NCBI GenBank assembly: GCA_025351795.1
Contig: JANXVG010000072.1
Location: forward strand, 1-64,000
DNA length: 64,000 nt
Origin: Salinibacterium sp.
GTDB taxonomy: Bacteria > Actinomycetota > Actinomycetes > Actinomycetales > Microbacteriaceae
Direction of reading: 5' to 3'
Shown here piece by piece: positions 1 to 64,000 of the stretch (position 1 is the stretch's first letter; every line of letters starts with the position of its first letter). The notes beneath the pieces were generated by a model. That model did no database searches. It saw nothing but the letters and a program-made list of their open reading frames with translations, and was not told the DNA's origin. A program made the translations under genes and the position numbers.

Positions 1-174
1 CGATGTGGAGGCATACAAACGCTGCAACGTGATCAAGCCGAGCGGTGCTTCGAGGGATTCAAACAGTGGCGTGCAATCGCGACACGCTACGACAAACTCG
101 CCATCACCTACCGCGGAGGAGTCGTCCTGCGGGCGATCACAATCTGGCTCAAGGTCTTGGGAGACACGCCCTAG
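1..174 (+). pseudogene. IS5-family transposase, C-terminal remnant with frameshift
   Basis: The reading frame from base 1 to the TAG at 172-174 encodes a typical IS5-family transposase tail: ERCFEGFKQWRAIATRYDK, then a Tyr-Arg-Gly-Gly stretch and a hydrophobic end. In that family the ERCF motif follows DVEAYKRRNVI, and that part appears here in another frame (bases 2-34). The two halves are separated by five extra bases (35-39), so the gene is frameshifted. It is cut at the window edge. The IS terminal inverted repeat expected after the stop is not seen, because peptidase-like coding sequence begins at about 171. The element therefore looks like an old deletion remnant. Family assignment is by recognition of the motif, not by a search. 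Confidence 0.75.
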
Positions 175-1079
175 TCCCCGTGGAGTACGCGACGACCCGA
201 ATGGTCGGCGCCACCCCTGAAGATCGCGCCGCTGACCTGAATGGGGCGTTTGCCGACCCCACAATTCGTGCCATCCTTGCGACGATCGGCGGTGATGACC
301 AGATCACCGTAATTCCTCACCTTGATACGGGCCTTGCCACAGCGGACCCGAAGATCTTCCTTGGCTACAGCGACAACACGAACCTCCTGAACTGGCTGTG
401 GTCTCTCGGGATAGGCGGATATTACGGCGGATCGACTCAGGTTCACCTCGGGCCGGGTTCGAAGGTCGACGACGTCCATCTCGCGTCGCTGAGGGCGGCA
501 CTGTTCACCGGCGGAGATCTTGAGATTGTGGAGCCAGGAGAGTCGGAGGATTTCGGCCCCGATTGGCTGTCGCCGCGCGCCCTGACTGACTTCGGCCAGA
601 GAGAATCCACAGAACCGTGGACGTGGGTTGGGCCGGAACGCGAGGTCGCCGGTCGCACGTGGGGTGGGTGCATCGAGGTTGTCGACCAGTTGGCGATGGC
701 CGACCGGCTGCCTCCGCTTACGGATATCGAAGGAACGATCCTCATTCTCGAATCCAGCGAAGAAGTCCCGCCAACGGTGTGGGTGAAGCGGTGGGTTCGA
801 TCCCTCGGGGAGCGGGGCATCCTCGCCGCGGTAGACGGCATCATGGTTGCACGGCCTCCTGTCAGCAGCCACGATGCGGTTCCGCCTCCGGACGAGCGGG
901 CGCGTCTTCGCGCCGCTCAACGCGATGCGGTCATCGGCGAGATCGCTCGCTACAACGCAGAGGCTGTGGTTTGCATTGGTGTGCCCTTCGGTCAGACCCG
1001 CCCGCAGTGGATCATCCCGTACGGTGGACGAATTCGGCTCGACGGTCGGGTACAAACAATCACGGCAAACTACAACTGA
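171..1079 (+). pseudogene. S66 (LD-carboxypeptidase/MccF-like) protein, 5' truncated
   Basis: The frame encodes an S66 serine peptidase-like protein from about residue 50 of the usual 340-350 residue fold: an IGGDDQITVIPHLD block, GYSDNTNLL, YGGSTQVHLGPG, the ILILESSEE acidic block and GVPFGQTRPQWIIPYGG. The N-terminal strand and helices before LVPVEYATTRM are missing and replaced by transposase sequence. The first in-frame start would be GTG at 180. In MccF the nucleophilic Ser lies in a GG-x-x-S turn and the catalytic His in an FGHT-like motif; both positions carry Gln here. Known family activity is cleavage of L,D-peptide bonds in muropeptides or of microcin C-like conjugates. Loss of the N-terminus and of two catalytic positions suggests a dead gene, though some subfamily members may naturally carry Gln at the first site. 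Confidence 0.7.
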
Positions 1080-1217
1080 CAGTGCGCCGGGCCCGAGACG
1101 ACAACGGCGGAGTGGAGCGTCCGCGACGGGTACCCCTAGTAGACGCGTGGCAGTGTTGCGCGGGAGGCTCTTCTTGCGGACGCGGTTTCTCGCCCTGAGG
1201 CGATCTGGCTGTTCGGA

Positions 1218-2435
1218 TCAGCGCTCTTTCTCTGATGGCGTGATGACGGGAGGCTGCCGTCGCCGGACGAGGTGCGGGCTGGCGACGGCGATGACGACAA
1301 AAGCGGTTGTTGCGCCCACAAGAAAGCCGGTATGGGGCGTGAATGAGTCCACGATCACCCCTACGCCGGCCGACGCGGCGGCAGCTCCAGCGTTGACGGC
1401 GGCGTTGATCCAGGTCGATGCTTCCGTTCTTACCTCGGGCGCCGTGATGTCGTCAGCGAGGAGATAACCGGTCACGAGGGATGGGGCGAGGAAGAACCCC
1501 ACAGCGGCCAGGCCGATCCCTAACACTGTCACCGTCGGGGCGAATACTAGGAGGGTCGAGAGCAGGGTCATGAGGGCACCGGAAATGATGAGTCGCGAGA
1601 CAAGAGCGATTTTCCACGCGCGTCGTCCGTAGAGAAGGCCCCCGAGGGCGCTTCCCGCGGCGAAGGCAGCCAGCAGGATGCCGGCCAGATCGATGGATCC
1701 TTGCTGCGAGGCGACGGCTGGCGCTGCCAGTTCGACGGTCCCGAGAACGATGCCGATTCCGAAAAGGGCGACGAGGACGGCTACAAAACCTGGTTGCGCG
1801 AGCGGCCGGTTTGTCTTGTGTGGCGGAGCCTTAGCCGGTTTGATCGATTTGGAGGTCGTGCTGCTGGTCATGCCCAGGGTGCCGAGAAGCGCGACCACTG
1901 CCGTGACGAGCAGCCCTGCGGGGGGTGATGCCGCGCTAATGATGGTTGCGGTGATCAGGGGACCTGTCGTGAAAAGGAGTTCTTCGCTGACGGCATCGAT
2001 ACTATACGCGCGAGTCCTTAGCAGGCCGACCGGGGTGAGTGCACTCCAGACGACGCGCATTGCAGCGCCCAACGGCGGCGGCAGTGCACCGACGAGAGCC
2101 GACACCGTGACGAGGGTCCACGCTGGGGTACCTCGTGCGGCCGTCAGCATGGCGAGTATGAGAAGTCCTGCTGAGTAGGAGGCGGCCAGAACATTGAGTG
2201 CCCGTCGTTGACCAAGACGGTCGACGATTCGCGCGCGATGGGGTGAGCCAATGACGTTGGCGAACCCGAACGCCCCTGTTGCTGCACCGGCTGCGGCGAA
2301 CGAATGCGTGCTGGACTGCACCGAGTAGAGAAGAGAAAGTGTGACCATGGCGAATGACATCCGTCCGGCCAGCGCCGGAAGGAATACTCGTAGTGCTCCC
2401 CGCGTCCGAAGAACCTCGGAATACCCGCCGCTCAC
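1218..2435 (-). CDS. MFS transporter
   Basis: A 405-residue, 12-segment major facilitator protein, probably an exporter. The first half shows the loop RARIVDRLGQRRALN between segments 2 and 3, equivalent to the family's G-x-x-x-D-R/K-x-G-R-R motif. The second half begins at a basic SKSIKPAKAPPHK linker and ends in RRRQPP. The GTG start (2433-2435) is chosen because it overlaps the TGA of the upstream regulator in a GTGA junction; in-frame codons further upstream would run deep into that gene. Translational coupling to an ArsR-type regulator suggests ligand-responsive expression of both. The substrate cannot be read from the sequence. Confidence 0.85.
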   Translation of the reverse strand: MSGGYSEVLRTRGALRVFLPALAGRMSFAMVTLSLLYSVQSSTHSFAAAGAATGAFGFANVIGSPHRARIVDRLGQRRALNVLAASYSAGLLILAMLTAARGTPAWTLVTVSALVGALPPPLGAAMRVVWSALTPVGLLRTRAYSIDAVSEELLFTTGPLITATIISAASPPAGLLVTAVVALLGTLGMTSSTTSKSIKPAKAPPHKTNRPLAQPGFVAVLVALFGIGIVLGTVELAAPAVASQQGSIDLAGILLAAFAAGSALGGLLYGRRAWKIALVSRLIISGALMTLLSTLLVFAPTVTVLGIGLAAVGFFLAPSLVTGYLLADDITAPEVRTEASTWINAAVNAGAAAASAGVGVIVDSFTPHTGFLVGATTAFVVIAVASPHLVRRRQPPVITPSEKER

Positions 2436-2980
2436 GCGCTCGTCGAGCTGACGTGGGCTGTGCCAACCGCAAAAAGGGCCAAGGTTGCGGCAATGCGCAC
2501 GGTTCCTGGCGCCCCAGATGGCGCGGCGTTTTCGGAGAGGAGTCTTCCCGCCTCCTGGGTCAACTCGGCGACCCGAGCCCACACAGCGGCGCTGACCGAG
2601 ACCTCAGCATCCGTAAACACCATTTTCGACTGTGGGAGATATCGCATACTGCGGCTCATCAACTCCGCCGCCATCGCCCCCATCAGAGCTTGGTGTTCAT
2701 CCCTGCCTCCCGACGAGAGCCTCTCACCGCTGGACGGATCGTGCCGGTAGCGTTTCGCAATTCCACCGCGCACAGATTCTTCCTCGACGAGATCGACTAA
2801 TCCGGCCTTGGCAAGACGCCGAAGGTGATAGCTCAGGTTCGCCTGAGACTCCCCTAACCGCCGGGCCGCTTCCGCTGCGCTCAAGCTTTCACCCGAGAGC
2901 AAGGACAAAAGTCGCAGTCGCAGCGGGTGAGCGATCACCCGAAGACCATCAAGGTCCCGGGCGTTAGGAGCATCAGACAT
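2432..2980 (-). CDS. ArsR-family winged-helix regulator
   Basis: A 182-residue protein with an N-terminal ArsR/SmtB-like winged helix (about residues 10-75): LRVIAHPLRLRLLSLL, then AAEAARRLGESQANLSYHLRRLAKAGLV, the recognition helix and start of the wing. The C-terminal 100 residues are helical and lack the Cys metal sites of classical ArsR, so the inducer is probably not a metal. The ATG at 2980 gives the expected MSDAPNARDLDGLRVIAHP beginning. The stop overlaps the GTG of the MFS gene by four bases, so the two form an operon and the regulator very likely controls the exporter. An inverted repeat upstream (3002-3030) is a candidate operator. Confidence 0.85.
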   Translation of the reverse strand: MSDAPNARDLDGLRVIAHPLRLRLLSLLSGESLSAAEAARRLGESQANLSYHLRRLAKAGLVDLVEEESVRGGIAKRYRHDPSSGERLSSGGRDEHQALMGAMAAELMSRSMRYLPQSKMVFTDAEVSVSAAVWARVAELTQEAGRLLSENAAPSGAPGTVRIAATLALFAVGTAHVSSTSA

Positions 2981-3001
2981 GTGACAAACCTAGAGAAGAA
3001 A

Positions 3002-3030
3002 CCCCCAACCACCAAATTAACCTTTGGGGG
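3002..3030. promoter_or_regulatory. inverted repeat upstream of ArsR/MFS operon
   Basis: Perfect 7-bp arms CCCCCAA and TTGGGGG separated by 15 AT-rich bases, 22 bp before the start of the ArsR-type gene. Its position fits an autoregulatory operator; it could also be a hairpin in the leader. Only symmetry and position support it. Confidence 0.4.
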
Positions 3031-3236
3031 TCAGGCGAGGGGCCCAACCGGAAGACAGTGGGCGTCACTAAAGATCCCGAGTGGTACGACCGGTGCCTGG
3101 CGATCGCTGAACGCAGCAGGTTCGCTTGCAGAGACCATACCTGTCATCTATCGCTGCGAACGGGCAGCCGTCTGGTGCTGAGACTCGTAGTGTGTCCTGC
3201 CGCGATCGTTGGTCGCGGAATCCGTTAGTCGACGGT

Positions 3237-3515
3237 TCATTCTCGCTCGCTTCGATCGTCGAGGGCACTGACTGGAGTTGCCGTTTGATAGAACCCTCGT
3301 TTGTGCTTTCGATCAAGCAAGGCGACAACTCCGGAGAAGACCCCGATCGCGAGCCAAGCAGCCCCCGGCAGAAATCGCGTCACAGTGGGTCCATCAAGTA
3401 CCGCAAGAAGAACCCACGCTAGCCCGAGGCAGCACCAGACGGCACTGGCCAAGATCCGTGGCTTCCCGACCATCCAACGTGCAGACCCGGGCCGTGCACT
3501 ATCGGTGTTACGCAT
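3237..3515 (-). CDS. small two-helix membrane protein, unknown
   Basis: A 92-residue protein with a polar N-terminus, a hydrophobic segment at about residues 23-43 (ILASAVWCCLGLAWVLLAVL), a second at about 50-68 (FLPGAAWLAIGVFSGVVALL), and a basic DRKHKRG end of the second helix that suggests a cytosolic C-terminus. ATG at 3515 is preferred over an upstream in-frame TTG at 3524. No clear ribosome binding site is seen and no family is recognised. The regular two-helix hairpin layout makes it plausible. It stands alone, transcribed away from the phosphatase gene. Confidence 0.5.
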   Translation of the reverse strand: MRNTDSARPGSARWMVGKPRILASAVWCCLGLAWVLLAVLDGPTVTRFLPGAAWLAIGVFSGVVALLDRKHKRGFYQTATPVSALDDRSERE

Positions 3516-3753
3516 GTGTGGCAACGGTACGCCCCCCTGTCAATGCGGGTCAAGTCCATTTGCGAGGCGAGCACGAGAGCGGATCCCGTTGAGAAACGCC
3601 GTACCTAGATTCCGCGTGCCTAAGATGCTGTCACGCAGAACGTTCCCTCCGTGACACGTGTGCCGGGCGCCACGTCAGCGCTCCTGCCGTCACGACATTC
3701 CTGACCTGATGCACGTCCAAACAAGCAGCACTGACCGCATTTATGCTGGGTCG

Positions 3754-4500
3754 ATGGTCAACGAGTTGAATCATGAAAGCCGACGTTTGCGTGTTGAAGG
3801 CCTGCTGAACGCGCGCGACCTCGGTGGTTTGCCTCGAAAGAATGGAACTCTGACGCCCACGGGCGTCTTCTTTCGTTCCGAGAACGTCGATTGGGTCACG
3901 CCGGCGGGGTGGGACCAGATGCACGAGGCAGGCATCCGCACTATCGTCGACCTCCGCTCGGCGGGAGAGCGGGCGCAGGATACCCAGCCGCGACCCGACT
4001 GGCTAACCACTCTTAACGTCGATCTGGACGGTCGTGATAATGCCGATTTCTGGAAGAACTTTTGGAGCAACGGGCTCGTCGGAACGGCACTCTACTTCTT
4101 GCCGCACCTCGACGCGATGCCCGAGCGTAGTGTCGCGGTTCTGTGCGCACTCGCCAGCGCGCCACACGGCGGGGTTCTCTTTCATTGCATGGGCGGAAGA
4201 GACCGAACGGGTCTCATCGCAATGCTGCTTCTTACTGCCATTGATGCGGAACCGGACGCGATCGTCGACGACTATCTGGAAACAGTCAGACGGGCGGATC
4301 TGCGGGCAGCAACATCGAATCGGAACAACGCTGAACCCACGATTGAAGCGCTGTGTCAGACATACGGTACGACAACAGAAGGCGCATTTCGCGCAGCGCT
4401 GGCTGGCCTTGACCTAGCAGCGCTCCTCGCATCGGTTGGAGTCAGCGACGCCGACAAGGCAGCCCTCACGAGCTGGCGAGGCAAAGTCCAGACCGCGTAA
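3754..4500 (+). CDS. tyrosine-protein phosphatase (Y_phosphatase3 type)
   Basis: A 248-residue phosphatase of the low-specificity PtpB-like family. It opens with VEGLLNARDLGGLPRKNG, the conserved NxRDLGG block, followed by FFRSENVDWVT and the IRTIVDLRSAGE strand. The P-loop is HCMGGRDRTG (CX5R), with Cys as nucleophile and Arg as phosphate ligand, followed by a helix and the family's DDYLETVRRAD acid block. ATG at 3754 places the conserved block near the N-terminus; earlier in-frame starts add unrelated residues. It likely acts in the cytosol on phospho-Tyr or phosphoinositide-like substrates, but the substrate cannot be inferred. It is monocistronic. Confidence 0.85.
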   Translation: MVNELNHESRRLRVEGLLNARDLGGLPRKNGTLTPTGVFFRSENVDWVTPAGWDQMHEAGIRTIVDLRSAGERAQDTQPRPDWLTTLNVDLDGRDNADFWKNFWSNGLVGTALYFLPHLDAMPERSVAVLCALASAPHGGVLFHCMGGRDRTGLIAMLLLTAIDAEPDAIVDDYLETVRRADLRAATSNRNNAEPTIEALCQTYGTTTEGAFRAALAGLDLAALLASVGVSDADKAALTSWRGKVQTA

Positions 4501-4892
4501 AGAATACGACGCACGACGGGTTCAGCGTACGGACGCGATTTCGTCTGATTTCCCGTGTCGTGCACGTACGATTGAGTCGATCATTCGAGCGCACGGTCTG
4601 GAGCGAGGGGGAAGGGACGCGGCCGAGAGTGACCTGCGATCGCGTGTGCTCCGGCCCGCCGAGGGCCAGTCGCCGTCGCTGATTGCGGCAGAACTCTGTC
4701 TCGAACTCGCCGCGAGAATGCAGCTCACACTGTTCTCAACCATGGCTGACGATTCCCTCCCCCTGTCGGGGGGCATTTCGCGCGATTACGGCGTTTGATG
4801 ACTAATTGCGGCACAATCCGGCCTGCGTGGGGTATAGGCGGCGCGAACCGGGTGACATAATTTGGGTGCCAGCCGTCGCGGGAAGGGGTCAC
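4501..4892. other. non-coding stretch between phosphatase and histidine kinase
   Basis: No convincing gene. A loose inverted repeat (GCACGACGGG at 4511-4520 against CCCGTGTCGTGC at 4552-4563) and a strong short hairpin (CCCCC at 4759-4763, GGGGG at 4768-4772) are present. They could end transcription of the phosphatase gene. The kinase promoter should lie between about 4800 and 4880. TATAGG at 4833 and CATAAT at 4856 are possible -10 elements, neither with a well-spaced -35. Confidence 0.4.
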
Positions 4893-6113
4893 ATGTCCAT
4901 CGGGCTACCCGGCCACCTCGGTCCACAGATCGTGAACCGAGCGGTTGCGCGAGCCGGACACGTGATTGCGTATGTCTGCCTCATCGCTGCCTTCTCCATC
5001 GTGGCGAGCGTGCAGGCCGACCAACCGACCGTCATCCTCTGGCCCGCGCTGCTCGCGCTCGTGCCGATCGCGATTATGCTCTGGCGGCTCGATCGTAATC
5101 AAACGTTGTTCTACGCGACCGCCTACGTGGTGATCGGAGCGTTAGCCGCCTATTGGTTCGCTCTCACGGTGATGACGGATTACCAGCCGCTTCTGGGTAC
5201 AAACTCGTTCGTGCTCACTCTTCCCAAGATTGCCATCATGTTGGTTGGAGCCCCGGGTCGGGGAACGAAGGTGGCCGTCAGCGCGAGCGTGGTCGGATAC
5301 GCGGCAGCCGAGCTCGCGATAATAGCCGCCGCGGTTCAGACGGGCGCGACAATCGCAGTAGATGGTGCAAGCCTGGTCACACTCGGTATCGTCGCGTCGG
5401 TCATCATCATCCTCTCGACGCGTGCGCAGCGTTCACGCACGATGGCGCGGCCCAACATTCACCGCGCGGCACGGGATGAACAGGTCGCTGCCGTGCGCTA
5501 TATCATCGAGGCGCGGGCAGCTGCAGTCATGCACGACACGGTACTCAACGACCTTGCGGCAATCTCATCGGCGGTACCGGGCGCGATCAACGACAACCTT
5601 CGTACCGAGATCGAACGAGATCTTCGGGTGCTGGTCGGTGAGGAATGGCTCGCCGACATCTCGACGACGGTCGATGCCCCCGCTCACGACCGCTGGGAGA
5701 ACAGCGAACTCTTCCGGGCGGTTAACGAGGCGAAGCGGATGGGCCTCACCGTCGCGGTGAGCGGCGACCTTGCGGCAATCGGCCGGCTCGGGCCGGCGAG
5801 CTCGACCGCCCTCGGGCTTGCGGCAAAACAGTGCCTCATCAACGTGCTCAAGCACGCGGGCACGGGAGCCGCGGAGGTCGTGGTCTACGGCTCGGAATCC
5901 GCGGTGTCTGTCATGGTCATCGACACCGGACGCGGGTTCTCGGAGGCCGAGACCGGAGCAGATCGACTCGGGCTCCGTCACTCCGTTCGGCGACGAATTG
6001 ACGCCGTAGATGGCCAGGTACAGGTGTGGTCGACCGCGGGCAAAGGTACCTCGATCATGATCAGCGTGCCCGCCGAGTCGTCATCGTCCGCAGATGTGGC
6101 CGGCGCGGTATGA
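4893..6113 (+). CDS. membrane sensor histidine kinase (NarL-system type)
   Basis: A 406-residue kinase. The N-terminal 190 residues form about six membrane segments in place of an extracellular sensor domain. The cytoplasmic part carries an H-box (HDTVLNDL, His near residue 214), an N-box (CLINVLKHAG, Asn near 317) and a G1 box (DTGRGF, Asp near 344), followed by LGLRHSVRRRI and GKGTSIMISVP: a HisKA_3/HATPase_c arrangement. It should autophosphorylate on His and pass phosphate to the LuxR-type regulator two genes downstream. The ATG at 4893 has a GGAAGGGG ribosome site 3-12 bases upstream. Its stop overlaps the next start (ATGA). The signal is unknown; sensing within the membrane is likely. 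Confidence 0.85.
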   Translation: MSIGLPGHLGPQIVNRAVARAGHVIAYVCLIAAFSIVASVQADQPTVILWPALLALVPIAIMLWRLDRNQTLFYATAYVVIGALAAYWFALTVMTDYQPLLGTNSFVLTLPKIAIMLVGAPGRGTKVAVSASVVGYAAAELAIIAAAVQTGATIAVDGASLVTLGIVASVIIILSTRAQRSRTMARPNIHRAARDEQVAAVRYIIEARAAAVMHDTVLNDLAAISSAVPGAINDNLRTEIERDLRVLVGEEWLADISTTVDAPAHDRWENSELFRAVNEAKRMGLTVAVSGDLAAIGRLGPASSTALGLAAKQCLINVLKHAGTGAAEVVVYGSESAVSVMVIDTGRGFSEAETGADRLGLRHSVRRRIDAVDGQVQVWSTAGKGTSIMISVPAESSSSADVAGAV

Positions 6114-7273
6114 GCCATCGAGAGGGCACCGTCCAGCAACTGGATCCACTCGGCGCGCTGAGTTCGCGGCCCTTAACGTTCGTCGCGTCGACGTGCGTGC
6201 TTGCATACGGGATCGCCATCACCATGATCAATGCCCCAGACATCGACCATCCGGTTATCGCGGCGCTGGCACTCGTGGTGGCCGTGGCCGCGTCGCTCGT
6301 CGTTGTGGTCGCCTCGGGGCCCCGATACGCGTTCGTCAAACGGAAAGCATTCATCCTGGCTGTCGGTCTGGCGTTTGCCGGCTACCTGCTTTCCATCATT
6401 TCCATGTGGAACAGAAACGCCCATCTGCGAGGCGATTGGGGCCCCATGGTGGTCGGAATCGTAATCCTGTCGTTCTTGGTCTATCGTCCGCCGCGCGAAC
6501 TGGCTATTGCGGGAATACTCTCTGCGATCTTCACCGGGTTTATGGTGCTCGCCGACACCAGGTCGCTCGTCACCGAGATCCCGACGATAGTGCTCATCAT
6601 CACCGCGGCGACACCTGTGCTTACGCTCTCATTGGGCGCGGCCGCGCTCGCCCAGGTCGTGATCCGTTCGATCAGGCGGTGGGGTTTGGAGGTGATAGCG
6701 GCAGCCAAAGCAATGGAAACAGAATTGCACGCAGGGATCGCGCGTTCTGTGCAGCAGGATCGCGTCACCATCCTCAATCGTGACGTCGTGCCCTTTCTCA
6801 CGCACGTGCTGCAAAGCGGTGACATTGGCGATGAGGACCGAGCCAGAGCGCTCGCCATCTCAGAGTCGATCAGGAGCGTGATGGTTGCCGAGGTCGACCG
6901 CAGTTGGCTCGACAGCGTCATCGAGTCTGAGGGTATGGCCAGACTCGGCAAGAGAGCGCCCGGTGCTGAGACGGTACACGACCCGGATCGTCTTGCCGCA
7001 GCAATGACTACCGACCAGCGCACGGCCATGCGTGCGCTCATCGTCGCACTGTTCTCGCACGACGCATTTGACCGGCAGGGGTTAGACATTCGCCTCGACC
7101 GGCGCGCAGTACTTTGCGTCGTATCGGTCAGAGCGAGTTTCCGGGCCAGCGAGAGTGTGATTCGCCAGTATCTCGCTGCCTACTTGGCGATCCTGCGCAT
7201 CGTGTTCATTGACTTCGAACTCACCTGGTCACGCAACACCCTGACGGTAAGATTTTTCTATGACGAGCATTGA
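6110..7273 (+). CDS. kinase-like membrane protein lacking an H-box
   Basis: A 387-residue protein with the same layout as the preceding kinase: short N-terminus, about six membrane segments to residue 190, then a cytosolic domain of 190 residues. Where the kinase has its H-box, this protein reads ARSVQQDRVTILNRDVVPFL, with no usable His; the N-box and glycine boxes of the ATPase domain are not recognisable either. It is probably a paralogue that lost catalysis and may act as a partner or regulator of the kinase. The ATG at 6110 overlaps the kinase stop by four bases, and its end overlaps the response regulator by 14 bases, so the three are co-translated. Confidence 0.7.
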   Translation: MSHREGTVQQLDPLGALSSRPLTFVASTCVLAYGIAITMINAPDIDHPVIAALALVVAVAASLVVVVASGPRYAFVKRKAFILAVGLAFAGYLLSIISMWNRNAHLRGDWGPMVVGIVILSFLVYRPPRELAIAGILSAIFTGFMVLADTRSLVTEIPTIVLIITAATPVLTLSLGAAALAQVVIRSIRRWGLEVIAAAKAMETELHAGIARSVQQDRVTILNRDVVPFLTHVLQSGDIGDEDRARALAISESIRSVMVAEVDRSWLDSVIESEGMARLGKRAPGAETVHDPDRLAAAMTTDQRTAMRALIVALFSHDAFDRQGLDIRLDRRAVLCVVSVRASFRASESVIRQYLAAYLAILRIVFIDFELTWSRNTLTVRFFYDEH

Positions 7274-7922
7274 CGCTTCGCGACCACGCATACGGCTCGC
7301 CATTCTCGACGACCATGAGGTGTTGCTCGATAGCCTCGGCAGTTGGATCGCCGTCAATGCAACCGACTTTGACGTCGTTTTGAGCGCGAGCACGTGGTTG
7401 CAACTCGTGCACAGCGCTAACTTTCCGACCGACCTGGTTTTCCTCGATTTCCAATTGCGCGAACCCGTCTCGATCGAAGCCCGGGTGCGCACCTGCCGGG
7501 CGGCTGGCGCGACCGTCATCGTGCTCTCGAGTCTCGACAGTCGCGAAGCACGCGAGCGCGCTCGTATTGCGGGCGCATCCGCGTTCCTCTCCAAATCGCT
7601 GTCAATGCGCGCCGTGATGGATGCCGCGCGCACGACGATGGGCGTCGTGGCCGACCCGTCGCAGCAAAAAGACTGGCGCCCATTGCCCGTCGGGGCGGAA
7701 TCGCGGATTAGGCCGAGATTGAGCGCCGGTGAGACCGAGGCGTTTACCCTCTACGTCGCCGGTCACTCGATGATGGAAGTCGCCCAACATATGAACGTGC
7801 GATATGAGACAGCGAAGACCTACCTTCGACGGGTGAGGGATAAGTATGCCAAGGCGGAACGACCCGCCGGGAAGAAGGCTGAACTCATCCTGCGGGCAGC
7901 TGAAGATGGGTATCTCCAGTAG
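7260..7922 (+). CDS. LuxR/NarL-type response regulator
   Basis: A 220-residue regulator. The receiver domain (about 11-125) shows the acidic pair DD at 17-18, the phosphoacceptor Asp at about 63 in LVFLDF, Ser-Ser near 90 in VIVLSS and the Lys of FLSKSL near 112. The C-terminal GerE helix-turn-helix (about 150-215) reads LSAGETEAFTLYVAGHSMMEVAQ, then NVRYETAKTYLRRVRDKY. It should bind DNA after phosphorylation by the kinase at 4893-6113. It starts inside the end of the kinase-like gene and its TAG shares a base with the GTG of thymidine kinase, so one mRNA probably covers all four genes. Confidence 0.9.
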   Translation: MTSIDASRPRIRLAILDDHEVLLDSLGSWIAVNATDFDVVLSASTWLQLVHSANFPTDLVFLDFQLREPVSIEARVRTCRAAGATVIVLSSLDSREARERARIAGASAFLSKSLSMRAVMDAARTTMGVVADPSQQKDWRPLPVGAESRIRPRLSAGETEAFTLYVAGHSMMEVAQHMNVRYETAKTYLRRVRDKYAKAERPAGKKAELILRAAEDGYLQ

Positions 7923-8587
7923 TGGGCAAGCTTTACTTCCGCTACGGAGCGATGAACAGCGGCAAGAGTACGGCGCTGTTGCAGGCCGCCTATAACTACG
8001 AGGAGCGCGGGCAGCGCGTTCTGCTCGCAAAGCCCCACATCGATACCAAGGGTGAATCGCTGATCGTCTCCCGGCTCGGGGTACAGCGCCCAGCAGACTT
8101 CACGGTCGGCCCCGAGCAGGATTTCTACGAGGTTTTCCACCGCGAACGTGAACGAGTACTGCGTGATAGCGGGTTGCCGGTGAGCTGCCTGCTCATTGAC
8201 GAGGCGCAGTTTCTTACCGAGGGTCAGGTGGATGACTTGCTGCGCATTGCGATTCTCGACGCCGTTCCGGTTCTCGCCTACGGCATCCGCACCGACTTTC
8301 AAACAGTCGCATTTCCTGGCAGCCGTCGGCTTCTCGAGATCGCGCACTCGCTTGAGGAACTCAAGACGATCTGCCGGTGCGGTCGCAAGGCGGTTTTCAA
8401 TGCACGCAAGATTGGTGATCGCTATATCTTCGACGGCGACCAGGTCGCTATTGATGGCGTGGATGTTACCTACGAGTCACTGTGCGGAGCCTGCTACCTC
8501 GAAGAGAGCGGCGGCATACTCAACAGCGGCTGGCGCCCCAAAGCAGACTTCAGTTACGGCACAGCGCCAGACGTCGACTTCACCTAG
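7922..8587 (+). CDS. tdk: thymidine kinase (type II)
   Basis: A 221-residue type II thymidine kinase that phosphorylates thymidine to dTMP with ATP. Visible are the P-loop GAMNSGKST (residues 9-17), DEAQFL with the catalytic Glu, the lasso-type zinc cysteines in CRCGRKAVF and CGACYL, and the YES-type nucleoside loop in VTYESLCGACY. The GTG start shares its first base with the TAG of the response regulator (TAGTG). Close linkage to a two-component system is unusual for this salvage gene and suggests co-expression. A strong bidirectional terminator follows the stop codon. Confidence 0.92.
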   Translation: MGKLYFRYGAMNSGKSTALLQAAYNYEERGQRVLLAKPHIDTKGESLIVSRLGVQRPADFTVGPEQDFYEVFHRERERVLRDSGLPVSCLLIDEAQFLTEGQVDDLLRIAILDAVPVLAYGIRTDFQTVAFPGSRRLLEIAHSLEELKTICRCGRKAVFNARKIGDRYIFDGDQVAIDGVDVTYESLCGACYLEESGGILNSGWRPKADFSYGTAPDVDFT

Positions 8588-8593
8588 AGCCAG

Positions 8594-8623
8594 AAAGGGG
8601 CCGCGCTCAGCACGGCCCCTTTT
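8594..8623. terminator. bidirectional terminator between tdk and tRNA-Pro
   Basis: Arms AAAGGGGCCG (8594-8603) and CGGCCCCTTT (8613-8622) around a 9-base loop, with an A tract on one side and a T tract on the other. It can end transcription from both the plus-strand tdk operon and the minus-strand tRNA. Confidence 0.85.
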
Positions 8624-8629
8624 GCTCTG

Positions 8630-8703
<74 letters not shown>

Positions 8704-8733
8704 ATTGACTTGCGCGTTGCCGCACGAGCCTCA

Positions 8734-9702
8734 TCAAGAATAGCTGAAATCGTCGGCGACGAGTGTCACGACCACGGCCTCGGGCGGGCAGGCGAAGCGC
8801 ACCGGCGCGTAGATGGATGTTCCGATACCAGCGCTCACGTTGAGGTAGGCCGCGCGCCGCGCATGCCGCCACAGGCTGAGCCCCTGAGCTTGCTCACTCG
8901 GGATGTCGCAATTGGTGACGAGCGCGGGTAACCCCGGAATGCGCACTTGGCCGCCGTGCGTGTGCCCGGCGAAGATGGCGTCTGCACCATTCGTCACAAA
9001 CGCATCGAGAACACGACGGTATGGGGCGTGGGTCACACCGATTGCAACGGCCGCTGGGCCCGTGCGGTCATCCGCCCAGCCGACGTTTTGACGCATCTCA
9101 TCGATGGCGCCTGGCAGCTGGTCGAGCCGGTCCCAGCCTCTATGGGCATCGTTTACCCCGAACAATTCGAGTCGCGATCCGCGCAGTTCGACCGCTCGCG
9201 CGTTGTTGTTGAGGTTGAGCCAGCCCAAGGTATTCTCGAAAAATTCTTCGAGGGTCGCGGTGTTGAGGGGCGTTGTCTTGGCAGAACGGGCCGAGGGAGC
9301 CAGAAAATATCGCGCTGGATTCTTGAACTCGGGTGCGTAATAGTCGTTCGATCCATGCACGAAGACGCCGGGCACGCCCACGAATGGTTCGAGAGCGAAG
9401 CGAACACCATCGAGCCCGTCCAGGTGGCCCAGGTTGTCTCCGGTGTTCACGATGAGGTCGGGTTCAAGGATTGCGAGCGAACGCAGCCACTCCTGCTTAC
9501 CGCGCTGCCATGGTGCCATGTGCAGGTCTGCGAGATGGAGCACCGTGATCGGGCGTGTACCCGGGTCGAGAATCGGCAGCACTTCGTGGCGAATCGTGAA
9601 ACGATTGCGCTCGACCAGAACCCCCCAGGCGAATGCCCCGAGGCCGACGGCCGCCGCAATCCCAGTGGCGCGGGCTACCGTCGTGCCTACGGGTGGCGTC
9701 AC
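8734..9702 (-). CDS. membrane-anchored metallophosphoesterase
   Basis: A 322-residue calcineurin-like phosphoesterase (YkuE/YaeI type). One hydrophobic segment at about residues 12-30 anchors it, after which come the metal motifs: DLHMAPW (D-x-H, about 59-61), GDN (about 88-90), GSND in the GNHD position (Ser replacing Asn-flanking Gly, as common in this subgroup), a lone His in VTHAP, and GHTHGG. Family members hydrolyse phosphoesters such as UDP-diacylglucosamine-like lipids or nucleotides; the substrate is not deducible. The GTG start overlaps the PBP stop in a GTGA junction, so it is co-transcribed with a cell-wall synthase. Confidence 0.88.
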   Translation of the reverse strand: MTPPVGTTVARATGIAAAVGLGAFAWGVLVERNRFTIRHEVLPILDPGTRPITVLHLADLHMAPWQRGKQEWLRSLAILEPDLIVNTGDNLGHLDGLDGVRFALEPFVGVPGVFVHGSNDYYAPEFKNPARYFLAPSARSAKTTPLNTATLEEFFENTLGWLNLNNNARAVELRGSRLELFGVNDAHRGWDRLDQLPGAIDEMRQNVGWADDRTGPAAVAIGVTHAPYRRVLDAFVTNGADAIFAGHTHGGQVRIPGLPALVTNCDIPSEQAQGLSLWRHARRAAYLNVSAGIGTSIYAPVRFACPPEAVVVTLVADDFSYS

Positions 9703-12263
9703 GGGCAGGTCAGTAACTTGCCGACTGCGAGCGTGATCGGGTCGGTCTTCAGCAAATAGGAACCAGGCGCTGGATTCGACGACACGACCTTGTTCACTAA
9801 TGCCGGATCAGTGGTAACGACACACCCCTGGATCACGTTCGTGAAGCCTTGGCTGGTGAGCGTTCCGTGTGCTGCACCATAAGCCGGATGTGTGGAGACC
9901 ACATCGGGCAGTTGGATCTTGTTGCCCTTGCTCGTGTAGACAATCACCGTTGTGCCGCGCGCGGTGAGCGAGCCGGCAGCTGGATCAGTACCAACCACCT
10001 TGCCTGCCGCAATCTCCGAGTCGACCGTGCCGCCATCTTGGTAGGTAAAGCCGAGGCTAACCAGCAGCGACTGCGCCTGCTCGGGTGACTGACCAGTGAG
10101 ATCAGGAACTGTGACACCAGAACCGGTGAGAAGACGTGGAACGGGAGGTTGGAAGTCGACTCCTCCGTACTTGGCATCGATGGCACCCACCGTCGCATTC
10201 ATGATGACGTGTCGAAGCACACCGCCGCTGATACCCGCCCAACTGTAGTTTCGAATCGAGAAGTCGCCGACGATGTTACCGACCCACGTGATGGATGCCG
10301 CAGCGGTTGATGCGAGGGCTACCCAAGTGTCCTTGGCGCCGTCGGTTGTTCCCGTCTTGCCGATGTGAGGAATGCCATTGCGAGGGTCGGATGCGCTTGC
10401 AGTCCCCCCCCGGACGACGCCTTGAAGAGCGTAGTCAGCGGTGGCCGCAACCTCGGGGTCGATAGCCTGGTGGCAGTCCTTCGCCTGACCGGGCAACTCT
10501 GCACCATTCGGGGCAACGACTCGGTCCAGGATAACCGGGGCGCAATACAGCCCGTTCGCCGCCATGCCCGCATATGCGCCAGCCATGCCCAGCGGAGTGA
10601 CTTCGTTAATACCGAGAATCGATGACGGAGTCGATTTCAACACCTGGCCATCTGCACGCACGACACCGAGCGCTTCGGCATTCTTCCTGACTTGGCACAG
10701 GTCGACTTGCATCCCCATAGAGATGAATGCGCCGTTGATCGATCCGGCCGTCGCGGCCATGACCGTGAAGTTGCCAGCTTCGCCCGCGTCATTTTTGAAG
10801 GTGTAAGTGCCGCCGTACGGAGGCGGTGGCTCACCGGGGTTAAAATTCGTGCAGGTGTTGGTGAACTTGGCTTGGTTCTCGGTTCGTGCGTTTCCGTTCA
10901 CGAGTTCATTAAGGCCCTTGCCTGCTTGCAACCACGCAAGCAAAGTGAAGAGCTTGTAAGTGGACCCTGGTTGGATGCCACTCGAGCCGCCGTAGTCGAA
11001 CGACGTGTTGTAGTTCACGGCCGTCGCGGTCGGTCCAGCGCCGTCGAGCGTGTCGTTGAAGATCTTATTTTCGGTCATCACGAGCACTCGCCCGGTTCCT
11101 GGTTGTACGGTCACCGTCGAACTACCGAGCTGTAGTTCTGTCGCGTCGTTGGGGGCGTACGCCCAGGTCTGGTCTTGAGCGTTGACCTGAACGTCAAGAT
11201 CGAGGGTCGTGTACAGCTTGTAGCCGCCATGCTTCCAGTTGGCTACTCTTTCTTCGGGCGTTGCCCCGAGCGCCGCGAAGTTCTTGATGTTCTTGACGAC
11301 GTAGTCGCAGAACCAGCGCGCGTGATCGTAGCCGGCCGAGCAACCATTGTGCGGCGATGACGGCTTGATGGTCGTCGCATCGACGGGTATCGCGCGAGCG
11401 TCGGCCAACTCCTTGGTAGTGATGTCGTTGAGTTGTTGCATGTCGCCCAGAATGACATCGCGACGATCCTTGTTCGCGGCATAGTTCTTCGCGTCAAACA
11501 GGCCGCGCTGTTGCGGGTACTGCACAATGGCGACGAGGCTTGCGGCCTGAGTGAGGGTGAGGTCAGCAGCGTTAACGCTGTAGTAGCGTTGGGCGGCCGC
11601 TTGGATGCCGTAGGTGTTGTCGCCGAAGAAGGCGATGTTGAGGTACGCGGCCAGGATTTCTTTCTTGGTGTACTTCTTCTCCAAGCCGATCGCGAGCTTC
11701 ATCTCCTTGAGCTTGCGATCCAGAGTTGTAGCAGTCGCTACGTTGTACGCATCCGTGCGCGCCTGCTCGGTCGGCAGCTGCAGCGCCAACTGCACGAAAA
11801 TATTCTTGACAAGTTGCATCGACAGCGTTGATGCACCGCTGGCGGACGTCCCAGCCGCGTTGCCGAGCGCCGCCCGCGCGACCGAGGAGATATCTACTCC
11901 ACCGTGCTGGAAGAAGCGGCGGTCTTCACCATCAACGGCGGCTTCGAGCGCGAACTTCGAAATCTGGTCGTAGGTAACTTCTTGGCGGTTCTGGTCGTAG
12001 ATCGTCGCGATCAGGCCGTACTTGCCATGGTCTGCGCCACCGGTCTGGGTTGCATAAATCTCATTGCGCTCGGGCTGCTGGCCGATCTCGATGAACTCGG
12101 GCAGACTGTCGAAAACACCCAGCGTGCTCGACGCAGTGATGCCAGTGACGGCGAGCGCGGGAGTGACCATGACTGTCACGAGAAGGCCAGCAAGGACGCT
12201 GAAACCGAGAAGTCCCGCTGCGGCTGTGAACACGCCGCTTGGCTTGGCTTTTTGGGCAGACAT
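9699..12263 (-). CDS. class A penicillin-binding protein with PASTA repeats
   Basis: An 854-residue bifunctional peptidoglycan synthase. A signal anchor (about residues 10-40) is followed by the GT51 glycosyltransferase: catalytic Glu in EDRRFFQHGG (about 113), then GASTLSMQLVKNIF and KEILAAYLNIAFFG. The transpeptidase has SxxK as GSTYKLF (Ser near 432), SxN as SIN and KTGTT near 635. About 130 residues at the C-terminus form PASTA-type repeats (VPDLTGQSPEQAQSLLVSLGF and a second, divergent copy with two Cys). The ATG at 12263 gives MSAQKAKPSG before the anchor; an earlier start would add 30 unrelated residues. It polymerises and cross-links peptidoglycan outside the membrane. Confidence 0.93.
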   Translation of the reverse strand: MSAQKAKPSGVFTAAAGLLGFSVLAGLLVTVMVTPALAVTGITASSTLGVFDSLPEFIEIGQQPERNEIYATQTGGADHGKYGLIATIYDQNRQEVTYDQISKFALEAAVDGEDRRFFQHGGVDISSVARAALGNAAGTSASGASTLSMQLVKNIFVQLALQLPTEQARTDAYNVATATTLDRKLKEMKLAIGLEKKYTKKEILAAYLNIAFFGDNTYGIQAAAQRYYSVNAADLTLTQAASLVAIVQYPQQRGLFDAKNYAANKDRRDVILGDMQQLNDITTKELADARAIPVDATTIKPSSPHNGCSAGYDHARWFCDYVVKNIKNFAALGATPEERVANWKHGGYKLYTTLDLDVQVNAQDQTWAYAPNDATELQLGSSTVTVQPGTGRVLVMTENKIFNDTLDGAGPTATAVNYNTSFDYGGSSGIQPGSTYKLFTLLAWLQAGKGLNELVNGNARTENQAKFTNTCTNFNPGEPPPPYGGTYTFKNDAGEAGNFTVMAATAGSINGAFISMGMQVDLCQVRKNAEALGVVRADGQVLKSTPSSILGINEVTPLGMAGAYAGMAANGLYCAPVILDRVVAPNGAELPGQAKDCHQAIDPEVAATADYALQGVVRGGTASASDPRNGIPHIGKTGTTDGAKDTWVALASTAAASITWVGNIVGDFSIRNYSWAGISGGVLRHVIMNATVGAIDAKYGGVDFQPPVPRLLTGSGVTVPDLTGQSPEQAQSLLVSLGFTYQDGGTVDSEIAAGKVVGTDPAAGSLTARGTTVIVYTSKGNKIQLPDVVSTHPAYGAAHGTLTSQGFTNVIQGCVVTTDPALVNKVVSSNPAPGSYLLKTDPITLAVGKLLTCP

Positions 12264-12315
12264 AGAATGAATGGTACGGGATAAGCCCGCCCGCCAAGCT
12301 GAACGGAAGCCCCCA

Positions 12316-12474
12316 ATGCCCATGTGGGAGTACCTCACCACCCCGTTGATCATTCACAACACGGCCGCCATCCTCAACAACTGGGGTTCGGAGGGCTGGG
12401 AACTCGTGCAGGTCGTGACCGGCCCCGAGGGTGGGCTTGTCGCATATCTAAAGCGCCCGAAGAAAGAAGACTGA
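12316..12474 (+). CDS. DUF4177-like small protein
   Basis: A 52-residue protein reading MPMWEYLTTPLI, then a helix ending NNWGSEGWELVQV and a strand GGLVAYLKRPK. The WEY plus LNxxGxEGWELV pattern is that of DUF4177-type proteins, whose function is unknown. The ATG at 12316 is near a GGAAG motif and is preferred; a second ATG lies two codons on. Its TGA shares a base with the ATG of the RidA gene (TGATG), so the two are translationally coupled. It is divergent from the penicillin-binding protein. Confidence 0.75.
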   Translation: MPMWEYLTTPLIIHNTAAILNNWGSEGWELVQVVTGPEGGLVAYLKRPKKED

Positions 12475-12935
12475 TGTCTGCATTGGATGACCGCCTCGCC
12501 GAACTCGGCATCGAAATTCCCGAGGTTGTCAAGCCTGTCGCCGCCTACGTGCCCGCTGTCGTTACGGGAAATCTGGTGTTCACCGCCGGACAGCTGCCGT
12601 TCGTGAACGGGGCCTTGTCCGAGACCGGCAAGGTGGGTGCTGAGGTGAGCGCGGCATCCGCCACTGATTTGGCCCGCACGTGTGTACTCAACGGACTCGC
12701 GGCCGCGAAGGGCGCGATCGGGTCACTCGACAGGATCACGCGCGTGGTCAAGGTGGTCGGGTTTGTCGCGTCTGACCCGTCGTTCACGGGCCAACCCGCG
12801 GTCATCAACGGTGCGTCCCTGTTGCTCGGTGAGATCTTTGGCGAGGCCGGCGCCCACGCACGTAGTGCCGTCGGCGTCGCGGTGTTGCCGCTGGATGCTC
12901 CCGTCGAGATCGAGTTCGTGTTCGAGTTCGCCTGA
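12474..12935 (+). CDS. RidA/YjgF family protein
   Basis: A 153-residue RidA-family protein of the longer actinobacterial type. It carries the typical strand YVPAVVTGNLVFTAGQLPF, a central helix DLARTCVLNGLAAAKGAIG, VVKVVGFVASDPSFTGQPAVINGAS and a final ARSAVGVAVLPLDAPVEIEF. Family members are trimers that hydrolyse reactive enamine/imine intermediates from PLP enzymes. The Arg that in RidA contacts the keto-acid (in the ARSAVGVAVLPL strand) is present; the acidic position lies in the terminal VEIEFVFEFA. It is coupled to the DUF4177-like gene upstream. Confidence 0.85.
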   Translation: MSALDDRLAELGIEIPEVVKPVAAYVPAVVTGNLVFTAGQLPFVNGALSETGKVGAEVSAASATDLARTCVLNGLAAAKGAIGSLDRITRVVKVVGFVASDPSFTGQPAVINGASLLLGEIFGEAGAHARSAVGVAVLPLDAPVEIEFVFEFA

Positions 12936-12988
12936 TTCGCGGGCGAGCTCGTCGGGTGGTGTCAGGTGCGATGGCGGCACTTTTAGCT

Positions 12989-13068
12989 CGCTTTTCCGGA
13001 CCAATCGCTCAGTCGGTGCCGAAATGCGGTAACCAGAGTGATCTTGACGAACTTCCTCCGGAAAAGCG
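12989..13068. repeat. palindrome-ended element E1 (pair 1)
   Basis: 80-bp element with perfect 12-bp terminal inverted repeats CGCTTTTCCGGA and TCCGGAAAAGCG. It lies between the 3' ends of the RidA gene and the AbiEi/DUF559 gene. Its interior contains ATGCGGTAACCAGAGTGATC, which resembles the reverse complement of the interior of the element at 14118-14207, so the two probably belong to one family in opposite orientation. The 56-base spacing between arms is long for a simple terminator. Confidence 0.75.
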
Positions 13069-13109
13069 CACGAAAAACAGTTCGGGCAACACCCCTGATT
13101 CTCTGACGT

Positions 13110-13997
13110 TCACACGACGCGTCGGAGGTGATCCTGTCGTGACAGGTGCTCGAGAATGCGGAGTTCGCAGGCTGGCCAGTTGTACATGACCATGGCGTAT
13201 CGCAGCCTGATCACGATGTATCCACGAATCGACAGTGCGTTGTCGCGGTTCGCATCCCGCGTGGCATCGGCGATCGCGTCGTGAAATTGACGGCCATCGG
13301 TCTCGATGATGATCGATCGCCCGACAACGAAATCGACTTCACCCACGCCATCGATCCTTCGGTGGAACTCGAATGGGATACCGCGCTCGATCAGCCAGCA
13401 GCGCACGATCGATTCGAGGCCGGAGTCCGACCGTGGGTCGAGGTATCGATTCCATGCGGAGAAGCGCTCGGGTAGTGATGCGATCAGAGCACGGACGGCG
13501 GATTCCGACACCGTACCGACCCTCATCGCTGAGTCCGCACACGCGACGGCGGTCGTGCGGTCGGAGCACAGCATCACTTGCGCGAGCGACTCGAGGGGGG
13601 ACTCGCGCCACTCGTCCGATCGACCGCTCGGAACTCCATGCAGCACGCGCCAGTGCTGCACAATTTGGTGATCCCGTGCGGACCGCGAGTCAGGATAGGC
13701 GAATTGCACGCGACCGGGCTTGGCGACGTTGCCGTGTGCTGGCCAGCTCACATGCACGCGTTCCTCGAGCCCGATCCACCAGCCATAGCTCGCGGCGGCG
13801 GACATACCGCCAATCCGACCGCCAAGCATAATGGCGATGCGACGATGGTCGTCGAGACCCGGCAGCGCGTACCACGCCCGCCTAACTCGCACCACGATGC
13901 CGGATCGCACTGCGCTGGTGAGCGAGTAGCCGGAGATCCCGCGCACGCGCAGGGCTTTGCGGGTAGCGATGCCCCCAAGTTCGGTCATTGTTGCCAT
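13110..13997 (-). CDS. AbiEi-type winged helix / DUF559 nuclease-like protein
   Basis: About 295 residues if started at ATG 13997; in-frame ATG 14024 and TTG 14057 are possible and no ribosome site decides. The N-terminal part has a short AbiEi-like helix-turn-helix (LRVRGISGYSLTSAVRSG, then VVRVRRAWYALPG). The last 100 residues form a Vsr/DUF559 PD-(D/E)XK-like domain: ESIVRCWLIERGIPFEF, GVGEVDFVVG and IIIETDGRQFH with Glu and two acidic residues in place, then RDNALSIRGYIVIRLRY. DNA cleavage or nicking is plausible but unproven. It is a paralogue of the gene at 42441-43328 and is bracketed by palindrome-ended elements E1 and E2. Confidence 0.75.
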   Translation of the reverse strand: MATMTELGGIATRKALRVRGISGYSLTSAVRSGIVVRVRRAWYALPGLDDHRRIAIMLGGRIGGMSAAASYGWWIGLEERVHVSWPAHGNVAKPGRVQFAYPDSRSARDHQIVQHWRVLHGVPSGRSDEWRESPLESLAQVMLCSDRTTAVACADSAMRVGTVSESAVRALIASLPERFSAWNRYLDPRSDSGLESIVRCWLIERGIPFEFHRRIDGVGEVDFVVGRSIIIETDGRQFHDAIADATRDANRDNALSIRGYIVIRLRYAMVMYNWPACELRILEHLSRQDHLRRVV

Positions 13998-14117
13998 AAG
14001 GACGGTCGGGATTTTTGCCTGCATGCGTGGATGCTGCACCACCGCGATGCTGCGCAAGGCGGCATCCGGGGCTTCGGTGAGAAACAGCGCCGTCGGGCGA
14101 CGGTGGAGGCGGGGCTA

Positions 14118-14207
14118 TCGCGCGCTTTTCCGGATCAACCTACTGACAGTCACAGTGGTTACAACAAAAGTGGAGCGCGACTTGGTAACCTCCGGAAAAG
14201 CGCGCGA
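14118..14207. repeat. palindrome-ended element E2 (pair 1)
   Basis: 90-bp element with perfect 17-bp terminal inverted repeats TCGCGCGCTTTTCCGGA and TCCGGAAAAGCGCGCGA. The inner 11 bases of the arms match those of E1. A further internal pair, GGTTAC and GTAACC, makes the element doubly palindromic. It lies between the start of the AbiEi/DUF559 gene and the 3' end of the acetyl-CoA synthetase gene. Confidence 0.8.
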
Positions 14208-14259
14208 AAGGCGAGCCGGGGCGCGCGAAAAGGGAGCGCCACCACCGCAGTGTGCCGTC

Positions 14260-16245
<1,986 letters not shown>

Positions 16246-16380
16246 CAAATCCTCGATGATTTCATGCGACGCCGGCTACGAATGCGGCGAAAAGGGGGGA
16301 GCTGGGACGCAACGAGTCTAAGCGCCTGAGAGCGACCCGCGCAGTTGCTGATTACGCGTGGTGAATCGCCGAATCATCCA

Positions 16381-16408
16381 TTGCGCACATACCCATTTGG
16401 GGTACACT
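16381..16408 (+). promoter_or_regulatory. promoter of the 6C RNA
   Basis: TTGCGC (16381-16386) and TACACT (16403-16408) are separated by 16 bases and precede the 6C hairpins by about 27 bases, fitting a sigma-A-type promoter. The extended -10 string GGTACACT recurs at 16538-16545, ahead of the tad genes. Confidence 0.5.
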
Positions 16409-16435
16409 GATCTTCGTCAAACGCAAGTTTGGTGT

Positions 16436-16505
16436 GTAGTGCCAACTGATTCCCCCCAATCAGGCACTACTGTGGCGGCGCCTGTTCCCCCCAATAGGCG
16501 CCGCC
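16436..16505 (+). ncRNA. 6C RNA (two C-loop hairpins)
   Basis: Two consecutive hairpins, each with a run of six C in the loop. Hairpin 1 has arms GTAGTGCC (16436-16443) and GGCACTAC (16463-16470) with CCCCCC at 16452-16457. Hairpin 2 has arms GGCGGCGCC (16474-16482) and GGCGCCGCC (16497-16505) around another C6 run. This is the definition of the actinobacterial 6C RNA motif, related to mycobacterial B11. That sRNA pairs its C-rich loops with G-rich target mRNAs. The transcript probably begins near 16415; hairpin 2 may serve as terminator. The match is by structure, not by covariance search. Confidence 0.85.
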
Positions 16506-16649
16506 CCTCTCGTTAACGCGGGATGCCCAATTGCGAGGGTACACTAACCGTTCTGCGACGCATGTGGGACCAGTCCCTCACAGTAGACCGGTGTCCCCGA
16601 GAAGGCCAGCCAATCGCCAGCAGCTTACGGTGCCCGCTACCGTCGCTGC

Positions 16650-17654
16650 ATGGTCGTTCCGTTCGTTGCGCGCAGGCCCGGACAACCGGATGCCGATGCC
16701 CGTCCCGAGCGCCGCACCGGGCGCGGCGCTGACCTCGCCGAGTTTTCCGTGCTTGCTCCATTCGTCTCGGATCCCGACGTCACCGACGTCTTCGTCAATG
16801 GACCCGGCGCAATCTGGGTCGACCGTGGACGCGGACTTGAGCGCCAGAGCGACGTTCGCGTGGGCGAGACGCAGTTGCGCGAACTCGCAGTTCGACTCGT
16901 CGCCGTCGGGGGGCGGCACATCGATGAGGCGAGCCCGTGCGTCGATGTGCGGTTGCACGACGGAATCCGCGTACACGCTGTACTTCCTCCGATCTCGCCG
17001 GTTGGCACGCTGCTCTCGATTCGGCTACCGCGCGTGCGCGTATGGGGGCTCTCCGAACTCGACGCCGCTGGGTTCTTTTCGAGGGTGCCGCTCGCCGTCG
17101 TCCGAGGTCTCGTCGACCGCCGCGAGAACCTGCTCGTGACGGGAGCAGCAGGTAGCGGTAAGACCACGTTGCTCGGCGCGATACTCGGTGCCGCGAACCC
17201 GGCCGAACGCATCGTGGCGATCGAAGACGTCGGCGAACTGCGAGTCGAGCATCCGCACTTCATCGCCCTCGAAGCGCGACAGCCTAACCTCGAAGGCGTT
17301 GGTGAAGTGGGCCTGGCCCGACTGCTTCGAGAAGCGCTGCGGATGCGCCCAGATCGTCTCGTGCTCGGCGAATGCCGCGGCGCCGAGATTCGCGAACTGC
17401 TCTCTGCGCTCAACACGGGACATGACGGCGGGGCTGGCACTCTGCACGCCAACTCGCTCGAGGACGTGCCCGCGCGACTTGAGGCGCTCGGTGCGCTCGC
17501 CCACCTGCGCCCAGATGCGATCGGCAGACAGGCGGTGAGTGCGATCGGCGCCGTGCTCCACGTCGAACGAGCAGACGGTACCCGCAGGCTCGCACAAGTG
17601 GGCCGATTTTCGCTCGACGAGCGCGACCGACTCGTTGTGGTGGAGTGCACATGA
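16650..17654 (+). CDS. TadA/CpaF-family pilus assembly ATPase
   Basis: A 334-residue secretion ATPase of the VirB11/TadA type. The N-terminal domain has SDPDVTDVFVNGPGAIWVDRG; the motor domain has Walker A GAAGSGKTT (about 165-173), an Asp-box VAIEDVGELRVEHP, Walker B LVLGECRGAE, and a His-box GHDGGAGTLHANS. It powers assembly of Flp/Tad pili at the inner face of the membrane. The stop overlaps the next gene (ATGA). The usual CpaE/Ssd-like gene ahead of tadA is absent here. It is slightly shorter than typical TadA, in line with actinobacterial short forms. Confidence 0.9.
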   Translation: MVVPFVARRPGQPDADARPERRTGRGADLAEFSVLAPFVSDPDVTDVFVNGPGAIWVDRGRGLERQSDVRVGETQLRELAVRLVAVGGRHIDEASPCVDVRLHDGIRVHAVLPPISPVGTLLSIRLPRVRVWGLSELDAAGFFSRVPLAVVRGLVDRRENLLVTGAAGSGKTTLLGAILGAANPAERIVAIEDVGELRVEHPHFIALEARQPNLEGVGEVGLARLLREALRMRPDRLVLGECRGAEIRELLSALNTGHDGGAGTLHANSLEDVPARLEALGALAHLRPDAIGRQAVSAIGAVLHVERADGTRRLAQVGRFSLDERDRLVVVECT

Positions 17655-18562
17655 ATAAGTCCCCCAACGGTATTGCCGAGGTCGCCGGGGTCGTGCAGCG
17701 GCTCGCCGTTCTGCTTGCGGCGGGGGTGCCGCCAGCGCCCGCCTGGTCGTACGTCGCCGAAGCGAGTGCATCGCACATCCCGCGAGCGGTGAGCCAATCG
17801 GTCGTGGATGCGACCGGTATCCCCGATGCCATCGTCGTGTGTGCCGCTCAATCTGCCGCTGCCGAAAAAGCGGCTTGGCACGGCGTCGCTGCCGCGTGGT
17901 CGGTCGCGACGGATGCTGGTGCTCCGCTTGCATCGTGTCTGCGCCAGTTTGCCGCATCCTTGCGTGATCTCGCTCAGGTGCAGCGCGATATTGACGTCTC
18001 CCTCAGCGGACCGGCGTCAACCGCCCGCATGGTGATGGTGCTTCCCGTGGTCGGCTTGCTGTGTGGAATGGCTCTGGGGTTCGACACCATCACTACGTTG
18101 TTCACGACTCCGATCGGCATCGGTTGCTTGGTGGTGGGAACCGCGCTGATGGCTGCAGCTCGGGCGTGGAACCGTGCGCTGGTCGCGGGTGCGCAGCCGC
18201 ACGAGATCACCCCCGGTCTTGAGTGCGAACTTACGGCGATCGCCGTGTCTGGCGGTGGGGCCATCGACGCCGCAATAGCTACAGTCGCCGTCGCCATGGA
18301 GCGCTTCGGCGTGACGGGTGGCGGCGGGGTCGCCTCGGTTCTCGACCTATCGCGGCGTGCCGGGGTACCCGCGGCCGAACTGCTGAGGAGCGCTGCAGAT
18401 GAGGCGCGCAGAGATGCGCGGGCGGCGGCGCAGGTGAGGGCGGAATCGCTCGCGGTGCGTCTCATGCTGCCGCTCGGGTTGTGCATCCTGCCCGCGTTCA
18501 TGGTGCTCGGCGTGCTGCCGCTGCTCGTGACCGTCATCTCGTCCACAGTGGTGAGTTTGTGA
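17651..18562 (+). CDS. fused TadB/TadC-like membrane protein
   Basis: A 303-residue protein that appears to hold two type II secretion F-like modules in one chain. Module 1 has VVQRLAVLLAAGVPPAPAW, then FAASLRDLAQVQRDI, and two membrane segments near residues 128-180. Module 2, from about residue 195, has LECELTAIAVSGGGAIDAAI, then LRSAADEARRDARAAAQVRAES and a terminal hydrophobic stretch LPLGLCILPAFMVLGVLPLL. In most tad loci these are separate genes, tadB and tadC. The ATG at 17651 overlaps the ATPase stop. It should form the membrane platform for pilin polymerisation. Confidence 0.75.
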   Translation: MNKSPNGIAEVAGVVQRLAVLLAAGVPPAPAWSYVAEASASHIPRAVSQSVVDATGIPDAIVVCAAQSAAAEKAAWHGVAAAWSVATDAGAPLASCLRQFAASLRDLAQVQRDIDVSLSGPASTARMVMVLPVVGLLCGMALGFDTITTLFTTPIGIGCLVVGTALMAAARAWNRALVAGAQPHEITPGLECELTAIAVSGGGAIDAAIATVAVAMERFGVTGGGGVASVLDLSRRAGVPAAELLRSAADEARRDARAAAQVRAESLAVRLMLPLGLCILPAFMVLGVLPLLVTVISSTVVSL

Positions 18563-18649
18563 GCGGGTGCACTGCTGCGCGATTGCGCGCTGTTACCAGA
18601 CCACACCCGACCAGACTGGCTGCGCTCGCGCCACGACGAAAGGCTGAAA

Positions 18650-18826
18650 ATGAAGCGACTGATGGGTGTCCTGCGAGACGAGTCCGGTGCGGCAACCGCC
18701 GAGTATGCGATCGCTACGATGGCCGCGGTGGGGTTCGCGGGGTTGCTCGTGGTGATCATGCGCTCAGATGAAGTACGCGGCATTCTGCTCGATCTGGTTC
18801 GTCGTGCGCTCACCTTCGGCGGCTGA
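18650..18826 (+). CDS. DUF4244 pilin-like protein
   Basis: A 58-residue protein MKRLMGVLRDESGAATAEYA followed by a single hydrophobic helix (IATMAAVGFAGLLVVIM) and a short charged tail ending FGG. The DESGAATAEYA-hydrophobic pattern is a class III (Flp-type) prepilin signal as in DUF4244 proteins of actinobacterial tad loci. It is likely the major pilin, processed by a prepilin peptidase encoded elsewhere. The upstream AAAGG at 18639-18643 is a ribosome site at suitable distance. Confidence 0.85.
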   Translation: MKRLMGVLRDESGAATAEYAIATMAAVGFAGLLVVIMRSDEVRGILLDLVRRALTFGG

Positions 18827-19166
18827 GCGAAGGGCGCACGAGCGCGGCAGCGTCACGGCCGAGTTCGCTGCGGTGATGCCGGCCGTCGTCCTCGTGTTCG
18901 CCGCGTGCATGGCGGGCGTGCAGGTAGCCGGTCAGCAGGTTCGATTGCAGGATGCCGCGGCCGATGCCGCACGGGTTACGGCCCGCGGGGAGGGCGCAGG
19001 GTCGGCGGCGGCACGCGCAGGGCACCTGGTTGCCGGTTCGAGCCTGAGCCTCAGCAGCGACGGCGACCTGATCTGCGTGCATCTCACAGCACCCGCTGCA
19101 CCGTTCGGTCCCCTTGCCGGGCTAGAGATCGGTGCGTCCAGTTGCGCACTCGGGGGTGGCCGATGA
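18804..19166 (+). CDS. TadE-like minor pilin
   Basis: About 120 residues from GTG 18804, which overlaps the DUF4244 gene by 23 bases; an upstream ATG at 18768 in the same frame is possible but runs through the pilin gene. The core ERGSVTAEFAAVMPAVVLVFAACMAGVQ is the TadE-like signature, where Glu in TAEF follows the processing site, ahead of a helical QDAAADAARVTARGEG region and a C-terminal domain with two Cys (ICVHLTA and SSCALGGG), probably a disulfide. It is likely a secreted pseudopilin of the Tad apparatus. Confidence 0.75.
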   Translation: MRSPSAAERRAHERGSVTAEFAAVMPAVVLVFAACMAGVQVAGQQVRLQDAAADAARVTARGEGAGSAAARAGHLVAGSSLSLSSDGDLICVHLTAPAAPFGPLAGLEIGASSCALGGGR

Positions 19167-19501
19167 GGTCGGAGCGCGGTGCGGGATCGCCACTCGCGAT
19201 CGCCATCGTGGGCGCGCTCGTGCTGCTGACATCCGTTTCGCTCCCGCTGTATTTGGCGCTCTCTGCGCGGCAATCAGCAGCGGGGGCAGCGGATGCCGCA
19301 GCCCTCGCAGCGGCAGACACCGTGGTGGGTATCGTGCCCGGATATCCCTGCGAGTCTGCGGCCCGCGTCGCGGTTGCCAATGGTTTTTCGCTCAGCGAAT
19401 GCAGCCTCGATGGCCTCGTCGCGACGGTTCAGGTGAGTGCGCTCGTGCTCGGTGTAGCCGTGACCGCGGCGGCATCGGCAGGTCCGCCAGGGGGCGGGTA
19501 G
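19163..19501 (+). CDS. TadG/Rv3654c-like small secreted protein
   Basis: A 112-residue protein beginning MRSERGAGSPLAIAIVGALV, a charged start, a Gly-Ser-Pro processing-like site and one membrane segment. The segment is followed by SARQSAAGAADAAALAAADTVVG, the repeated Ala-rich helix typical of Rv3654c-type proteins, and two Cys (PCESAARVAV and SECSLDG). The ATG overlaps the TGA of the TadE-like gene (ATGA). It completes the actinobacterial tad cluster; its exact role is not known. Confidence 0.75.
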   Translation: MRSERGAGSPLAIAIVGALVLLTSVSLPLYLALSARQSAAGAADAAALAAADTVVGIVPGYPCESAARVAVANGFSLSECSLDGLVATVQVSALVLGVAVTAAASAGPPGGG

Positions 19502-19620
19502 CACAGAGCGGCGCGAAGTCAACGACGAGTCTGGATTAGGCGTGTGCGTGGTTGGTGTGTGTATGGTGTCGCTGACGAGGCCGAAAGCCCGTTGCAACTA
19601 CCGCCTATATAAGGAGTCAC

Positions 19621-22350
19621 GTGCCCGGCACGAAGAAGCTCGTCATCGTCGAGTCGCCGACCAAGGCGAAGACGATCGCCCAGTATCTGGGCGAGGGCTA
19701 CGAGGTGCAGTCCTCGGTTGGTCATATCCGCGACCTGATCGAACCCAAGAATCTGCCGCCCGAGCTCAAGAAGGGCTCGCTCGGAAAGTTCTCCGTCGAC
19801 GTCGAGAACGGGTTCGAGCCGTACTATGTCGTCTCAGAGGCGAAGAAGAAGACGGTCGCCGACCTCAAGAAAGCGCTCGCTGGCGCCGATGAACTCTTTC
19901 TCGCGACTGATGAGGATCGCGAAGGCGAGGCCATCGCGTGGCACCTCCTGCAGGTGCTGAAGCCTAAGGTTCCCGTCAAGCGGATGGTGTTCCACGAGAT
20001 CACAAAGGAAGCGATCCAGCACGCCCGCGATAACACTCGCGACATCGATGCAGCTCTCGTTGATGCGCAGGAAACCCGTCGTATCCTCGACCGGCTGTAC
20101 GGATACGAAGTGTCACCCGTACTGTGGCGCAAGGTGGGCCCGGGCCTGTCAGCGGGCCGAGTGCAGTCTGCCGCAACTCGACTCGTGGTAGACCGCGAGC
20201 GCGAGCGCCTCGCCTTCGTCACCGCGGGCTACTGGGATCTGATCGCCCAGCTCACCCCGAAGACCGAGTCGCTCGAGTTCGAGTCGCGACTCGTGCGCGT
20301 CGGCGGCAAGCGCGTCGCGACCGGCCGTGACTTCGACGACAAGGGAACGCTCAAGAGCGATGTGGTTGCGCTTGATGAGCAAGCAGCGCGGGCGCTCGCA
20401 ACGGCGTTGCGGGATTCCGCAGTCGCGCTGACCGTCACGAGCGTCGAGTCCAAACCGTACACGCGTCGCCCGGCCGCTCCGTTTACGACATCCACGCTGC
20501 AGCAAGAGGCCGGTCGCAAGTTGCGGTTCTCGGCGCGCCAGACCATGAGTGTTGCGCAGTCGCTCTACGAGAACGGCTACATCACCTATATGCGAACGGA
20601 TTCACCGACGCTCTCGCAGCAGGCGATCGACGCGGCACGCAAGCAGGCGGCATCGCTCTACGGGCCAGAAACCGTGCCCGACGTGCCGCGCCTCTACACG
20701 GGGAAGAGCAAGAACGCGCAGGAGGCGCACGAGGCGATCCGCCCCTCTGGCGACACGTTCCGCACGCCCACCGAGTTGCAGGCGATTCTGCGCGGCAATG
20801 ACTGGAAGTTGTACGACCTGATCTGGAAGCGCACCGTCGCCTCACAGATGGCAGATGCGAAGGGGTCGACAGCATCCGTTACCATTGCCAGCGGGAAGCT
20901 TGCCGGCGGCGAGATCGCAGAGTTCGTGGCCAGCGGAACCGTTATTACCTTCCGCGGCTTCCTGCACGCCTATGAGGAGAGCCGGGACGAGGAGCGCAAC
21001 GAGACGGCCGAGCCGACCGAAGCGAAGCTGCCGTCGCTCACCGAGGGTCAGATTCTCACCCTCAGCGACATCGAGGCCAAGGGCCACGAGACGAGCGCGC
21101 CGCCGCGGTACACCGAAGCGAGTCTCGTTAAACAGCTCGAAGAGCTCGGCATCGGTCGGCCGTCCACCTACGCATCGATCATCTCGACGATCATGGATCG
21201 CGGCTACGTGACCCCGCGCGGCCAGGCCCTCGTGCCCAACTGGATCGCGTTCTCGGTCGTGCGCCTGCTTGAGGAATACTTCTCCGACCTCATCCAGTAC
21301 GACTTCACTGCAAGCATGGAAGACGACCTCGACCGCATTGCCGATGGCGAAGAAGACCGGGTCGAGTGGCTGACCGGTTTCTATTTTGGCAGCGACAAGC
21401 ACCGGGGGCTGCGTACCGTCATCGATAACCTCGGCGACATCGACGCGCGCGACATCAATTCGATCAAGATTTCGGATGATGTGACGTTGCGGATCGGTAA
21501 GTACGGCCCGTATCTCGAGGCGCCGGGTGAAACACCGGAGACCCCGCGGCGCGTCAACATTCCGCAGGAACTCGCGCCAGACGAGCTCACCCCGGCCAAG
21601 GCTCGCGAGCTCATCGACGCGCCTGTTGTCGGCGATCGGGTGATCGGAGTCAACCCGGATAACGGCAAAGAGATCGTCGCCAAAGACGGTCGTTTCGGCC
21701 CATACATCACCGAGCTTGAGCCCGAGGTCGAGGCGCCGATAGTTGAGGTGGTCGAGGTTATCGATCCGAAGACCGGTGAGGTAAAGAAGCCGAAGAAGCC
21801 GAAAAAAATCGCTGTCGTCAAGCCGCGCACCGCATCCATTTTTAAGTCGATGGATCTCGCCGCGGTCGACCTCGAGACCGCGCTTGCGCTCCTGGCCCTG
21901 CCGCGCCTGGTCGGGTTGGATCCGGAGACGGGCATAGAGATCATGGCCCAGAACGGGCGATTTGGCCCATATTTGAAGAAGGGTACCGATACCAGATCCC
22001 TTACCGAGGAAGAGCAGATCTTCGCGATCGACCTCGCTGGCGCGCTCGAGCTCTACGCACAGCCGAAGTACGGTGGCCGATCAGCATCGAGTGCTCTCAA
22101 AGAATTCGAGGCCGATCCGGTCAGTGGCAAACCCATTCGCATTAAGGACGGACGGTTTGGTGCATATGTGACCGACGGTACAACTAATGCGACTATCCCT
22201 CGCGGCGAGACCATCGAGGAAATCGACTTTGATCGCGCAGTGCAAATGCTTGCAGACAAACGCGCGAAAGGGCCGGCCAAGCCCAAGGTGACGCGCACAA
22301 CCGCAGCCAAGAAGCCCGCGGCCAAACGGGCCCCGGCGAAGAAGAAGTAG
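19621..22350 (+). CDS. topA: DNA topoisomerase I
   Basis: A 909-residue type IA topoisomerase that relaxes negative supercoils. The TOPRIM domain starts KKLVIVESPTKAKTIA and has the acidic DEDREGEAIAWHL motif. The active Tyr is in ITYMRTDSPTLS at about residue 323. The C-terminal third carries four repeats built around KYGPYLE, DGRFGPYI, NGRFGPYL and DGRFGAYV (topoisomerase C-terminal repeats) and a basic tail KKPAAKRAPAKKK for DNA binding, as in other actinobacteria. The GTG start has AAGGAG (19611-19616) upstream. The TAG shares a base with the GTG of tmk, so the pair is co-translated. Confidence 0.97.
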   Translation: MPGTKKLVIVESPTKAKTIAQYLGEGYEVQSSVGHIRDLIEPKNLPPELKKGSLGKFSVDVENGFEPYYVVSEAKKKTVADLKKALAGADELFLATDEDREGEAIAWHLLQVLKPKVPVKRMVFHEITKEAIQHARDNTRDIDAALVDAQETRRILDRLYGYEVSPVLWRKVGPGLSAGRVQSAATRLVVDRERERLAFVTAGYWDLIAQLTPKTESLEFESRLVRVGGKRVATGRDFDDKGTLKSDVVALDEQAARALATALRDSAVALTVTSVESKPYTRRPAAPFTTSTLQQEAGRKLRFSARQTMSVAQSLYENGYITYMRTDSPTLSQQAIDAARKQAASLYGPETVPDVPRLYTGKSKNAQEAHEAIRPSGDTFRTPTELQAILRGNDWKLYDLIWKRTVASQMADAKGSTASVTIASGKLAGGEIAEFVASGTVITFRGFLHAYEESRDEERNETAEPTEAKLPSLTEGQILTLSDIEAKGHETSAPPRYTEASLVKQLEELGIGRPSTYASIISTIMDRGYVTPRGQALVPNWIAFSVVRLLEEYFSDLIQYDFTASMEDDLDRIADGEEDRVEWLTGFYFGSDKHRGLRTVIDNLGDIDARDINSIKISDDVTLRIGKYGPYLEAPGETPETPRRVNIPQELAPDELTPAKARELIDAPVVGDRVIGVNPDNGKEIVAKDGRFGPYITELEPEVEAPIVEVVEVIDPKTGEVKKPKKPKKIAVVKPRTASIFKSMDLAAVDLETALALLALPRLVGLDPETGIEIMAQNGRFGPYLKKGTDTRSLTEEEQIFAIDLAGALELYAQPKYGGRSASSALKEFEADPVSGKPIRIKDGRFGAYVTDGTTNATIPRGETIEEIDFDRAVQMLADKRAKGPAKPKVTRTTAAKKPAAKRAPAKKK

Positions 22351-22982
22351 TGGCCGGGCTCTTCATCACGTTCGAGGGCGGCGACGGGTCTGGCAAGTCG
22401 ACCCAGTCGAGCATTCTTGTCGACCGGCTCACGAACGAGGGACGCACCGTCATCGTTTCTCGCGAACCCGGAGGTACCGAGCTTGGCGTCGAACTGCGCG
22501 AGATCATCCTGCATCGCCGAGGGTACATTGCACCCCGGGCAGAAGCGCTGATTTACGCCGCTGATCGTGCCCACAACATCGCCACTCTGGTGCGGCCAGC
22601 CCTCGAGCGTGGCGACATCGTGGTGCAAGACAGATACCTCGATTCGTCGGTCGCATATCAGGGTGCCGGGCGCGTGCTCAACCCGAAAGAAGTGCGCGAT
22701 GTTTCGCTATGGGCGGTAGAAGGGCTTCTTCCCGACCTCACGATCCTGCTCGACCTCGACGAGGCCATTGGTCGCGAACGATTGGATGATTCCCGCACGA
22801 AGTACGACCGGCTCGAGGCGGAAAAACGCGACTTCCATGCGCGGGTGCGCGACGCGTACCTCACGCTCGCGGCCGAAGAGCCTGGCCGATTCCTCGTGCT
22901 CGACGGGGCGTTGCCGGTTGAGTCGATTGCCGAATCCATCCGCGGGCGAGTTGACAGCCTTCTCACCGGACAGCCTTCTTAG
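22350..22982 (+). CDS. tmk: thymidylate kinase
   Basis: A 210-residue dTMP kinase: P-loop EGGDGSGKST at residues 9-18, the DR(Y/H) motif in QDRYLDSSVAYQGAGR, and a LID region near YDRLEAEKRDFH. It makes dTDP from dTMP with ATP. GTG 22350 overlaps the topA stop by one base. With topA and the delta' subunit gene downstream it forms a replication cluster common in actinobacteria. Confidence 0.95.
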   Translation: MAGLFITFEGGDGSGKSTQSSILVDRLTNEGRTVIVSREPGGTELGVELREIILHRRGYIAPRAEALIYAADRAHNIATLVRPALERGDIVVQDRYLDSSVAYQGAGRVLNPKEVRDVSLWAVEGLLPDLTILLDLDEAIGRERLDDSRTKYDRLEAEKRDFHARVRDAYLTLAAEEPGRFLVLDGALPVESIAESIRGRVDSLLTGQPS

Positions 22983-23068
22983 GTGACCGGTTTCGCGGGC
23001 TCAATCGGCGCTCGGGTCGCACGATCGCAGGCGCGATTGCGCCGGCTCCATCGCGCTAGGCTCAAGCC

Positions 23069-24235
23069 ATGACGGCGGTATGGGACGAGTTGACTGGGCA
23101 GGCCGAGGCCATCGCTGTGGTCGAGGCCGCGGCATCCGCATCCCGTTTCGGTGGCAGTGGTGATTCGTCGATGACTCATTCCTGGCTGATCACTGGTCCA
23201 CCCGGTTCCGGCAGGTCGAATCTTGCGTACGCGTTCGCGACCGCCCTGCTCAGTCCAGGCACGCCGGAGGGCGATGAGGCTGCCCGAAGGCAAGTGGCGG
23301 CCCGTACCCATCCCGATCTGGGCGTGCTCAGCACTGATCGTGTGATTATCTCGATCGACGAGGTGCGTCAGCTCGTCGCGAGTTCACAGTTCTCGCCATC
23401 GCTCGGGCGATACCGCGTGATGATCATCGAAGACGCCGATCGCATGGCGGAGCGAACCTCCAATGTTTTACTCAAGGCACTCGAAGAGCCGCCGCCCCGA
23501 ACGGTCTGGATTTTGTGTGCGCCAAGTGAGGCTGACCTCATCCCGACCATCCGCTCACGTGCGCGCACCGTGCGGTTGCGCGTGCCCGCTGTCGCGGACG
23601 TCGCCGACCTTCTGGTGAGGCGTGACGGGGTTGATCGCGACATCGCCGAGCGTGCTGCGCGCGAAGCACAGAGCCACATCGGCATGGCTCACCGCTTGGC
23701 GACGAACGCGGAGGCGAGGCAGCGCCGCGCGCGCACACTGGAAATTGCACTGGGTGTCGGATCCGTGTCGAGTGCGGTACGGGCCGCCGCCGAGTTGCTC
23801 GAACTGGCGGGTTCCGACGCGAGGGCCATTACCGATGAGCGCGAAGCCGATGAGCGCGAGAGTGTGCTCAGATCGCTCGGTATCGAGCCGGGCGGCACGG
23901 TACCGGTGGCACTTCGCGCGCAGCTCAAGAGCCTGGAAGAAGATCAGAAGCGTCGGGCGACGAGAAGCCTGCGCGACGGCATCGACCGTATCATGGTCGA
24001 CCTGCTGTCCCTTTTTCGCGATATTCTCCTCCTGCAGCTCGGTGTGCCGATAGAGCCGATCAACGCGAGGATTTTTCCAGAGCTCGTCGCGGCTCGCGAC
24101 CGAGCGACAGCGGCCTCCACTTTGGCCACCATGGATGCGATTGCCCAGGCGCGGCGCCGGATTGACAGCAACGTCTCTCCGGTTCTGTCGCTCGAGGCGA
24201 TGCTCATCACAGCAATCCGGAAGGACCAGCAGTGA
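23069..24235 (+). CDS. holB: DNA polymerase III delta' subunit
   Basis: A 388-residue AAA+ clamp-loader subunit. The N-terminal AAA domain reads WDELTGQAEAI, a degenerate P-loop GPPGSGRSN (residues 43-51; Arg in place of Lys, usual in actinobacterial delta'), ISIDEVRQLV, VMIIEDADRM and the sensor LLKALEEPPPRTVWIL with an SRARTVRLR arginine block. The Cys zinc module of E. coli delta' is not present. The C-terminal helical domain fits the clamp-loader collar. The next gene starts inside its TGA (GTGA). Confidence 0.9.
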   Translation: MTAVWDELTGQAEAIAVVEAAASASRFGGSGDSSMTHSWLITGPPGSGRSNLAYAFATALLSPGTPEGDEAARRQVAARTHPDLGVLSTDRVIISIDEVRQLVASSQFSPSLGRYRVMIIEDADRMAERTSNVLLKALEEPPPRTVWILCAPSEADLIPTIRSRARTVRLRVPAVADVADLLVRRDGVDRDIAERAAREAQSHIGMAHRLATNAEARQRRARTLEIALGVGSVSSAVRAAAELLELAGSDARAITDEREADERESVLRSLGIEPGGTVPVALRAQLKSLEEDQKRRATRSLRDGIDRIMVDLLSLFRDILLLQLGVPIEPINARIFPELVAARDRATAASTLATMDAIAQARRRIDSNVSPVLSLEAMLITAIRKDQQ

Positions 24236-25776
24236 CCCTCAGCCGCCGCACTCGAATGGCCGCAATTGTCGCTCTCGCGACAGTTATCGTGCTTCCACTG
24301 TCTGGGTGTGTCTCGTGGTTCTCGCCGGCGACCACGAGCCTGACATCGACACCGACGAATGAGAACGTGGCCGCCGATCTCAAGCCCTTCTACTCCCAGG
24401 TTCTGCACTGGTCCAGTTGTGGCAGCGGGTTGCAGTGCTCGACCGCGAAGGCGCCGATGAACTGGAAGAACCCCTCGAGCGCATCCATCGATCTTGCGCT
24501 CGTGCGCCACCCGGCAACCTCCTCGAATCGGCTGGGCTCACTGCTCGTCAACCCCGGTGGCCCGGGCGGCTCCGGTTATGACTTCATCTATAACAGCCTG
24601 AACTATGCAACGGATGCGACGCTGCAGGCCGCTTTCGACATCGTCGGTTTCGACCCGCGTGGGGTCAATAAGTCCTCTCCGGTGAAGTGTTACTCGAATT
24701 CTACGGAGATGGACTCGTTCATCTACGACCTGACGCCCGGTGCGGTTGGGTCAGATGGCTGGATCAGCGCCCTGACCGATGCTTCGAAGAAGTTCGGCCA
24801 GCGCTGTCTTGACCTCACAGGGCCTCTGCTGCAGTTCGTCGATACCGATAGTGCGGCGCGCGACATGGATCTGCTCCGCGCCGTGCTCGGCGACGCCAAG
24901 CTGAACTACCTCGGGTACTCCTATGGAACACTTTTGGGTGCGACCTACGCCGACCTGTACCCGCAGAACACCGGTCGTCTCGTGCTCGACGGTGCGCTGG
25001 ATCCGTCGACAAGCCTGTTCGATGTCAACGTAACGCAAGCCAAGGGCTTCGAATCGGCGATGCGCGCGTTCATCAAGGACTGCATTGGAACGAAGGATTG
25101 CCCGTTCACCGACACAGTCGACTCATCGATGGCCACCATCCGGTCGATCCTCAACAATCTGGATGCGAGTCCACTCGCCGGCACAGACGGTCGCAAACTC
25201 GGAAGCAGCACGATGTTCACGGCGATCATTCTTCCCCTATACAACAGAGACAACTGGCCGTATCTCAAGCAGTTGTTCACCGCGGTGGAGAAAGGCGATG
25301 CGAGCGTCGCGTTCTCGCTCGCAGACAGCTACAACAGTCGCAATGCGGGCGGCACATACGCAGACAACTCGACCGAGGCCTTCATCTCAATCAACTGTCT
25401 TGACTACCGTTCCAACGCGGATATTGCGACGATGCGGTCGGAGGCTGCGCAGCTGGTAGAGATCGCCCCGACATTCGGAGCGCAGATGGGTTATGGCGAC
25501 ACGCAGTGCGATCATTGGCCGTTCCAGACCAGCCGGGAGCGCGCGCAGATTCACGCTAAAGGCTCGAGCGACATCCTCGTTGTCGGCACCACTAATGACC
25601 CGGCCACACCCTACGTGTGGGCGCAGAGTCTTGCGAAGCAACTCGAGAATGGGCACCTCGTCACCTACGCGGGTGAAGGTCACACTGCCTACAACAAGTC
25701 GAACTTGTGCGTGAACGACACGGTCGACAACTATTTCATCAAGGGCACAGTTCCGGTCGCTGACCCGAAGTGCTGA
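24232..25776 (+). CDS. secreted alpha/beta hydrolase lipoprotein (TAP-like)
   Basis: A 514-residue hydrolase of the tripeptidyl aminopeptidase/SlpD-E family. The lipobox LPLSGC (Cys near residue 26) marks it as a membrane-anchored lipoprotein. The oxyanion loop is NPGGPGGSGYDF, the nucleophile Ser lies in GYSYG (about 230), the acid in TTNDPATPY and the His in GEGHTAY, with paired Cys typical of exported members. It probably trims peptides or esters outside the cell. The GTG start overlaps the holB stop; function is unrelated, so this is likely read-through transcription. Confidence 0.88.
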   Translation: MTLSRRTRMAAIVALATVIVLPLSGCVSWFSPATTSLTSTPTNENVAADLKPFYSQVLHWSSCGSGLQCSTAKAPMNWKNPSSASIDLALVRHPATSSNRLGSLLVNPGGPGGSGYDFIYNSLNYATDATLQAAFDIVGFDPRGVNKSSPVKCYSNSTEMDSFIYDLTPGAVGSDGWISALTDASKKFGQRCLDLTGPLLQFVDTDSAARDMDLLRAVLGDAKLNYLGYSYGTLLGATYADLYPQNTGRLVLDGALDPSTSLFDVNVTQAKGFESAMRAFIKDCIGTKDCPFTDTVDSSMATIRSILNNLDASPLAGTDGRKLGSSTMFTAIILPLYNRDNWPYLKQLFTAVEKGDASVAFSLADSYNSRNAGGTYADNSTEAFISINCLDYRSNADIATMRSEAAQLVEIAPTFGAQMGYGDTQCDHWPFQTSRERAQIHAKGSSDILVVGTTNDPATPYVWAQSLAKQLENGHLVTYAGEGHTAYNKSNLCVNDTVDNYFIKGTVPVADPKC

Positions 25777-25875
25777 GCTCGCGATTCCCGAGGGTCGGTA
25801 GCGATACCGGGCCAAGTGGATGGTGCGCCCACAGATTGGGCGATACCGCGGCCCTCTCACGACTTCCAATTAATT

Positions 25876-25890
25876 TTGCAGGACATGCAA
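25876..25890. promoter_or_regulatory. TetR-type operator
   Basis: Dyad TTGCA-N5-TGCAA (25876-25890) set 10 bases before the ATG of the TetR gene, in an AT-rich stretch. Spacing and symmetry fit an autoregulatory TetR operator. Confidence 0.55.
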
Positions 25891-25900
25891 CAATTGACCC

Positions 25901-26539
25901 ATGACGGATGTCACGGACGTGGGGCTGCGCGAGCGTAAGCGATTGGCCACCCGTCGCGCCATTCAGGTAGCAGTGCTCAACCTCGCGACCGAGCGCGGAC
26001 TCGACCGGGTCACGGTCGATGAGATCAGTCGTGTTGCGGACATCTCACCGCGTACCTTCTTCAATTATTTCGCCTCCAAAGAGGAGGCCCTCGCTGGGGA
26101 CAATCCTGAGTTACCGGGAGAGGAAGCCATCAATGTTTTTGTTAATGCCGGACGCGACGCCGATCTACTGGCTGGCATAGCCGAACTTCTCGTGGAGTCC
26201 TCTGAGCACTCGGTAGAGGACTACCGAGTTTCTCTGCAACGCCGGGCGATCCTCAAGCAGCACCCGCAACTTTTCGCGATGCGGATGGCGAGTATGCACC
26301 AGTTCGAGGATGAACTTGATGCCGTGCTGACCCGTCGACTCGCCGTCGACGACCCGATCTTGGCCGCTAACCCCGTCGAACTCTCACGCAAATCGCGGCT
26401 CGTGACCTTTGTGGCGTTCGCTGCCATGCGGCACGCGTGGGCAACCTGGGGCGATAGCGATGCGGGTACAGACTTCCCCGAGAGGTTGCGATCGTCGTTC
26501 GCGTGTCTCGGTTTGCTGTTCACGAAAGCCGATGCATAA
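25901..26539 (+). CDS. TetR-family regulator
   Basis: A 212-residue regulator with the TetR DNA-binding domain at about residues 9-56: RERKRLATRRAIQVAVLNLATERGLDRVTVDEISRVADIS, then PRTFFNYFASKEEAL, the helix-turn-helix with the common FxNYFxSKE signature. The C-terminal helical domain ends near AAMRHAWATWGDSD, typical of actinobacterial regulators of exporters, but no transporter is adjacent. A dyad at 25876-25890 is a likely operator. Ligand unknown. Confidence 0.88.
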   Translation: MTDVTDVGLRERKRLATRRAIQVAVLNLATERGLDRVTVDEISRVADISPRTFFNYFASKEEALAGDNPELPGEEAINVFVNAGRDADLLAGIAELLVESSEHSVEDYRVSLQRRAILKQHPQLFAMRMASMHQFEDELDAVLTRRLAVDDPILAANPVELSRKSRLVTFVAFAAMRHAWATWGDSDAGTDFPERLRSSFACLGLLFTKADA

Positions 26540-26584
26540 AGTTCGGCTATGCTTTCATGCTGTGCCTCGGGGTAGCCCGGGCCC

Positions 26585-26657
26585 GCCGCCCTAGCTCAGT
26601 CGGTAGAGCATCTCACTCGTAATGAGAAGGTCAAGAGTTCGATTCTCTTGGGCGGCT
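26585..26657 (+). tRNA. tRNA-Thr (anticodon CGT)
   Basis: 73 bases with acceptor arms GCCGCCC/GGGCGGC, D-arm AGCTCAGTCGGTAGAGC, anticodon stem TCTCA/TGAGA around the loop CTCGTAA giving CGT, and T-arm AGAGTTCGATTCTCT. It reads threonine codon ACG. The discriminator is T and CCA is not encoded. No integrase or repeated 3' end is seen nearby. Confidence 0.95.
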
Positions 26658-27043
26658 CTACAGTCTCGGCGAAAATCACGGACACTGCAGTGGGCCCGCT
26701 CGGCCAGCGCGGCGTTATGGTCGCTCTCGGCTGGCCCGTTCGCGCCAGGGTGCGCCCGTTCGTATCCGATCGATGGGTGCGGACACCACGAGCGACGACG
26801 GTGCGTCACACCCCTTCGCGACCGCGTCGCGCACCGCGCAGAACTCGTGCTGCACCGAACGTGCGTCGCCGCTGACGGGCTCACTCCGGATCATGTCCCC
26901 CATGATGCGGACATCCGCACATCGACATGCCCCCAATGAGAGGGCAGACGATGCCACTTTGTGCCGTCGCGCGCTTGCCTACGGCATCAGCACAGGCATA
27001 TCGTGGGAATACGGCACCGACATGGGGGAAGTGCCGGTAGTCC
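26658..27043. other. non-coding stretch after tRNA-Thr
   Basis: No supported gene; the open frames here have irregular composition and no recognisable domain. An inverted repeat GGCCAGC (26702-26708) and GCTGGCC (26730-26736) may form a hairpin after the tRNA. CATGTCCCCCATGATG near 26891 and ACATGCCCCCAATGAG near 26926 look alike but are too short to call a repeat. Confidence 0.4.
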
Positions 27044-27868
27044 ATGGGGGTGGGGATTGTGCGACGATTGGCATTTCTGGCGACGGTCGTTGCGACTGTG
27101 CTCGTCTTTGTGCTCCCGTTTGTGGGCGGTGGCGGCCCCGGTCTCATGAGTGCTGCGTACTCGCTCTCGCCAGACGACGCTCAGGTGATTTCTGTTCGCG
27201 CTGATCCCGTTGCCGCTGGCGTCGTCGTGTCGGCCAGCCCCGTCACCATCACCGCGGCGTCGTTGACTCATGATTATGAACACCTGGCGCAGAAGCCGGT
27301 GCCCAAGCCACTTCCGCCGGTATCGGCATCGGGAGCCGCTTCCGGCACCGGCGAACGGCAGGCGGCGCTTGAGGCGGCAGGCCAGTCGTGCCCGAACAAC
27401 ATCGCCACGAATTCGAGTGGGGCGCCCAGCACAGTATCCGCCGGGGGCGTGCAGGGCACCACGAGTGACGATCTCGCATCGTTCGGTGCACAGTACAATG
27501 CGATCCGCGTCGCAAACTGCTTGGATCCGGTCTCGAATTTCATCTACGACGCGTGCATGGAGCAACGCCTGTTCTGGATGGCTGAAGACCCAAGCACCGA
27601 TCCGAACAGCGCCTGGGGCCACATCGGGTCGGTACGCAGCGACGGCGTTCCGAGTGTCGGTTGCGACGGAAACCTGGCCGGCGGCTCTGGCAACAGCGGG
27701 TCGACCGTGGCTCAAAAGTGGTGGGACTCGACACCGCACCGCGCGTCGCTCTACCGGCCAGGGAGCGGCGTGGGCGGCGTGTGCATTGCATTCGCGATGA
27801 CCCATGGCGGTCTGCCGGATGAGTCCTACTCGTTCACTCGCGCCGCGGCCAAATGGGTCAGTTGCTGA
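27044..27868 (+). CDS. secreted CAP (SCP/PR1)-like protein
   Basis: A 274-residue exported protein. A signal peptide (VRRLAFLATVVATVLVFVLPF) is followed by a linker rich in Pro/Ala and a C-terminal domain of about 130 residues with CAP features: NAIRVANCLDPV, a helix LFWMAEDP, GHIGSV with a His, and WWDSTPHRASLYRP corresponding to the W-x-x-S-x-x-H-x-x-x-L motif of CAP proteins. Five or six Cys suggest disulfides. Role unknown; bacterial CAP proteins are often cell-surface or secreted. Start ATG 27044; GTG at 27050 is an alternative. Confidence 0.7.
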   Translation: MGVGIVRRLAFLATVVATVLVFVLPFVGGGGPGLMSAAYSLSPDDAQVISVRADPVAAGVVVSASPVTITAASLTHDYEHLAQKPVPKPLPPVSASGAASGTGERQAALEAAGQSCPNNIATNSSGAPSTVSAGGVQGTTSDDLASFGAQYNAIRVANCLDPVSNFIYDACMEQRLFWMAEDPSTDPNSAWGHIGSVRSDGVPSVGCDGNLAGGSGNSGSTVAQKWWDSTPHRASLYRPGSGVGGVCIAFAMTHGGLPDESYSFTRAAAKWVSC

Positions 27869-27923
27869 ACGGCTAACATAGCCTCGATGGTCGCAGAGCG
27901 GTGACCGGGGACGTGAGGGCACG

Positions 27924-28907
27924 ATGACCGAATTGGTACGCTGGGGAATCTTGGGAACCGGTGGCATCGCGGGGATGTTCGTGAGCGACTTACGAGCGGA
28001 TGGTTTCGTTATCACGGCCGTTGGGTCGAGAACGAAGGAGTCTGCTGACTCGTTTGCCCAGGCGTGGGGTATCCCAAACGCTCATGCGAGTTACGAAGAT
28101 TTGGTGGCGGATCCTGAGGTCGACATCATCTACGTTTCGACGCCGCATCCGTTCCATGCGGAGAACACGAAACTAGCGTTGAACGCCGGCAAGCATGTGC
28201 TCGTCGAGAAACCGTTCACTCTGAATGCGCCGGAAGCCAAGGAGATCGTCTCACTTGCGGCGCACAAGAAGCTCGTGGTGCTCGAAGCAATGTGGACGCG
28301 CTGGCTGCCCCACATGGTGCGCATTCGCGAGATCATCGCTGCTGGCACGATTGGCGAGGTTCGCGCGCTCATCGCCGACCACACCCAAGACCTACCGAAA
28401 GACCGTGAGCACCGTATCAACAATCCCGCGCTCGGCGGCGGCGCGCTCCTCGATCTCGGAATCTACCCGATCTCGTTTGCCTGGGACCTCTTCGGCAAAC
28501 CCGCACGCATCCAGTCGGCGGCCGCGATGACGGCGACCGGAGTTGATCGTCAGACGTCGATAATTTTTTCCTACAACGAAGGCCAGCAGGCCGTGTTGTA
28601 CACGCAGCTCGACGCACGAGGACCGAACACGGCATCGATCCTCGGCACGAAGGGACGTATCGATATTGAGAGCGTCTGGTACACGCCCGTGCCGTTCACG
28701 GTCTACGACAACGCGGGTGACGTGCTGGAGAGGTTTGACGAGCCGGTCACCACTCGCGGCATGCAGTTTCAGGCGTGGGAGGCCGAGCGCCTTGTCGTGG
28801 CTGGCATCATCAGCGGCGACGTGCTTCCGCCCACCGAGAGTGCCGCGATTATGGCGACCCTCGATGAGATTCGGGCGCAAATTGGTGTGAAATACCCGGG
28901 GGAGTGA
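27924..28907 (+). CDS. Gfo/Idh/MocA-family oxidoreductase
   Basis: A 327-residue NAD(P)-dependent oxidoreductase. The Rossmann start is VRWGILGTGGIAGMFVSDL, followed by VGSRTKESADSFA, DIIYVSTPHPFHAEN and the EKPFTLN motif that carries the catalytic Lys. The C-terminal alpha/beta domain has GGGALLDLGIYPISFAWDLFG, usual in dihydrodiol/sugar dehydrogenase-like members. The likely substrate is a sugar or cyclitol; it cannot be specified. A DD-carboxypeptidase gene follows after 19 bases. Confidence 0.88.
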   Translation: MTELVRWGILGTGGIAGMFVSDLRADGFVITAVGSRTKESADSFAQAWGIPNAHASYEDLVADPEVDIIYVSTPHPFHAENTKLALNAGKHVLVEKPFTLNAPEAKEIVSLAAHKKLVVLEAMWTRWLPHMVRIREIIAAGTIGEVRALIADHTQDLPKDREHRINNPALGGGALLDLGIYPISFAWDLFGKPARIQSAAAMTATGVDRQTSIIFSYNEGQQAVLYTQLDARGPNTASILGTKGRIDIESVWYTPVPFTVYDNAGDVLERFDEPVTTRGMQFQAWEAERLVVAGIISGDVLPPTESAAIMATLDEIRAQIGVKYPGE

Positions 28908-28926
28908 CCGCGCCTATCATTGAAGG

Positions 28927-30456
28927 GTGAGTGATTCGCCCAACTCTCCGCCCCCGGAGCCAATGACCCGGCGCTCAGCGCGCGACGCGGCCGCGGCGAA
29001 ACCAGGGTCTGCTTCGCGCGTGCCGCCGGCCATCGACCCGGTGACCGGTGAGGCGAAAGCGGCTGCTGGAGTCTCAGCCCTCATTTCGCGGCATCCCGCT
29101 GCCTGGCTCGGGTCGGTTCTCGCCGTCGCGTTTCTGTTGCTCGGTACTGGAGCTGTATTTGCAGGGATCTCCAGCGGCCCCTCGCGGGCGGTCGCCGCGT
29201 CGCCGATGCCCGCGATCTCGCAAGCGCCCCCCCGCCCGTTGCCGTCTGCCCTCCCCGCATCATCCCGTCTTCGCACCTGCTCCATCGCTGCTCTCGCTGT
29301 GGATCCGCTGCTCATGGCCTTCTCCGGCCAAGTCGTTAAGGCCAGCACCGGCGAGGTGCTCTTCGATCGTGCAGGCACAGTCGGCGCACGCACGGGCAGC
29401 GTTCTGAAGGTACTCACAGCGTCAGCGGCTGTGACCATCCTCGGCCCGAACGGTGTGCTGACCACCAAAGTCGTTGACGGCTCGAGTCCAGGTACCATCG
29501 TGCTCGTGGGAGGCGGGGATCCGACGCTGAGCGCGAACGGAAACAGCGTTTACGATGGTGCGCCCACCATGCATGACCTCGCGTCGCAAGTGAAGACTGC
29601 ATATGCAAGCCTGCACCCTGGTGTACCGATTGCACAGATTATTCTCGACTCGACGATGTGGGATCCGGCAGACAACTGGGATTCATCCTGGCTGCGCAAG
29701 GAACAAGCCGACGGTTACCAAGCGCCCGTGACCGCGCTTATGGTCGACGGTGACCGTGAGGATTCGAGTAGCAGTGTGAGCCGGCGCCTCGACGATCCGG
29801 TCGGCGTCGCCGGTCAGGCCTTCGCGAGTGCGATGGGCCTGAGTAAGGAGTCGTTCAGTACGGGCTCGGCTGTCGCGGGGAAGGCCGTGCTCGGCCAAGT
29901 GACCTCGAAGCCGGTGAGTGTCCTGATCGACCAGATGCTGAAGGCCAGTGACAATGTGCTCGCCGAGATGCTTGCCCGTGTCATCTCGAAAACCATGGGG
30001 TTTGACGGCGGCTCCGCGTCGCTTCAGCGGGCGATTCCCGGGGCGCTGCGAGCGTTCGATGTGGATTCAAGTGGTCTCGTCATCCGCGATGGCTCGGGGC
30101 TCAGCGACCTCAACGCGGTTCCGCCCGCATTCGTCGACCAGCTCATGCTCAAGGTTCTCGCCGGTGCGAAAGACCTCAACGTGGTTTACGCGGGGCTTCC
30201 GATCGCCGGGCAGTCGGGTAGTCTTTCGAGTCGCTTCACTGGCAATAATGCCGTGGCGCGCGGCAAAGTGGCCGCAAAGACTGGCTGGCTCGACACCGAG
30301 TATTCCCTCGCGGGCATTGTCACCGCGGCCGACGGTAACCAGTTCGCATTCGCGTTCTACGCCATCGGCGACGGAATCAGCAGCAACGCTAAACAGGCAC
30401 TTGACACCCTCACGACGGGTGTCTTCCACTGCGGCGACAACCTGTCAAACAACTAG
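28927..30456 (+). CDS. dacB: D-alanyl-D-alanine carboxypeptidase (PBP4, S13)
   Basis: A 509-residue S13-family protein. A cytosolic Pro/Ala-rich stretch of about 50 residues precedes a signal anchor (LGSVLAVAFLLLGTGAVFAGI). The catalytic motifs are SxxK as GSVLK (about residue 158), SxN as SDN in KASDNVLAEML, and KTG in AAKTGWLDTEYSLAG. It trims terminal D-Ala from peptidoglycan side chains outside the membrane. The start is GTG at 28927. The next gene begins 13 bases after its stop. Confidence 0.88.
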   Translation: MSDSPNSPPPEPMTRRSARDAAAAKPGSASRVPPAIDPVTGEAKAAAGVSALISRHPAAWLGSVLAVAFLLLGTGAVFAGISSGPSRAVAASPMPAISQAPPRPLPSALPASSRLRTCSIAALAVDPLLMAFSGQVVKASTGEVLFDRAGTVGARTGSVLKVLTASAAVTILGPNGVLTTKVVDGSSPGTIVLVGGGDPTLSANGNSVYDGAPTMHDLASQVKTAYASLHPGVPIAQIILDSTMWDPADNWDSSWLRKEQADGYQAPVTALMVDGDREDSSSSVSRRLDDPVGVAGQAFASAMGLSKESFSTGSAVAGKAVLGQVTSKPVSVLIDQMLKASDNVLAEMLARVISKTMGFDGGSASLQRAIPGALRAFDVDSSGLVIRDGSGLSDLNAVPPAFVDQLMLKVLAGAKDLNVVYAGLPIAGQSGSLSSRFTGNNAVARGKVAAKTGWLDTEYSLAGIVTAADGNQFAFAFYAIGDGISSNAKQALDTLTTGVFHCGDNLSNN

Positions 30457-30469
30457 AACGGATGCTGTC

Positions 30470-31051
30470 GTGAGTCGCGCGTTTTTCATCATCGATGTGC
30501 AAAATGATTTCACCGATGGGGCTCTCGGTGTGCACGGCGGTGCGACTGTCGCCGAGAGTATCACGGCCTACCTTGAGGCCCATCCCGACCGCTACGACCA
30601 CGTCATCGCATCGCGTGACTGGCACGACGCTGATAGTGACAATGGCGGTCACTTTGCCGACGTACCCGACTACGTGGTTACCTGGCCGCGACACTGCGTG
30701 GCCGGAACGGTCGGTGCTGAGTATCACGCGGCTATCGACCAATCGCTCATCGAGGTTCATGTTCTTAAAGGGCAGGGGCGCCCGGCGTACTCGATTTTCG
30801 AGGGTGAAGCTCACGACCACGCGCCGTTCGTCGACGAGCTCGACCGACTCGGGGTGACCGAGATCGACATCGCCGGCATCGCCACCGACTACTGCGTGTT
30901 GGCTTCGGCCATGGATGCACGAGAGACTGGGCGCACCGTGCGTGTCATCACAGACCTTGTGGTGGGCGTCGCGCCCGAGTCAAGTTCTGCGGCGCTCGCC
31001 GAGATGCAAGCGGCGGGCATTGAACTCATCACAGCAAAGGAGCCAGCGTGA
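30470..31051 (+). CDS. pncA: nicotinamidase
   Basis: A 193-residue isochorismatase-fold hydrolase converting nicotinamide to nicotinate for NAD recycling. The catalytic Asp is in FIIDVQNDF, the metal ligands in ASRDWHDADS and the following His, the Lys in VLKGQGRP and the nucleophilic Cys in IATDYCVLASA. The GTG at 30470 gives MSRAFFIIDVQNDF. The stop overlaps the aldehyde dehydrogenase start (GTGA). Confidence 0.9.
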   Translation: MSRAFFIIDVQNDFTDGALGVHGGATVAESITAYLEAHPDRYDHVIASRDWHDADSDNGGHFADVPDYVVTWPRHCVAGTVGAEYHAAIDQSLIEVHVLKGQGRPAYSIFEGEAHDHAPFVDELDRLGVTEIDIAGIATDYCVLASAMDARETGRTVRVITDLVVGVAPESSSAALAEMQAAGIELITAKEPA

Positions 31052-32514
31052 CCACCGAAGTAGAACTGCTCGCGAAGGTACCCACCCAACTGTTCATCGG
31101 CGGGCAGTGGGTAGCGTCCACCTCCGGTCGCAGTATCGATGTTCACGACCCGGCGACGGGGGCCGTGCTCCTGACCATTGCTGACGCTTCCGTTGACGAT
31201 GCGAAACGTGCGATGGACTCTGCGGCCGACCATCAGGCCGAGTGGGGAGCTACCGCCCCACGAGTGCGCGGCGAGATCCTTCGACGCGCCTTCGATCTCC
31301 TGCAAGATCGCGCGGACGAGTTCGCCCTGCTCATGACGATGGAAATGGGCAAGCCTCTCTCTGAGGCGCGCGGCGAAGTGGCCTATGGTGGTGAATTCTT
31401 GCGCTGGTTCAGCGAAGAGGCCGTGCGCATTACCGGCCGCTATGGCAAGAATCCCGAGGGCACGGGCCGCATGATCGTCACCCACCTGCCGGTCGGCCCA
31501 AGTTACCTGATCACTCCGTGGAACTTTCCACTCGCGATGGCGACGCGCAAGATTGCTCCCGCGCTCGCGGCCGGCTGTACCGCCATCATCAAACCAGCGG
31601 AACTCACCCCGCTCACGACGCTGTACTTTGCGAAGCTTCTCCAGGACGCAGGCCTGCCCGGCGGCGTGGTTAACGTGCTGACGACGTCGACGTCACGCGA
31701 GGTATCTGCCCCGATCATTTCCGACCGCCGATTGCGCAAGCTGAGCTTTACCGGTTCCACTTCGGTGGGCCAGACTCTCATCAATCAAGCAGCAGAGAAC
31801 GTGTTACGTACCTCCATGGAGCTCGGTGGCAATGCTCCGTTCGTGGTCTTCGAAGATGCCGACCTCGAGCGGGCGGTCGAAGGCGCGATGATCGCAAAGT
31901 TTCGCAACGTGGGTCAGGCGTGCACCGCGGCCAACCGGTTCATCGTGCACGAGTCAGTCGCCGATGAGTTTGCTCGCCGGGTGACCGAGCGGGTTCGCGC
32001 GCTCACCGTTGGGCGCGGCACCGAGAGCGGCGTCACGATCGGCCCGCTGATCAACGACGGCGCGGTTGACAAGGCCGACGAACTCGTACAGGACGCGGTT
32101 GCGAAGGGCGCGACCCTCGTCGTGGGCGGTGCGCGCGTCGTGGGGCCGGGCAGCTTCTATGAGCCGACAGTGCTGACCGGCGTGGTGGCGGGCAGCGATA
32201 TCCTGCGCGAGGAGATCTTCGGACCGGTCGTGACGATCATCCCGTTCTCTGATGAAGCGGATGCCGTAGCAAAAGCCAACGACACCGAGTACGGCCTCGT
32301 GAGCTACGTCTTCACCAAGGATCTCGCCCGCGGCCAGCGCCTCATCGAAAGTCTCGAGACCGGAATGATGGGACTCAACGTCGGAGTCGTCTCGAATGCC
32401 GCTGCCCCATTTGGTGGGGTGAAGCAATCGGGGATCGGTCGCGAGGGTGGGCTCGAGGGCATTCATGAATACCTCGAAACCAAGTACGTACTCACTCCGG
32501 ATCCGTTTGCCTGA
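31048..32514 (+). CDS. succinate-semialdehyde dehydrogenase-type aldehyde dehydrogenase
   Basis: A 488-residue NAD(P) aldehyde dehydrogenase. Motifs in order: PWNFPLAMATRKIAPALAAG, KPAELTPL, FTGSTSVGQ (cofactor loop), MELGGNAP with the general-base Glu, GQACTAANR with the catalytic Cys, and EEIFGPV. Substrate-loop sequence and length match GabD-like enzymes, which oxidise succinate semialdehyde to succinate, but related aldehydes are possible. It is translationally coupled to nicotinamidase upstream and overlaps the next small gene by one base. Confidence 0.87.
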   Translation: MTTEVELLAKVPTQLFIGGQWVASTSGRSIDVHDPATGAVLLTIADASVDDAKRAMDSAADHQAEWGATAPRVRGEILRRAFDLLQDRADEFALLMTMEMGKPLSEARGEVAYGGEFLRWFSEEAVRITGRYGKNPEGTGRMIVTHLPVGPSYLITPWNFPLAMATRKIAPALAAGCTAIIKPAELTPLTTLYFAKLLQDAGLPGGVVNVLTTSTSREVSAPIISDRRLRKLSFTGSTSVGQTLINQAAENVLRTSMELGGNAPFVVFEDADLERAVEGAMIAKFRNVGQACTAANRFIVHESVADEFARRVTERVRALTVGRGTESGVTIGPLINDGAVDKADELVQDAVAKGATLVVGGARVVGPGSFYEPTVLTGVVAGSDILREEIFGPVVTIIPFSDEADAVAKANDTEYGLVSYVFTKDLARGQRLIESLETGMMGLNVGVVSNAAAPFGGVKQSGIGREGGLEGIHEYLETKYVLTPDPFA

Positions 32515-32729
32515 TGAGTTTTTCGGGCGAGCTTCCAGAGGCGACCGAGGTCGAGGTAGCGATCGATCGGCCGGTAGCGCTCGTCGTCCTCCTTGTGTTC
32601 GTGGGCCTCGCCGTCGGGCTCATTGTCGTCGTGATCGCCGTCTTTCTCACCCTGTACACCCCGCCGGCCCGAGAAAATTGCGCTGACTCATCGTCGTCCT
32701 GCAGCCACCACACCGGTCCAGGCGGATAG
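32514..32729 (+). CDS. small single-pass membrane protein, unknown
   Basis: A 71-residue protein: acidic N-terminus MSFSGELPEATEVEVAIDR, one hydrophobic segment of about 27 residues (VALVVLLVFVGLAVGLIVVVIAVFL in two parts), then a short tail with two Cys and His. The ATG shares a base with the dehydrogenase stop, and its own stop shares a base with the GTG of the methyltransferase gene, so it is embedded in an operon. No family recognised. Confidence 0.65.
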   Translation: MSFSGELPEATEVEVAIDRPVALVVLLVFVGLAVGLIVVVIAVFLTLYTPPARENCADSSSSCSHHTGPGG

Positions 32730-33526
32730 TGCCTGTTATCGAGATCACTGATCTCGCCGACCCACGACTCACCGACTACGCTCACCTGACAGACGTGGCA
32801 CTCAAGAAGGCGCGCGGCACCGAGCATGGCCTGTACATCGCAGAATCGGCGATCGTCGTGCAGCGCGCGCTACGAGCCGGGCACCGCCCGCGATCTGTGC
32901 TCGCGCTTGGCGGGGTGCTCGATGACGCTCGCGCTCTGGTGGGTCCCGACGTGCCCATCTTCAGCGGATCGGCTGAGCTGCTCGAACAACTCACCGGCTA
33001 CCTGCTTCACCGCGGGTTGATCGCCTCAATGCACCGCCCGGAACTTCCGTCACCCCAATCACTTCTCGCCACCGCTCGACGAGTGGTAATTCTCGAGAAT
33101 GTCGCTGACCCGACCAACGTCGGAGCCATTTTTCGCTCCGTCGCCGCGATCGGAGCGGATGCCGTACTCGTCACCCCGCGCTGCTCAGACCCGTTCTACC
33201 GCCGCGCGATTCGAGTGAGCATGGGCACAGTGCTGCAGGTACCGTGGAGCCGACTGGGGGATTGGGGTTCCACGCGCGAGCTGCTGGTGGCATCCGGCTT
33301 TCATATTGCGGCTCTCGCGCTCACCCGGGATGCCGTGTCGCTGAGGGAGTTCGCTGCGAGCGCTCCGGATCGGGTTGCGCTCGTGCTCGGTGCGGAAGGC
33401 GATGGGCTTACACCCGAGGCGGTCTCCGCTGCGGACACCGTCGTGCAGATACCCATGGCGCACGGCATCGATTCGCTCAATGTTGCGGCGACCGCCGCCG
33501 TCGCGATGTACGCGCTCGCGGAGTAG
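32729..33526 (+). CDS. SpoU/TrmH-family RNA 2'-O-methyltransferase
   Basis: A 265-residue methyltransferase with a trefoil-knot SpoU domain. Motif 1 is ILENVADPTNVGAIFRS, motif 2 LVLGAEGDGL and motif 3 IPMAHGIDSLNVAATAA. The N-terminal 100 residues resemble the L30e-like RNA-binding domain (GLYIAESAIVVQRALRAGHRPRSVL). It methylates a ribose in rRNA or tRNA with S-adenosylmethionine; the target is not deducible. The GTG start overlaps the preceding stop by one base. Confidence 0.9.
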   Translation: MPVIEITDLADPRLTDYAHLTDVALKKARGTEHGLYIAESAIVVQRALRAGHRPRSVLALGGVLDDARALVGPDVPIFSGSAELLEQLTGYLLHRGLIASMHRPELPSPQSLLATARRVVILENVADPTNVGAIFRSVAAIGADAVLVTPRCSDPFYRRAIRVSMGTVLQVPWSRLGDWGSTRELLVASGFHIAALALTRDAVSLREFAASAPDRVALVLGAEGDGLTPEAVSAADTVVQIPMAHGIDSLNVAATAAVAMYALAE

Positions 33527-33580
33527 ACAGCCCGGTCGACCTCGGTCGGAACGCCGGCGGGTTCGGTACCGCCGCGGCGT

Positions 33581-33664
33581 CCGAAATGCAGGAGTTGAGG
33601 CATCCGCTCCCCCCCGATTCCGGATACCGTTACCCGGCCAGTAGGTGCATCTCCTGCATTTCGG
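33581..33664. repeat. palindrome-ended element E3 (solitary)
   Basis: 84-bp element with perfect 14-bp terminal inverted repeats CCGAAATGCAGGAG and CTCCTGCATTTCGG, in the gap between two convergent genes. The size and build match the elements at 12989, 14118, 42276 and 43345, and the interior has CCGTTACCC, similar to the GGTAAC core of the first pair. No AbiEi/DUF559 gene adjoins it. It could also act as a bidirectional terminator, but a 56-base loop is long for that. Confidence 0.7.
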
Positions 33665-33768
33665 GCGGTCGGCCGCGAGTCGCTGGGAGCGTCACGGCAC
33701 CGCGACACGGGGCCACCCCTCAGCCGCCGGCCACTGCGCTCCGACGGGTGCGCGGCCGGACCGCCAGA

Positions 33769-35616
33769 CTAGACCAGCAACTGGTGCTTCGCGAGGTCCT
33801 TGTAGAGCGGCGTTGACTTCACGAGTTCGGAGTGCGTACCGACCCCCACCACCTGCCCGTGGTCGAGCACGACGATCTGATCCGAGTCGACCACAGTCGA
33901 CAACCGATGTGCAATCACGATGAGCGTGCGGTTTTCGGCGACCGCATCGATCGCCGCGCGCAGCAACTGTTCATTGAGTCCATCCAGCGACGACGTCGAC
34001 TCATCGAGGAGCAGGATCGGGGGAGCGGCCAATAGCGTACGGGCGATCGCGAGGCGCTGTCTCTCACCACCGGACAGCATGATGCCGTCTTCGCCGACCG
34101 GAGCCGCGAGCCCCTTATCGTTGCGCTCGAGCACCTCAGTGAGGTTCACGGCGTGCAGCACATCGATGCACTCCTGATCGGTGGCATCAGGCGCACCGAG
34201 GCGCAGGTTGTCGGCGAGCGTACCGGCGAGCACAGGCGCATCCTGCTCCACGTAGCCGATCTGTGAGCGTAGACCTTGGCGATCGAGTGCGCGGATGTCG
34301 ACGCCACCCAGACGAACAACGCCGGCTGTTGGGTCGTAGAACCGCTCGATGAGGGCGAGGATGGTGCTCTTTCCGGCACCCGAAGGCCCGACGAGCGCCG
34401 TTCGCTTGCCGCGTTCGGCGCTGAACGTTACACCGTTGAGGATGGGCTGGGGTAGTGCGGCAACGGAAATCTCGTCGCCCTGCTCAGCGGCTTGCTCAAC
34501 AACCGCAGCCCGCGGGTACTCGAAGCTCACATTCTCGAAGGTGATTGCGTCGAGCGATGTGGCAGGCGCGAGTGCATCGCGGGCGATGCGCGCGTCATCC
34601 TGTGTCTCGATCGGGAGGGCGATGATCTCCTGGATTCGGCCGAGGGCACCGAGGGCCTGGTTCACCGAGTTGACGGCACCGAAAGCCTGGCCGAGCGGCA
34701 TGATCATCATGAACAGGAACAGGATGAACGCAACGAGGCTCGCAATGGTGATCGCCCCGCTCGCCACTCGAAACCCACCCACGCCGAGCACAACCAGAAA
34801 CGAGACTTGAAGCGCGATGCCGGCGATCGGAACGACGAGCGACGAGATCTTCGCGACGCTGATGCCCATCCGCCATGCGCCCTCGGCATCCTTCTCAATC
34901 GCCGCAATCTCTCGCTCGGTCGCATTGGATGCTCGCACCGTACGTACCGCGCCGATCGCTCGCTCGACGGCGGCGGCCAGGTCACCGACTTTCTCCTGCT
35001 GCTTGCGGCTGGCAACTCGAACACGACCGGATAGCGACACGACGACCACGATCGACACGGCGATTACCAGCACCGTCAACCCGAGAAGCACCGGATCAAT
35101 GATGAGCATTGCGATGAGCGCTCCCACGAACACCAGGGCCCCGCCGACGGCGTCCACGAGCCCCTGCGTGATCACCGCGTAAAGCAGGGTCGTATCTGAG
35201 CCCACGCGAGAGACGAGGTCGCCGGTGCGCCTCGTGTCGAACTCGCTGATCGGCAGGCGCAGCATCCGCTGCACGAGCTGGCGGCGCGCCGATAGCACAA
35301 CGCTGGTTCCCGTGCGCTGCAGGAGGTAGTGCTGGAACCCACTGAGGAGTCCGGAGAAAACGACGAGGGCGATGAGCACCCAGACGAGCGAGCCAAGGCC
35401 GCCACCCTTCTGCACGACCGAGATCACCTGACTCACGAGTAGCGGCTGGGCGAGCGACGCGCCCGCGCTCAGGATGCTTAGCCCGATGACCACGCCGAGG
35501 ATCTTCTTGTGTTCGGTGAGGTACGGCAGCAGCTGGCGGAACGTCGCGCGCGGCCCGTCGTCTTTCTTGCGGGCGAAGGGAGAGCGGGACGGAGTGGTGT
35601 GCGTGGTTGTGCTCAT
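33769..35616 (-). CDS. ABC transporter, fused membrane and ATPase domains
   Basis: A 615-residue half-transporter of the exporter (MsbA/LmrA-like) type. Six membrane segments occupy about residues 35-320; the ATPase has Walker A LVGPSGAGKST, Q-loop IGYVEQDAPVLAG, signature LSGGERQRLAIAR, Walker B PILLLDEST and the His of IAHRLSTV. It probably works as a homodimer exporting drugs or lipids. ATG 35616. It is divergent from the DrrAB-type exporter and convergent with the methyltransferase. Confidence 0.9.
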   Translation of the reverse strand: MSTTTHTTPSRSPFARKKDDGPRATFRQLLPYLTEHKKILGVVIGLSILSAGASLAQPLLVSQVISVVQKGGGLGSLVWVLIALVVFSGLLSGFQHYLLQRTGTSVVLSARRQLVQRMLRLPISEFDTRRTGDLVSRVGSDTTLLYAVITQGLVDAVGGALVFVGALIAMLIIDPVLLGLTVLVIAVSIVVVVSLSGRVRVASRKQQEKVGDLAAAVERAIGAVRTVRASNATEREIAAIEKDAEGAWRMGISVAKISSLVVPIAGIALQVSFLVVLGVGGFRVASGAITIASLVAFILFLFMMIMPLGQAFGAVNSVNQALGALGRIQEIIALPIETQDDARIARDALAPATSLDAITFENVSFEYPRAAVVEQAAEQGDEISVAALPQPILNGVTFSAERGKRTALVGPSGAGKSTILALIERFYDPTAGVVRLGGVDIRALDRQGLRSQIGYVEQDAPVLAGTLADNLRLGAPDATDQECIDVLHAVNLTEVLERNDKGLAAPVGEDGIMLSGGERQRLAIARTLLAAPPILLLDESTSSLDGLNEQLLRAAIDAVAENRTLIVIAHRLSTVVDSDQIVVLDHGQVVGVGTHSELVKSTPLYKDLAKHQLLV

Positions 35617-35709
35617 GATTACCTAGTCTTTCGTGAACGCCGGAGGTGTGCGTACACCGACCGGGGTAACTCCTCGCGACCGTGCGACTCCTCGGCTACG
35701 GTGGGTAGT

Positions 35710-36636
35710 GTGCCAGCACCCGTCATCACCGCAACATCGCTCACGAAAAAGTACAAAGAATTCGCCGCCGTCGACGGTATCTCATTCGAGGTTGCAGCGG
35801 GTGAATCCTTTGGGCTCCTCGGCCCGAATGGCGCTGGCAAGTCCACCACCATGCGGATGGTCGGCGCAGTGTCTACGCGCACGAGTGGCGATCTCTCCGT
35901 GCTCGGCCTCGATCCCAACCACTTTGGGCCAGAGATTCGCTCTCAACTTGGTGTGGTTCCGCAGGCTGACAACCTCGACCAGGAACTGCGCGTGCGAGAC
36001 AACCTGATCGTCTACGGGCGCTATTTCGGCATCCCGTTGCGGCAGATATCGAAGAAGGCGGATGAGCTGCTCGAGTTCGCGCAGCTCTCTGATCGCGCGA
36101 AGTCCAAGGTCGATGATCTCTCTGGGGGGATGAAGCGCCGGCTCACGATCGCCCGTGCCCTCGTCAACGACCCGAAGATTTTGCTGCTCGATGAACCGAC
36201 CACTGGCCTCGACCCGCAGGCGCGCCACGTTCTGTGGGATCGGCTGTTTCGGCTGAAGGAGCAGGGCACGACTCTCCTTCTCACTACCCACTACATGGAC
36301 GAAGCCGAACAGCTGTGCGATCGGCTCGTGGTCGTCGACAAGGGCACCATCATGGCGGAGGGTTCCCCCGCTGAACTCATCAGGACGCACTCCAGCCGCG
36401 AGGTGCTCGAGGTGCGGTTTGGTTCTGAACGTAATGCGGTGGTCGCCGAGCGGATCGCCGGAGCAGGGGATCGCATCGAGGTGCTGCCAGACCGCATCCT
36501 CATCTACAGCGCGAACGGCGAGGCCGAACTCGTGAAGCTCACCGAGGCCGGGCTTGATCCGATCACCAGTCTGGTGCGCCGCTCGAGCCTGGAAGATGTC
36601 TTTCTGAGGCTCACCGGACGAAGCCTGATCGAATGA
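35710..36636 (+). CDS. DrrA-type ABC exporter ATPase
   Basis: A 308-residue ATPase with Walker A GPNGAGKST, Q-loop VVPQADNLDQEL, signature LSGGMKRRLTIARAL, Walker B ILLLDEPTTGLD and switch His LTTHYMDEAEQ. The YMDEAE switch and C-terminal regulatory part (VLPDRILIYSANG, LEDVFLRLTGRSL) place it in the DrrA/NodI group of drug or polysaccharide exporters. GTG 35710 is chosen; an in-frame GTG lies three codons upstream. The stop overlaps the first permease (ATGA). Confidence 0.9.
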   Translation: MPAPVITATSLTKKYKEFAAVDGISFEVAAGESFGLLGPNGAGKSTTMRMVGAVSTRTSGDLSVLGLDPNHFGPEIRSQLGVVPQADNLDQELRVRDNLIVYGRYFGIPLRQISKKADELLEFAQLSDRAKSKVDDLSGGMKRRLTIARALVNDPKILLLDEPTTGLDPQARHVLWDRLFRLKEQGTTLLLTTHYMDEAEQLCDRLVVVDKGTIMAEGSPAELIRTHSSREVLEVRFGSERNAVVAERIAGAGDRIEVLPDRILIYSANGEAELVKLTEAGLDPITSLVRRSSLEDVFLRLTGRSLIE

Positions 36637-37496
36637 CGGTGAACGAGGCTCGCGGTATGCGATCGGTAACCGAGGCTGCACGCGAGGTGGCTATTCGTGC
36701 TGGTGCGAAGCCGCGCCGATGGGGCTCATGGTACGTGGCGGAGCACCGCATCCGCAGTATGCGTTCCTACCTGCGGACGATCATCGCAACCAGTATCGGC
36801 AACCCGGTCGTGTACCTCTTTGCGCTCGGCGTGGGACTTGCCAGCCTCGTGGACCGCAATGTTGGGGCGGGCGGCGTGCAGGGTGTCAGCTACCTCGCGT
36901 TTGTCGCACCGGCGCTGATCGCGTCGGCTGCCGTGACAGTCGCAGCCGAGGAATGCACGTATCCGATGATGATGGGGTTCAAGTGGAACCCGATCTTCTA
37001 CGCGATGAATGCGGCGCCCATTTCAGGCAAGCAAATCGCAAACGGCATGATCATCTCGGTGCTTGTGCGCATGGTACCGACCACGATCATCTACTTCGCG
37101 GTCATGCTCGCGTTCGGCGCAGTGCCTTCCCTTGTCGGTGGCTTGCTGGTGCTGACCGCGAGTCTCACTGGTATCGCCGTCGGACTCGTCATCATGCCGT
37201 ACACCGCCTCGATCCAGGAAGATAAAGGCCAGATGGCAATGATTCAGCGCTTTGGGATCCTGCCAATGTTTTTGTTCTCCGGAACTTTCTTCCCGTTGTC
37301 CCAGTTGCCCGTATACCTGCAGTGGATCGGTTGGATCTCTCCGCTCTGGCACGGCACCCAGTTGGGGCGCGTGGCGAGCTACGGGCTGGCCGAGCCAGCT
37401 TGGCTTACCGCTGCGCACATCGCCTACCTCGCTGCGCTCGGCGTCGTCGGCTGGAAACTCACCCAGCGCGTCGTGGTGAGAAGGCTCAACAAGTGA
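36633..37496 (+). CDS. ABC-2 type permease (first subunit)
   Basis: A 287-residue ABC-2 permease with six membrane segments, including the conserved late block FGILPMFLFSGTFFPLSQLPVYLQWIGWISPLWHG typical of NodJ/DrrB permeases (quoted in parts: FLFSGTFFP and SPLWHG). The amino terminus is a basic cytosolic stretch. It is coupled to the ATPase upstream and overlaps the second permease (GTGA). Together the three genes encode one exporter with a heterodimeric channel. Confidence 0.88.
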   Translation: MTVNEARGMRSVTEAAREVAIRAGAKPRRWGSWYVAEHRIRSMRSYLRTIIATSIGNPVVYLFALGVGLASLVDRNVGAGGVQGVSYLAFVAPALIASAAVTVAAEECTYPMMMGFKWNPIFYAMNAAPISGKQIANGMIISVLVRMVPTTIIYFAVMLAFGAVPSLVGGLLVLTASLTGIAVGLVIMPYTASIQEDKGQMAMIQRFGILPMFLFSGTFFPLSQLPVYLQWIGWISPLWHGTQLGRVASYGLAEPAWLTAAHIAYLAALGVVGWKLTQRVVVRRLNK

Positions 37497-38326
37497 CGAT
37501 CGCACCGACTCAACCTGAGCGGGTGGCTCCCGCTCGCTCGTGGTTTCTCGGCGCGCTCTATGCCGGCAACGCGCGCACGGTAGTGAGCCGCGGCATCCTT
37601 GCGACGAGAAGCACCAACTATCTCGTGGTGCTGAGCGGGTTCTTCGAGCCGATCTTCTATCTGGTGTCGCTCGGTTTCGGGCTAAATGCTCTCGTCGGCC
37701 CCGTGCACACCAGCACCGGGCAGTTGGTTCCTTACGCCGCATTCATCGCTCCTGCGCTCCTCGCCGTCTCGGCGATGAACGGCGCTATCTATGACTCGAC
37801 ATGGAACGTCTTCTTCAAGATGAACTATTCGAAGCTCTATCAAGGCATGCTCTCGACATCGCTCGGGCCGCTCGATGTTGCGCTCGGCGAGATTTCCCTT
37901 GCCCTGCTGCGCGGCGGCGCGTACGCAATCGGCTTCATGATTGTCATGCAGGTGCTCGGTCTCAACCTCGCCTGGACGGCCATTTTTGCCCTGCCCGCCG
38001 TGCTTCTGATCGCGTTCGGGTTCGGGAGCCTCGGGATGGCCGTCACGAGCTATCTGAAGACATTCCAGCAGATGGACTGGATCAACTTCGTACTCCTGCC
38101 AATGTTCCTGTTCTCGGCGACGTTCTACCCGATCACGGTCTATCCGGCCGCGATTCAGTGGGTGGTGCAGGCTCTCCCGTTATGGCATGGGGTGGAGCTT
38201 GTGCGCGGGCTCACGACCGGCGACCTGAGCGTCGCGATGCTGGGCCACGTCGCCTATTACCTCGTGATGGTCATTGTCGGGGTGATCTTCACCACCACAA
38301 GACTTAAAGCGCTGTTCCTCGACTGA
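37493..38326 (+). CDS. ABC-2 type permease (second subunit)
   Basis: A 277-residue ABC-2 permease paralogous to the preceding one: RGILATRSTNYLVVLSGFFEPIFY, STWNVFFKMNYSKLYQGM, then LLPMFLFSATFYPITVYP and LPLWHGVELVRGLTTG. Two different permease subunits with one ATPase is a NodIJ-like or DrrABC arrangement. GTG 37493 overlaps the upstream stop. The substrate is unknown. Confidence 0.88.
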   Translation: MTIAPTQPERVAPARSWFLGALYAGNARTVVSRGILATRSTNYLVVLSGFFEPIFYLVSLGFGLNALVGPVHTSTGQLVPYAAFIAPALLAVSAMNGAIYDSTWNVFFKMNYSKLYQGMLSTSLGPLDVALGEISLALLRGGAYAIGFMIVMQVLGLNLAWTAIFALPAVLLIAFGFGSLGMAVTSYLKTFQQMDWINFVLLPMFLFSATFYPITVYPAAIQWVVQALPLWHGVELVRGLTTGDLSVAMLGHVAYYLVMVIVGVIFTTTRLKALFLD

Positions 38327-38334
38327 TCGGGCGG

Positions 38335-38445
38335 CTATTGCAGAAACGCTTTGTAGACGAACCCCGCCGCGAGAGCCACGGCGACCAGGGCCGCGAACAG
38401 CAGAATAATGCGAGCCGGGTTGATACGTCCAATGTTCGTTGCCAT
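38335..38445 (-). CDS. 36-residue single-helix protein at end of rib operon
   Basis: A short frame MATNIGRINPARIILLFAAL followed by more hydrophobic residues to a GFVYKAFLQ end: basic start, one membrane helix, short tail. It begins 10 bases after the ribH stop and would be the last gene of the rib operon. A weak TAGGG lies 12 bases before the ATG. The regular membrane-protein composition supports it; no homologue is recognised. Confidence 0.5.
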   Translation of the reverse strand: MATNIGRINPARIILLFAALVAVALAAGFVYKAFLQ

Positions 38446-38455
38446 ACCAAAAACC

Positions 38456-38926
38456 CTACCGGCGAATTTCCCTCAGCGCGATCGCGGTGGCGACAGCAGC
38501 TTCGGCCGCTTCAGCACCCTTGTCTTCGGTCGAACCAGGCAGGCCAGCACGGTCGAGTCCCTGCTGTTCGTGATCGAGAGTGAGTACGCCGAAGCCGACC
38601 GGCTTGCCGGTGACGATGGCGACCTGCGTGAGACCGCTCGTCGCGGCATCCGCCACGTATTCGAAGTGGGGAGTGCCGCCACGGATGATCACGCCGAGCG
38701 CAACAACCGCATCCGCCCCGTTGTCGAGTGCGGCTTTGCTGACCACCGGAAGCTCAAAGCTGCCTGGTACGCGCACCTCGGTGACCTCAGCCTTCGCGGC
38801 AGCGAGCGCGCGATGGGCGCCAGCAAGAAGGCCCTCGGCGATCTCCGTGTTCCACAGCCCGGCGACGATCGTCACCTTGAGCCCGGCACCGTCGAGGCTG
38901 ATCCTGGGTGCTCCTGCGCCGCTCAT
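38456..38926 (-). CDS. ribH: lumazine synthase
   Basis: A 156-residue 6,7-dimethyl-8-ribityllumazine synthase. Visible are the aromatic-pocket loop [24 protein letters not shown], the phosphate-binding [17 protein letters not shown] (with the catalytic His), and [19 protein letters not shown]. It condenses the pyrimidinedione from RibD with the C4 sugar from RibBA and assembles as pentamers or capsids. Its ATG overlaps the ribBA stop by four bases. Confidence 0.95.
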
Positions 38927-40224
38927 ACGTTCAAGCCTTTCCTGCTCGCGAGAAGAGCCTCGTCGAGTATTTCGCGAGACGGCAGTGAGTGACCCATGCG
39001 GTCACGCTTGGTGTCGAGGTAGTTCTCATTGTCTAAACCGACTCCGACAACGAGGGGCACGAGCTCGGCGACCACGATGCCACGATTCTCTAGCTGGCGC
39101 CTCTTCTCCGGGTTGTTGCTCAGTAGCCGCACGGTCGAGAGCCCGAGGTCTTTGAGGATTGCGGTCGCTGGCCCGTAGTCGCGGGCGTCGGCAGGCAGTC
39201 CAAGGGCGAGGTTAGCGTCGAGCGTGTCGAGCCCGCTCTCCTGCAACCGATAGGCTCGCAGCTTGTTGATCAGGCCGATCCCACGACCCTCGTGACCGCG
39301 AAGATAAATGACCACCCCACCCTCGGTCGTGATTGTGTCGAGCGCGGACTGCAGCTGCGGCCCGCACTCGCACTTGAGCAAACCGAACGCCTCGCCGGTG
39401 AGGCATTCCGAGTGCACCCTGACGAGCGCTCCGTCACGAACGGGGCCGCCGCCTTTCGGGGGCGCGATTAATGCCACGTGGTCGGCGCCGGTCGAACGGT
39501 CGCGATAGGCGCGCACCGTGAACGATCCGTGGATGGTTGGGACGGTCGTTTCGACCTCGAAGGTCACGCGCGAGGTTTCCGGGATTGCGTCGGCGCCAAT
39601 GGGGATCGTGGCGCACGGGTTCTCGCGCACCCAGTCGATCAGGCTGGCGATCGTGATCACCGCAATATTCTCACGCTTGCCCAGTTCGATGAGGCCAGGC
39701 AGGCGCATCATCTCGCCGTCGTCGGCGACGATCTCCGAGATCGCCGCGACCGGGCGCAGGCCGGCCAGTTTCATGAGGTCCACCGCTGCCTCGGTATGTC
39801 CGTCGCGCTGCCGCACACCACCGTCAACGGCGCGAAGGGGAAGGATGTGACCAGGGCGGTGCAGGCTCGATGGCACCGATTCGGCGTTGGCGAGCACGCG
39901 CAGCGTGTGGGCGCGGTCCGAGGCGCTGATGCCAGTGCTCAGCCGGTCAGCCGCATCGACTGACACCGTGTACGCAGTGCCGCGCGGGTCTTGGTTGTGG
40001 GCCACCATCGGCGGCAGTTCGAGAGCGTCTGCGATCTGGTTCGTCATCGGGGCACAGATGAAGCCGGATGAGTGGCGCACCATCCACGCGATCCATTCCT
40101 GGCTCGCAAACTCGGCGGCAATGATCACGTCACCTTCGTTCTCGCGTCCTTCGTCGTCGGCGACGATAATCGGGCGGCCAGCACGCAACGCCTCGATTGC
40201 TGTGGGGATGTCGGCAAGACTCAT
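38923..40224 (-). CDS. ribBA: DHBP synthase / GTP cyclohydrolase II
   Basis: A 433-residue bifunctional enzyme. The N-terminal half (DHBP synthase) has [31 protein letters not shown], and the [11 protein letters not shown] and GHTEAAVDL motifs. The C-terminal half (GTP cyclohydrolase II) has [23 protein letters not shown] with the three zinc Cys, [11 protein letters not shown] and [14 protein letters not shown]. It supplies both precursors of the riboflavin pathway. ATG 40224 has GGAAGGAG upstream and overlaps the riboflavin synthase stop. Confidence 0.95.
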
Positions 40225-40868
40225 GACCCGCTCCTTCCGTTGTTGTGGTTTAACGCAGCTGCGTCGGTCAGACCGACCGTTCCCACCTCGACCAAGCGGG
40301 CGACGTGCCGCGCCAGAATGTCGGTCTCGATGTTGACGGCGCCCCCAATCGTGAGGCTGCCGAGTGTGGTCACCTCGAGGGTCTCGGGGATCAGCGATAC
40401 TTCGAACCAGTCGTCGCCGACCGCACTCACCGTGAGTGACACGCCGTCTACGGCGATCGAACCTTTGCCCGCGACGAGCGGAGCCAGATCTGGCGCGAGG
40501 CTGAGGCGAAGCACGCGCCACGCGCTACCGGGCGTTACCGCGAGTAGGGTGCTTGTGCCGTCGACGTGGCCCTGCACAATGTGGCCGCCGAGGCGATTGC
40601 CGACTCGTACGGCGCGCTCGAGGTTGACGCGTTGACCGACCGCTGCGTGAGTCAGTGTCGACATTGCGATCGTCTCGGCCATGACATCCGCAGTGAACGA
40701 GTCGTGACCTTGGTCGACGACGGTCAGACACACCCCGCTGACCGAGATGGAGTCTCCGTGCACTGCATCTGAGACCGCGATCGGTGCCAGCACGGTGATG
40801 CGAGCAGCGTTTCCCGCACGCTCCCAGGCGGTGATTTCGCCCAGTTCTTCAATGATTCCGGTAAACAT
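40221..40868 (-). CDS. ribE: riboflavin synthase alpha chain
   Basis: A 215-residue protein with the two tandem lumazine-binding barrels: MFTGIIEELGEI, VSGVCLTVVD and GGHIVQGHVDGTS in the first; VDGVSLTVSAVGDDWFEVSLIPETL in the second. It dismutates two lumazines to riboflavin and the pyrimidine. It sits two bases after ribD and overlaps ribBA. Named ribE by function; many annotations call it ribC. Confidence 0.93.
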   Translation of the reverse strand: MFTGIIEELGEITAWERAGNAARITVLAPIAVSDAVHGDSISVSGVCLTVVDQGHDSFTADVMAETIAMSTLTHAAVGQRVNLERAVRVGNRLGGHIVQGHVDGTSTLLAVTPGSAWRVLRLSLAPDLAPLVAGKGSIAVDGVSLTVSAVGDDWFEVSLIPETLEVTTLGSLTIGGAVNIETDILARHVARLVEVGTVGLTDAAALNHNNGRSGS

Positions 40869-40870
40869 GA

Positions 40871-41902
40871 CTACTCCCTGCTGAGCGACGTTGTGGGGCG
40901 AGCCGTGATGAGGAGGTCATCGCCGAGCGACTCAACCGCGGTGATTGTGAGACGGTGGCCGCCGGCGATATCGGTGACCCCGAGGTCGCCGATAGCAGTT
41001 CGCGACCCCCCCAAGAGAACCGGGCCGAGGTAGACGGTGATCTCGTCGACCAATCTCAGCCGCACAAATTCGCTTGCGATTGTCGGCCCGCCCTCGACGA
41101 ACACTCGCCGGATGCCCCGACCAAACAGGTCGTCGAGGATCGCGGCGACGTTGCGGCTTCGAGTCTCGATCAGCCCGGCAGGGTGGTTGCGCAGTTGCGC
41201 GTTGGTGGGTATCGGGCGCTCGCCGATCACCACGGGAATCGGTTGAGACGCCATCAGCTCGCCGGCGTCCCCGCGCGCGGTGAGCGACGGGTCGTCAGCG
41301 AACACCGTACCGGTTCCGACCACGATCGCGTCGTGCTGGGAACGTTGCTCGTGCACTCGCTGACGCGATGCCGTGCCGGTGATCCACCGACTTGAGCCGT
41401 CGGCGGCCGCTGCGCGGCCGTCGAGGCTTGACGCCCATTTCACGGTGACGAAAGGTCTCTGCAGCGAGGTGGCGATGAGCCACGGTCGGATGACCTCGGT
41501 GACCTCCGCAGCGAGCACGCCGTCGATGACGTCGATGCCGGCTTCGCGCATCCGTTCGCTTCCGCCTCCCGAGCTCTTGCCGGGGTCCGACACCGCATAG
41601 ACGACCCGCGCGATACCGGCTTCGATGAGCGCTTCGGTGCACGGGCCAGTGCGACCGGTGTGGTTGCAGGGCTCAAGAGTAACCACGGCCGTGAGACCCT
41701 CGGCGCGACCGTCCACCTTCGACAGCGCATCGACCTCCGCGTGGGGGGTGCCAGCGCCCCGGTGCCAGCCTTCGGCGACGACCTGCCCGTCCGGCCGGAG
41801 AAGCACACACCCGACCCGGGGATTCACACCGAGCGTCGGGCCGTTCCCCGAGAGCATGAGGGCGCGACGCATCGCCTGCTCGTAGTGCTCTGCTGCGGTC
41901 AT
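40871..41902 (-). CDS. ribD: riboflavin-specific deaminase/reductase
   Basis: A 343-residue bifunctional enzyme. The deaminase half has the zinc motifs GTPHAEVDAL and EPCNHTGRTGPC; the reductase half has KWASSLDGRAAAADGSSRWITG, then HDAIVVGTGTVFADDP and RRVFVEGGPTIASEF. It performs the second and third steps of the pathway. ATG 41902 begins MTAAEHYEQAMRRAL; an upstream in-frame start would extend into the riboswitch. First gene of the rib operon. Confidence 0.94.
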   Translation of the reverse strand: MTAAEHYEQAMRRALMLSGNGPTLGVNPRVGCVLLRPDGQVVAEGWHRGAGTPHAEVDALSKVDGRAEGLTAVVTLEPCNHTGRTGPCTEALIEAGIARVVYAVSDPGKSSGGGSERMREAGIDVIDGVLAAEVTEVIRPWLIATSLQRPFVTVKWASSLDGRAAAADGSSRWITGTASRQRVHEQRSQHDAIVVGTGTVFADDPSLTARGDAGELMASQPIPVVIGERPIPTNAQLRNHPAGLIETRSRNVAAILDDLFGRGIRRVFVEGGPTIASEFVRLRLVDEITVYLGPVLLGGSRTAIGDLGVTDIAGGHRLTITAVESLGDDLLITARPTTSLSRE

Positions 41903-41982
41903 CCGGTGCGCCTTCGTCTGTGGTGAAGACGGGCTCCGGGTTAACGGTCGATTGACCAGCGCCACGACATGGTCGCAACGCT

Positions 41983-42120
41983 CGTGCTTCCTCCCATCCG
42001 GACTGAGAGATCTTGCGATCTCATTACCGTCGGTCCCGGAGTTCCACCAGGTCAACCCAACTTGCGTCAGGCTCGCGGACTATCACCGCCGGTTCGGACT
42101 TTCACCGACCCCGGAGCACG
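41983..42120 (-). promoter_or_regulatory. FMN riboswitch (RFN element)
   Basis: On the minus strand, 81 bases before ribD, the conserved RFN core is read in order: GTCGGTGAAAGTCCGAACCG, GCGGTGATAGTCCGCGAGCC, GGTGGAACTCCGGGACCGAC and AGTCCGGATGGGAGGAAGC. P1 is formed by CGTGCT (42115-42120) and AGCACG (41983-41988). Binding of FMN should lower expression of the whole ribD-ribE-ribBA-ribH operon. No run of T follows a clear terminator hairpin, so control of translation initiation is as likely as termination. Confidence 0.96.
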
Positions 42121-42440
42121 TACGTATCTTTCTTTTACCAGTGTAGTCAACACCGGATTCGCGTGGATATTCCTGTGTAACAGGGCAACGCCTGAATGTA
42201 GCCCTCCTCGGGTGCCCTCGTATCCTGCCGCGCGCCCACTCATCGCGGCCGCGCCGTGTTGCGGCCGCGCCGTGTTGCGCAACTCATGCTGCTGGGTGTG
42301 ACACGGCAGCGCGACCGCGGCTTTCCGCGCCCCTCGACCGAGCCCTATCCAATCTCACATGAGTTATGCACATCGCCGCAGTAGTGCACAAATGTGTCAG
42401 GCGACCGCCGTGGGTCGCTCGGCAGCAGCACTGTGGAGCA
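42121..42440. other. divergent intergenic region between riboswitch and second AbiEi gene
   Basis: No gene. It holds a 16-bp tandem duplication GCGGCCGCGCCGTGTT (42245-42260 and 42261-42276) directly abutting palindrome-ended element A (42276-42370). The rib promoter (minus strand) should lie just above 42120, where the AT-rich stretch around 42125-42180 is found. Confidence 0.5.
42276..42370. repeat. palindrome-ended element A (pair 2)
   Basis: 95-bp element with 13-bp terminal inverted repeats TGCGCAACTCATG (42276-42288) and CATGAGTTATGCA (42358-42370), 11 of 13 paired. It ends 70 bases before the start of the second AbiEi/DUF559 gene. The arm core AACTCATG recurs in the element after that gene. 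An inner hairpin CGCGG-CTTT-CCGCG is present. Confidence 0.7.
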
Positions 42441-43328
42441 ATGACATGGATCGACGTTTTCGGTGAATCGGCACTGCGTATCGCATCGCGGCACCAGTTG
42501 ATGGCAGTCGGTGCTACTGGTGCCGGGCTCACCTCGGCGGTACGCGCAGGCACGCTGATCCGAGTGCGCCGGGACCACTATGCGCTTCCTGCTACTCATC
42601 CTCACATTGTCAAGGCGGTGCGCGTCGGTGGTCGACTGGCCTGCATCTCGGCACTACGCGATGCCGGAGTCTTCGGTTTCGACCACAGGTACCCGCACAT
42701 CCACATGCGGCGGCAGGCTTCCCGCTCGCGGAGTCCCTCGAGCCGTCATCCCTTGACGGAACACAATCGTGAGGGCGCTCGGCTGCACTGGCGGCCACTT
42801 CTCGATCCGGCGCAGAGCAACGAGTATCGGGTGGGCATTCTCGATGCTCTTATCCAGGCGGTGTGGTGCCAGCATCAGTGGCACGCCATCGCGTCGATTG
42901 ACAACGCGCTGTTCTTGGGGAAGATCGATGACGATGATTTGAGCACGATCTTCGCCCACGTTCCGCGCCGGCTCAAGCAACTGCGGCATCAAGTCGATCG
43001 TCGGAGTGAAGCCGGTCAAGAGAGCGTACTGCGCTGTGCGCTGCGCGCGGTTGGCATTGAGGTGGAGGTTCAAGTCGACATAGCCGGCGTTGGCAGAGTC
43101 GACTTCCTGATCGAAAGTCGGCTAGTCATTGAGGCCGACAGTCGGCTCGCACACGATGGCTGGGAACTGCACGTGCGGGACCGAGATCGCGACGTCGATC
43201 TTGCGCGTCAGGGCTATATGAGTCTGCGACCCGCCTACAACCGCACCATGTTTACCACCCGAGAGGTGGTCGAAGCCGTCGTAAACCTACTCGCGGCGAC
43301 CAGAGGCTTTCCGACGATCGTCGGTTGA
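42441..43328 (+). CDS. AbiEi-type winged helix / DUF559 nuclease-like protein (paralogue)
   Basis: A 295-residue protein in the same family as the gene at 13110-13997: ATGAGLTSAVRAGTLIRVRRDHYALP (helix-turn-helix region, shared with TSAVRSG and VRVRRAWYALP there), then a central linker and a C-terminal Vsr/DUF559-like domain ESVLRCALRAVGIEVEV, GVGRVDFLIES, LVIEADSRLAHDG and RDVDLARQGYMSLRP. The catalytic acidic pattern E..D..E-x-D is kept. ATG 42441 has GGAG three bases upstream; ATG 42366 would start inside element A. Flanked on both sides by palindrome-ended elements A and B. The biological role is unknown. Confidence 0.75.
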   Translation: MTWIDVFGESALRIASRHQLMAVGATGAGLTSAVRAGTLIRVRRDHYALPATHPHIVKAVRVGGRLACISALRDAGVFGFDHRYPHIHMRRQASRSRSPSSRHPLTEHNREGARLHWRPLLDPAQSNEYRVGILDALIQAVWCQHQWHAIASIDNALFLGKIDDDDLSTIFAHVPRRLKQLRHQVDRRSEAGQESVLRCALRAVGIEVEVQVDIAGVGRVDFLIESRLVIEADSRLAHDGWELHVRDRDRDVDLARQGYMSLRPAYNRTMFTTREVVEAVVNLLAATRGFPTIVG

Positions 43329-43344
43329 CGTCCCGCTACGCCGT

Positions 43345-43436
43345 GCGTGACTCATGCTGGTTGGGAATGCCTCCAGCGCGCCCCAGTCTTTGACGGAGCA
43401 GTTCGAGTCTTCGCGATCACACAGCATGAGTTGTGC
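43345..43436. repeat. palindrome-ended element B (pair 2)
   Basis: 92-bp element with 15-bp terminal inverted repeats GCGTGACTCATGCTG (43345-43359) and CAGCATGAGTTGTGC (43422-43436), 12 of 15 paired. It begins 16 bases after the stop of the second AbiEi/DUF559 gene. Its right arm read on the minus strand, GCACAACTCATGCTG, matches the left arm of element A at 14 of 15 positions. Confidence 0.72.
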
Positions 43437-43548
43437 CGTCCGCGAGCGCCGAGACGCCTACGAGTAGGTGCAGGATCGCGAGTGGGCGCGGGCTCTGCCA
43501 GCAACGTCGAACCCCCGAGGATCGGCGGTGAAGATCGACGAGTATGGC

Positions 43549-43569
43549 GGTCAGGCCGGGTCAGGCCGG

Positions 43570-43577
<8 letters not shown>
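43549..43577. repeat. GGTCAGGCCG short tandem repeat
   Basis: Two copies of GGTCAGGCCG and a third lacking its first G, ending in the last codons of the acetyltransferase gene. Too short for any function to be assigned; it may be slippage. Confidence 0.6.
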
Positions 43578-45982
<2,405 letters not shown>

Positions 45983-45992
45983 ACCCGCGATT

Positions 45993-46934
45993 CTACCGAG
46001 CGGCGCCGACCTGGGCCTCCGGTTTCGGCCCCCGCAGTTTCTTGTCAGTGAGGTCGATGCCGTCGTCGGTTGCGCTCACCGAGATCCAGGATGCCGCGAT
46101 GACGATCACCTGGCAGATCAGGTTGAACCAGATCAGCAGGCCGATGATTGCGGCGAACGACGCAAGCAGTGGATTCTTCGTCGCGCCGCTCAGGAGGGTG
46201 GAGCCGAGCGCTTTCAGCACACCGAGGGCCACCGCGCCGAGAAGTGAGCCGGAAGCGAGATGACGAAAAGGAACCCGGATCCCCGACACCGTGCGAAAGA
46301 ATAGCCCGAGCACGATGGTGTCGATCACCAGTCCCAGTAGCAGGCCGACCGAGCGTGCGGCGATCGCAGCGGCGACAGACTGCACATCGATGCCGAGGAC
46401 GTTGACCACCGCATCCAATGCCGCGGTGCTGAATACCGTCAGCGCGGCAGAGACCAGGAGGGCCACCCCGAAGCCGACAGCCAGTCCGCAATCGCGCAAT
46501 TTCAGCAGAAGGAAGTTGGTCGGCAATGCGGGCAGCCCAAACATCGCTCGCACGGCGTCTCGGCCAGATGCGAGCCAGCCGAGCGCGGTAAAGATCAGTC
46601 CGACGGCCGCGATCGCTCCGGTCCAGCCGAGAATGCCGGCATTCAGCAGTGTGTCTGCGCGCACCGCACCGCCCGACCCGGTATCGACCAGCCCTGGCAC
46701 CGATATCGACAACAGGCGGAAGAGTGCGTCGCGCAGGCTGGGACTCGATCGAACCACGAAGCCCGCAATCGAGAAACCAACCCAGATGGCGGCGAACACC
46801 GCAAAGATCGCCTGATACGAGAGACCGGCCGCGAGGAGCGGTCCCCGCAGGGTGCCATACCGGGTGACGACTCTCACCGGCTTCCAGCGCATCACCCGGG
46901 CGGTCAGTCGGGTCAGCGGGGACTGTGTGGTCAC
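45993..46934 (-). CDS. YihY/BrkB-family inner membrane protein
   Basis: A 313-residue polytopic protein. The family block RGPLLAAGLSYQAIFAVFAAIWV lies near residue 30, with six membrane segments and the conserved GSLLGAVALGVLKALGSTLL region near 225-245. The C-terminus is polar. Members were once called ribonuclease BN by mistake; the true function is unknown. GTG start at 46934. Close spacing to exonuclease III (10 bases) suggests an operon. Confidence 0.85.
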   Translation of the reverse strand: MTTQSPLTRLTARVMRWKPVRVVTRYGTLRGPLLAAGLSYQAIFAVFAAIWVGFSIAGFVVRSSPSLRDALFRLLSISVPGLVDTGSGGAVRADTLLNAGILGWTGAIAAVGLIFTALGWLASGRDAVRAMFGLPALPTNFLLLKLRDCGLAVGFGVALLVSAALTVFSTAALDAVVNVLGIDVQSVAAAIAARSVGLLLGLVIDTIVLGLFFRTVSGIRVPFRHLASGSLLGAVALGVLKALGSTLLSGATKNPLLASFAAIIGLLIWFNLICQVIVIAASWISVSATDDGIDLTDKKLRGPKPEAQVGAAR

Positions 46935-47118
46935 CGGTTAACAGTAGCCAGCACGGCTGGCTGAGTAACAGATCGCGGCAGTCATGTTCGACATTGCTTC
47001 GGTAGACCCCGGGCGAGAGCTTCCCGTCTGTTCGCGGCGTCGACAAACCGGATCACCGCGCATGCGGAGCACATGCCAGCACTGATCGGGGTGGTCTCGC
47101 GTCGTGCCGACCGTTGAG

Positions 47119-47880
47119 CTACGCGCGCCCGCGCATAACCGCCTGTTTTACTTCCGCGATCGCCTGCGTCACTTGGATGCCGCGTGGGCACGCTTCGGAG
47201 CAGTTGAAGGTCGTGCGGCAACGCCACACGCCTTCCTTGTCGTTGAGGATGTCGAGACGAACCTGCGCACCCTCGTCACGCGAGTCAAAGATGAAGCGGT
47301 GGGCGTTGACAATCGCCGCCGGGCCGAAATACTGGCCGTCGGTCCAGAACACTGGGCAACTCGAGGTGCACGCCGCGCACAGGATGCACTTGGTGGTGTC
47401 ATCGAAGCGGGCTCGCTCGACGGGGCTCTGTTTGCGCTCCTTGCCATCCTTCGATGGCGTGTTCGAGATCAGGAAAGGGTTGATCGCCTTGTAGGACTCG
47501 AAGAACGGATCCATGTCGACGATGAGGTCCTTCTCGAGCGGCAGACCCTTGATCGCTTCGATGTAGATCGGCTTCGAGATGTCGAGGTCTTTCAGTAGGG
47601 TCTTGCACGCGAGACGATTGCGACCATTGATGCGCATGGCATCTGATCCGCAGACTCCGTGAGCGCAGCTGCGCCGAAACGAGAGTGACCCGTCTTGTTC
47701 CCACTTGATCTTGTGGAGCGCGTCGAGCACGCGGTCGGTGCCGTACATGACCACATCGAAGTCCTGCCAATACGGCTCGGCATCTTTGTCTGGGTCGAAG
47801 CGGCGAACGATAATAGTTGCCGTAAACGACGGAATCTCGTCGGGAACAGTCGGCTTGCTGTCGAGCGTTGCTGTGCTCAT
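47119..47880 (-). CDS. sdhB: succinate dehydrogenase iron-sulfur subunit
   Basis: A 253-residue subunit. The [2Fe-2S] ligands are in SCAHGVCGSDAM and RLACK, the [4Fe-4S] in CILCAACTSSCP and the [3Fe-4S] in CRTTFNCSEACPRGI. It carries electrons from FAD of SdhA to the quinone site in the membrane. Last gene of sdhCDAB, 16 bases after sdhA. Confidence 0.96.
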   Translation of the reverse strand: MSTATLDSKPTVPDEIPSFTATIIVRRFDPDKDAEPYWQDFDVVMYGTDRVLDALHKIKWEQDGSLSFRRSCAHGVCGSDAMRINGRNRLACKTLLKDLDISKPIYIEAIKGLPLEKDLIVDMDPFFESYKAINPFLISNTPSKDGKERKQSPVERARFDDTTKCILCAACTSSCPVFWTDGQYFGPAAIVNAHRFIFDSRDEGAQVRLDILNDKEGVWRCRTTFNCSEACPRGIQVTQAIAEVKQAVMRGRA

Positions 47881-47896
47881 CGGTTCGCGCTCTTCA

Positions 47897-49696
47897 TCAG
47901 TACTTTCTTTCCATCGGCGGGTAGTTGGTGATCACGACGGGCTTCCAGCCGAGCTTGATGTGCTCGCCTGCATCGGCGGATTCGGGGTCGCCGACAAGGT
48001 AGGCCATGGTGTGCACGAGGAAATTTTTATCGTCGCGCTGCGGGTAGTCCTCGCGCATGTGACCGCCGCGGCTCTCCTTGCGATTGCGCGCCGAGTAGAC
48101 GAGCACCTCGGCGAGGTCGAGCAGGAAGCCGAGTTCCACGGCTTCGAGCAGGTCGGTGTTGAACCGTTTGCCCTTGTCTTGGATCTGAATGTTCTTGTAG
48201 CGACCGCGCAGTGTCGCGATGAGCTCGGTAACCTCTTTGAGGCTCTCCTCGGTACGGAAGATCTGCGCGTTGCGGTCCATCGAGTCCTGCAGTTCCTTGC
48301 GGATCACCGCGATCCGCTCGGTGCCGTTGCCTGAGCGCACCGCATCCAGCAGGTCACGGATGCCTTTGGCCGGGTTATCGGGGAGCGGTACGAACTCGGC
48401 GTTACGAGCGTAGATCACGGCGTTCTTGCCCGCGCGCTTACCGAACACGTTGATGTCGAGCAGCGAGTTGGTTCCGAGCCGGTTGGAACCGTGCACGCTC
48501 ACGCACGCGCACTCGCCGGCAGCAAAGAGGCCTGGCACGATGTCGGTATTATTGCGCAGCACCTCGGCGTTGTTGGTGGTCGGAATGCCGCCCATCGCAT
48601 AGTGCGCCGTCGGCAGCACCGGCACCGGCTCCGTGTACGGTTCAACGCCGAGGTAGGTGCGAGCAAACTCGGTGATGTCTGGCAGCTTCTCGTCGATTAC
48701 GGCCGGCTCGAGGTGGGTGATGTCGAGATAGAGATAGTCCTTATTGGGGCCAGCGCCGCGGCCTTCGCGAATCTCCAAAGCCATCGACCTCGACACGATG
48801 TCGCGCGGGGCGAGGTCTTTCAGGGTCGGGGTATAGCGCTCCATGAAGCGCTCGCCGCTCGCGTTCCGCAGAATCGCGCCCTCACCGCGTGCGGCTTCGG
48901 AGAGCAGGATGCCGAGTCCGGCCAACCCGGTCGGGTGGAACTGGAAGAATTCCATGTCTTCGAGCGGCAGGCCCGTGCGCCAGATGATTCCCACACCGTC
49001 GCCGGTGAGGGTGTGCGCGTTTGATGTTGTCTTGAAGATTTTGCCGAATCCACCGGTCGCGAAGATGATCGCCTTGGCCTGAAAGACGTGCAGGTTGCCG
49101 GTCGCGAGCTCGTAGGCGACGACTCCGGACGGCTGCTCAACGCCATCGACCTCGGTCATGACCATGTCGAGCACGTAGTACTCGTTGAAGAAGTTGATTC
49201 CCAGGCGCACACAGTTTTGGAACAGCGTCTGCAGGATCATGTGGCCGGTGCGGTCGGCGGCGTAGCACGCGCGGCGCACCGGGGCCTTGCCGTGCTCACG
49301 GGTGTGACCGCCGAAACGGCGCTGATCGATCAGCCCATCTGGAGTGCGGTTGAACGGGAGCCCCATGTTCTCGAGGTCGATAACCGCGTCGATGGCCTCC
49401 TTTGCGAGAATCTCTGCCGCATCCTGATCGACGAGGTAATCGCCGCCCTTGACGGTGTCGTAGGTGTGCCACTCCCAGTTGTCTTCCTCCACGTTGGCAA
49501 GGGCTGCTGCCATTCCGCCTTGGGCGGCTCCGGTGTGGGAGCGCGTGGGGTACAGCTTCGAGATGACCGCGGTGTTGGCGTGCGGTCCTGCCTCGATTGC
49601 GGCGCGCATCCCGGCACCGCCAGCACCGACAATGACGATGTCGAACTGGTGGTAGTGAACGCCGTCGATTACGGCGCCGTCTTCAATGTCGGCCAC
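47897..49696 (-). CDS. sdhA: succinate dehydrogenase flavoprotein subunit
   Basis: A 599-residue FAD subunit: the dinucleotide fold [20 protein letters not shown], the covalent-FAD His in [14 protein letters not shown], substrate site elements HPTGLAG, HYAMGGI and [22 protein letters not shown]. It oxidises succinate to fumarate. GTG 49696 shares a base with the sdhD stop (TAGTG) and gives [19 protein letters not shown]; extra upstream residues would overlap sdhD. Confidence 0.96.
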
Positions 49697-50145
49697 TATC
49701 GCCCCTGGCAGAAGCTCGGGACCAGATTGGCGGCTGCTCCGGCGGGGCATGGGTCGAAAGTATAGATCACTAGGGTTCCCAAAATGAGGAGGACAGCGGT
49801 TGCCGTGGCCACCGCGATGAGCAGAATTCGCCGGGTGAGCGGCGTGCGGGTGTAGTCGTTAATAAGGGTACGGATGCCGTTCGACCCGTGGATGAGTGCG
49901 AGCCACAACAGCAGTGTGTCCCACACCACCCAGAACGGATCGGCGAGCTTGCCGGCAACAAACGCAAAGTCGATGGCGTTGACACCCTTGCCAGAGACGA
50001 GGTTGACGAACAGGTGGCCGAATATCAGTATGACGAGCACGAGCCCGCTGGCCCGCATGTAGATCCACCCCCACTTTTCCCCATTGATTCCGCGGCGGCG
50101 CGTACGGGCCGGTTTCGGACTTCTGGGAGCTTCAATGGTCGTCAT
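49696..50145 (-). CDS. sdhD: succinate dehydrogenase membrane anchor subunit
   Basis: A 149-residue membrane subunit with three helices. [20 protein letters not shown] carries a heme-ligand type His; [23 protein letters not shown] is the quinone-side helix with a second His; the third ends in Cys-containing [19 protein letters not shown]. The ATG at 50145 shares a base with the sdhC stop (TAATG). Confidence 0.9.
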
Positions 50146-50585
50146 TAGTGCGCTCCGAAGATGTGCATGAACTGGCGTGGTACGAAGCCAACAAGCAGCA
50201 CGATCCAGAGTGCAATCACGATCCAGAACATGAGCCGCTGGTACTTGGCTCCCACGCTCCAGAAGTCGATCAGGATGATGCGCAATCCATTCAGTGCGTG
50301 GAACCCGATGGCCACGACAAGTGCCGTCTCGCCTAAGCCCATGATGGGTGTCTTGTAGGTATTGATGACCGCGTTGTAGGCCTCGGGGCTTAACCGAACG
50401 AGAGACGTGTCGAGGATGTGCACGAGGAGGAAGAAGTAGATCGCTACACCCGTGATGCGGTGTAGCACCCACGACCACATTCCCTCTCGACCTCGATAGA
50501 CCGTGCCTACGAGGCGCTTGGGTGGCTTGATGACAGGCGCACGCCGACTGGTCGTGGCCAGGGTACCCGCCGTTTTATCTGGCAA
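50145..50585 (-). CDS. sdhC: succinate dehydrogenase cytochrome b556 subunit
   Basis: A 146-residue membrane subunit with three helices: GTVYRGREGMWSWVLHRITGVAIYFFLLVHILDTSLV has the SdhC signature (R-x-x-x-x-x-x-H-R-x-T-G and a heme His); helix 2 has GFHALNGLRIILIDF. The TTG at 50585 is selected because AAGGAGG stands seven bases upstream; a farther in-frame start would add 35 unrelated residues. First gene of the sdh operon. Confidence 0.92.
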   Translation of the reverse strand: MPDKTAGTLATTSRRAPVIKPPKRLVGTVYRGREGMWSWVLHRITGVAIYFFLLVHILDTSLVRLSPEAYNAVINTYKTPIMGLGETALVVAIGFHALNGLRIILIDFWSVGAKYQRLMFWIVIALWIVLLVGFVPRQFMHIFGAH

Positions 50586-51082
50586 GAGCAACCCTCCTTG
50601 CGGATGATTCGGACCGCGTCGTGGCGGCGATGACCGTTCAGTACTCGAACACTTTCCAGTGTATTCCGCACCCGGCGAGCGTGATGCCACGGCGAACCGA
50701 AATAGCTTGATTTCGAGATACTTTTAGCAAGATCCGCGTCTTTGGGCCGTCATTTTTCTGACCAAGCACCACCGCTCGGCAACGTGCAGCATCACGCCGC
50801 GCTCGCCGCGCACGCACCTCCCGTGGTGGGGCGGGTGCGCCAAGCTTGTGGCCGAAGCCCGGGTGAAGAGCAGGCGACCGTTGATAACCAGTCGGAAAGG
50901 GGTCTGCCGGCGGTTTCTTCGGTGAGCACGCGTGCCGCTGAAACCGCACGATGATCCTGGTCACCACTGGCGCGAGGTACCTGGTCACGCGAACATTCGA
51001 CTACCAGTGGATGCTGTTGTGGGCATTCGAGCGACGAGCGCGGGCAATCGCGACGTGCGCTCACTACCTGTGATTGTGCAGG
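50586..51082. other. non-coding stretch between sdh operon and mannosyltransferase
   Basis: No supported gene. Features seen: ATACACT at 50661 on the minus strand sense may be a -10 element for sdh; a nested palindrome with arms GCGGTTTC (50910-50917) and GAAACCGC (50940-50947) enclosing GCACGCGTGC (50926-50935); and a pair CCACTGG (50964-50970) and CCAGTGG (51004-51010). These may be terminators or repeat remnants. Confidence 0.4.
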
Positions 51083-52216
51083 TCAGCTGGTCGCGAGCGC
51101 GGGCACCCGTGCCGCGATCGCCTGCTCGTAGTAGCGAACGAGTTCGGCGCAGACGCCGTCCCAGGTGCGGCCGAGCACGGCGCGTCTGCCCGCCTCGCCC
51201 ATGCGTGAACGCAACTCGCCGTCTCGAGAAAGCAGGGCGACGCGTGCTCGCAGCATCGCGGAATCCGTTGGATCAACGAGAAAGCCGTTGACGCCAGAAT
51301 CGACGAGGTCGATGGGTCCGCCCGCCCGCGGCGCGATCACCGGCAGCCCGCTCGCGTGCGCTTCTTGAATGGTCTGGCCAAACGTCTCTTCGGTGCCGGT
51401 GTGCACAAAGAGATCGAAGCTCGCGTACGCAGCCGCAAGCTCGGCACCGGTGAGTTTGCCGAGGTAGCTCACCGGCATCCCGCGCAGCTCGCGTTTGACC
51501 GCGGCGAGCGATGGCCCTTCCCCCACGATCGCGAGGTGAATGCCGCTCAGCCCGCGCAACACCGAGAGCCTCTCCACTTGTTTCTCGGGGGCGATCCGCC
51601 CGACGTAGCCCACGATGGTTTCCCCGCCCGGTGCCATGCGCTGCCGCAGCAGCTTGACGGTGGTGGAGCGACGGTTGTGGGGGTGGTAGGTGGTGAGATC
51701 GACGCCGCGACCCCAGCGCGCGAGTCGTTCGACGCCTGCGCCGACCAGATCGTCCATCGATGAGGTCGATGGGGCGAGCGTGATGGTGGCCCCGTCGTGA
51801 ATCCAGCGCACCATGCGCCAGGCGAAGCGAGTTGCGGCACCGAGATGGTTTCTGCGGGCGTAGCCAGCGACATCCGTTTGGAAGATTGCGACGCTCGGGA
51901 TGTCGAGGCGGCCGCCTGCCGCAATCGCCTGCGCTCCGAGCAGGAACGGCGAAGCGGCGTGAATGACGTCAGGGCGGAAGTCGGCGATCAGTTTTTGCAC
52001 CATCGGGTTCGGAAGCCCAACCGGAAACTGGCGGTAGGCGAACGCCGGAACCTCGTGCACCGGAAAGCCCGCATAGCGCTGCGGTGCCCCGGCGGCCGGA
52101 ACGATCACGATCGCTTCGTGTCCATTCGCTCGTAGGTAGTCGAGCACCTTGCATACGCTATTGGTGACGCCGTTGACAGTGGGAAGGAAACTTTCGCTCA
52201 CAACCGTTACGCGCAT
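51083..52216 (-). CDS. GT4 glycosyltransferase, probably GDP-mannose dependent
   Basis: A 377-residue GT-B enzyme. The N-terminal domain opens RVTVVSESFLPTVNGVTNSV with the glycine-rich acceptor loop; HAASPFLLGAQAI and FQTDVAGYARR follow. The C-terminal donor domain has VGYVGRIAPEKQVERL, AIVGEGPS and the E-x7-E motif EETFGQTIQEAHASGLPVIAPRAGG. It resembles MgtA/PimB'-like alpha-mannosyltransferases of actinobacterial cell-envelope glycolipids. ATG 52216. The divergent neighbour makes GDP-mannose, which supports the donor assignment. Confidence 0.85.
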   Translation of the reverse strand: MRVTVVSESFLPTVNGVTNSVCKVLDYLRANGHEAIVIVPAAGAPQRYAGFPVHEVPAFAYRQFPVGLPNPMVQKLIADFRPDVIHAASPFLLGAQAIAAGGRLDIPSVAIFQTDVAGYARRNHLGAATRFAWRMVRWIHDGATITLAPSTSSMDDLVGAGVERLARWGRGVDLTTYHPHNRRSTTVKLLRQRMAPGGETIVGYVGRIAPEKQVERLSVLRGLSGIHLAIVGEGPSLAAVKRELRGMPVSYLGKLTGAELAAAYASFDLFVHTGTEETFGQTIQEAHASGLPVIAPRAGGPIDLVDSGVNGFLVDPTDSAMLRARVALLSRDGELRSRMGEAGRRAVLGRTWDGVCAELVRYYEQAIAARVPALATS

Positions 52217-52282
52217 GCCGCTGACGCTACGCAGCCTGGGTGGCGAGAGGGTGAATGGCACATTAAGTCTAGGGTTGGTCGC

Positions 52283-53404
52283 ATGTCTCAGCCTTCGCGA
52301 AGCATCGATCGCTTCTACAGCGTGATTCCGGCCGGCGGTGTCGGTTCCCGACTATGGCCGCTCTCGCGGGCGGATGCCCCCAAGTTTCTGCATGACCTCA
52401 CCGGGTCGGGTCAAACACTCCTCAAAGACACCTGGGACCGACTCGTGCCGCTCTCGGGCCCTGAGCGCATCATGGTAGTGACGGGGCGCGCTCATCGGGC
52501 AGCAGTTGAGGTGCAATTGCCCGAGCTTACCGATAACAATGTCGTGCTCGAGAGCGAGCCGAAGGATTCTTCGGCGGCAATCGGTCTTGCCGCGGCGATC
52601 CTGGCCAAGCGCGAACCGGATGTCATTATCGGCTCGTTCGCGGCCGATCATGTCATCACAGACACCCGCCGGTTTCGCGCGGCGGTGGTCGAGGCTGCTG
52701 CCGCGGCAGACGCTGGGTACATCGCGACGATCGGTATCACGCCCACCGAACCGGCTGTGGGCTTCGGGTACATTCGCTGCGGTGGGCCGATCACTATTCC
52801 GCGGGCGCCGAGTGCCGTTCTCGTGGAGACTTTCGTCGAGAAACCCGATCTTGAGACCGCGCAGCACTATGTCGCAGACGGCGACTATCTGTGGAACGGT
52901 GGCATGTTTATCGCCCGTGCCGATGTGCTTCTCGCCCAGCTTGGCGAGTCGGACCCGGCACTTCTCGCGGGTCTTCTGGAGCTGGCCGATGCGTGGGACA
53001 CTCCTCAGCGGGGGGCCGTCGTCGACAAGGTGTGGCCGGGGCTCGCCAAGATCGCGATTGACTACACCGTTGCGGAGCCAGCGGCACTTGCCGGGCGACT
53101 CGTTGTGATCCCTGGTGACTTCGACTGGGACGACGTCGGTGACTTCGCGTCGATTGGCAAACTGCATTCACGCGGGCGCAAATCTGACCTTGCAATCCTG
53201 GGCGAGAACGCGCGAGTGCTCTCTGACTCGTCAAGCGGTGTCGTGATCGCGCAGAGTGGTCGCCTCATCTCCCTGATTGGCGTGACCGACATCGTCGTCG
53301 TCGACACTCCGGATGCGCTTCTGGTCACCACGACGGCGAACGCCCAGCGAGTGAAGGCAGTCGTGGATGCGCTCAAGCTCTCCGGCCGCTACGACGTGCT
53401 GTGA
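52283..53404 (+). CDS. manC: mannose-1-phosphate guanylyltransferase
   Basis: A 373-residue nucleotidyltransferase with the nucleotide loop VIPAGGVGSRLWPLSRADAPKFL, then AIIG-like SSAAIGLAAAILA, FAADHVI, and the zinc-free FVEKPDLETAQHYV and LWNGGMF motifs. It makes GDP-mannose from GTP and mannose-1-phosphate. The C-terminal half lacks an isomerase cupin, so it is monofunctional. ATG 52283. It pairs with the divergent mannosyltransferase. Confidence 0.9.
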   Translation: MSQPSRSIDRFYSVIPAGGVGSRLWPLSRADAPKFLHDLTGSGQTLLKDTWDRLVPLSGPERIMVVTGRAHRAAVEVQLPELTDNNVVLESEPKDSSAAIGLAAAILAKREPDVIIGSFAADHVITDTRRFRAAVVEAAAAADAGYIATIGITPTEPAVGFGYIRCGGPITIPRAPSAVLVETFVEKPDLETAQHYVADGDYLWNGGMFIARADVLLAQLGESDPALLAGLLELADAWDTPQRGAVVDKVWPGLAKIAIDYTVAEPAALAGRLVVIPGDFDWDDVGDFASIGKLHSRGRKSDLAILGENARVLSDSSSGVVIAQSGRLISLIGVTDIVVVDTPDALLVTTTANAQRVKAVVDALKLSGRYDVL

Positions 53405-53575
53405 ATACCGCTGCTCATCGTGGTAATACATTTCCGCTTCATTTCGGCGTGATCGCGGCTGTGTAACTCTTCGGCGTCGGCCAGCACATTAATCTGCTCA
53501 GAATGCGTAACATTCGGTAACCTGTAGCAACATAAGTCCCAGCATCTTCCGTTGGGCAGCACCTTGGAGGACACC

Positions 53576-54679
53576 TTGAGAATCACTTCTCGCGGCCGCG
53601 TACTTGGCGGTATCGCATTGATCGGATCGAGCGCACTCGTGCTCGCTGGTTGCGCAGCAGCACCCACGACATCTACTGCCGGACCCACAACAGCACCTAA
53701 TTTCCTACCCTGCATGGTTTCAGACACCGGTGGTTTCACTGACCACTCGTTCAATGAGTTGGGTCTCAACGGACTGCAGAGCTCGGCCAAGAAGCTTGGT
53801 GTCGGGGAGAAGCATGTGCCATCCGCAACCGCGGACGACTTCGTACCAAACATCCAGAGCCTCCTTGCCGAGAACTGCAAGCTCATCGTCTCGGTCGGCT
53901 TCAACCTGTCGTCAGCGACCATCGCAGCGGCCAAGGCCAATCCGACCGCGATGTTCGCGATTGTTGACGACGGACTCGACCCGACCAACTCGGGCAAGTC
54001 ATCGGTAGCGAACGGCAAGCCGATTCTCTTCGACACCGCCGAGGCCGCGTTCCTTGCTGGCTATGCTGCCGCGAGCTACTCGAAGAGCGGCGTTGTTGGC
54101 ACGTTCGGCGGCATTCAGATTCCGCCGGTGACCATCTTCATGGACGGCTTCGTAGACGGTGTCGCGTACTTCAACACGGTCAAGGGCAAGAATGTCAAGG
54201 CTCTTGGGTGGGACAAGAAGGCGCAGACCGGCGTCTTCACGGGCGGCTTCGCGGCCGGCGTTGAGGCCAAGAACGCTGCACAGGGTCTTCTCGACCAGGG
54301 CGCAGATGTGCTACTTCCGGTAGGTGGACCGATCTACCAGAGCGCCGCGCAGGCTATCCGCGACAAGGGCGCTAACATCGCGCTCATCGGTGTGGATGCC
54401 GACCTCTACCTCACCGACCCGAAGGTCAAGGACCTCCTTCTGACCTCGGTTATGAAGGGTGTCGACGTCGGTGTGTCGACGGTAGTAAACCTCGCAGCCA
54501 CCGGCACCTTCAACAACACCGCATTCGTGGGCACGCTCGCGAACGGTGGAGTAGGAATAGCGCCGTTCCATGACCTGGCATCTAAGGTAGACGCCGGTCT
54601 CCAGGCAGAGCTCGACGCGATTAAGGCGAAGATCGTCTCCGGTGACCTCAAGGTGACGTCGCCTGCAACGCCTAAGTAG
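53576..54679 (+). CDS. BMP-family nucleoside-binding lipoprotein
   Basis: A 367-residue substrate-binding protein. The lipobox is LVLAGC; the mature part has MVSDTGGFTDHSFNELGLNGL, typical of BmpA/PnrA, FVPNIQSLLAENCKLIVSVGF, FVDGVAYFNTVKG and GVDADLYLTDPKVKDLLLTSV. It should bind purine or pyrimidine nucleosides and deliver them to the ABC importer downstream. The TTG at 53576 has GGAGG five bases upstream and gives a short signal start; an earlier in-frame start (53552) is less likely. A strong hairpin follows. Confidence 0.88.
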   Translation: MRITSRGRVLGGIALIGSSALVLAGCAAAPTTSTAGPTTAPNFLPCMVSDTGGFTDHSFNELGLNGLQSSAKKLGVGEKHVPSATADDFVPNIQSLLAENCKLIVSVGFNLSSATIAAAKANPTAMFAIVDDGLDPTNSGKSSVANGKPILFDTAEAAFLAGYAAASYSKSGVVGTFGGIQIPPVTIFMDGFVDGVAYFNTVKGKNVKALGWDKKAQTGVFTGGFAAGVEAKNAAQGLLDQGADVLLPVGGPIYQSAAQAIRDKGANIALIGVDADLYLTDPKVKDLLLTSVMKGVDVGVSTVVNLAATGTFNNTAFVGTLANGGVGIAPFHDLASKVDAGLQAELDAIKAKIVSGDLKVTSPATPK

Positions 54680-54710
54680 TTAGCAGCACGCACGACCGGC
54701 ACTACAGGCT

Positions 54711-54739
54711 CGGGGAGGCCAGCAACGCTGGCCTCCCCG
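54711..54739 (+). terminator. hairpin between binding protein and ABC ATPase
   Basis: 13-bp perfect stem CGGGGAGGCCAGC / GCTGGCCTCCCCG around AAC, with few T after it. The position after the binding-protein gene fits partial termination or 3' end protection, which would make the binding protein more abundant than the transporter. Confidence 0.7.
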
Positions 54740-54767
54740 TTCCGTGTACAACGAATAGATTGGCCTC

Positions 54768-56282
54768 ATGAAGCTCGAGCTCCGCGGCGTGACAAAAAAG
54801 TTCGGCTCGCTGGTGGCGAATGACCGCATCACCCTCACCGTCGAGAGTGGAGAAATCCACTGCCTCCTCGGTGAGAATGGCGCGGGCAAGTCCACCCTGA
54901 TGAATGTGCTCTACGGCCTTTATCAGGCTGACGAGGGTGAAATCCTGCTCGACGGCGTCGTTCAGCACTTCTCCGGCCCGCGCGATGCGATCAACGCTGG
55001 GATCGGCATGGTACATCAGCACTTCATGCTCATCCCGGTGTTTACTGTCGCCGAAAACGTCATGCTCGGCCACGAGCAGACGACGTTCGGGGGCCGTCTC
55101 GATCTGGATGCATCGCGCGCTAAAGTACGCGAGATCTCGGCCAGATTCGGCTTCGAGATCGACCCAGATGCAGTCATCGAAGATCTGCCGGTGGGAGTGC
55201 AGCAGCGCGTCGAGATCATCAAGGCCTTGTCTCGCGACGCGAAGGTTCTCGTTTTCGACGAACCAACAGCAGTACTGACCCCTCAGGAAACCGACGAGCT
55301 GATGGCCATCATGCGCCAGCTCAAGGCCAATGGCACGTCGATCGTGTTCATTACCCATAAACTGCGCGAGGTGCGCGAGGTTGCCGATCGAATCACCGTG
55401 ATCCGTCTTGGCGCCGTGGTGGGCGAGGCGAGCCCGAGCGCGAGCAATACTGAGCTCGCATCCATGATGGTCGGCCGCGCCATCGATCTGACCATCGCGA
55501 AAGGCCCGGAGCTACCCGGTGACGTGTCGCTCATCGTCACGAGCCTCTCGGTCATCGACTCCCGCGCCCAGTACGTCGTGAAGAACGTCAGTTTCGAGGT
55601 ACGAGCAGGTGAGATCCTCGTGATTGCTGGTGTTCAGGGTAACGGCCAGACTGAGCTCACCGAGGCGATTTTGGGCCTACAAAGCCGCGTCGAAGGGTCG
55701 ATCACGCTCAACGGCGAGGAACTGGTCGGCCGACCAGTCGGTGGCATGCTCGATGCCGGGGTCGGTTTCATTCCGGAGGACCGCACCGAAGATGGACTCG
55801 TCGCCGAGTTTACGATCGCGGAGAATTTGATGCTCGACCGATCGATGGGTGCGCCATTCGTTCGGTGGGGAACACTGCAACTCGGTACGCTCGACGAGTT
55901 CGCTGAGGCGACGCTGATCGAGTTCGACATCCGTGCTCAGGGGATAACCACCCGAGTCGGCACGTTGTCAGGAGGCAACCAGCAAAAAGTCGTTCTCGCC
56001 CGTGAACTGAGTCGCGATCTGCGGCTGTTTGTGGCCGCCCAACCGACTCGCGGACTTGACGTTGGGTCAATCGAATTCGTGCACACCCGCATCGTGCAGG
56101 CTCGCGACTCGGGTATCCCCGTGGTCGTCGTGTCTACGGAACTCGATGAGGTCGTTGCGCTAGCCGACCGCATTGCGGTGATGTACCGCGGCGGAATAGT
56201 GGGCATCGTGCCGGCGAATACGCCGCGCGACGTGCTTGGCCTCATGATGGCCGGAGAGATTCCAGAAGGAGTGGCCGCGTGA
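54768..56282 (+). CDS. nucleoside ABC importer, double ATPase
   Basis: A 504-residue protein with two ABC domains (RbsA/NupA type). Domain 1 has Walker A GENGAGKST, the degenerate signature PVGVQQRVEIIKAL and Walker B VLVFDEPTAVLTPQE. Domain 2 has the modified Walker A GVQGNGQTE, signature TLSGGNQQKVVLAREL and degenerate Walker B LFVAAQPTRGLD. This asymmetry is normal for the family. It energises nucleoside import with the two permeases downstream; the stop overlaps the first permease (GTGA). Confidence 0.92.
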   Translation: MKLELRGVTKKFGSLVANDRITLTVESGEIHCLLGENGAGKSTLMNVLYGLYQADEGEILLDGVVQHFSGPRDAINAGIGMVHQHFMLIPVFTVAENVMLGHEQTTFGGRLDLDASRAKVREISARFGFEIDPDAVIEDLPVGVQQRVEIIKALSRDAKVLVFDEPTAVLTPQETDELMAIMRQLKANGTSIVFITHKLREVREVADRITVIRLGAVVGEASPSASNTELASMMVGRAIDLTIAKGPELPGDVSLIVTSLSVIDSRAQYVVKNVSFEVRAGEILVIAGVQGNGQTELTEAILGLQSRVEGSITLNGEELVGRPVGGMLDAGVGFIPEDRTEDGLVAEFTIAENLMLDRSMGAPFVRWGTLQLGTLDEFAEATLIEFDIRAQGITTRVGTLSGGNQQKVVLARELSRDLRLFVAAQPTRGLDVGSIEFVHTRIVQARDSGIPVVVVSTELDEVVALADRIAVMYRGGIVGIVPANTPRDVLGLMMAGEIPEGVAA

Positions 56283-57673
56283 CCGACAATCAGAAGCCCG
56301 TCACAGGCGCGAAGATCGCGTCCGGCTTTGCTGGCGAGCCCGTTCAGAGCCCGAGCGGGGCACACGCGAACGGGGTAGACGCGAATCAGGTAGATCCGAT
56401 CGTGGCCGCGCCAACCGAACCCGCCCCGCCACCGGCCGCGAACCGCATTATCACCGAGATTCTCGGCGGTAATGCGATGATCTCGTTCCTCGCGATCGTG
56501 CTCGCCCTCGCGATCGGTAGCGTGCTGATCGCATTTACCAACCCGGCTGTGCAGACTTCCACCGGGTACTTCTTGTCGCGACCCGGAGATACCTTTTCTG
56601 CGATCGCCAACGCCATCGTCGGCGCGTATGCTGCCCTGTTCCAGGGGTCCGTCTACAACTTTGAGCGATCCGACTTCATCAATGGGATTAAGCCCCTCAC
56701 CGAGACGCTTACCTTCGCTACTCCGCTGATCGCGGCCGGGCTCGGCGTCGCTCTCGCTTTTCGGGTAGGGCTCTTCAACATCGGTGGGCGTGGCCAGATC
56801 ATCATTGCCGCGGCGTGCGCGGGGTGGGTGAGCTGGTCGTTCCCGATGCCTTACTTCTTGCACATGCTCGTGGGCGTGCTCGCGGCCGTCGTCGGAGGCG
56901 CGATTTGGGGTGGCCTCGTTGGTCTGTTGAAGGCGCGCACCGGTGCGCACGAGGTGATCGTCACGATCATGCTCAACTATGTCGCCTACTATCTAGTGTC
57001 ATTTCTCCTGCGCACTCCCGGCGCCCTGCAGGCGTCAGGGTCGAACAATCCGAAGTCGCCCGCCGCTCTCGACACGGCGATCATGCCGAACCTATCTAAC
57101 CTGCTGAGCGTGCTCTTCCCGGGCGCCCCGGTCGGCACGTTCCGGCTCAACTTCAGTTTCGTCTTGGTAATTCTGGCAACGTTCCTTGTCTGGTACATTC
57201 TGACTCGATCGAGCCTCGGCTTTCGCTTCCGCGTCGTCGGGCAAAACCCGAACGCCGCGCGTGTGGCGGGCATCGACGTCAACCGAATGTACATTGTGGC
57301 TCTGGTGATTTCAGGGGGGCTCGTCGGTCTGGCTGGCGCTTCGCAAGTGCTCGGAACGAATACGACGGGGTTCACTGCTGGCATCGACGGGGGGATCGGC
57401 TTTGACGCGATTACCGTTGCGCTCCTGGGGCGATCGCGGCCATGGGGAGTGTTCTTCAGCGGTATTTTGTTCGGGGCGTTGAAAGCGGGCGGTTACACAA
57501 TGCAGGCGTCGCAAGGAGTTCCTATCGAAATTATCTTGGTCGTGCAATCGGTGATCGTGCTGCTCATTGCGGCCCCGCCGCTCGTGCGGTCGATTTTTCG
57601 ACTTCCAGCTCCGGGCTCGCCGGTGCGAGCTGCCCGACGACCCGGCCGTCTGACGGAAGTGGTGACCAAGTGA
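56279..57673 (+). CDS. nucleoside ABC permease 1
   Basis: A 464-residue BPD_transp_2 permease with about 10 membrane segments. A polar, Pro/Ala-rich N-terminus precedes FLAIVLALAIGSVLIAF; the FNIGGRGQIIIAAACAGW block and GAHEVIVTIMLNYVAYYL are conserved in NupB/YufP-like permeases. The C-terminus is basic. GTG 56279 overlaps the ATPase stop; its stop overlaps the second permease. Confidence 0.9.
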   Translation: MTDNQKPVTGAKIASGFAGEPVQSPSGAHANGVDANQVDPIVAAPTEPAPPPAANRIITEILGGNAMISFLAIVLALAIGSVLIAFTNPAVQTSTGYFLSRPGDTFSAIANAIVGAYAALFQGSVYNFERSDFINGIKPLTETLTFATPLIAAGLGVALAFRVGLFNIGGRGQIIIAAACAGWVSWSFPMPYFLHMLVGVLAAVVGGAIWGGLVGLLKARTGAHEVIVTIMLNYVAYYLVSFLLRTPGALQASGSNNPKSPAALDTAIMPNLSNLLSVLFPGAPVGTFRLNFSFVLVILATFLVWYILTRSSLGFRFRVVGQNPNAARVAGIDVNRMYIVALVISGGLVGLAGASQVLGTNTTGFTAGIDGGIGFDAITVALLGRSRPWGVFFSGILFGALKAGGYTMQASQGVPIEIILVVQSVIVLLIAAPPLVRSIFRLPAPGSPVRAARRPGRLTEVVTK

Positions 57674-58971
57674 GCTCCACACTCTCGAGCCCTGCTCTTG
57701 CGGGAGCCACAACGTCGCCAGTGCACGAAAAGGTGATCGTACGGGATTGGAAGTTCCCGGTTGCGCTCGATTTTTTTGCGCTGGTTGCGCTGATTATTGC
57801 GTTCGCTATCCCACGCGCAGGCGTAAGTGCCTTCCGGCTCTCGACCGACAGCGACGTGCTAAAGCTTGCTCCCGTTATGATGCCGACCACCAGCACCGTG
57901 ATCGTGGTGGCGATCCTGCTCACGGTGCTCGCGGTGCTGTCCCATTGGTTCGTGCTGCGAGGGAAAGTCGGGCGCACGCCGCTCTGGCTTACGGCGGTAT
58001 TCGCCATCCTGGTCCTGTTTGCTTTTCTCACCTGGGCGGCATCGGGACACACAATCCAGGTTCCCGGGCTTCTGATCGGTACCCTGACGCTGAGCGTGCC
58101 GCTCATCTTTGGCGCTCTCGGTGGCGTTATCTCCGAGCGAGTGGGTGTTGTTAACGTGGCGATCGAAGGGCAATTGCTCTTCGGTGCGTTCTCCGCCGCG
58201 ATCGTCGGTACGGTAACGCACTCGCCATTTGCCGGGCTGATTGCAGCAGTGATAGCAGGCGTTCTCGTCTCGTTTGTGCTTGCCGCGTTCTCCATCAAGT
58301 ACATCGTCGACCAAGTTATTGTCGGCGTCGTACTGAACGTACTCGTTACCGGCCTCACGAGTTTCTTCTACGCGAAGGTGCTCACGGTAGACGCCGCCAC
58401 GCTCAATTCGCCGGAGCGCTTTGCTGCAATCGATATTCCGGTGCTCTCGCAGATACCTCTCATCGGGCCCGTGCTGTTTCGGCAGACAATCATCGTCTAC
58501 GTCATGTACATCGCGATCTTTGCGGTGTGGTTCGGTCTGTTCAAGACGCGCTGGGGGCTACGGGTACGCGCGGTCGGCGAACATCCGACGGCTGCCGATA
58601 CGGTCGGTATCAACGTCAAGCGCACGCGATTCTGGACGGTCTCACTCGCGGGGGCAATCGCCGGCATCGGCGGCGCGTACTACACACTGGACGTCGTCGG
58701 GTCGTTCAACAAGGAGATGACGAACGGAGCAGGCTTCATCGCGCTTGCCGCGGTCATCTTCGGGCGCTGGGACCCGATTCGTGCGACGCTCGCGGGCCTC
58801 CTCTTCGGCTTCGCGACGAACCTGCAAAACGCACTCAGCATCATTGGTTCGCCGGTGCCGAGCGAGTTCATGTTGATGCTTCCGTACGTCGTGACGATCT
58901 TCGCGGTCGCCGGGCTCGTGGGCCGGGTTCGCGCACCAGCGGCATCCGGCAAGCCGTACATCAAGTCATGA
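57670..58971 (+). CDS. nucleoside ABC permease 2
   Basis: A 433-residue permease of the same family (NupC/YufQ-like). VISERVGVVNVAIEGQLLFGAFSA is the conserved block in the first half; ADTVGINVKRTRFWTVSLAGAIAGIGGAYY and FIALAAVIFGRWDPIRATLAGLLFG follow. GTG 57670 overlaps the preceding stop. The stop overlaps cytidine deaminase (ATGA), so import and salvage are co-expressed. Confidence 0.9.
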   Translation: MSSTLSSPALAGATTSPVHEKVIVRDWKFPVALDFFALVALIIAFAIPRAGVSAFRLSTDSDVLKLAPVMMPTTSTVIVVAILLTVLAVLSHWFVLRGKVGRTPLWLTAVFAILVLFAFLTWAASGHTIQVPGLLIGTLTLSVPLIFGALGGVISERVGVVNVAIEGQLLFGAFSAAIVGTVTHSPFAGLIAAVIAGVLVSFVLAAFSIKYIVDQVIVGVVLNVLVTGLTSFFYAKVLTVDAATLNSPERFAAIDIPVLSQIPLIGPVLFRQTIIVYVMYIAIFAVWFGLFKTRWGLRVRAVGEHPTAADTVGINVKRTRFWTVSLAGAIAGIGGAYYTLDVVGSFNKEMTNGAGFIALAAVIFGRWDPIRATLAGLLFGFATNLQNALSIIGSPVPSEFMLMLPYVVTIFAVAGLVGRVRAPAASGKPYIKS

Positions 58972-59387
58972 CGATCCTGCCGTCAATGACCGCGACCGAC
59001 TGGGACGAGCTGCGCGCGGTGGCGATCGCGGCCATGGGGCACGCCTATGTTCCGTACTCGAATTTTCCGGTCGGTGCCGCTGCAATCGTGGATGACGGCC
59101 GCGTGATCTCGGGCGCGAACGTCGAAAACGCGTCATTCGGTCTCACGCTGTGCGCCGAGTGCGCGCTCGTCTCGAGCCTGCACATGACGGGTGGCGGCAA
59201 GCTCGTCGCCTTCAGTTGCGTCGATGGGCAGGGCGCTGCGCTCATGCCGTGCGGTCGCTGTCGCCAGTTGCTCTACGAACATTCCGCCGAAGGAATGTTG
59301 TTGGATACCGTCTCGGGCATCCGCACGATCGACGAAGTGCTTCCCAATGCCTTCGGGCCACGCACCCTCGAGGAGTACCGCTCATGA
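58968..59387 (+). CDS. cdd: cytidine deaminase
   Basis: A 139-residue homotetrameric-type cytidine deaminase: YVPYSNFPVGAAAIVDDGRV, GANVENASFGLTLCAECALV with the Cys-Ala-Glu zinc/proton shuttle, and MPCGRCRQLLYEH with the other two zinc Cys. It converts cytidine and deoxycytidine to uridine and deoxyuridine. ATG 58968 overlaps the permease stop; its stop overlaps deoA. Confidence 0.95.
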   Translation: MTILPSMTATDWDELRAVAIAAMGHAYVPYSNFPVGAAAIVDDGRVISGANVENASFGLTLCAECALVSSLHMTGGGKLVAFSCVDGQGAALMPCGRCRQLLYEHSAEGMLLDTVSGIRTIDEVLPNAFGPRTLEEYRS

Positions 59388-60682
59388 GCGTCGTCGAACC
59401 ATTCGACGTCGTAGACCTCATCCGTAGCAAGCGTGATGGCGGCGCGCTCGACTCACCCGAGATCGCCTGGCTTATCGATGCATATACCCGCGGATACGTG
59501 GCCGAGGAACAGATGGCCGCGATGGCGATGGCCATTTTCCTCAACGGCATGACGCGCAGTGAGATCCGTGACCTGACGATGGCGATGATTGCCAGCGGCG
59601 ACACGATGAATTTCGACACCCTCGGCAAGCGCACGACCGACAAACACTCCACCGGTGGCGTCGGCGACAAGATCACCCTGCCGCTCACCCCGCTCGTGGC
59701 GTCGTTTGGAGTTGCGGTGCCGCAGCTGTCTGGTCGCGGCCTCGGGCACACCGGAGGCACGCTCGATAAGTTGGAAAGTATTGCGGGGTGGCGAGCATCG
59801 ATCAGCCCAGCCGAGATGCGTGCTCAGCTGGCAGACGTCGGCGCCGTTGTGTGTGCTGCAGGCTCGGGCCTTGCGCCAGCAGACGGCAAGCTCTACGCGC
59901 TCCGTGACATAACGGGTACGGTCGAGGCAATACCGCTCATCGCGAGCTCGATCATGAGCAAGAAGATTGCGGAGGGGACATCCGCTCTCGTGCTCGACGT
60001 GAAGTTCGGGTCTGGAGCGTTTCTACAAGATATTGAGCGCAGCCGCGAATTGGCCAGCACCATGGTGGCGCTCGGCACCGATGCCGGCGTCGCGACAACG
60101 GCGTTCCTCACCAATATGAATGTTCCGCTCGGCCGCGCGATCGGCAACGCGAACGAGGTTCGTGAATCGTTGGAGGTGCTTGCCGGCGGTGGTCCCACCG
60201 ATGTCGTTGAGCTTACGGTCACGTTTGCCCGGGAGATGCTGGCGCTCGTCGGCCAGACCGATGTCGATGTGGCCCCGGCGCTGCAGGATGGTCGCGCCAT
60301 GGACACCTGGCGGCGCATGATCGCCGCCCAGGGCGGAGACCCCGATGCTGCGCTACCCGTCCCGCGTGAAACCTCGACGGTGACCGCGGACCGCGACGGG
60401 GTAGTGGTCGAGCAACGTGCACTGCCGTTTGGTATTGCGGCGTGGCGCCTTGGCGCCGGTCGAGCTCGCAAGCAAGACCCGGTCGCTCATGCCGCTGGCA
60501 TCGACCTGCATGCCAAGCCCGGTGATATCGTGACGAAGGGGCAGCCCCTGTTCACGCTCAACACGGATGAGCCCGAGCGTTTTGCACGCGCACTTGAGGC
60601 GCTCGATGGGGCCTATCGAATCGGTGCGCACGGCGACGCGGTTATCGACGGCGGCCCGCTCGTGGCGGGGCGCATCGACTAG
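59384..60682 (+). CDS. deoA: thymidine phosphorylase
   Basis: A 432-residue pyrimidine nucleoside phosphorylase: DLIRSKRDGGALDSPEIAWLI, KHSTGGVGDKITLPLTPLVA (the family signature with phosphate-binding residues), SGRGLGHTGGTLDKLESI, and KLYALRDITGTVEAIPLIASS. It splits thymidine and deoxyuridine to base and sugar-1-phosphate. It is coupled to cdd upstream and meets the nucleoside hydrolase gene tail to tail with a 4-bp overlap (60679-60682). Confidence 0.94.
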   Translation: MSVVEPFDVVDLIRSKRDGGALDSPEIAWLIDAYTRGYVAEEQMAAMAMAIFLNGMTRSEIRDLTMAMIASGDTMNFDTLGKRTTDKHSTGGVGDKITLPLTPLVASFGVAVPQLSGRGLGHTGGTLDKLESIAGWRASISPAEMRAQLADVGAVVCAAGSGLAPADGKLYALRDITGTVEAIPLIASSIMSKKIAEGTSALVLDVKFGSGAFLQDIERSRELASTMVALGTDAGVATTAFLTNMNVPLGRAIGNANEVRESLEVLAGGGPTDVVELTVTFAREMLALVGQTDVDVAPALQDGRAMDTWRRMIAAQGGDPDAALPVPRETSTVTADRDGVVVEQRALPFGIAAWRLGAGRARKQDPVAHAAGIDLHAKPGDIVTKGQPLFTLNTDEPERFARALEALDGAYRIGAHGDAVIDGGPLVAGRID

Positions 60683-61626
60683 AGCTCCGGGTCACCGATT
60701 CTCTCGAGCGCATCTACCACGAGTGCCCAGAACTTCTCGTGATCGAGGTTCAGTGCGACCTGTGTGGTGCACTGCGCTGGAGCGGGTGCGCGAAAGTCGG
60801 CGACCGTCATACCGAGGGTAAGCGTGCCGGTGAGTTCGACATCCAGCGGCACCTTCACCACCTTCATCACGCTCGGGTCGATCACGTAGGCGACGGCGCA
60901 CGGGTCGTGCACAGGCGGGTGATCGAAGCCCTGCTGGTCTTTGTAGGTGTGGGCGAAAAACTCGAGCAACTCGCCGACGAAGCGTGCTGGACCAGTACCC
61001 ACGGCGGCGATCGCGGCCGCGACATCCGGAGTTGCAAGCGCCTGGTGGGTCACGTCGAGGCCGACCATGGTGAGCGGCCACGTCTCGTTGAATACGATAT
61101 GGGCGGACTCAGGGTCGATCACGATATTGAACTCACTGGTGGCGCTCCAGTTTCCCACGTGAACGCCTCCACCCATGAGCACGACCTCTTTGACGCGTGC
61201 GGCAATACGCGGTTCTTTGCGCACGGCGAGCGCGATATTCGTGAGGGCGCCGGTGGGCACCAGAGTGATGGTGCCGGGTTCGTTCTGCATAATCGTGTCG
61301 ATGATGAGGTCGACGGCGTGCCTCGGGTCGAGTTCAATTGTTGGTTCGGGTAGAACCGGTCCATCGAGCCCACTCTCGCCGTGGATACTCGCGGCCACCT
61401 CGACCTCGCGCACGAGCGGACGGTGGGCCCCTCTCGCGAAGGGCACGCCGGTGATGCCGGCGACTCGTGCGACGGCGAGCGCGTTGCGTGTGACCTTCTC
61501 AATTGTCTGGTTGCCCATCACGGTCGTCACGGCAACGAGGTCGATGGCTGGGCTTCCGTATGCCAGCAGCATGGCGACAGCATCGTCATGGCCGGGGTCG
61601 CAGTCGAGGATGATCTTCGTGGGCAC
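60679..61626 (-). CDS. nucleoside hydrolase (IunH/Rih type)
   Basis: A 315-residue hydrolase. The calcium-binding motif is KIILDCDPGHDDAVAML; NIVIDPESAHIVF and VHDPCAVAYVIDPSV are other family blocks with substrate-binding Asn and the final Asp. It cleaves the N-glycosidic bond of ribonucleosides. GTG 61626 gives VPTKIILDCDPG; no ribosome binding site is seen, so it may be leaderless. It is divergent from the SAH-hydrolase-like gene and shares a 48-bp AT-rich control region. Confidence 0.9.
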   Translation of the reverse strand: MPTKIILDCDPGHDDAVAMLLAYGSPAIDLVAVTTVMGNQTIEKVTRNALAVARVAGITGVPFARGAHRPLVREVEVAASIHGESGLDGPVLPEPTIELDPRHAVDLIIDTIMQNEPGTITLVPTGALTNIALAVRKEPRIAARVKEVVLMGGGVHVGNWSATSEFNIVIDPESAHIVFNETWPLTMVGLDVTHQALATPDVAAAIAAVGTGPARFVGELLEFFAHTYKDQQGFDHPPVHDPCAVAYVIDPSVMKVVKVPLDVELTGTLTLGMTVADFRAPAPAQCTTQVALNLDHEKFWALVVDALERIGDPEL

Positions 61627-61633
61627 AAAAAAA

Positions 61634-61661
61634 TCATATATGAAAGTGACCCTCGCATATG
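61634..61661. promoter_or_regulatory. divergent operator candidate TCATATATGA / CATATG
   Basis: In the 48 bp between two divergent genes lie the palindrome TCATATATGA (61634-61643) and the palindrome CATATG (61656-61661), the two sharing CATAT(AT)GAAA and spaced about two helical turns apart. They may be binding sites of the IclR regulator encoded at 62847. Confidence 0.45.
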
Positions 61662-61674
61662 AAATACTTCGGAG

Positions 61675-62844
61675 ATGGATGACCTTGTCACGCGTGGTAC
61701 CGCTCGTACCGAATGGATCCGCTCGCGCATGCCTCTCCTGAGAGCTGCGCGCGCCGAATTCGCTGTCAGTGGGCCATTCGTCGGTCGGCGTATTGGCATG
61801 TCGCTGCACATCGAGCCGAAGACCGCTGTGCTCCTTGAGGTTCTCGCCGCCGGTGGTGCCGAAATCGTCGCGACCGGCAACCATGGCTCCACGCAGGATG
61901 ACATCGTTGCCTTCCTGCGATCGCAGGGCATGACAGTGTTCGGGTCGCGCGATGACACGCTCGACATGCACTACGCAAACGTTGCGAGCGTGCTCGAGGC
62001 CGCCCCCGACATCCTGCTCGACAACGGCGGCGATCTCGTCGCGGGCGTGATCGCGAGCGGAGCGTCCGTGATTGGCGGCACCGAAGAGACCACATCGGGC
62101 GGTAACCGCTTGCGCGGAGAACTGGCCGGTCGCGTTCCGTTCCCGGTGATCGTGATCAACGACAGCATGCTCAAGGCGATCGGCGAGAATCGTCATGCCG
62201 TGGGGCAGTCGGTGGTCGAAAGCATCATGCGCATCACCAACCTCATGATTCCAGGCCGCCGCTTTGTGGTTGCCGGGTATGGCTGGTGCGGCCGCGGGAT
62301 CGCGCAATACCTTCGCGCGTTCGGCGGCAAAGTAGCCGTTGCCGAGATCGATGAGCTGAAGGCATTCGAGGCCGCGATGGACGGATACCGTGTCGATGAT
62401 ATCGGCAACCTCGCCGAGTGGGGCGAGGTATTTATCACGGCGACGGGACAGCCTGACGTCCTAACCTCGACCGTGTTCGACCGGTTGCAGAATGGGGCGG
62501 TTCTCGCGAATGCTGGCCATTTCCCCTGGGAGATCGATGTCGCGGCGCTTAAAGCGACGGCGACGGGCGTGGCTCAGCTTGATAGCGCTATCGAACGCAT
62601 CGATCTAGCAGACGGTCGCCAGCTGATCCTCCTCGCCGGGGGTCGCATGATGAACCTCGCCGGGCGTGAACCGAAGGGCAACTCGCTTGAGTCGATGGAC
62701 CTGGGGTTTCTGCTGCAGTCGCTGTCGCTCGAACGCATCGCCACCTCGTTCGCGAGTTTGCCGCCCGGTGCCCAATCGGTCCCGGATGACATCGACCGCG
62801 AGATCGCGCGTCGAATGGTGCGCGCGATGGCCGCGCACCGCTAA
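61675..62844 (+). CDS. short S-adenosylhomocysteine hydrolase-like protein
   Basis: A 389-residue protein of the SAH hydrolase fold. Family counterparts are visible: SLHIEPKTAVLLEVL with the substrate His, GNHGSTQDD, DILLDNGGDLV, GGTEETTSGGNRL with the catalytic Glu, INDSMLKAIGENRH with the Lys but Glu in place of the usual Asp, the NAD loop VVAGYGWCGRGIAQYL and NAGHFPWEID with a second His. It is about 80-100 residues shorter than typical enzymes and lacks the C-terminal K-x-x-x-Y tail that contacts NAD of the partner subunit. Possible substrates are SAH, S-inosylhomocysteine or a related thioether nucleoside. The start at 61675 is preceded directly by GGAG, too close for a standard site. 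Confidence 0.78.
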   Translation: MDDLVTRGTARTEWIRSRMPLLRAARAEFAVSGPFVGRRIGMSLHIEPKTAVLLEVLAAGGAEIVATGNHGSTQDDIVAFLRSQGMTVFGSRDDTLDMHYANVASVLEAAPDILLDNGGDLVAGVIASGASVIGGTEETTSGGNRLRGELAGRVPFPVIVINDSMLKAIGENRHAVGQSVVESIMRITNLMIPGRRFVVAGYGWCGRGIAQYLRAFGGKVAVAEIDELKAFEAAMDGYRVDDIGNLAEWGEVFITATGQPDVLTSTVFDRLQNGAVLANAGHFPWEIDVAALKATATGVAQLDSAIERIDLADGRQLILLAGGRMMNLAGREPKGNSLESMDLGFLLQSLSLERIATSFASLPPGAQSVPDDIDREIARRMVRAMAAHR

Positions 62845-62846
62845 GC

Positions 62847-63563
62847 ATGACTGAACCAACCCCTGACTACTCGGTTCCTGCGCTCGATAAAGCACTCGAT
62901 ATTCTTGAGCTACTGGCGTCAGAGGCGGGCGGGCTCTCGCAGCTCGAGGTCGCTGATGCCGTTGGCCGCAGTACGAGCCAAATCTTCCGGGTGCTGGCCA
63001 CCCTGGAGCGACGCGGCTACCTCTACCGAGATCGGCAGTCTGGGTTGTACTCGCTGTCGACCGCGATGTTCGACCTCGCGCATCGGCATCCGCCGCTCCG
63101 TGGGCTCGTGCAACTCGCCTTGGGGCCTATGCGCGATCTATCGGCGATCATCGCGCAATCGTGCAATTTGAGTGTCCTCGATGCTGACCGGGTGCGGGTA
63201 GTCGCGCAGGTCGAGTCGCCCGCCGACTTCGGCTATCGGGTTCGAGTAGGAGCGACCTTTTCGGTCGAGACGACAGCGACCGGCGCGGTGCTCGCAAGTG
63301 GTGCGGCGAGTGACGTGCGCCAGTGGGCCAGCGTGTCGTCGCCCGCGGGGCTCTCCGCTGCTGGCTATCTGTCGAGAGCTGACCCGATGCAGCCCGGCAT
63401 CACGGACGTCGTCGTGCCGATCGTGGGTCGAGCTGGCACGACCGCCGCCGCTCTCACCGTGCCCTACATTGCCACGACCGTCAGCGCAGTCGACCTGAAT
63501 AGTGTGATTGCGGCGGCAGTAGCAACCGGTCAGGTGATTTCTGAACGATTGCAGGGAACCTGA
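62847..63563 (+). CDS. IclR-family regulator
   Basis: A 238-residue regulator. The winged helix (about 10-70) reads LDKALDILELLASEAGGLSQLEVADAVGRSTSQIFRVLATLERRGYL; the C-terminal ligand-binding domain includes CNLSVLDADRVRVVAQVESPADFGYRVRVG. It follows the SAH-hydrolase-like gene by two bases and precedes adenosine deaminase. It probably senses a nucleoside-derived ligand and controls this cluster. Confidence 0.88.
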   Translation: MTEPTPDYSVPALDKALDILELLASEAGGLSQLEVADAVGRSTSQIFRVLATLERRGYLYRDRQSGLYSLSTAMFDLAHRHPPLRGLVQLALGPMRDLSAIIAQSCNLSVLDADRVRVVAQVESPADFGYRVRVGATFSVETTATGAVLASGAASDVRQWASVSSPAGLSAAGYLSRADPMQPGITDVVVPIVGRAGTTAAALTVPYIATTVSAVDLNSVIAAAVATGQVISERLQGT

Positions 63564-63589
63564 GCATCAGCGACCGATAGATTTGTCGC

Positions 63590-64000
63590 ATGAATACCCC
63601 CCAGGACGACTACCTCATGCCCGACGGCGGCGCGAGCATTACTGCCCTTCCCAAAATTTCGCTGCACGATCACCTTGATGGTGGCCTGCGCCCCCAGACG
63701 ATTATTGAGCTTGCCGACGAAATCGGTCTGCAGATTCCGGCAACGGATGCCGCTGCTCTCGGTGACTGGTTTGCCGACAAGTCAGACAGCGGCTCTCTCG
63801 TCGAATATCTCAAAACTTTCGATGTGACCATCGCCGTCATGCAGACCGAGGCCGGACTCGCCAGAGTAGCTCGCGAATTCGTGCTCGACCTTGCTGCTGA
63901 CGGCGTGATCTACGGCGAGATTCGCTGGGCCCCCGAGCAGCACCTCACTCGTGGGCTCACGCTCGACCAAGTGGTCGAGGCGGTGCAGGCAGGTCTCGAG
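63590..64000 (+). CDS. add: adenosine deaminase, N-terminal part (cut by window end)
   Basis: 137 codons run open to the edge. ITALPKISLHDHLDGGLRPQTI is the adenosine deaminase start with the metal-binding H-x-H and the LDG-x-x-R-P substrate loop; YLKTFDVTIAVMQTEAGLARVA and YGEIRWAPEQH match the next conserved helices and strand. It converts adenosine to inosine. It follows the IclR gene by 26 bases and is likely in one operon with it and the SAH-hydrolase-like gene. Confidence 0.92.
   Translation, partial: MNTPQDDYLMPDGGASITALPKISLHDHLDGGLRPQTIIELADEIGLQIPATDAAALGDWFADKSDSGSLVEYLKTFDVTIAVMQTEAGLARVAREFVLDLAADGVIYGEIRWAPEQHLTRGLTLDQVVEAVQAGLE

Follow-up and report, generated by a model that had tools for sequence, protein, structure and literature searches.

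The inverted-repeat elements E1 and E2, which flank a nuclease gene between a RidA-family gene and an acs-like gene, are probably the bipartite, double-stranded sites of the protein encoded between them, and gene and sites together would form a resident, vertically inherited system resembling REPIN/RAYT. The observations behind this reading were computed: the association of gene and elements, the match between arm sequences and the protein tree, conserved arms around free interiors, stepped element lengths, invariant nuclease residues, and synteny. The features of the window (the whole 64,000-nucleotide stretch of DNA that was analysed) are summarized in Table 1.

Table 1. Coordinates of the genes and inverted-repeat elements discussed, given as positions in the window
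Feature	Position	Strand	Description
RidA-family gene, left neighbour	12474..12935	+	ORF; name read from sequence
E1, downstream of nuclease gene	12989..13068	-	80 bp; perfect 12-bp arms CGCTTTTCCGGA; minus-strand core TCACTCTGGTTAC
Nuclease gene between E1 and E2	13113..14057	-	315 aa; stop codon 13110-13112
E2, upstream of nuclease gene	14118..14207	+	90 bp; perfect 17-bp arms TCGCGCGCTTTTCCGGA; core TCACAGTGGTTAC
acs (acetyl-CoA synthetase-like) gene, right neighbour	14260..16248	-	two ORFs; name read from sequence
Solo family E element	33581..33664	.	arms AAATGCAGGA; cognate gene on contig C58, same genome
Imperfect element upstream of second gene	~42279..42369		by eye, below strict threshold; arms CAACTCATG / CATGAGTT
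Second family gene in the window	42480..43256	+	matched stretch; 34% identity to first gene
Imperfect element downstream of second gene	~43349..43436		by eye, below strict threshold; arms GACTCATGCTG / CAGCATGAGTTG

Elements E1 and E2 at the RidA-acs locus

Perfect 12-bp inverted pairs with a span of 60–110 bp began at 12 positions in the window, whereas 40 block shuffles averaged 0.28; in this count of start positions, longer arms are counted several times. Perfect 17-bp arms occurred once in the window and never in the block shuffles. The preliminary description had presented E1 and E2 as an inverted pair with a common core. The arm lengths were as it gave them and the shuffle counts were far lower, which places both elements beyond chance; the core lies on the minus strand in E1 and on the plus strand in E2, which identifies them as related elements in opposite orientation. 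The 11-bp word alone was a weaker signal, with four matches at no more than one mismatch against a shuffle mean of 1.0 (3 of 100 shuffles were equally high).

The exact core TCACNNNGGTTAC was found in 4 of the 11 elements of the arm family to which this locus belongs (family C, see below), with near variants in some others. A third copy of this family in the same genome is located on the same contig outside the window (G000:C77:77641-77731) and a fourth on contig C59. The RidA-family protein had a match in all 27 genus genomes. The acs-like gene consists of two ORFs (14260-15186 and 15193-16248) with one in-frame TAG between them (15187-15195), which is either a true mutation or an assembly error.

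Domain structure of the encoded protein

The protein comprises an AbiEi-like winged-helix part (residues ~15-205) followed by an EDxHD/Vsr-type nuclease domain (~209-310). Pfam analysis of the window protein placed DUF559 above the cut-off and AbiEi_4 slightly under it, NCBIfam gave no match for four proteins, and PADLOC returned weak AbiEi matches together with, for the window protein, a weak homing-endonuclease match; assignment to a known defence system was rejected. An AF2 model of the window protein, with a mean pLDDT of 89 from 35 aligned sequences, matched the structures 6y8q, 3r3p, 3hrl, and 1cw0. Residues ~15-205 resembled the AbiEi antitoxin of Streptococcus agalactiae (6y8q; Foldseek E 1.3e-4), with a middling superposition (Z 7.1, 166 residues, rmsd 4.8), and residues ~209-310 resembled the catalytic domain of I-Bth0305I, a homing endonuclease (3r3p; Z 13.1, 96 residues), with further matches to NGO0050 (Z 12.7) and Vsr (Z 11.2). 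Eight columns were invariant in 35/35 sequences, including E215, D242, E252, H259, and D268; judging from their order, these five residues would be those of the EDxHD motif.

No AbiEii toxin gene was found beside the gene at the window locus, where the neighbours are RidA-like and acs-like. AbiEi-type domains had matches in 112 of 198 genomes of the phylum. To our knowledge, AbiEi-DUF559 fusions have been annotated without a known role.

Association of the gene with inverted-repeat elements

The gene sample consisted of the first 60 of 80 listed matches plus a fragment on contig C80 (61 genes; 19 weaker matches were left out), fetched from the window's own genome, 24 other genus genomes, and 3 genomes of the order; the C80 fragment is excluded from counts over 60 genes. 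Inverted-repeat elements, defined strictly by an arm of 15 with no more than 2 mismatches and a span of 50-130, numbered 105 in the 48.8 kb lying less than 400 bp from the 61 genes (2.15 per kb) and 92 in the 413.7 kb lying more than 1 kb away (0.22 per kb). Such strict elements were present on both sides of 41/60 genes compared with 1/287 shifted windows, and on at least one side of 56/60 genes compared with 34/287. An element was found upstream in 43 of the 60 genes and downstream in 54.

The two elements flanking a gene shared an arm 8-mer in 40 of 41 genes, whereas this was seen in 188 of 1640 comparisons between different genes and in 0 of 287 shifted windows. In a shared-10-mer test, 44/60 genes were at three or more copies compared with 8% of mismatched pairs and 4/233 shifted windows. 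Four genes had no strict element (L058, L059, L041, and the second gene of the window), and pairs appeared at L058 and L059 when the threshold was relaxed. The window's own genome carries seven such genes besides the C80 fragment: five of them (C, D, E, J, and K) have strict pairs on both sides, the B gene has a strict element on one side, and the window's second gene has the imperfect pairs listed in Table 1.

Beyond the genus, 36 loci from named genomes, mainly Arthrobacter and Pseudarthrobacter, were analysed. With L206, L218, and L238 left out of the count, the remaining 33 loci showed an element density of 1.04 near the genes vs 0.17 per kb, and 4/33 had strict pairs on both sides. At a looser threshold, elements lay on both sides of 12/36 loci and shared arms at 6; the shared 10-mer was present at three or more copies in 6 of the 36 (mismatched pairs 8%, shifted windows 0/133) and at four or more copies in 3 (mismatched pairs 0.3%). 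Among phylum-wide AbiEi_4 loci, several of which were cut by contig ends, 0/30 had pairs on both sides; ten phylum-wide AbiEi_4 frames were scanned, and four had a DUF559 match, one of them under the cut-off. The association, which weakens outside the genus, is demonstrated here within the genus and in isolated cases from its order, but not for every protein of this type.

Arm families and the protein tree

Arm words varied by gene and were labelled using our own regular expressions. Family C (CTTTTCCGGA) comprises the window gene and two orthologues; the other words were GAAAYTCAGGA (A), CGAAATGACGGA (B), AAATGAAGGA (D), AAATGCAGGA (E), AAAACGCAGGA (F), GGAGGAC (G), AACTCAGG (H), and AACTCCTGC (I), with others besides. 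L058 and L059 received their C label ahead of any inspection of their elements, which then confirmed it. On the protein tree, the arm labels required 18 changes vs 43 when shuffled, the minimum being 11. Families A, B, C, F, G, and I each formed a single group; the remaining labels did not, and needed 2 (E), 2 (D), 4 (J), 5 (H), and, for the unlabelled rest, 7 changes.

All same-arm gene pairs had common neighbours on the same side in families A (66 pairs), B (10), C (3), D (3), F (3), G (15), and I (3), and common neighbours were found for 1/3 pairs in E, 3/15 in H, and 1/15 in J. Different arms were also observed at one locus: the A genes, the K gene of the window's own genome, and L061 share a locus at 34-38% protein identity to each other, and L041 and L045, with 54-55% identity to an A gene, lie there too. 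A second locus is shared by H, I, and the second gene of the window (55-58% identity). L054, L061, L041, and L045 together with the A loci present differing arms at one locus in different species, as if a single system had diverged or been replaced in place.

Element anatomy and length steps

Interiors were near random in families A and B, with a few columns above the shuffled maximum, and those of family C contained a loose core. Family A elements measured 77-78, 87-90, or 98-100 bp, with none of 55 falling between these classes, and the full family A list added one element of 79 bp. Lengths were 76 and 87-88 bp in family C, 62-63, 73-75, 84-85, and 93 bp in family H, and 74 and 85-86 bp in family I; in family B, 37/39 elements measured 79-82 bp and the others 64 and 92 bp, and all eight family F elements (8/8) measured 76 bp. 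Most A loci were searched at spans of 74-104 and B loci at 68-98, and these ranges bound the outer lengths but not the inner gaps.

Length steps of ~10.5-11 bp were thus seen in A, C, H, and I, in copies that are related by descent and not statistically independent; B, D, E, and F had mostly one length class and no step. A 10.5-11 bp step that recurs in several families points to a requirement for both arms to lie on one side of the helix, and so to a protein acting on double-stranded DNA.

Conservation, presence, and absence

In orthologous gene-flanking A elements (9 upstream and 10 downstream elements of 12 genes), the arms were 97-98% identical, a value partly built in by the search pattern, and the interiors 54-57%, compared with ~51% for random DNA. 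Two solo sites common to species showed identities of 0.88-1.00 in the arms, 0.55-0.77 in the interiors, and 0.53-0.68 in the flanks. Selection on the arms, one of two explanations first offered for their perfection, is supported by these data, in which arms stay near-identical across species while interiors drift.

The interval 12989-14207 had also been proposed as a 1.2-kb unit that could move as one. Comparison of the RidA-acs interval in 27 genomes revealed the gene in three and its absence from five in which RidA and acs lie close together (G024, G018, G007, G008, and G002); in the remaining 19 of 27, no acs end lay within the 1.5 kb fetched beside RidA. The interval has therefore been gained or lost, but no target duplication was recognised; the intergenic DNA is too diverged to align. 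Movement as one unit is not supported, in view of three observations: in G021 and G022, the orthologous gene, with an element on each side, again lies between RidA and acs; same-arm genes of families A, B, C, D, F, G, and I are syntenic in all pairs compared; and elements also occur singly elsewhere without the gene.

Presence and absence without a clean insertion footprint characterized all three sites compared between species (RidA-acs, G006:C1:282727, and G011:C1:2032876); at the latter two, the element was absent in some close relatives without clean borders. A fourth site (G006:C1:650005) had too little synteny. At L185 (G040) and L186 (G011), longer inserts composed of repeated, similar ORF-like stretches occupy positions where relatives have a solo element.

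Solo elements and their distribution

Using strict patterns, family C was found in 3/27 genus genomes, all three with the orthologous gene beside RidA; in G040 and G041, the family C gene was sought beside RidA only. Family A was found in 14/27 genomes at 2 to 15 copies, and all 14 had an A gene (12 genomes from the gene search, plus G040 and G041). Family B was found in 7/27 genomes at 1 to 17 copies with a B gene in only 5: no B gene was found in G023 (99% complete, 13 elements) or G014 (3 elements), where the B elements are perfect-armed, and a one-to-one rule between gene and element is therefore broken. G023 has a D gene, the arms of which are one base off B. The B elements of these two genomes would be accounted for by loss of a gene whose elements persisted, or by cross-recognition.

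The window's own genome contained 17 D/E-type elements, 3 flanking genes and 14 elsewhere, all of them 75-78 bp long in a search that allowed 60-90; one of the 14 lies in the window, where this search placed it at 33584-33661. Backward-pattern controls gave zero for the C, A, B, and D/E searches. Only 21 of 101 elements were inside called genes, compared with 0.72-0.78 of random positions, with gene positions taken from a crude codon-bias gene call, the covering-ORF test being uninformative in this G+C-rich DNA. In counts that include gene-flanking copies, convergent gene pairs held the largest share of placed elements (A 16, B 17, C 6) and divergent pairs the smallest (A 9/37, B 3/30, C 0/9).

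Proposed mechanism and relation to known systems

Two subunits taking one arm each best account for the fusion of an AbiEi-type part with an I-Bth0305I-like nuclease, together with inverted arms set at stepped distances. AbiEi proteins are reported to bind paired inverted repeats in their own promoter, one of them bending it, with the repeats 3 bp apart in one homologue and 13 bp apart in the second (PMC7319586), and I-Bth0305I is reported to dimerise on a target almost 60 bp long (PMC3943268). For the present protein, we infer binding, bridging by two subunits, autoregulation, cleavage, and dispersal. Within a single element, two protein copies would occupy the two inverted arms from the same helix face, with the intervening spacer bent or looped; each subunit would read one arm, and the nuclease parts would sit over the unconstrained spacer. 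The upstream, promoter-side element would likely give autoregulation, and the downstream and solo elements would need a further role beyond it. The same type of site also exists as solo copies across the chromosome, mostly between genes, and each element family would consist of one single-copy enzyme gene and a small cognate element population. The nuclease may work on the elements or in their vicinity and, in the long run, disperse or preserve them.

The gene-element arrangement looks like an unrecognised counterpart of REPIN/RAYT. RAYT genes are described as single-copy, vertically inherited, not seen on plasmids, and located beside dispersed paired elements (PMC3116915, PMC8049555). According to the same sources, REPIN/RAYT systems share with ours inverted conserved ends around a variable spacer, dispersal mostly between genes, a single-copy enzyme gene beside its own element type, several types per genome, vertical inheritance, and persistence of elements where the enzyme gene is missing. 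The enzyme here, however, is an AbiEi winged-helix-turn-helix (wHTH) protein with an EDxHD/Vsr-type nuclease and not a tyrosine (HuH) transposase, the arms of ~10-17 bp stand at stepped distances around near-random interiors, and strict patterns gave 1-17 copies per family and genome, whereas 69-235 REPINs are reported in E. coli genomes (PMC8049555). A REPIN doublet forms a hairpin as a whole; here, the arms can pair. Since the enzyme is unrelated, the system is not a member of REPIN/RAYT.

It may well be, at about even chances in our estimation, that gene and elements represent a new class of interspersed-repeat system convergent with REPIN/RAYT, in which a resident AbiEi-EDxHD fusion reads paired inverted arms over a helically phased free spacer and keeps a small chromosomal site population intact, and which has split into many orthogonal arm-protein pairs that coexist in one genome and, at fixed loci, diverge or take each other's place. 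Its novelty would lie in the fact that neither protein nor elements belong to a known repeat system, though they work like one. No such system was found described in the open-licence literature, an absence that counts as weak evidence.

Other known systems share parts of the arrangement. With type IV antitoxins of the AbiEi/Rv2827c kind, it has in common the fold of the wHTH and middle domain (6y8q) and inverted repeats near the promoter region of the gene; it differs by the added nuclease domain, the missing AbiEii at the window locus, and the elements that also lie downstream and scattered. With I-Bth0305I, the EDxHD homing endonucleases, and Vsr, it shares the catalytic-domain fold and, on our reading, the order E, D, E, H, D, but its DNA-binding part differs, and it is chromosomal, between ordinary genes, and does not lie within an intron at the window locus. 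Miniature inverted-repeat elements (MITEs) are likewise short and non-autonomous in appearance with inverted ends; here, no target duplication was recognised, interiors are mostly unrelated, and the partner protein is not of a transposase family.

Alternative explanations

The elements could be operator or chromosome-architecture sites only, the nuclease part serving another purpose such as defence or repair and the dispersed copies regulating or organising the DNA around them with no dispersal activity. Paired operators have a precedent in AbiEi (PMC7319586), stepped lengths would suit such sites, and arms are conserved at orthologous sites with no insertion event caught; yet divergent gene pairs, the setting of promoters, show no enrichment of elements, a downstream element is at least as frequent as an upstream one (54 and 43 of 60), and the nuclease residues are invariant in 35/35 sequences. 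We regard operator or architecture sites alone as unlikely, though deserving serious consideration. A homing-like selfish gene would instead cut chromosomes that lack the gene or carry another allele, the flanking elements being copies of its target and the differing arms at one locus a product of allelic replacement. Although the nearest solved nuclease domain is that of a homing endonuclease (Z 13.1) and different arm families do occur at one locus, some at only 34-38% protein identity, the elements on both sides are complete and not split halves, their short arms offer little homology for repair, and same-arm genes are syntenic across species, making homing improbable.

That 12989-14207 is a composite mobile element moving as one is very improbable. 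It would account for the inverted pair and for the absence of the whole interval from five RidA-acs neighbours, but the unit sits at the same place in three species, at one locus in the 3 gene-bearing genomes, and same-arm gene synteny, solo elements, and the lack of a recognised target duplication speak against it, as do the few matches on plasmids (2/72,556 records) and phages (1/50,697), in searches that used the window protein as sole query and may miss diverged relatives. On account of synteny, solo elements, and these few plasmid and phage matches, a composite transposon was rejected. Both plasmid matches came from one Tsukamurella strain and had chromosome-like neighbours, and the phage match was a 4.9-kb unannotated clone. 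Chance palindromes, terminators, or structured RNA, to which the many convergent positions might point, are scarcely credible with controls near zero, interiors near random, and no Rfam match near threshold in 12900-14300; structured RNA was rejected there, since the sole match scored 24.3 bits where the gathering score is 83.

On the preferred reading, in which E1 and E2 are sites of the protein encoded between them, a protein of the AbiEi-DUF559 type gains cognate DNA sites and a testable function, and the many arm-protein pairs would form a naturally occurring collection of long, bipartite, mutually orthogonal DNA-recognition modules coupled to a nuclease domain. The system would also offer an independent second case of how short repeat populations persist in bacterial chromosomes and of what a single-copy enzyme does for the cell.

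Relationships among copies within a genome

Some copies in the same genome, such as a pair of B elements in G008, have common interiors, as expected if one copy derived from the other. Double copies ~150-260 bp apart were also observed (G000:C47:8184-8260 and 8369-8445; G023:C4:150888 and 151039; G023:C3:26 and 288), and these neighbouring pairs, of which the one on G023:C4 is nearly identical, suggest local duplication.
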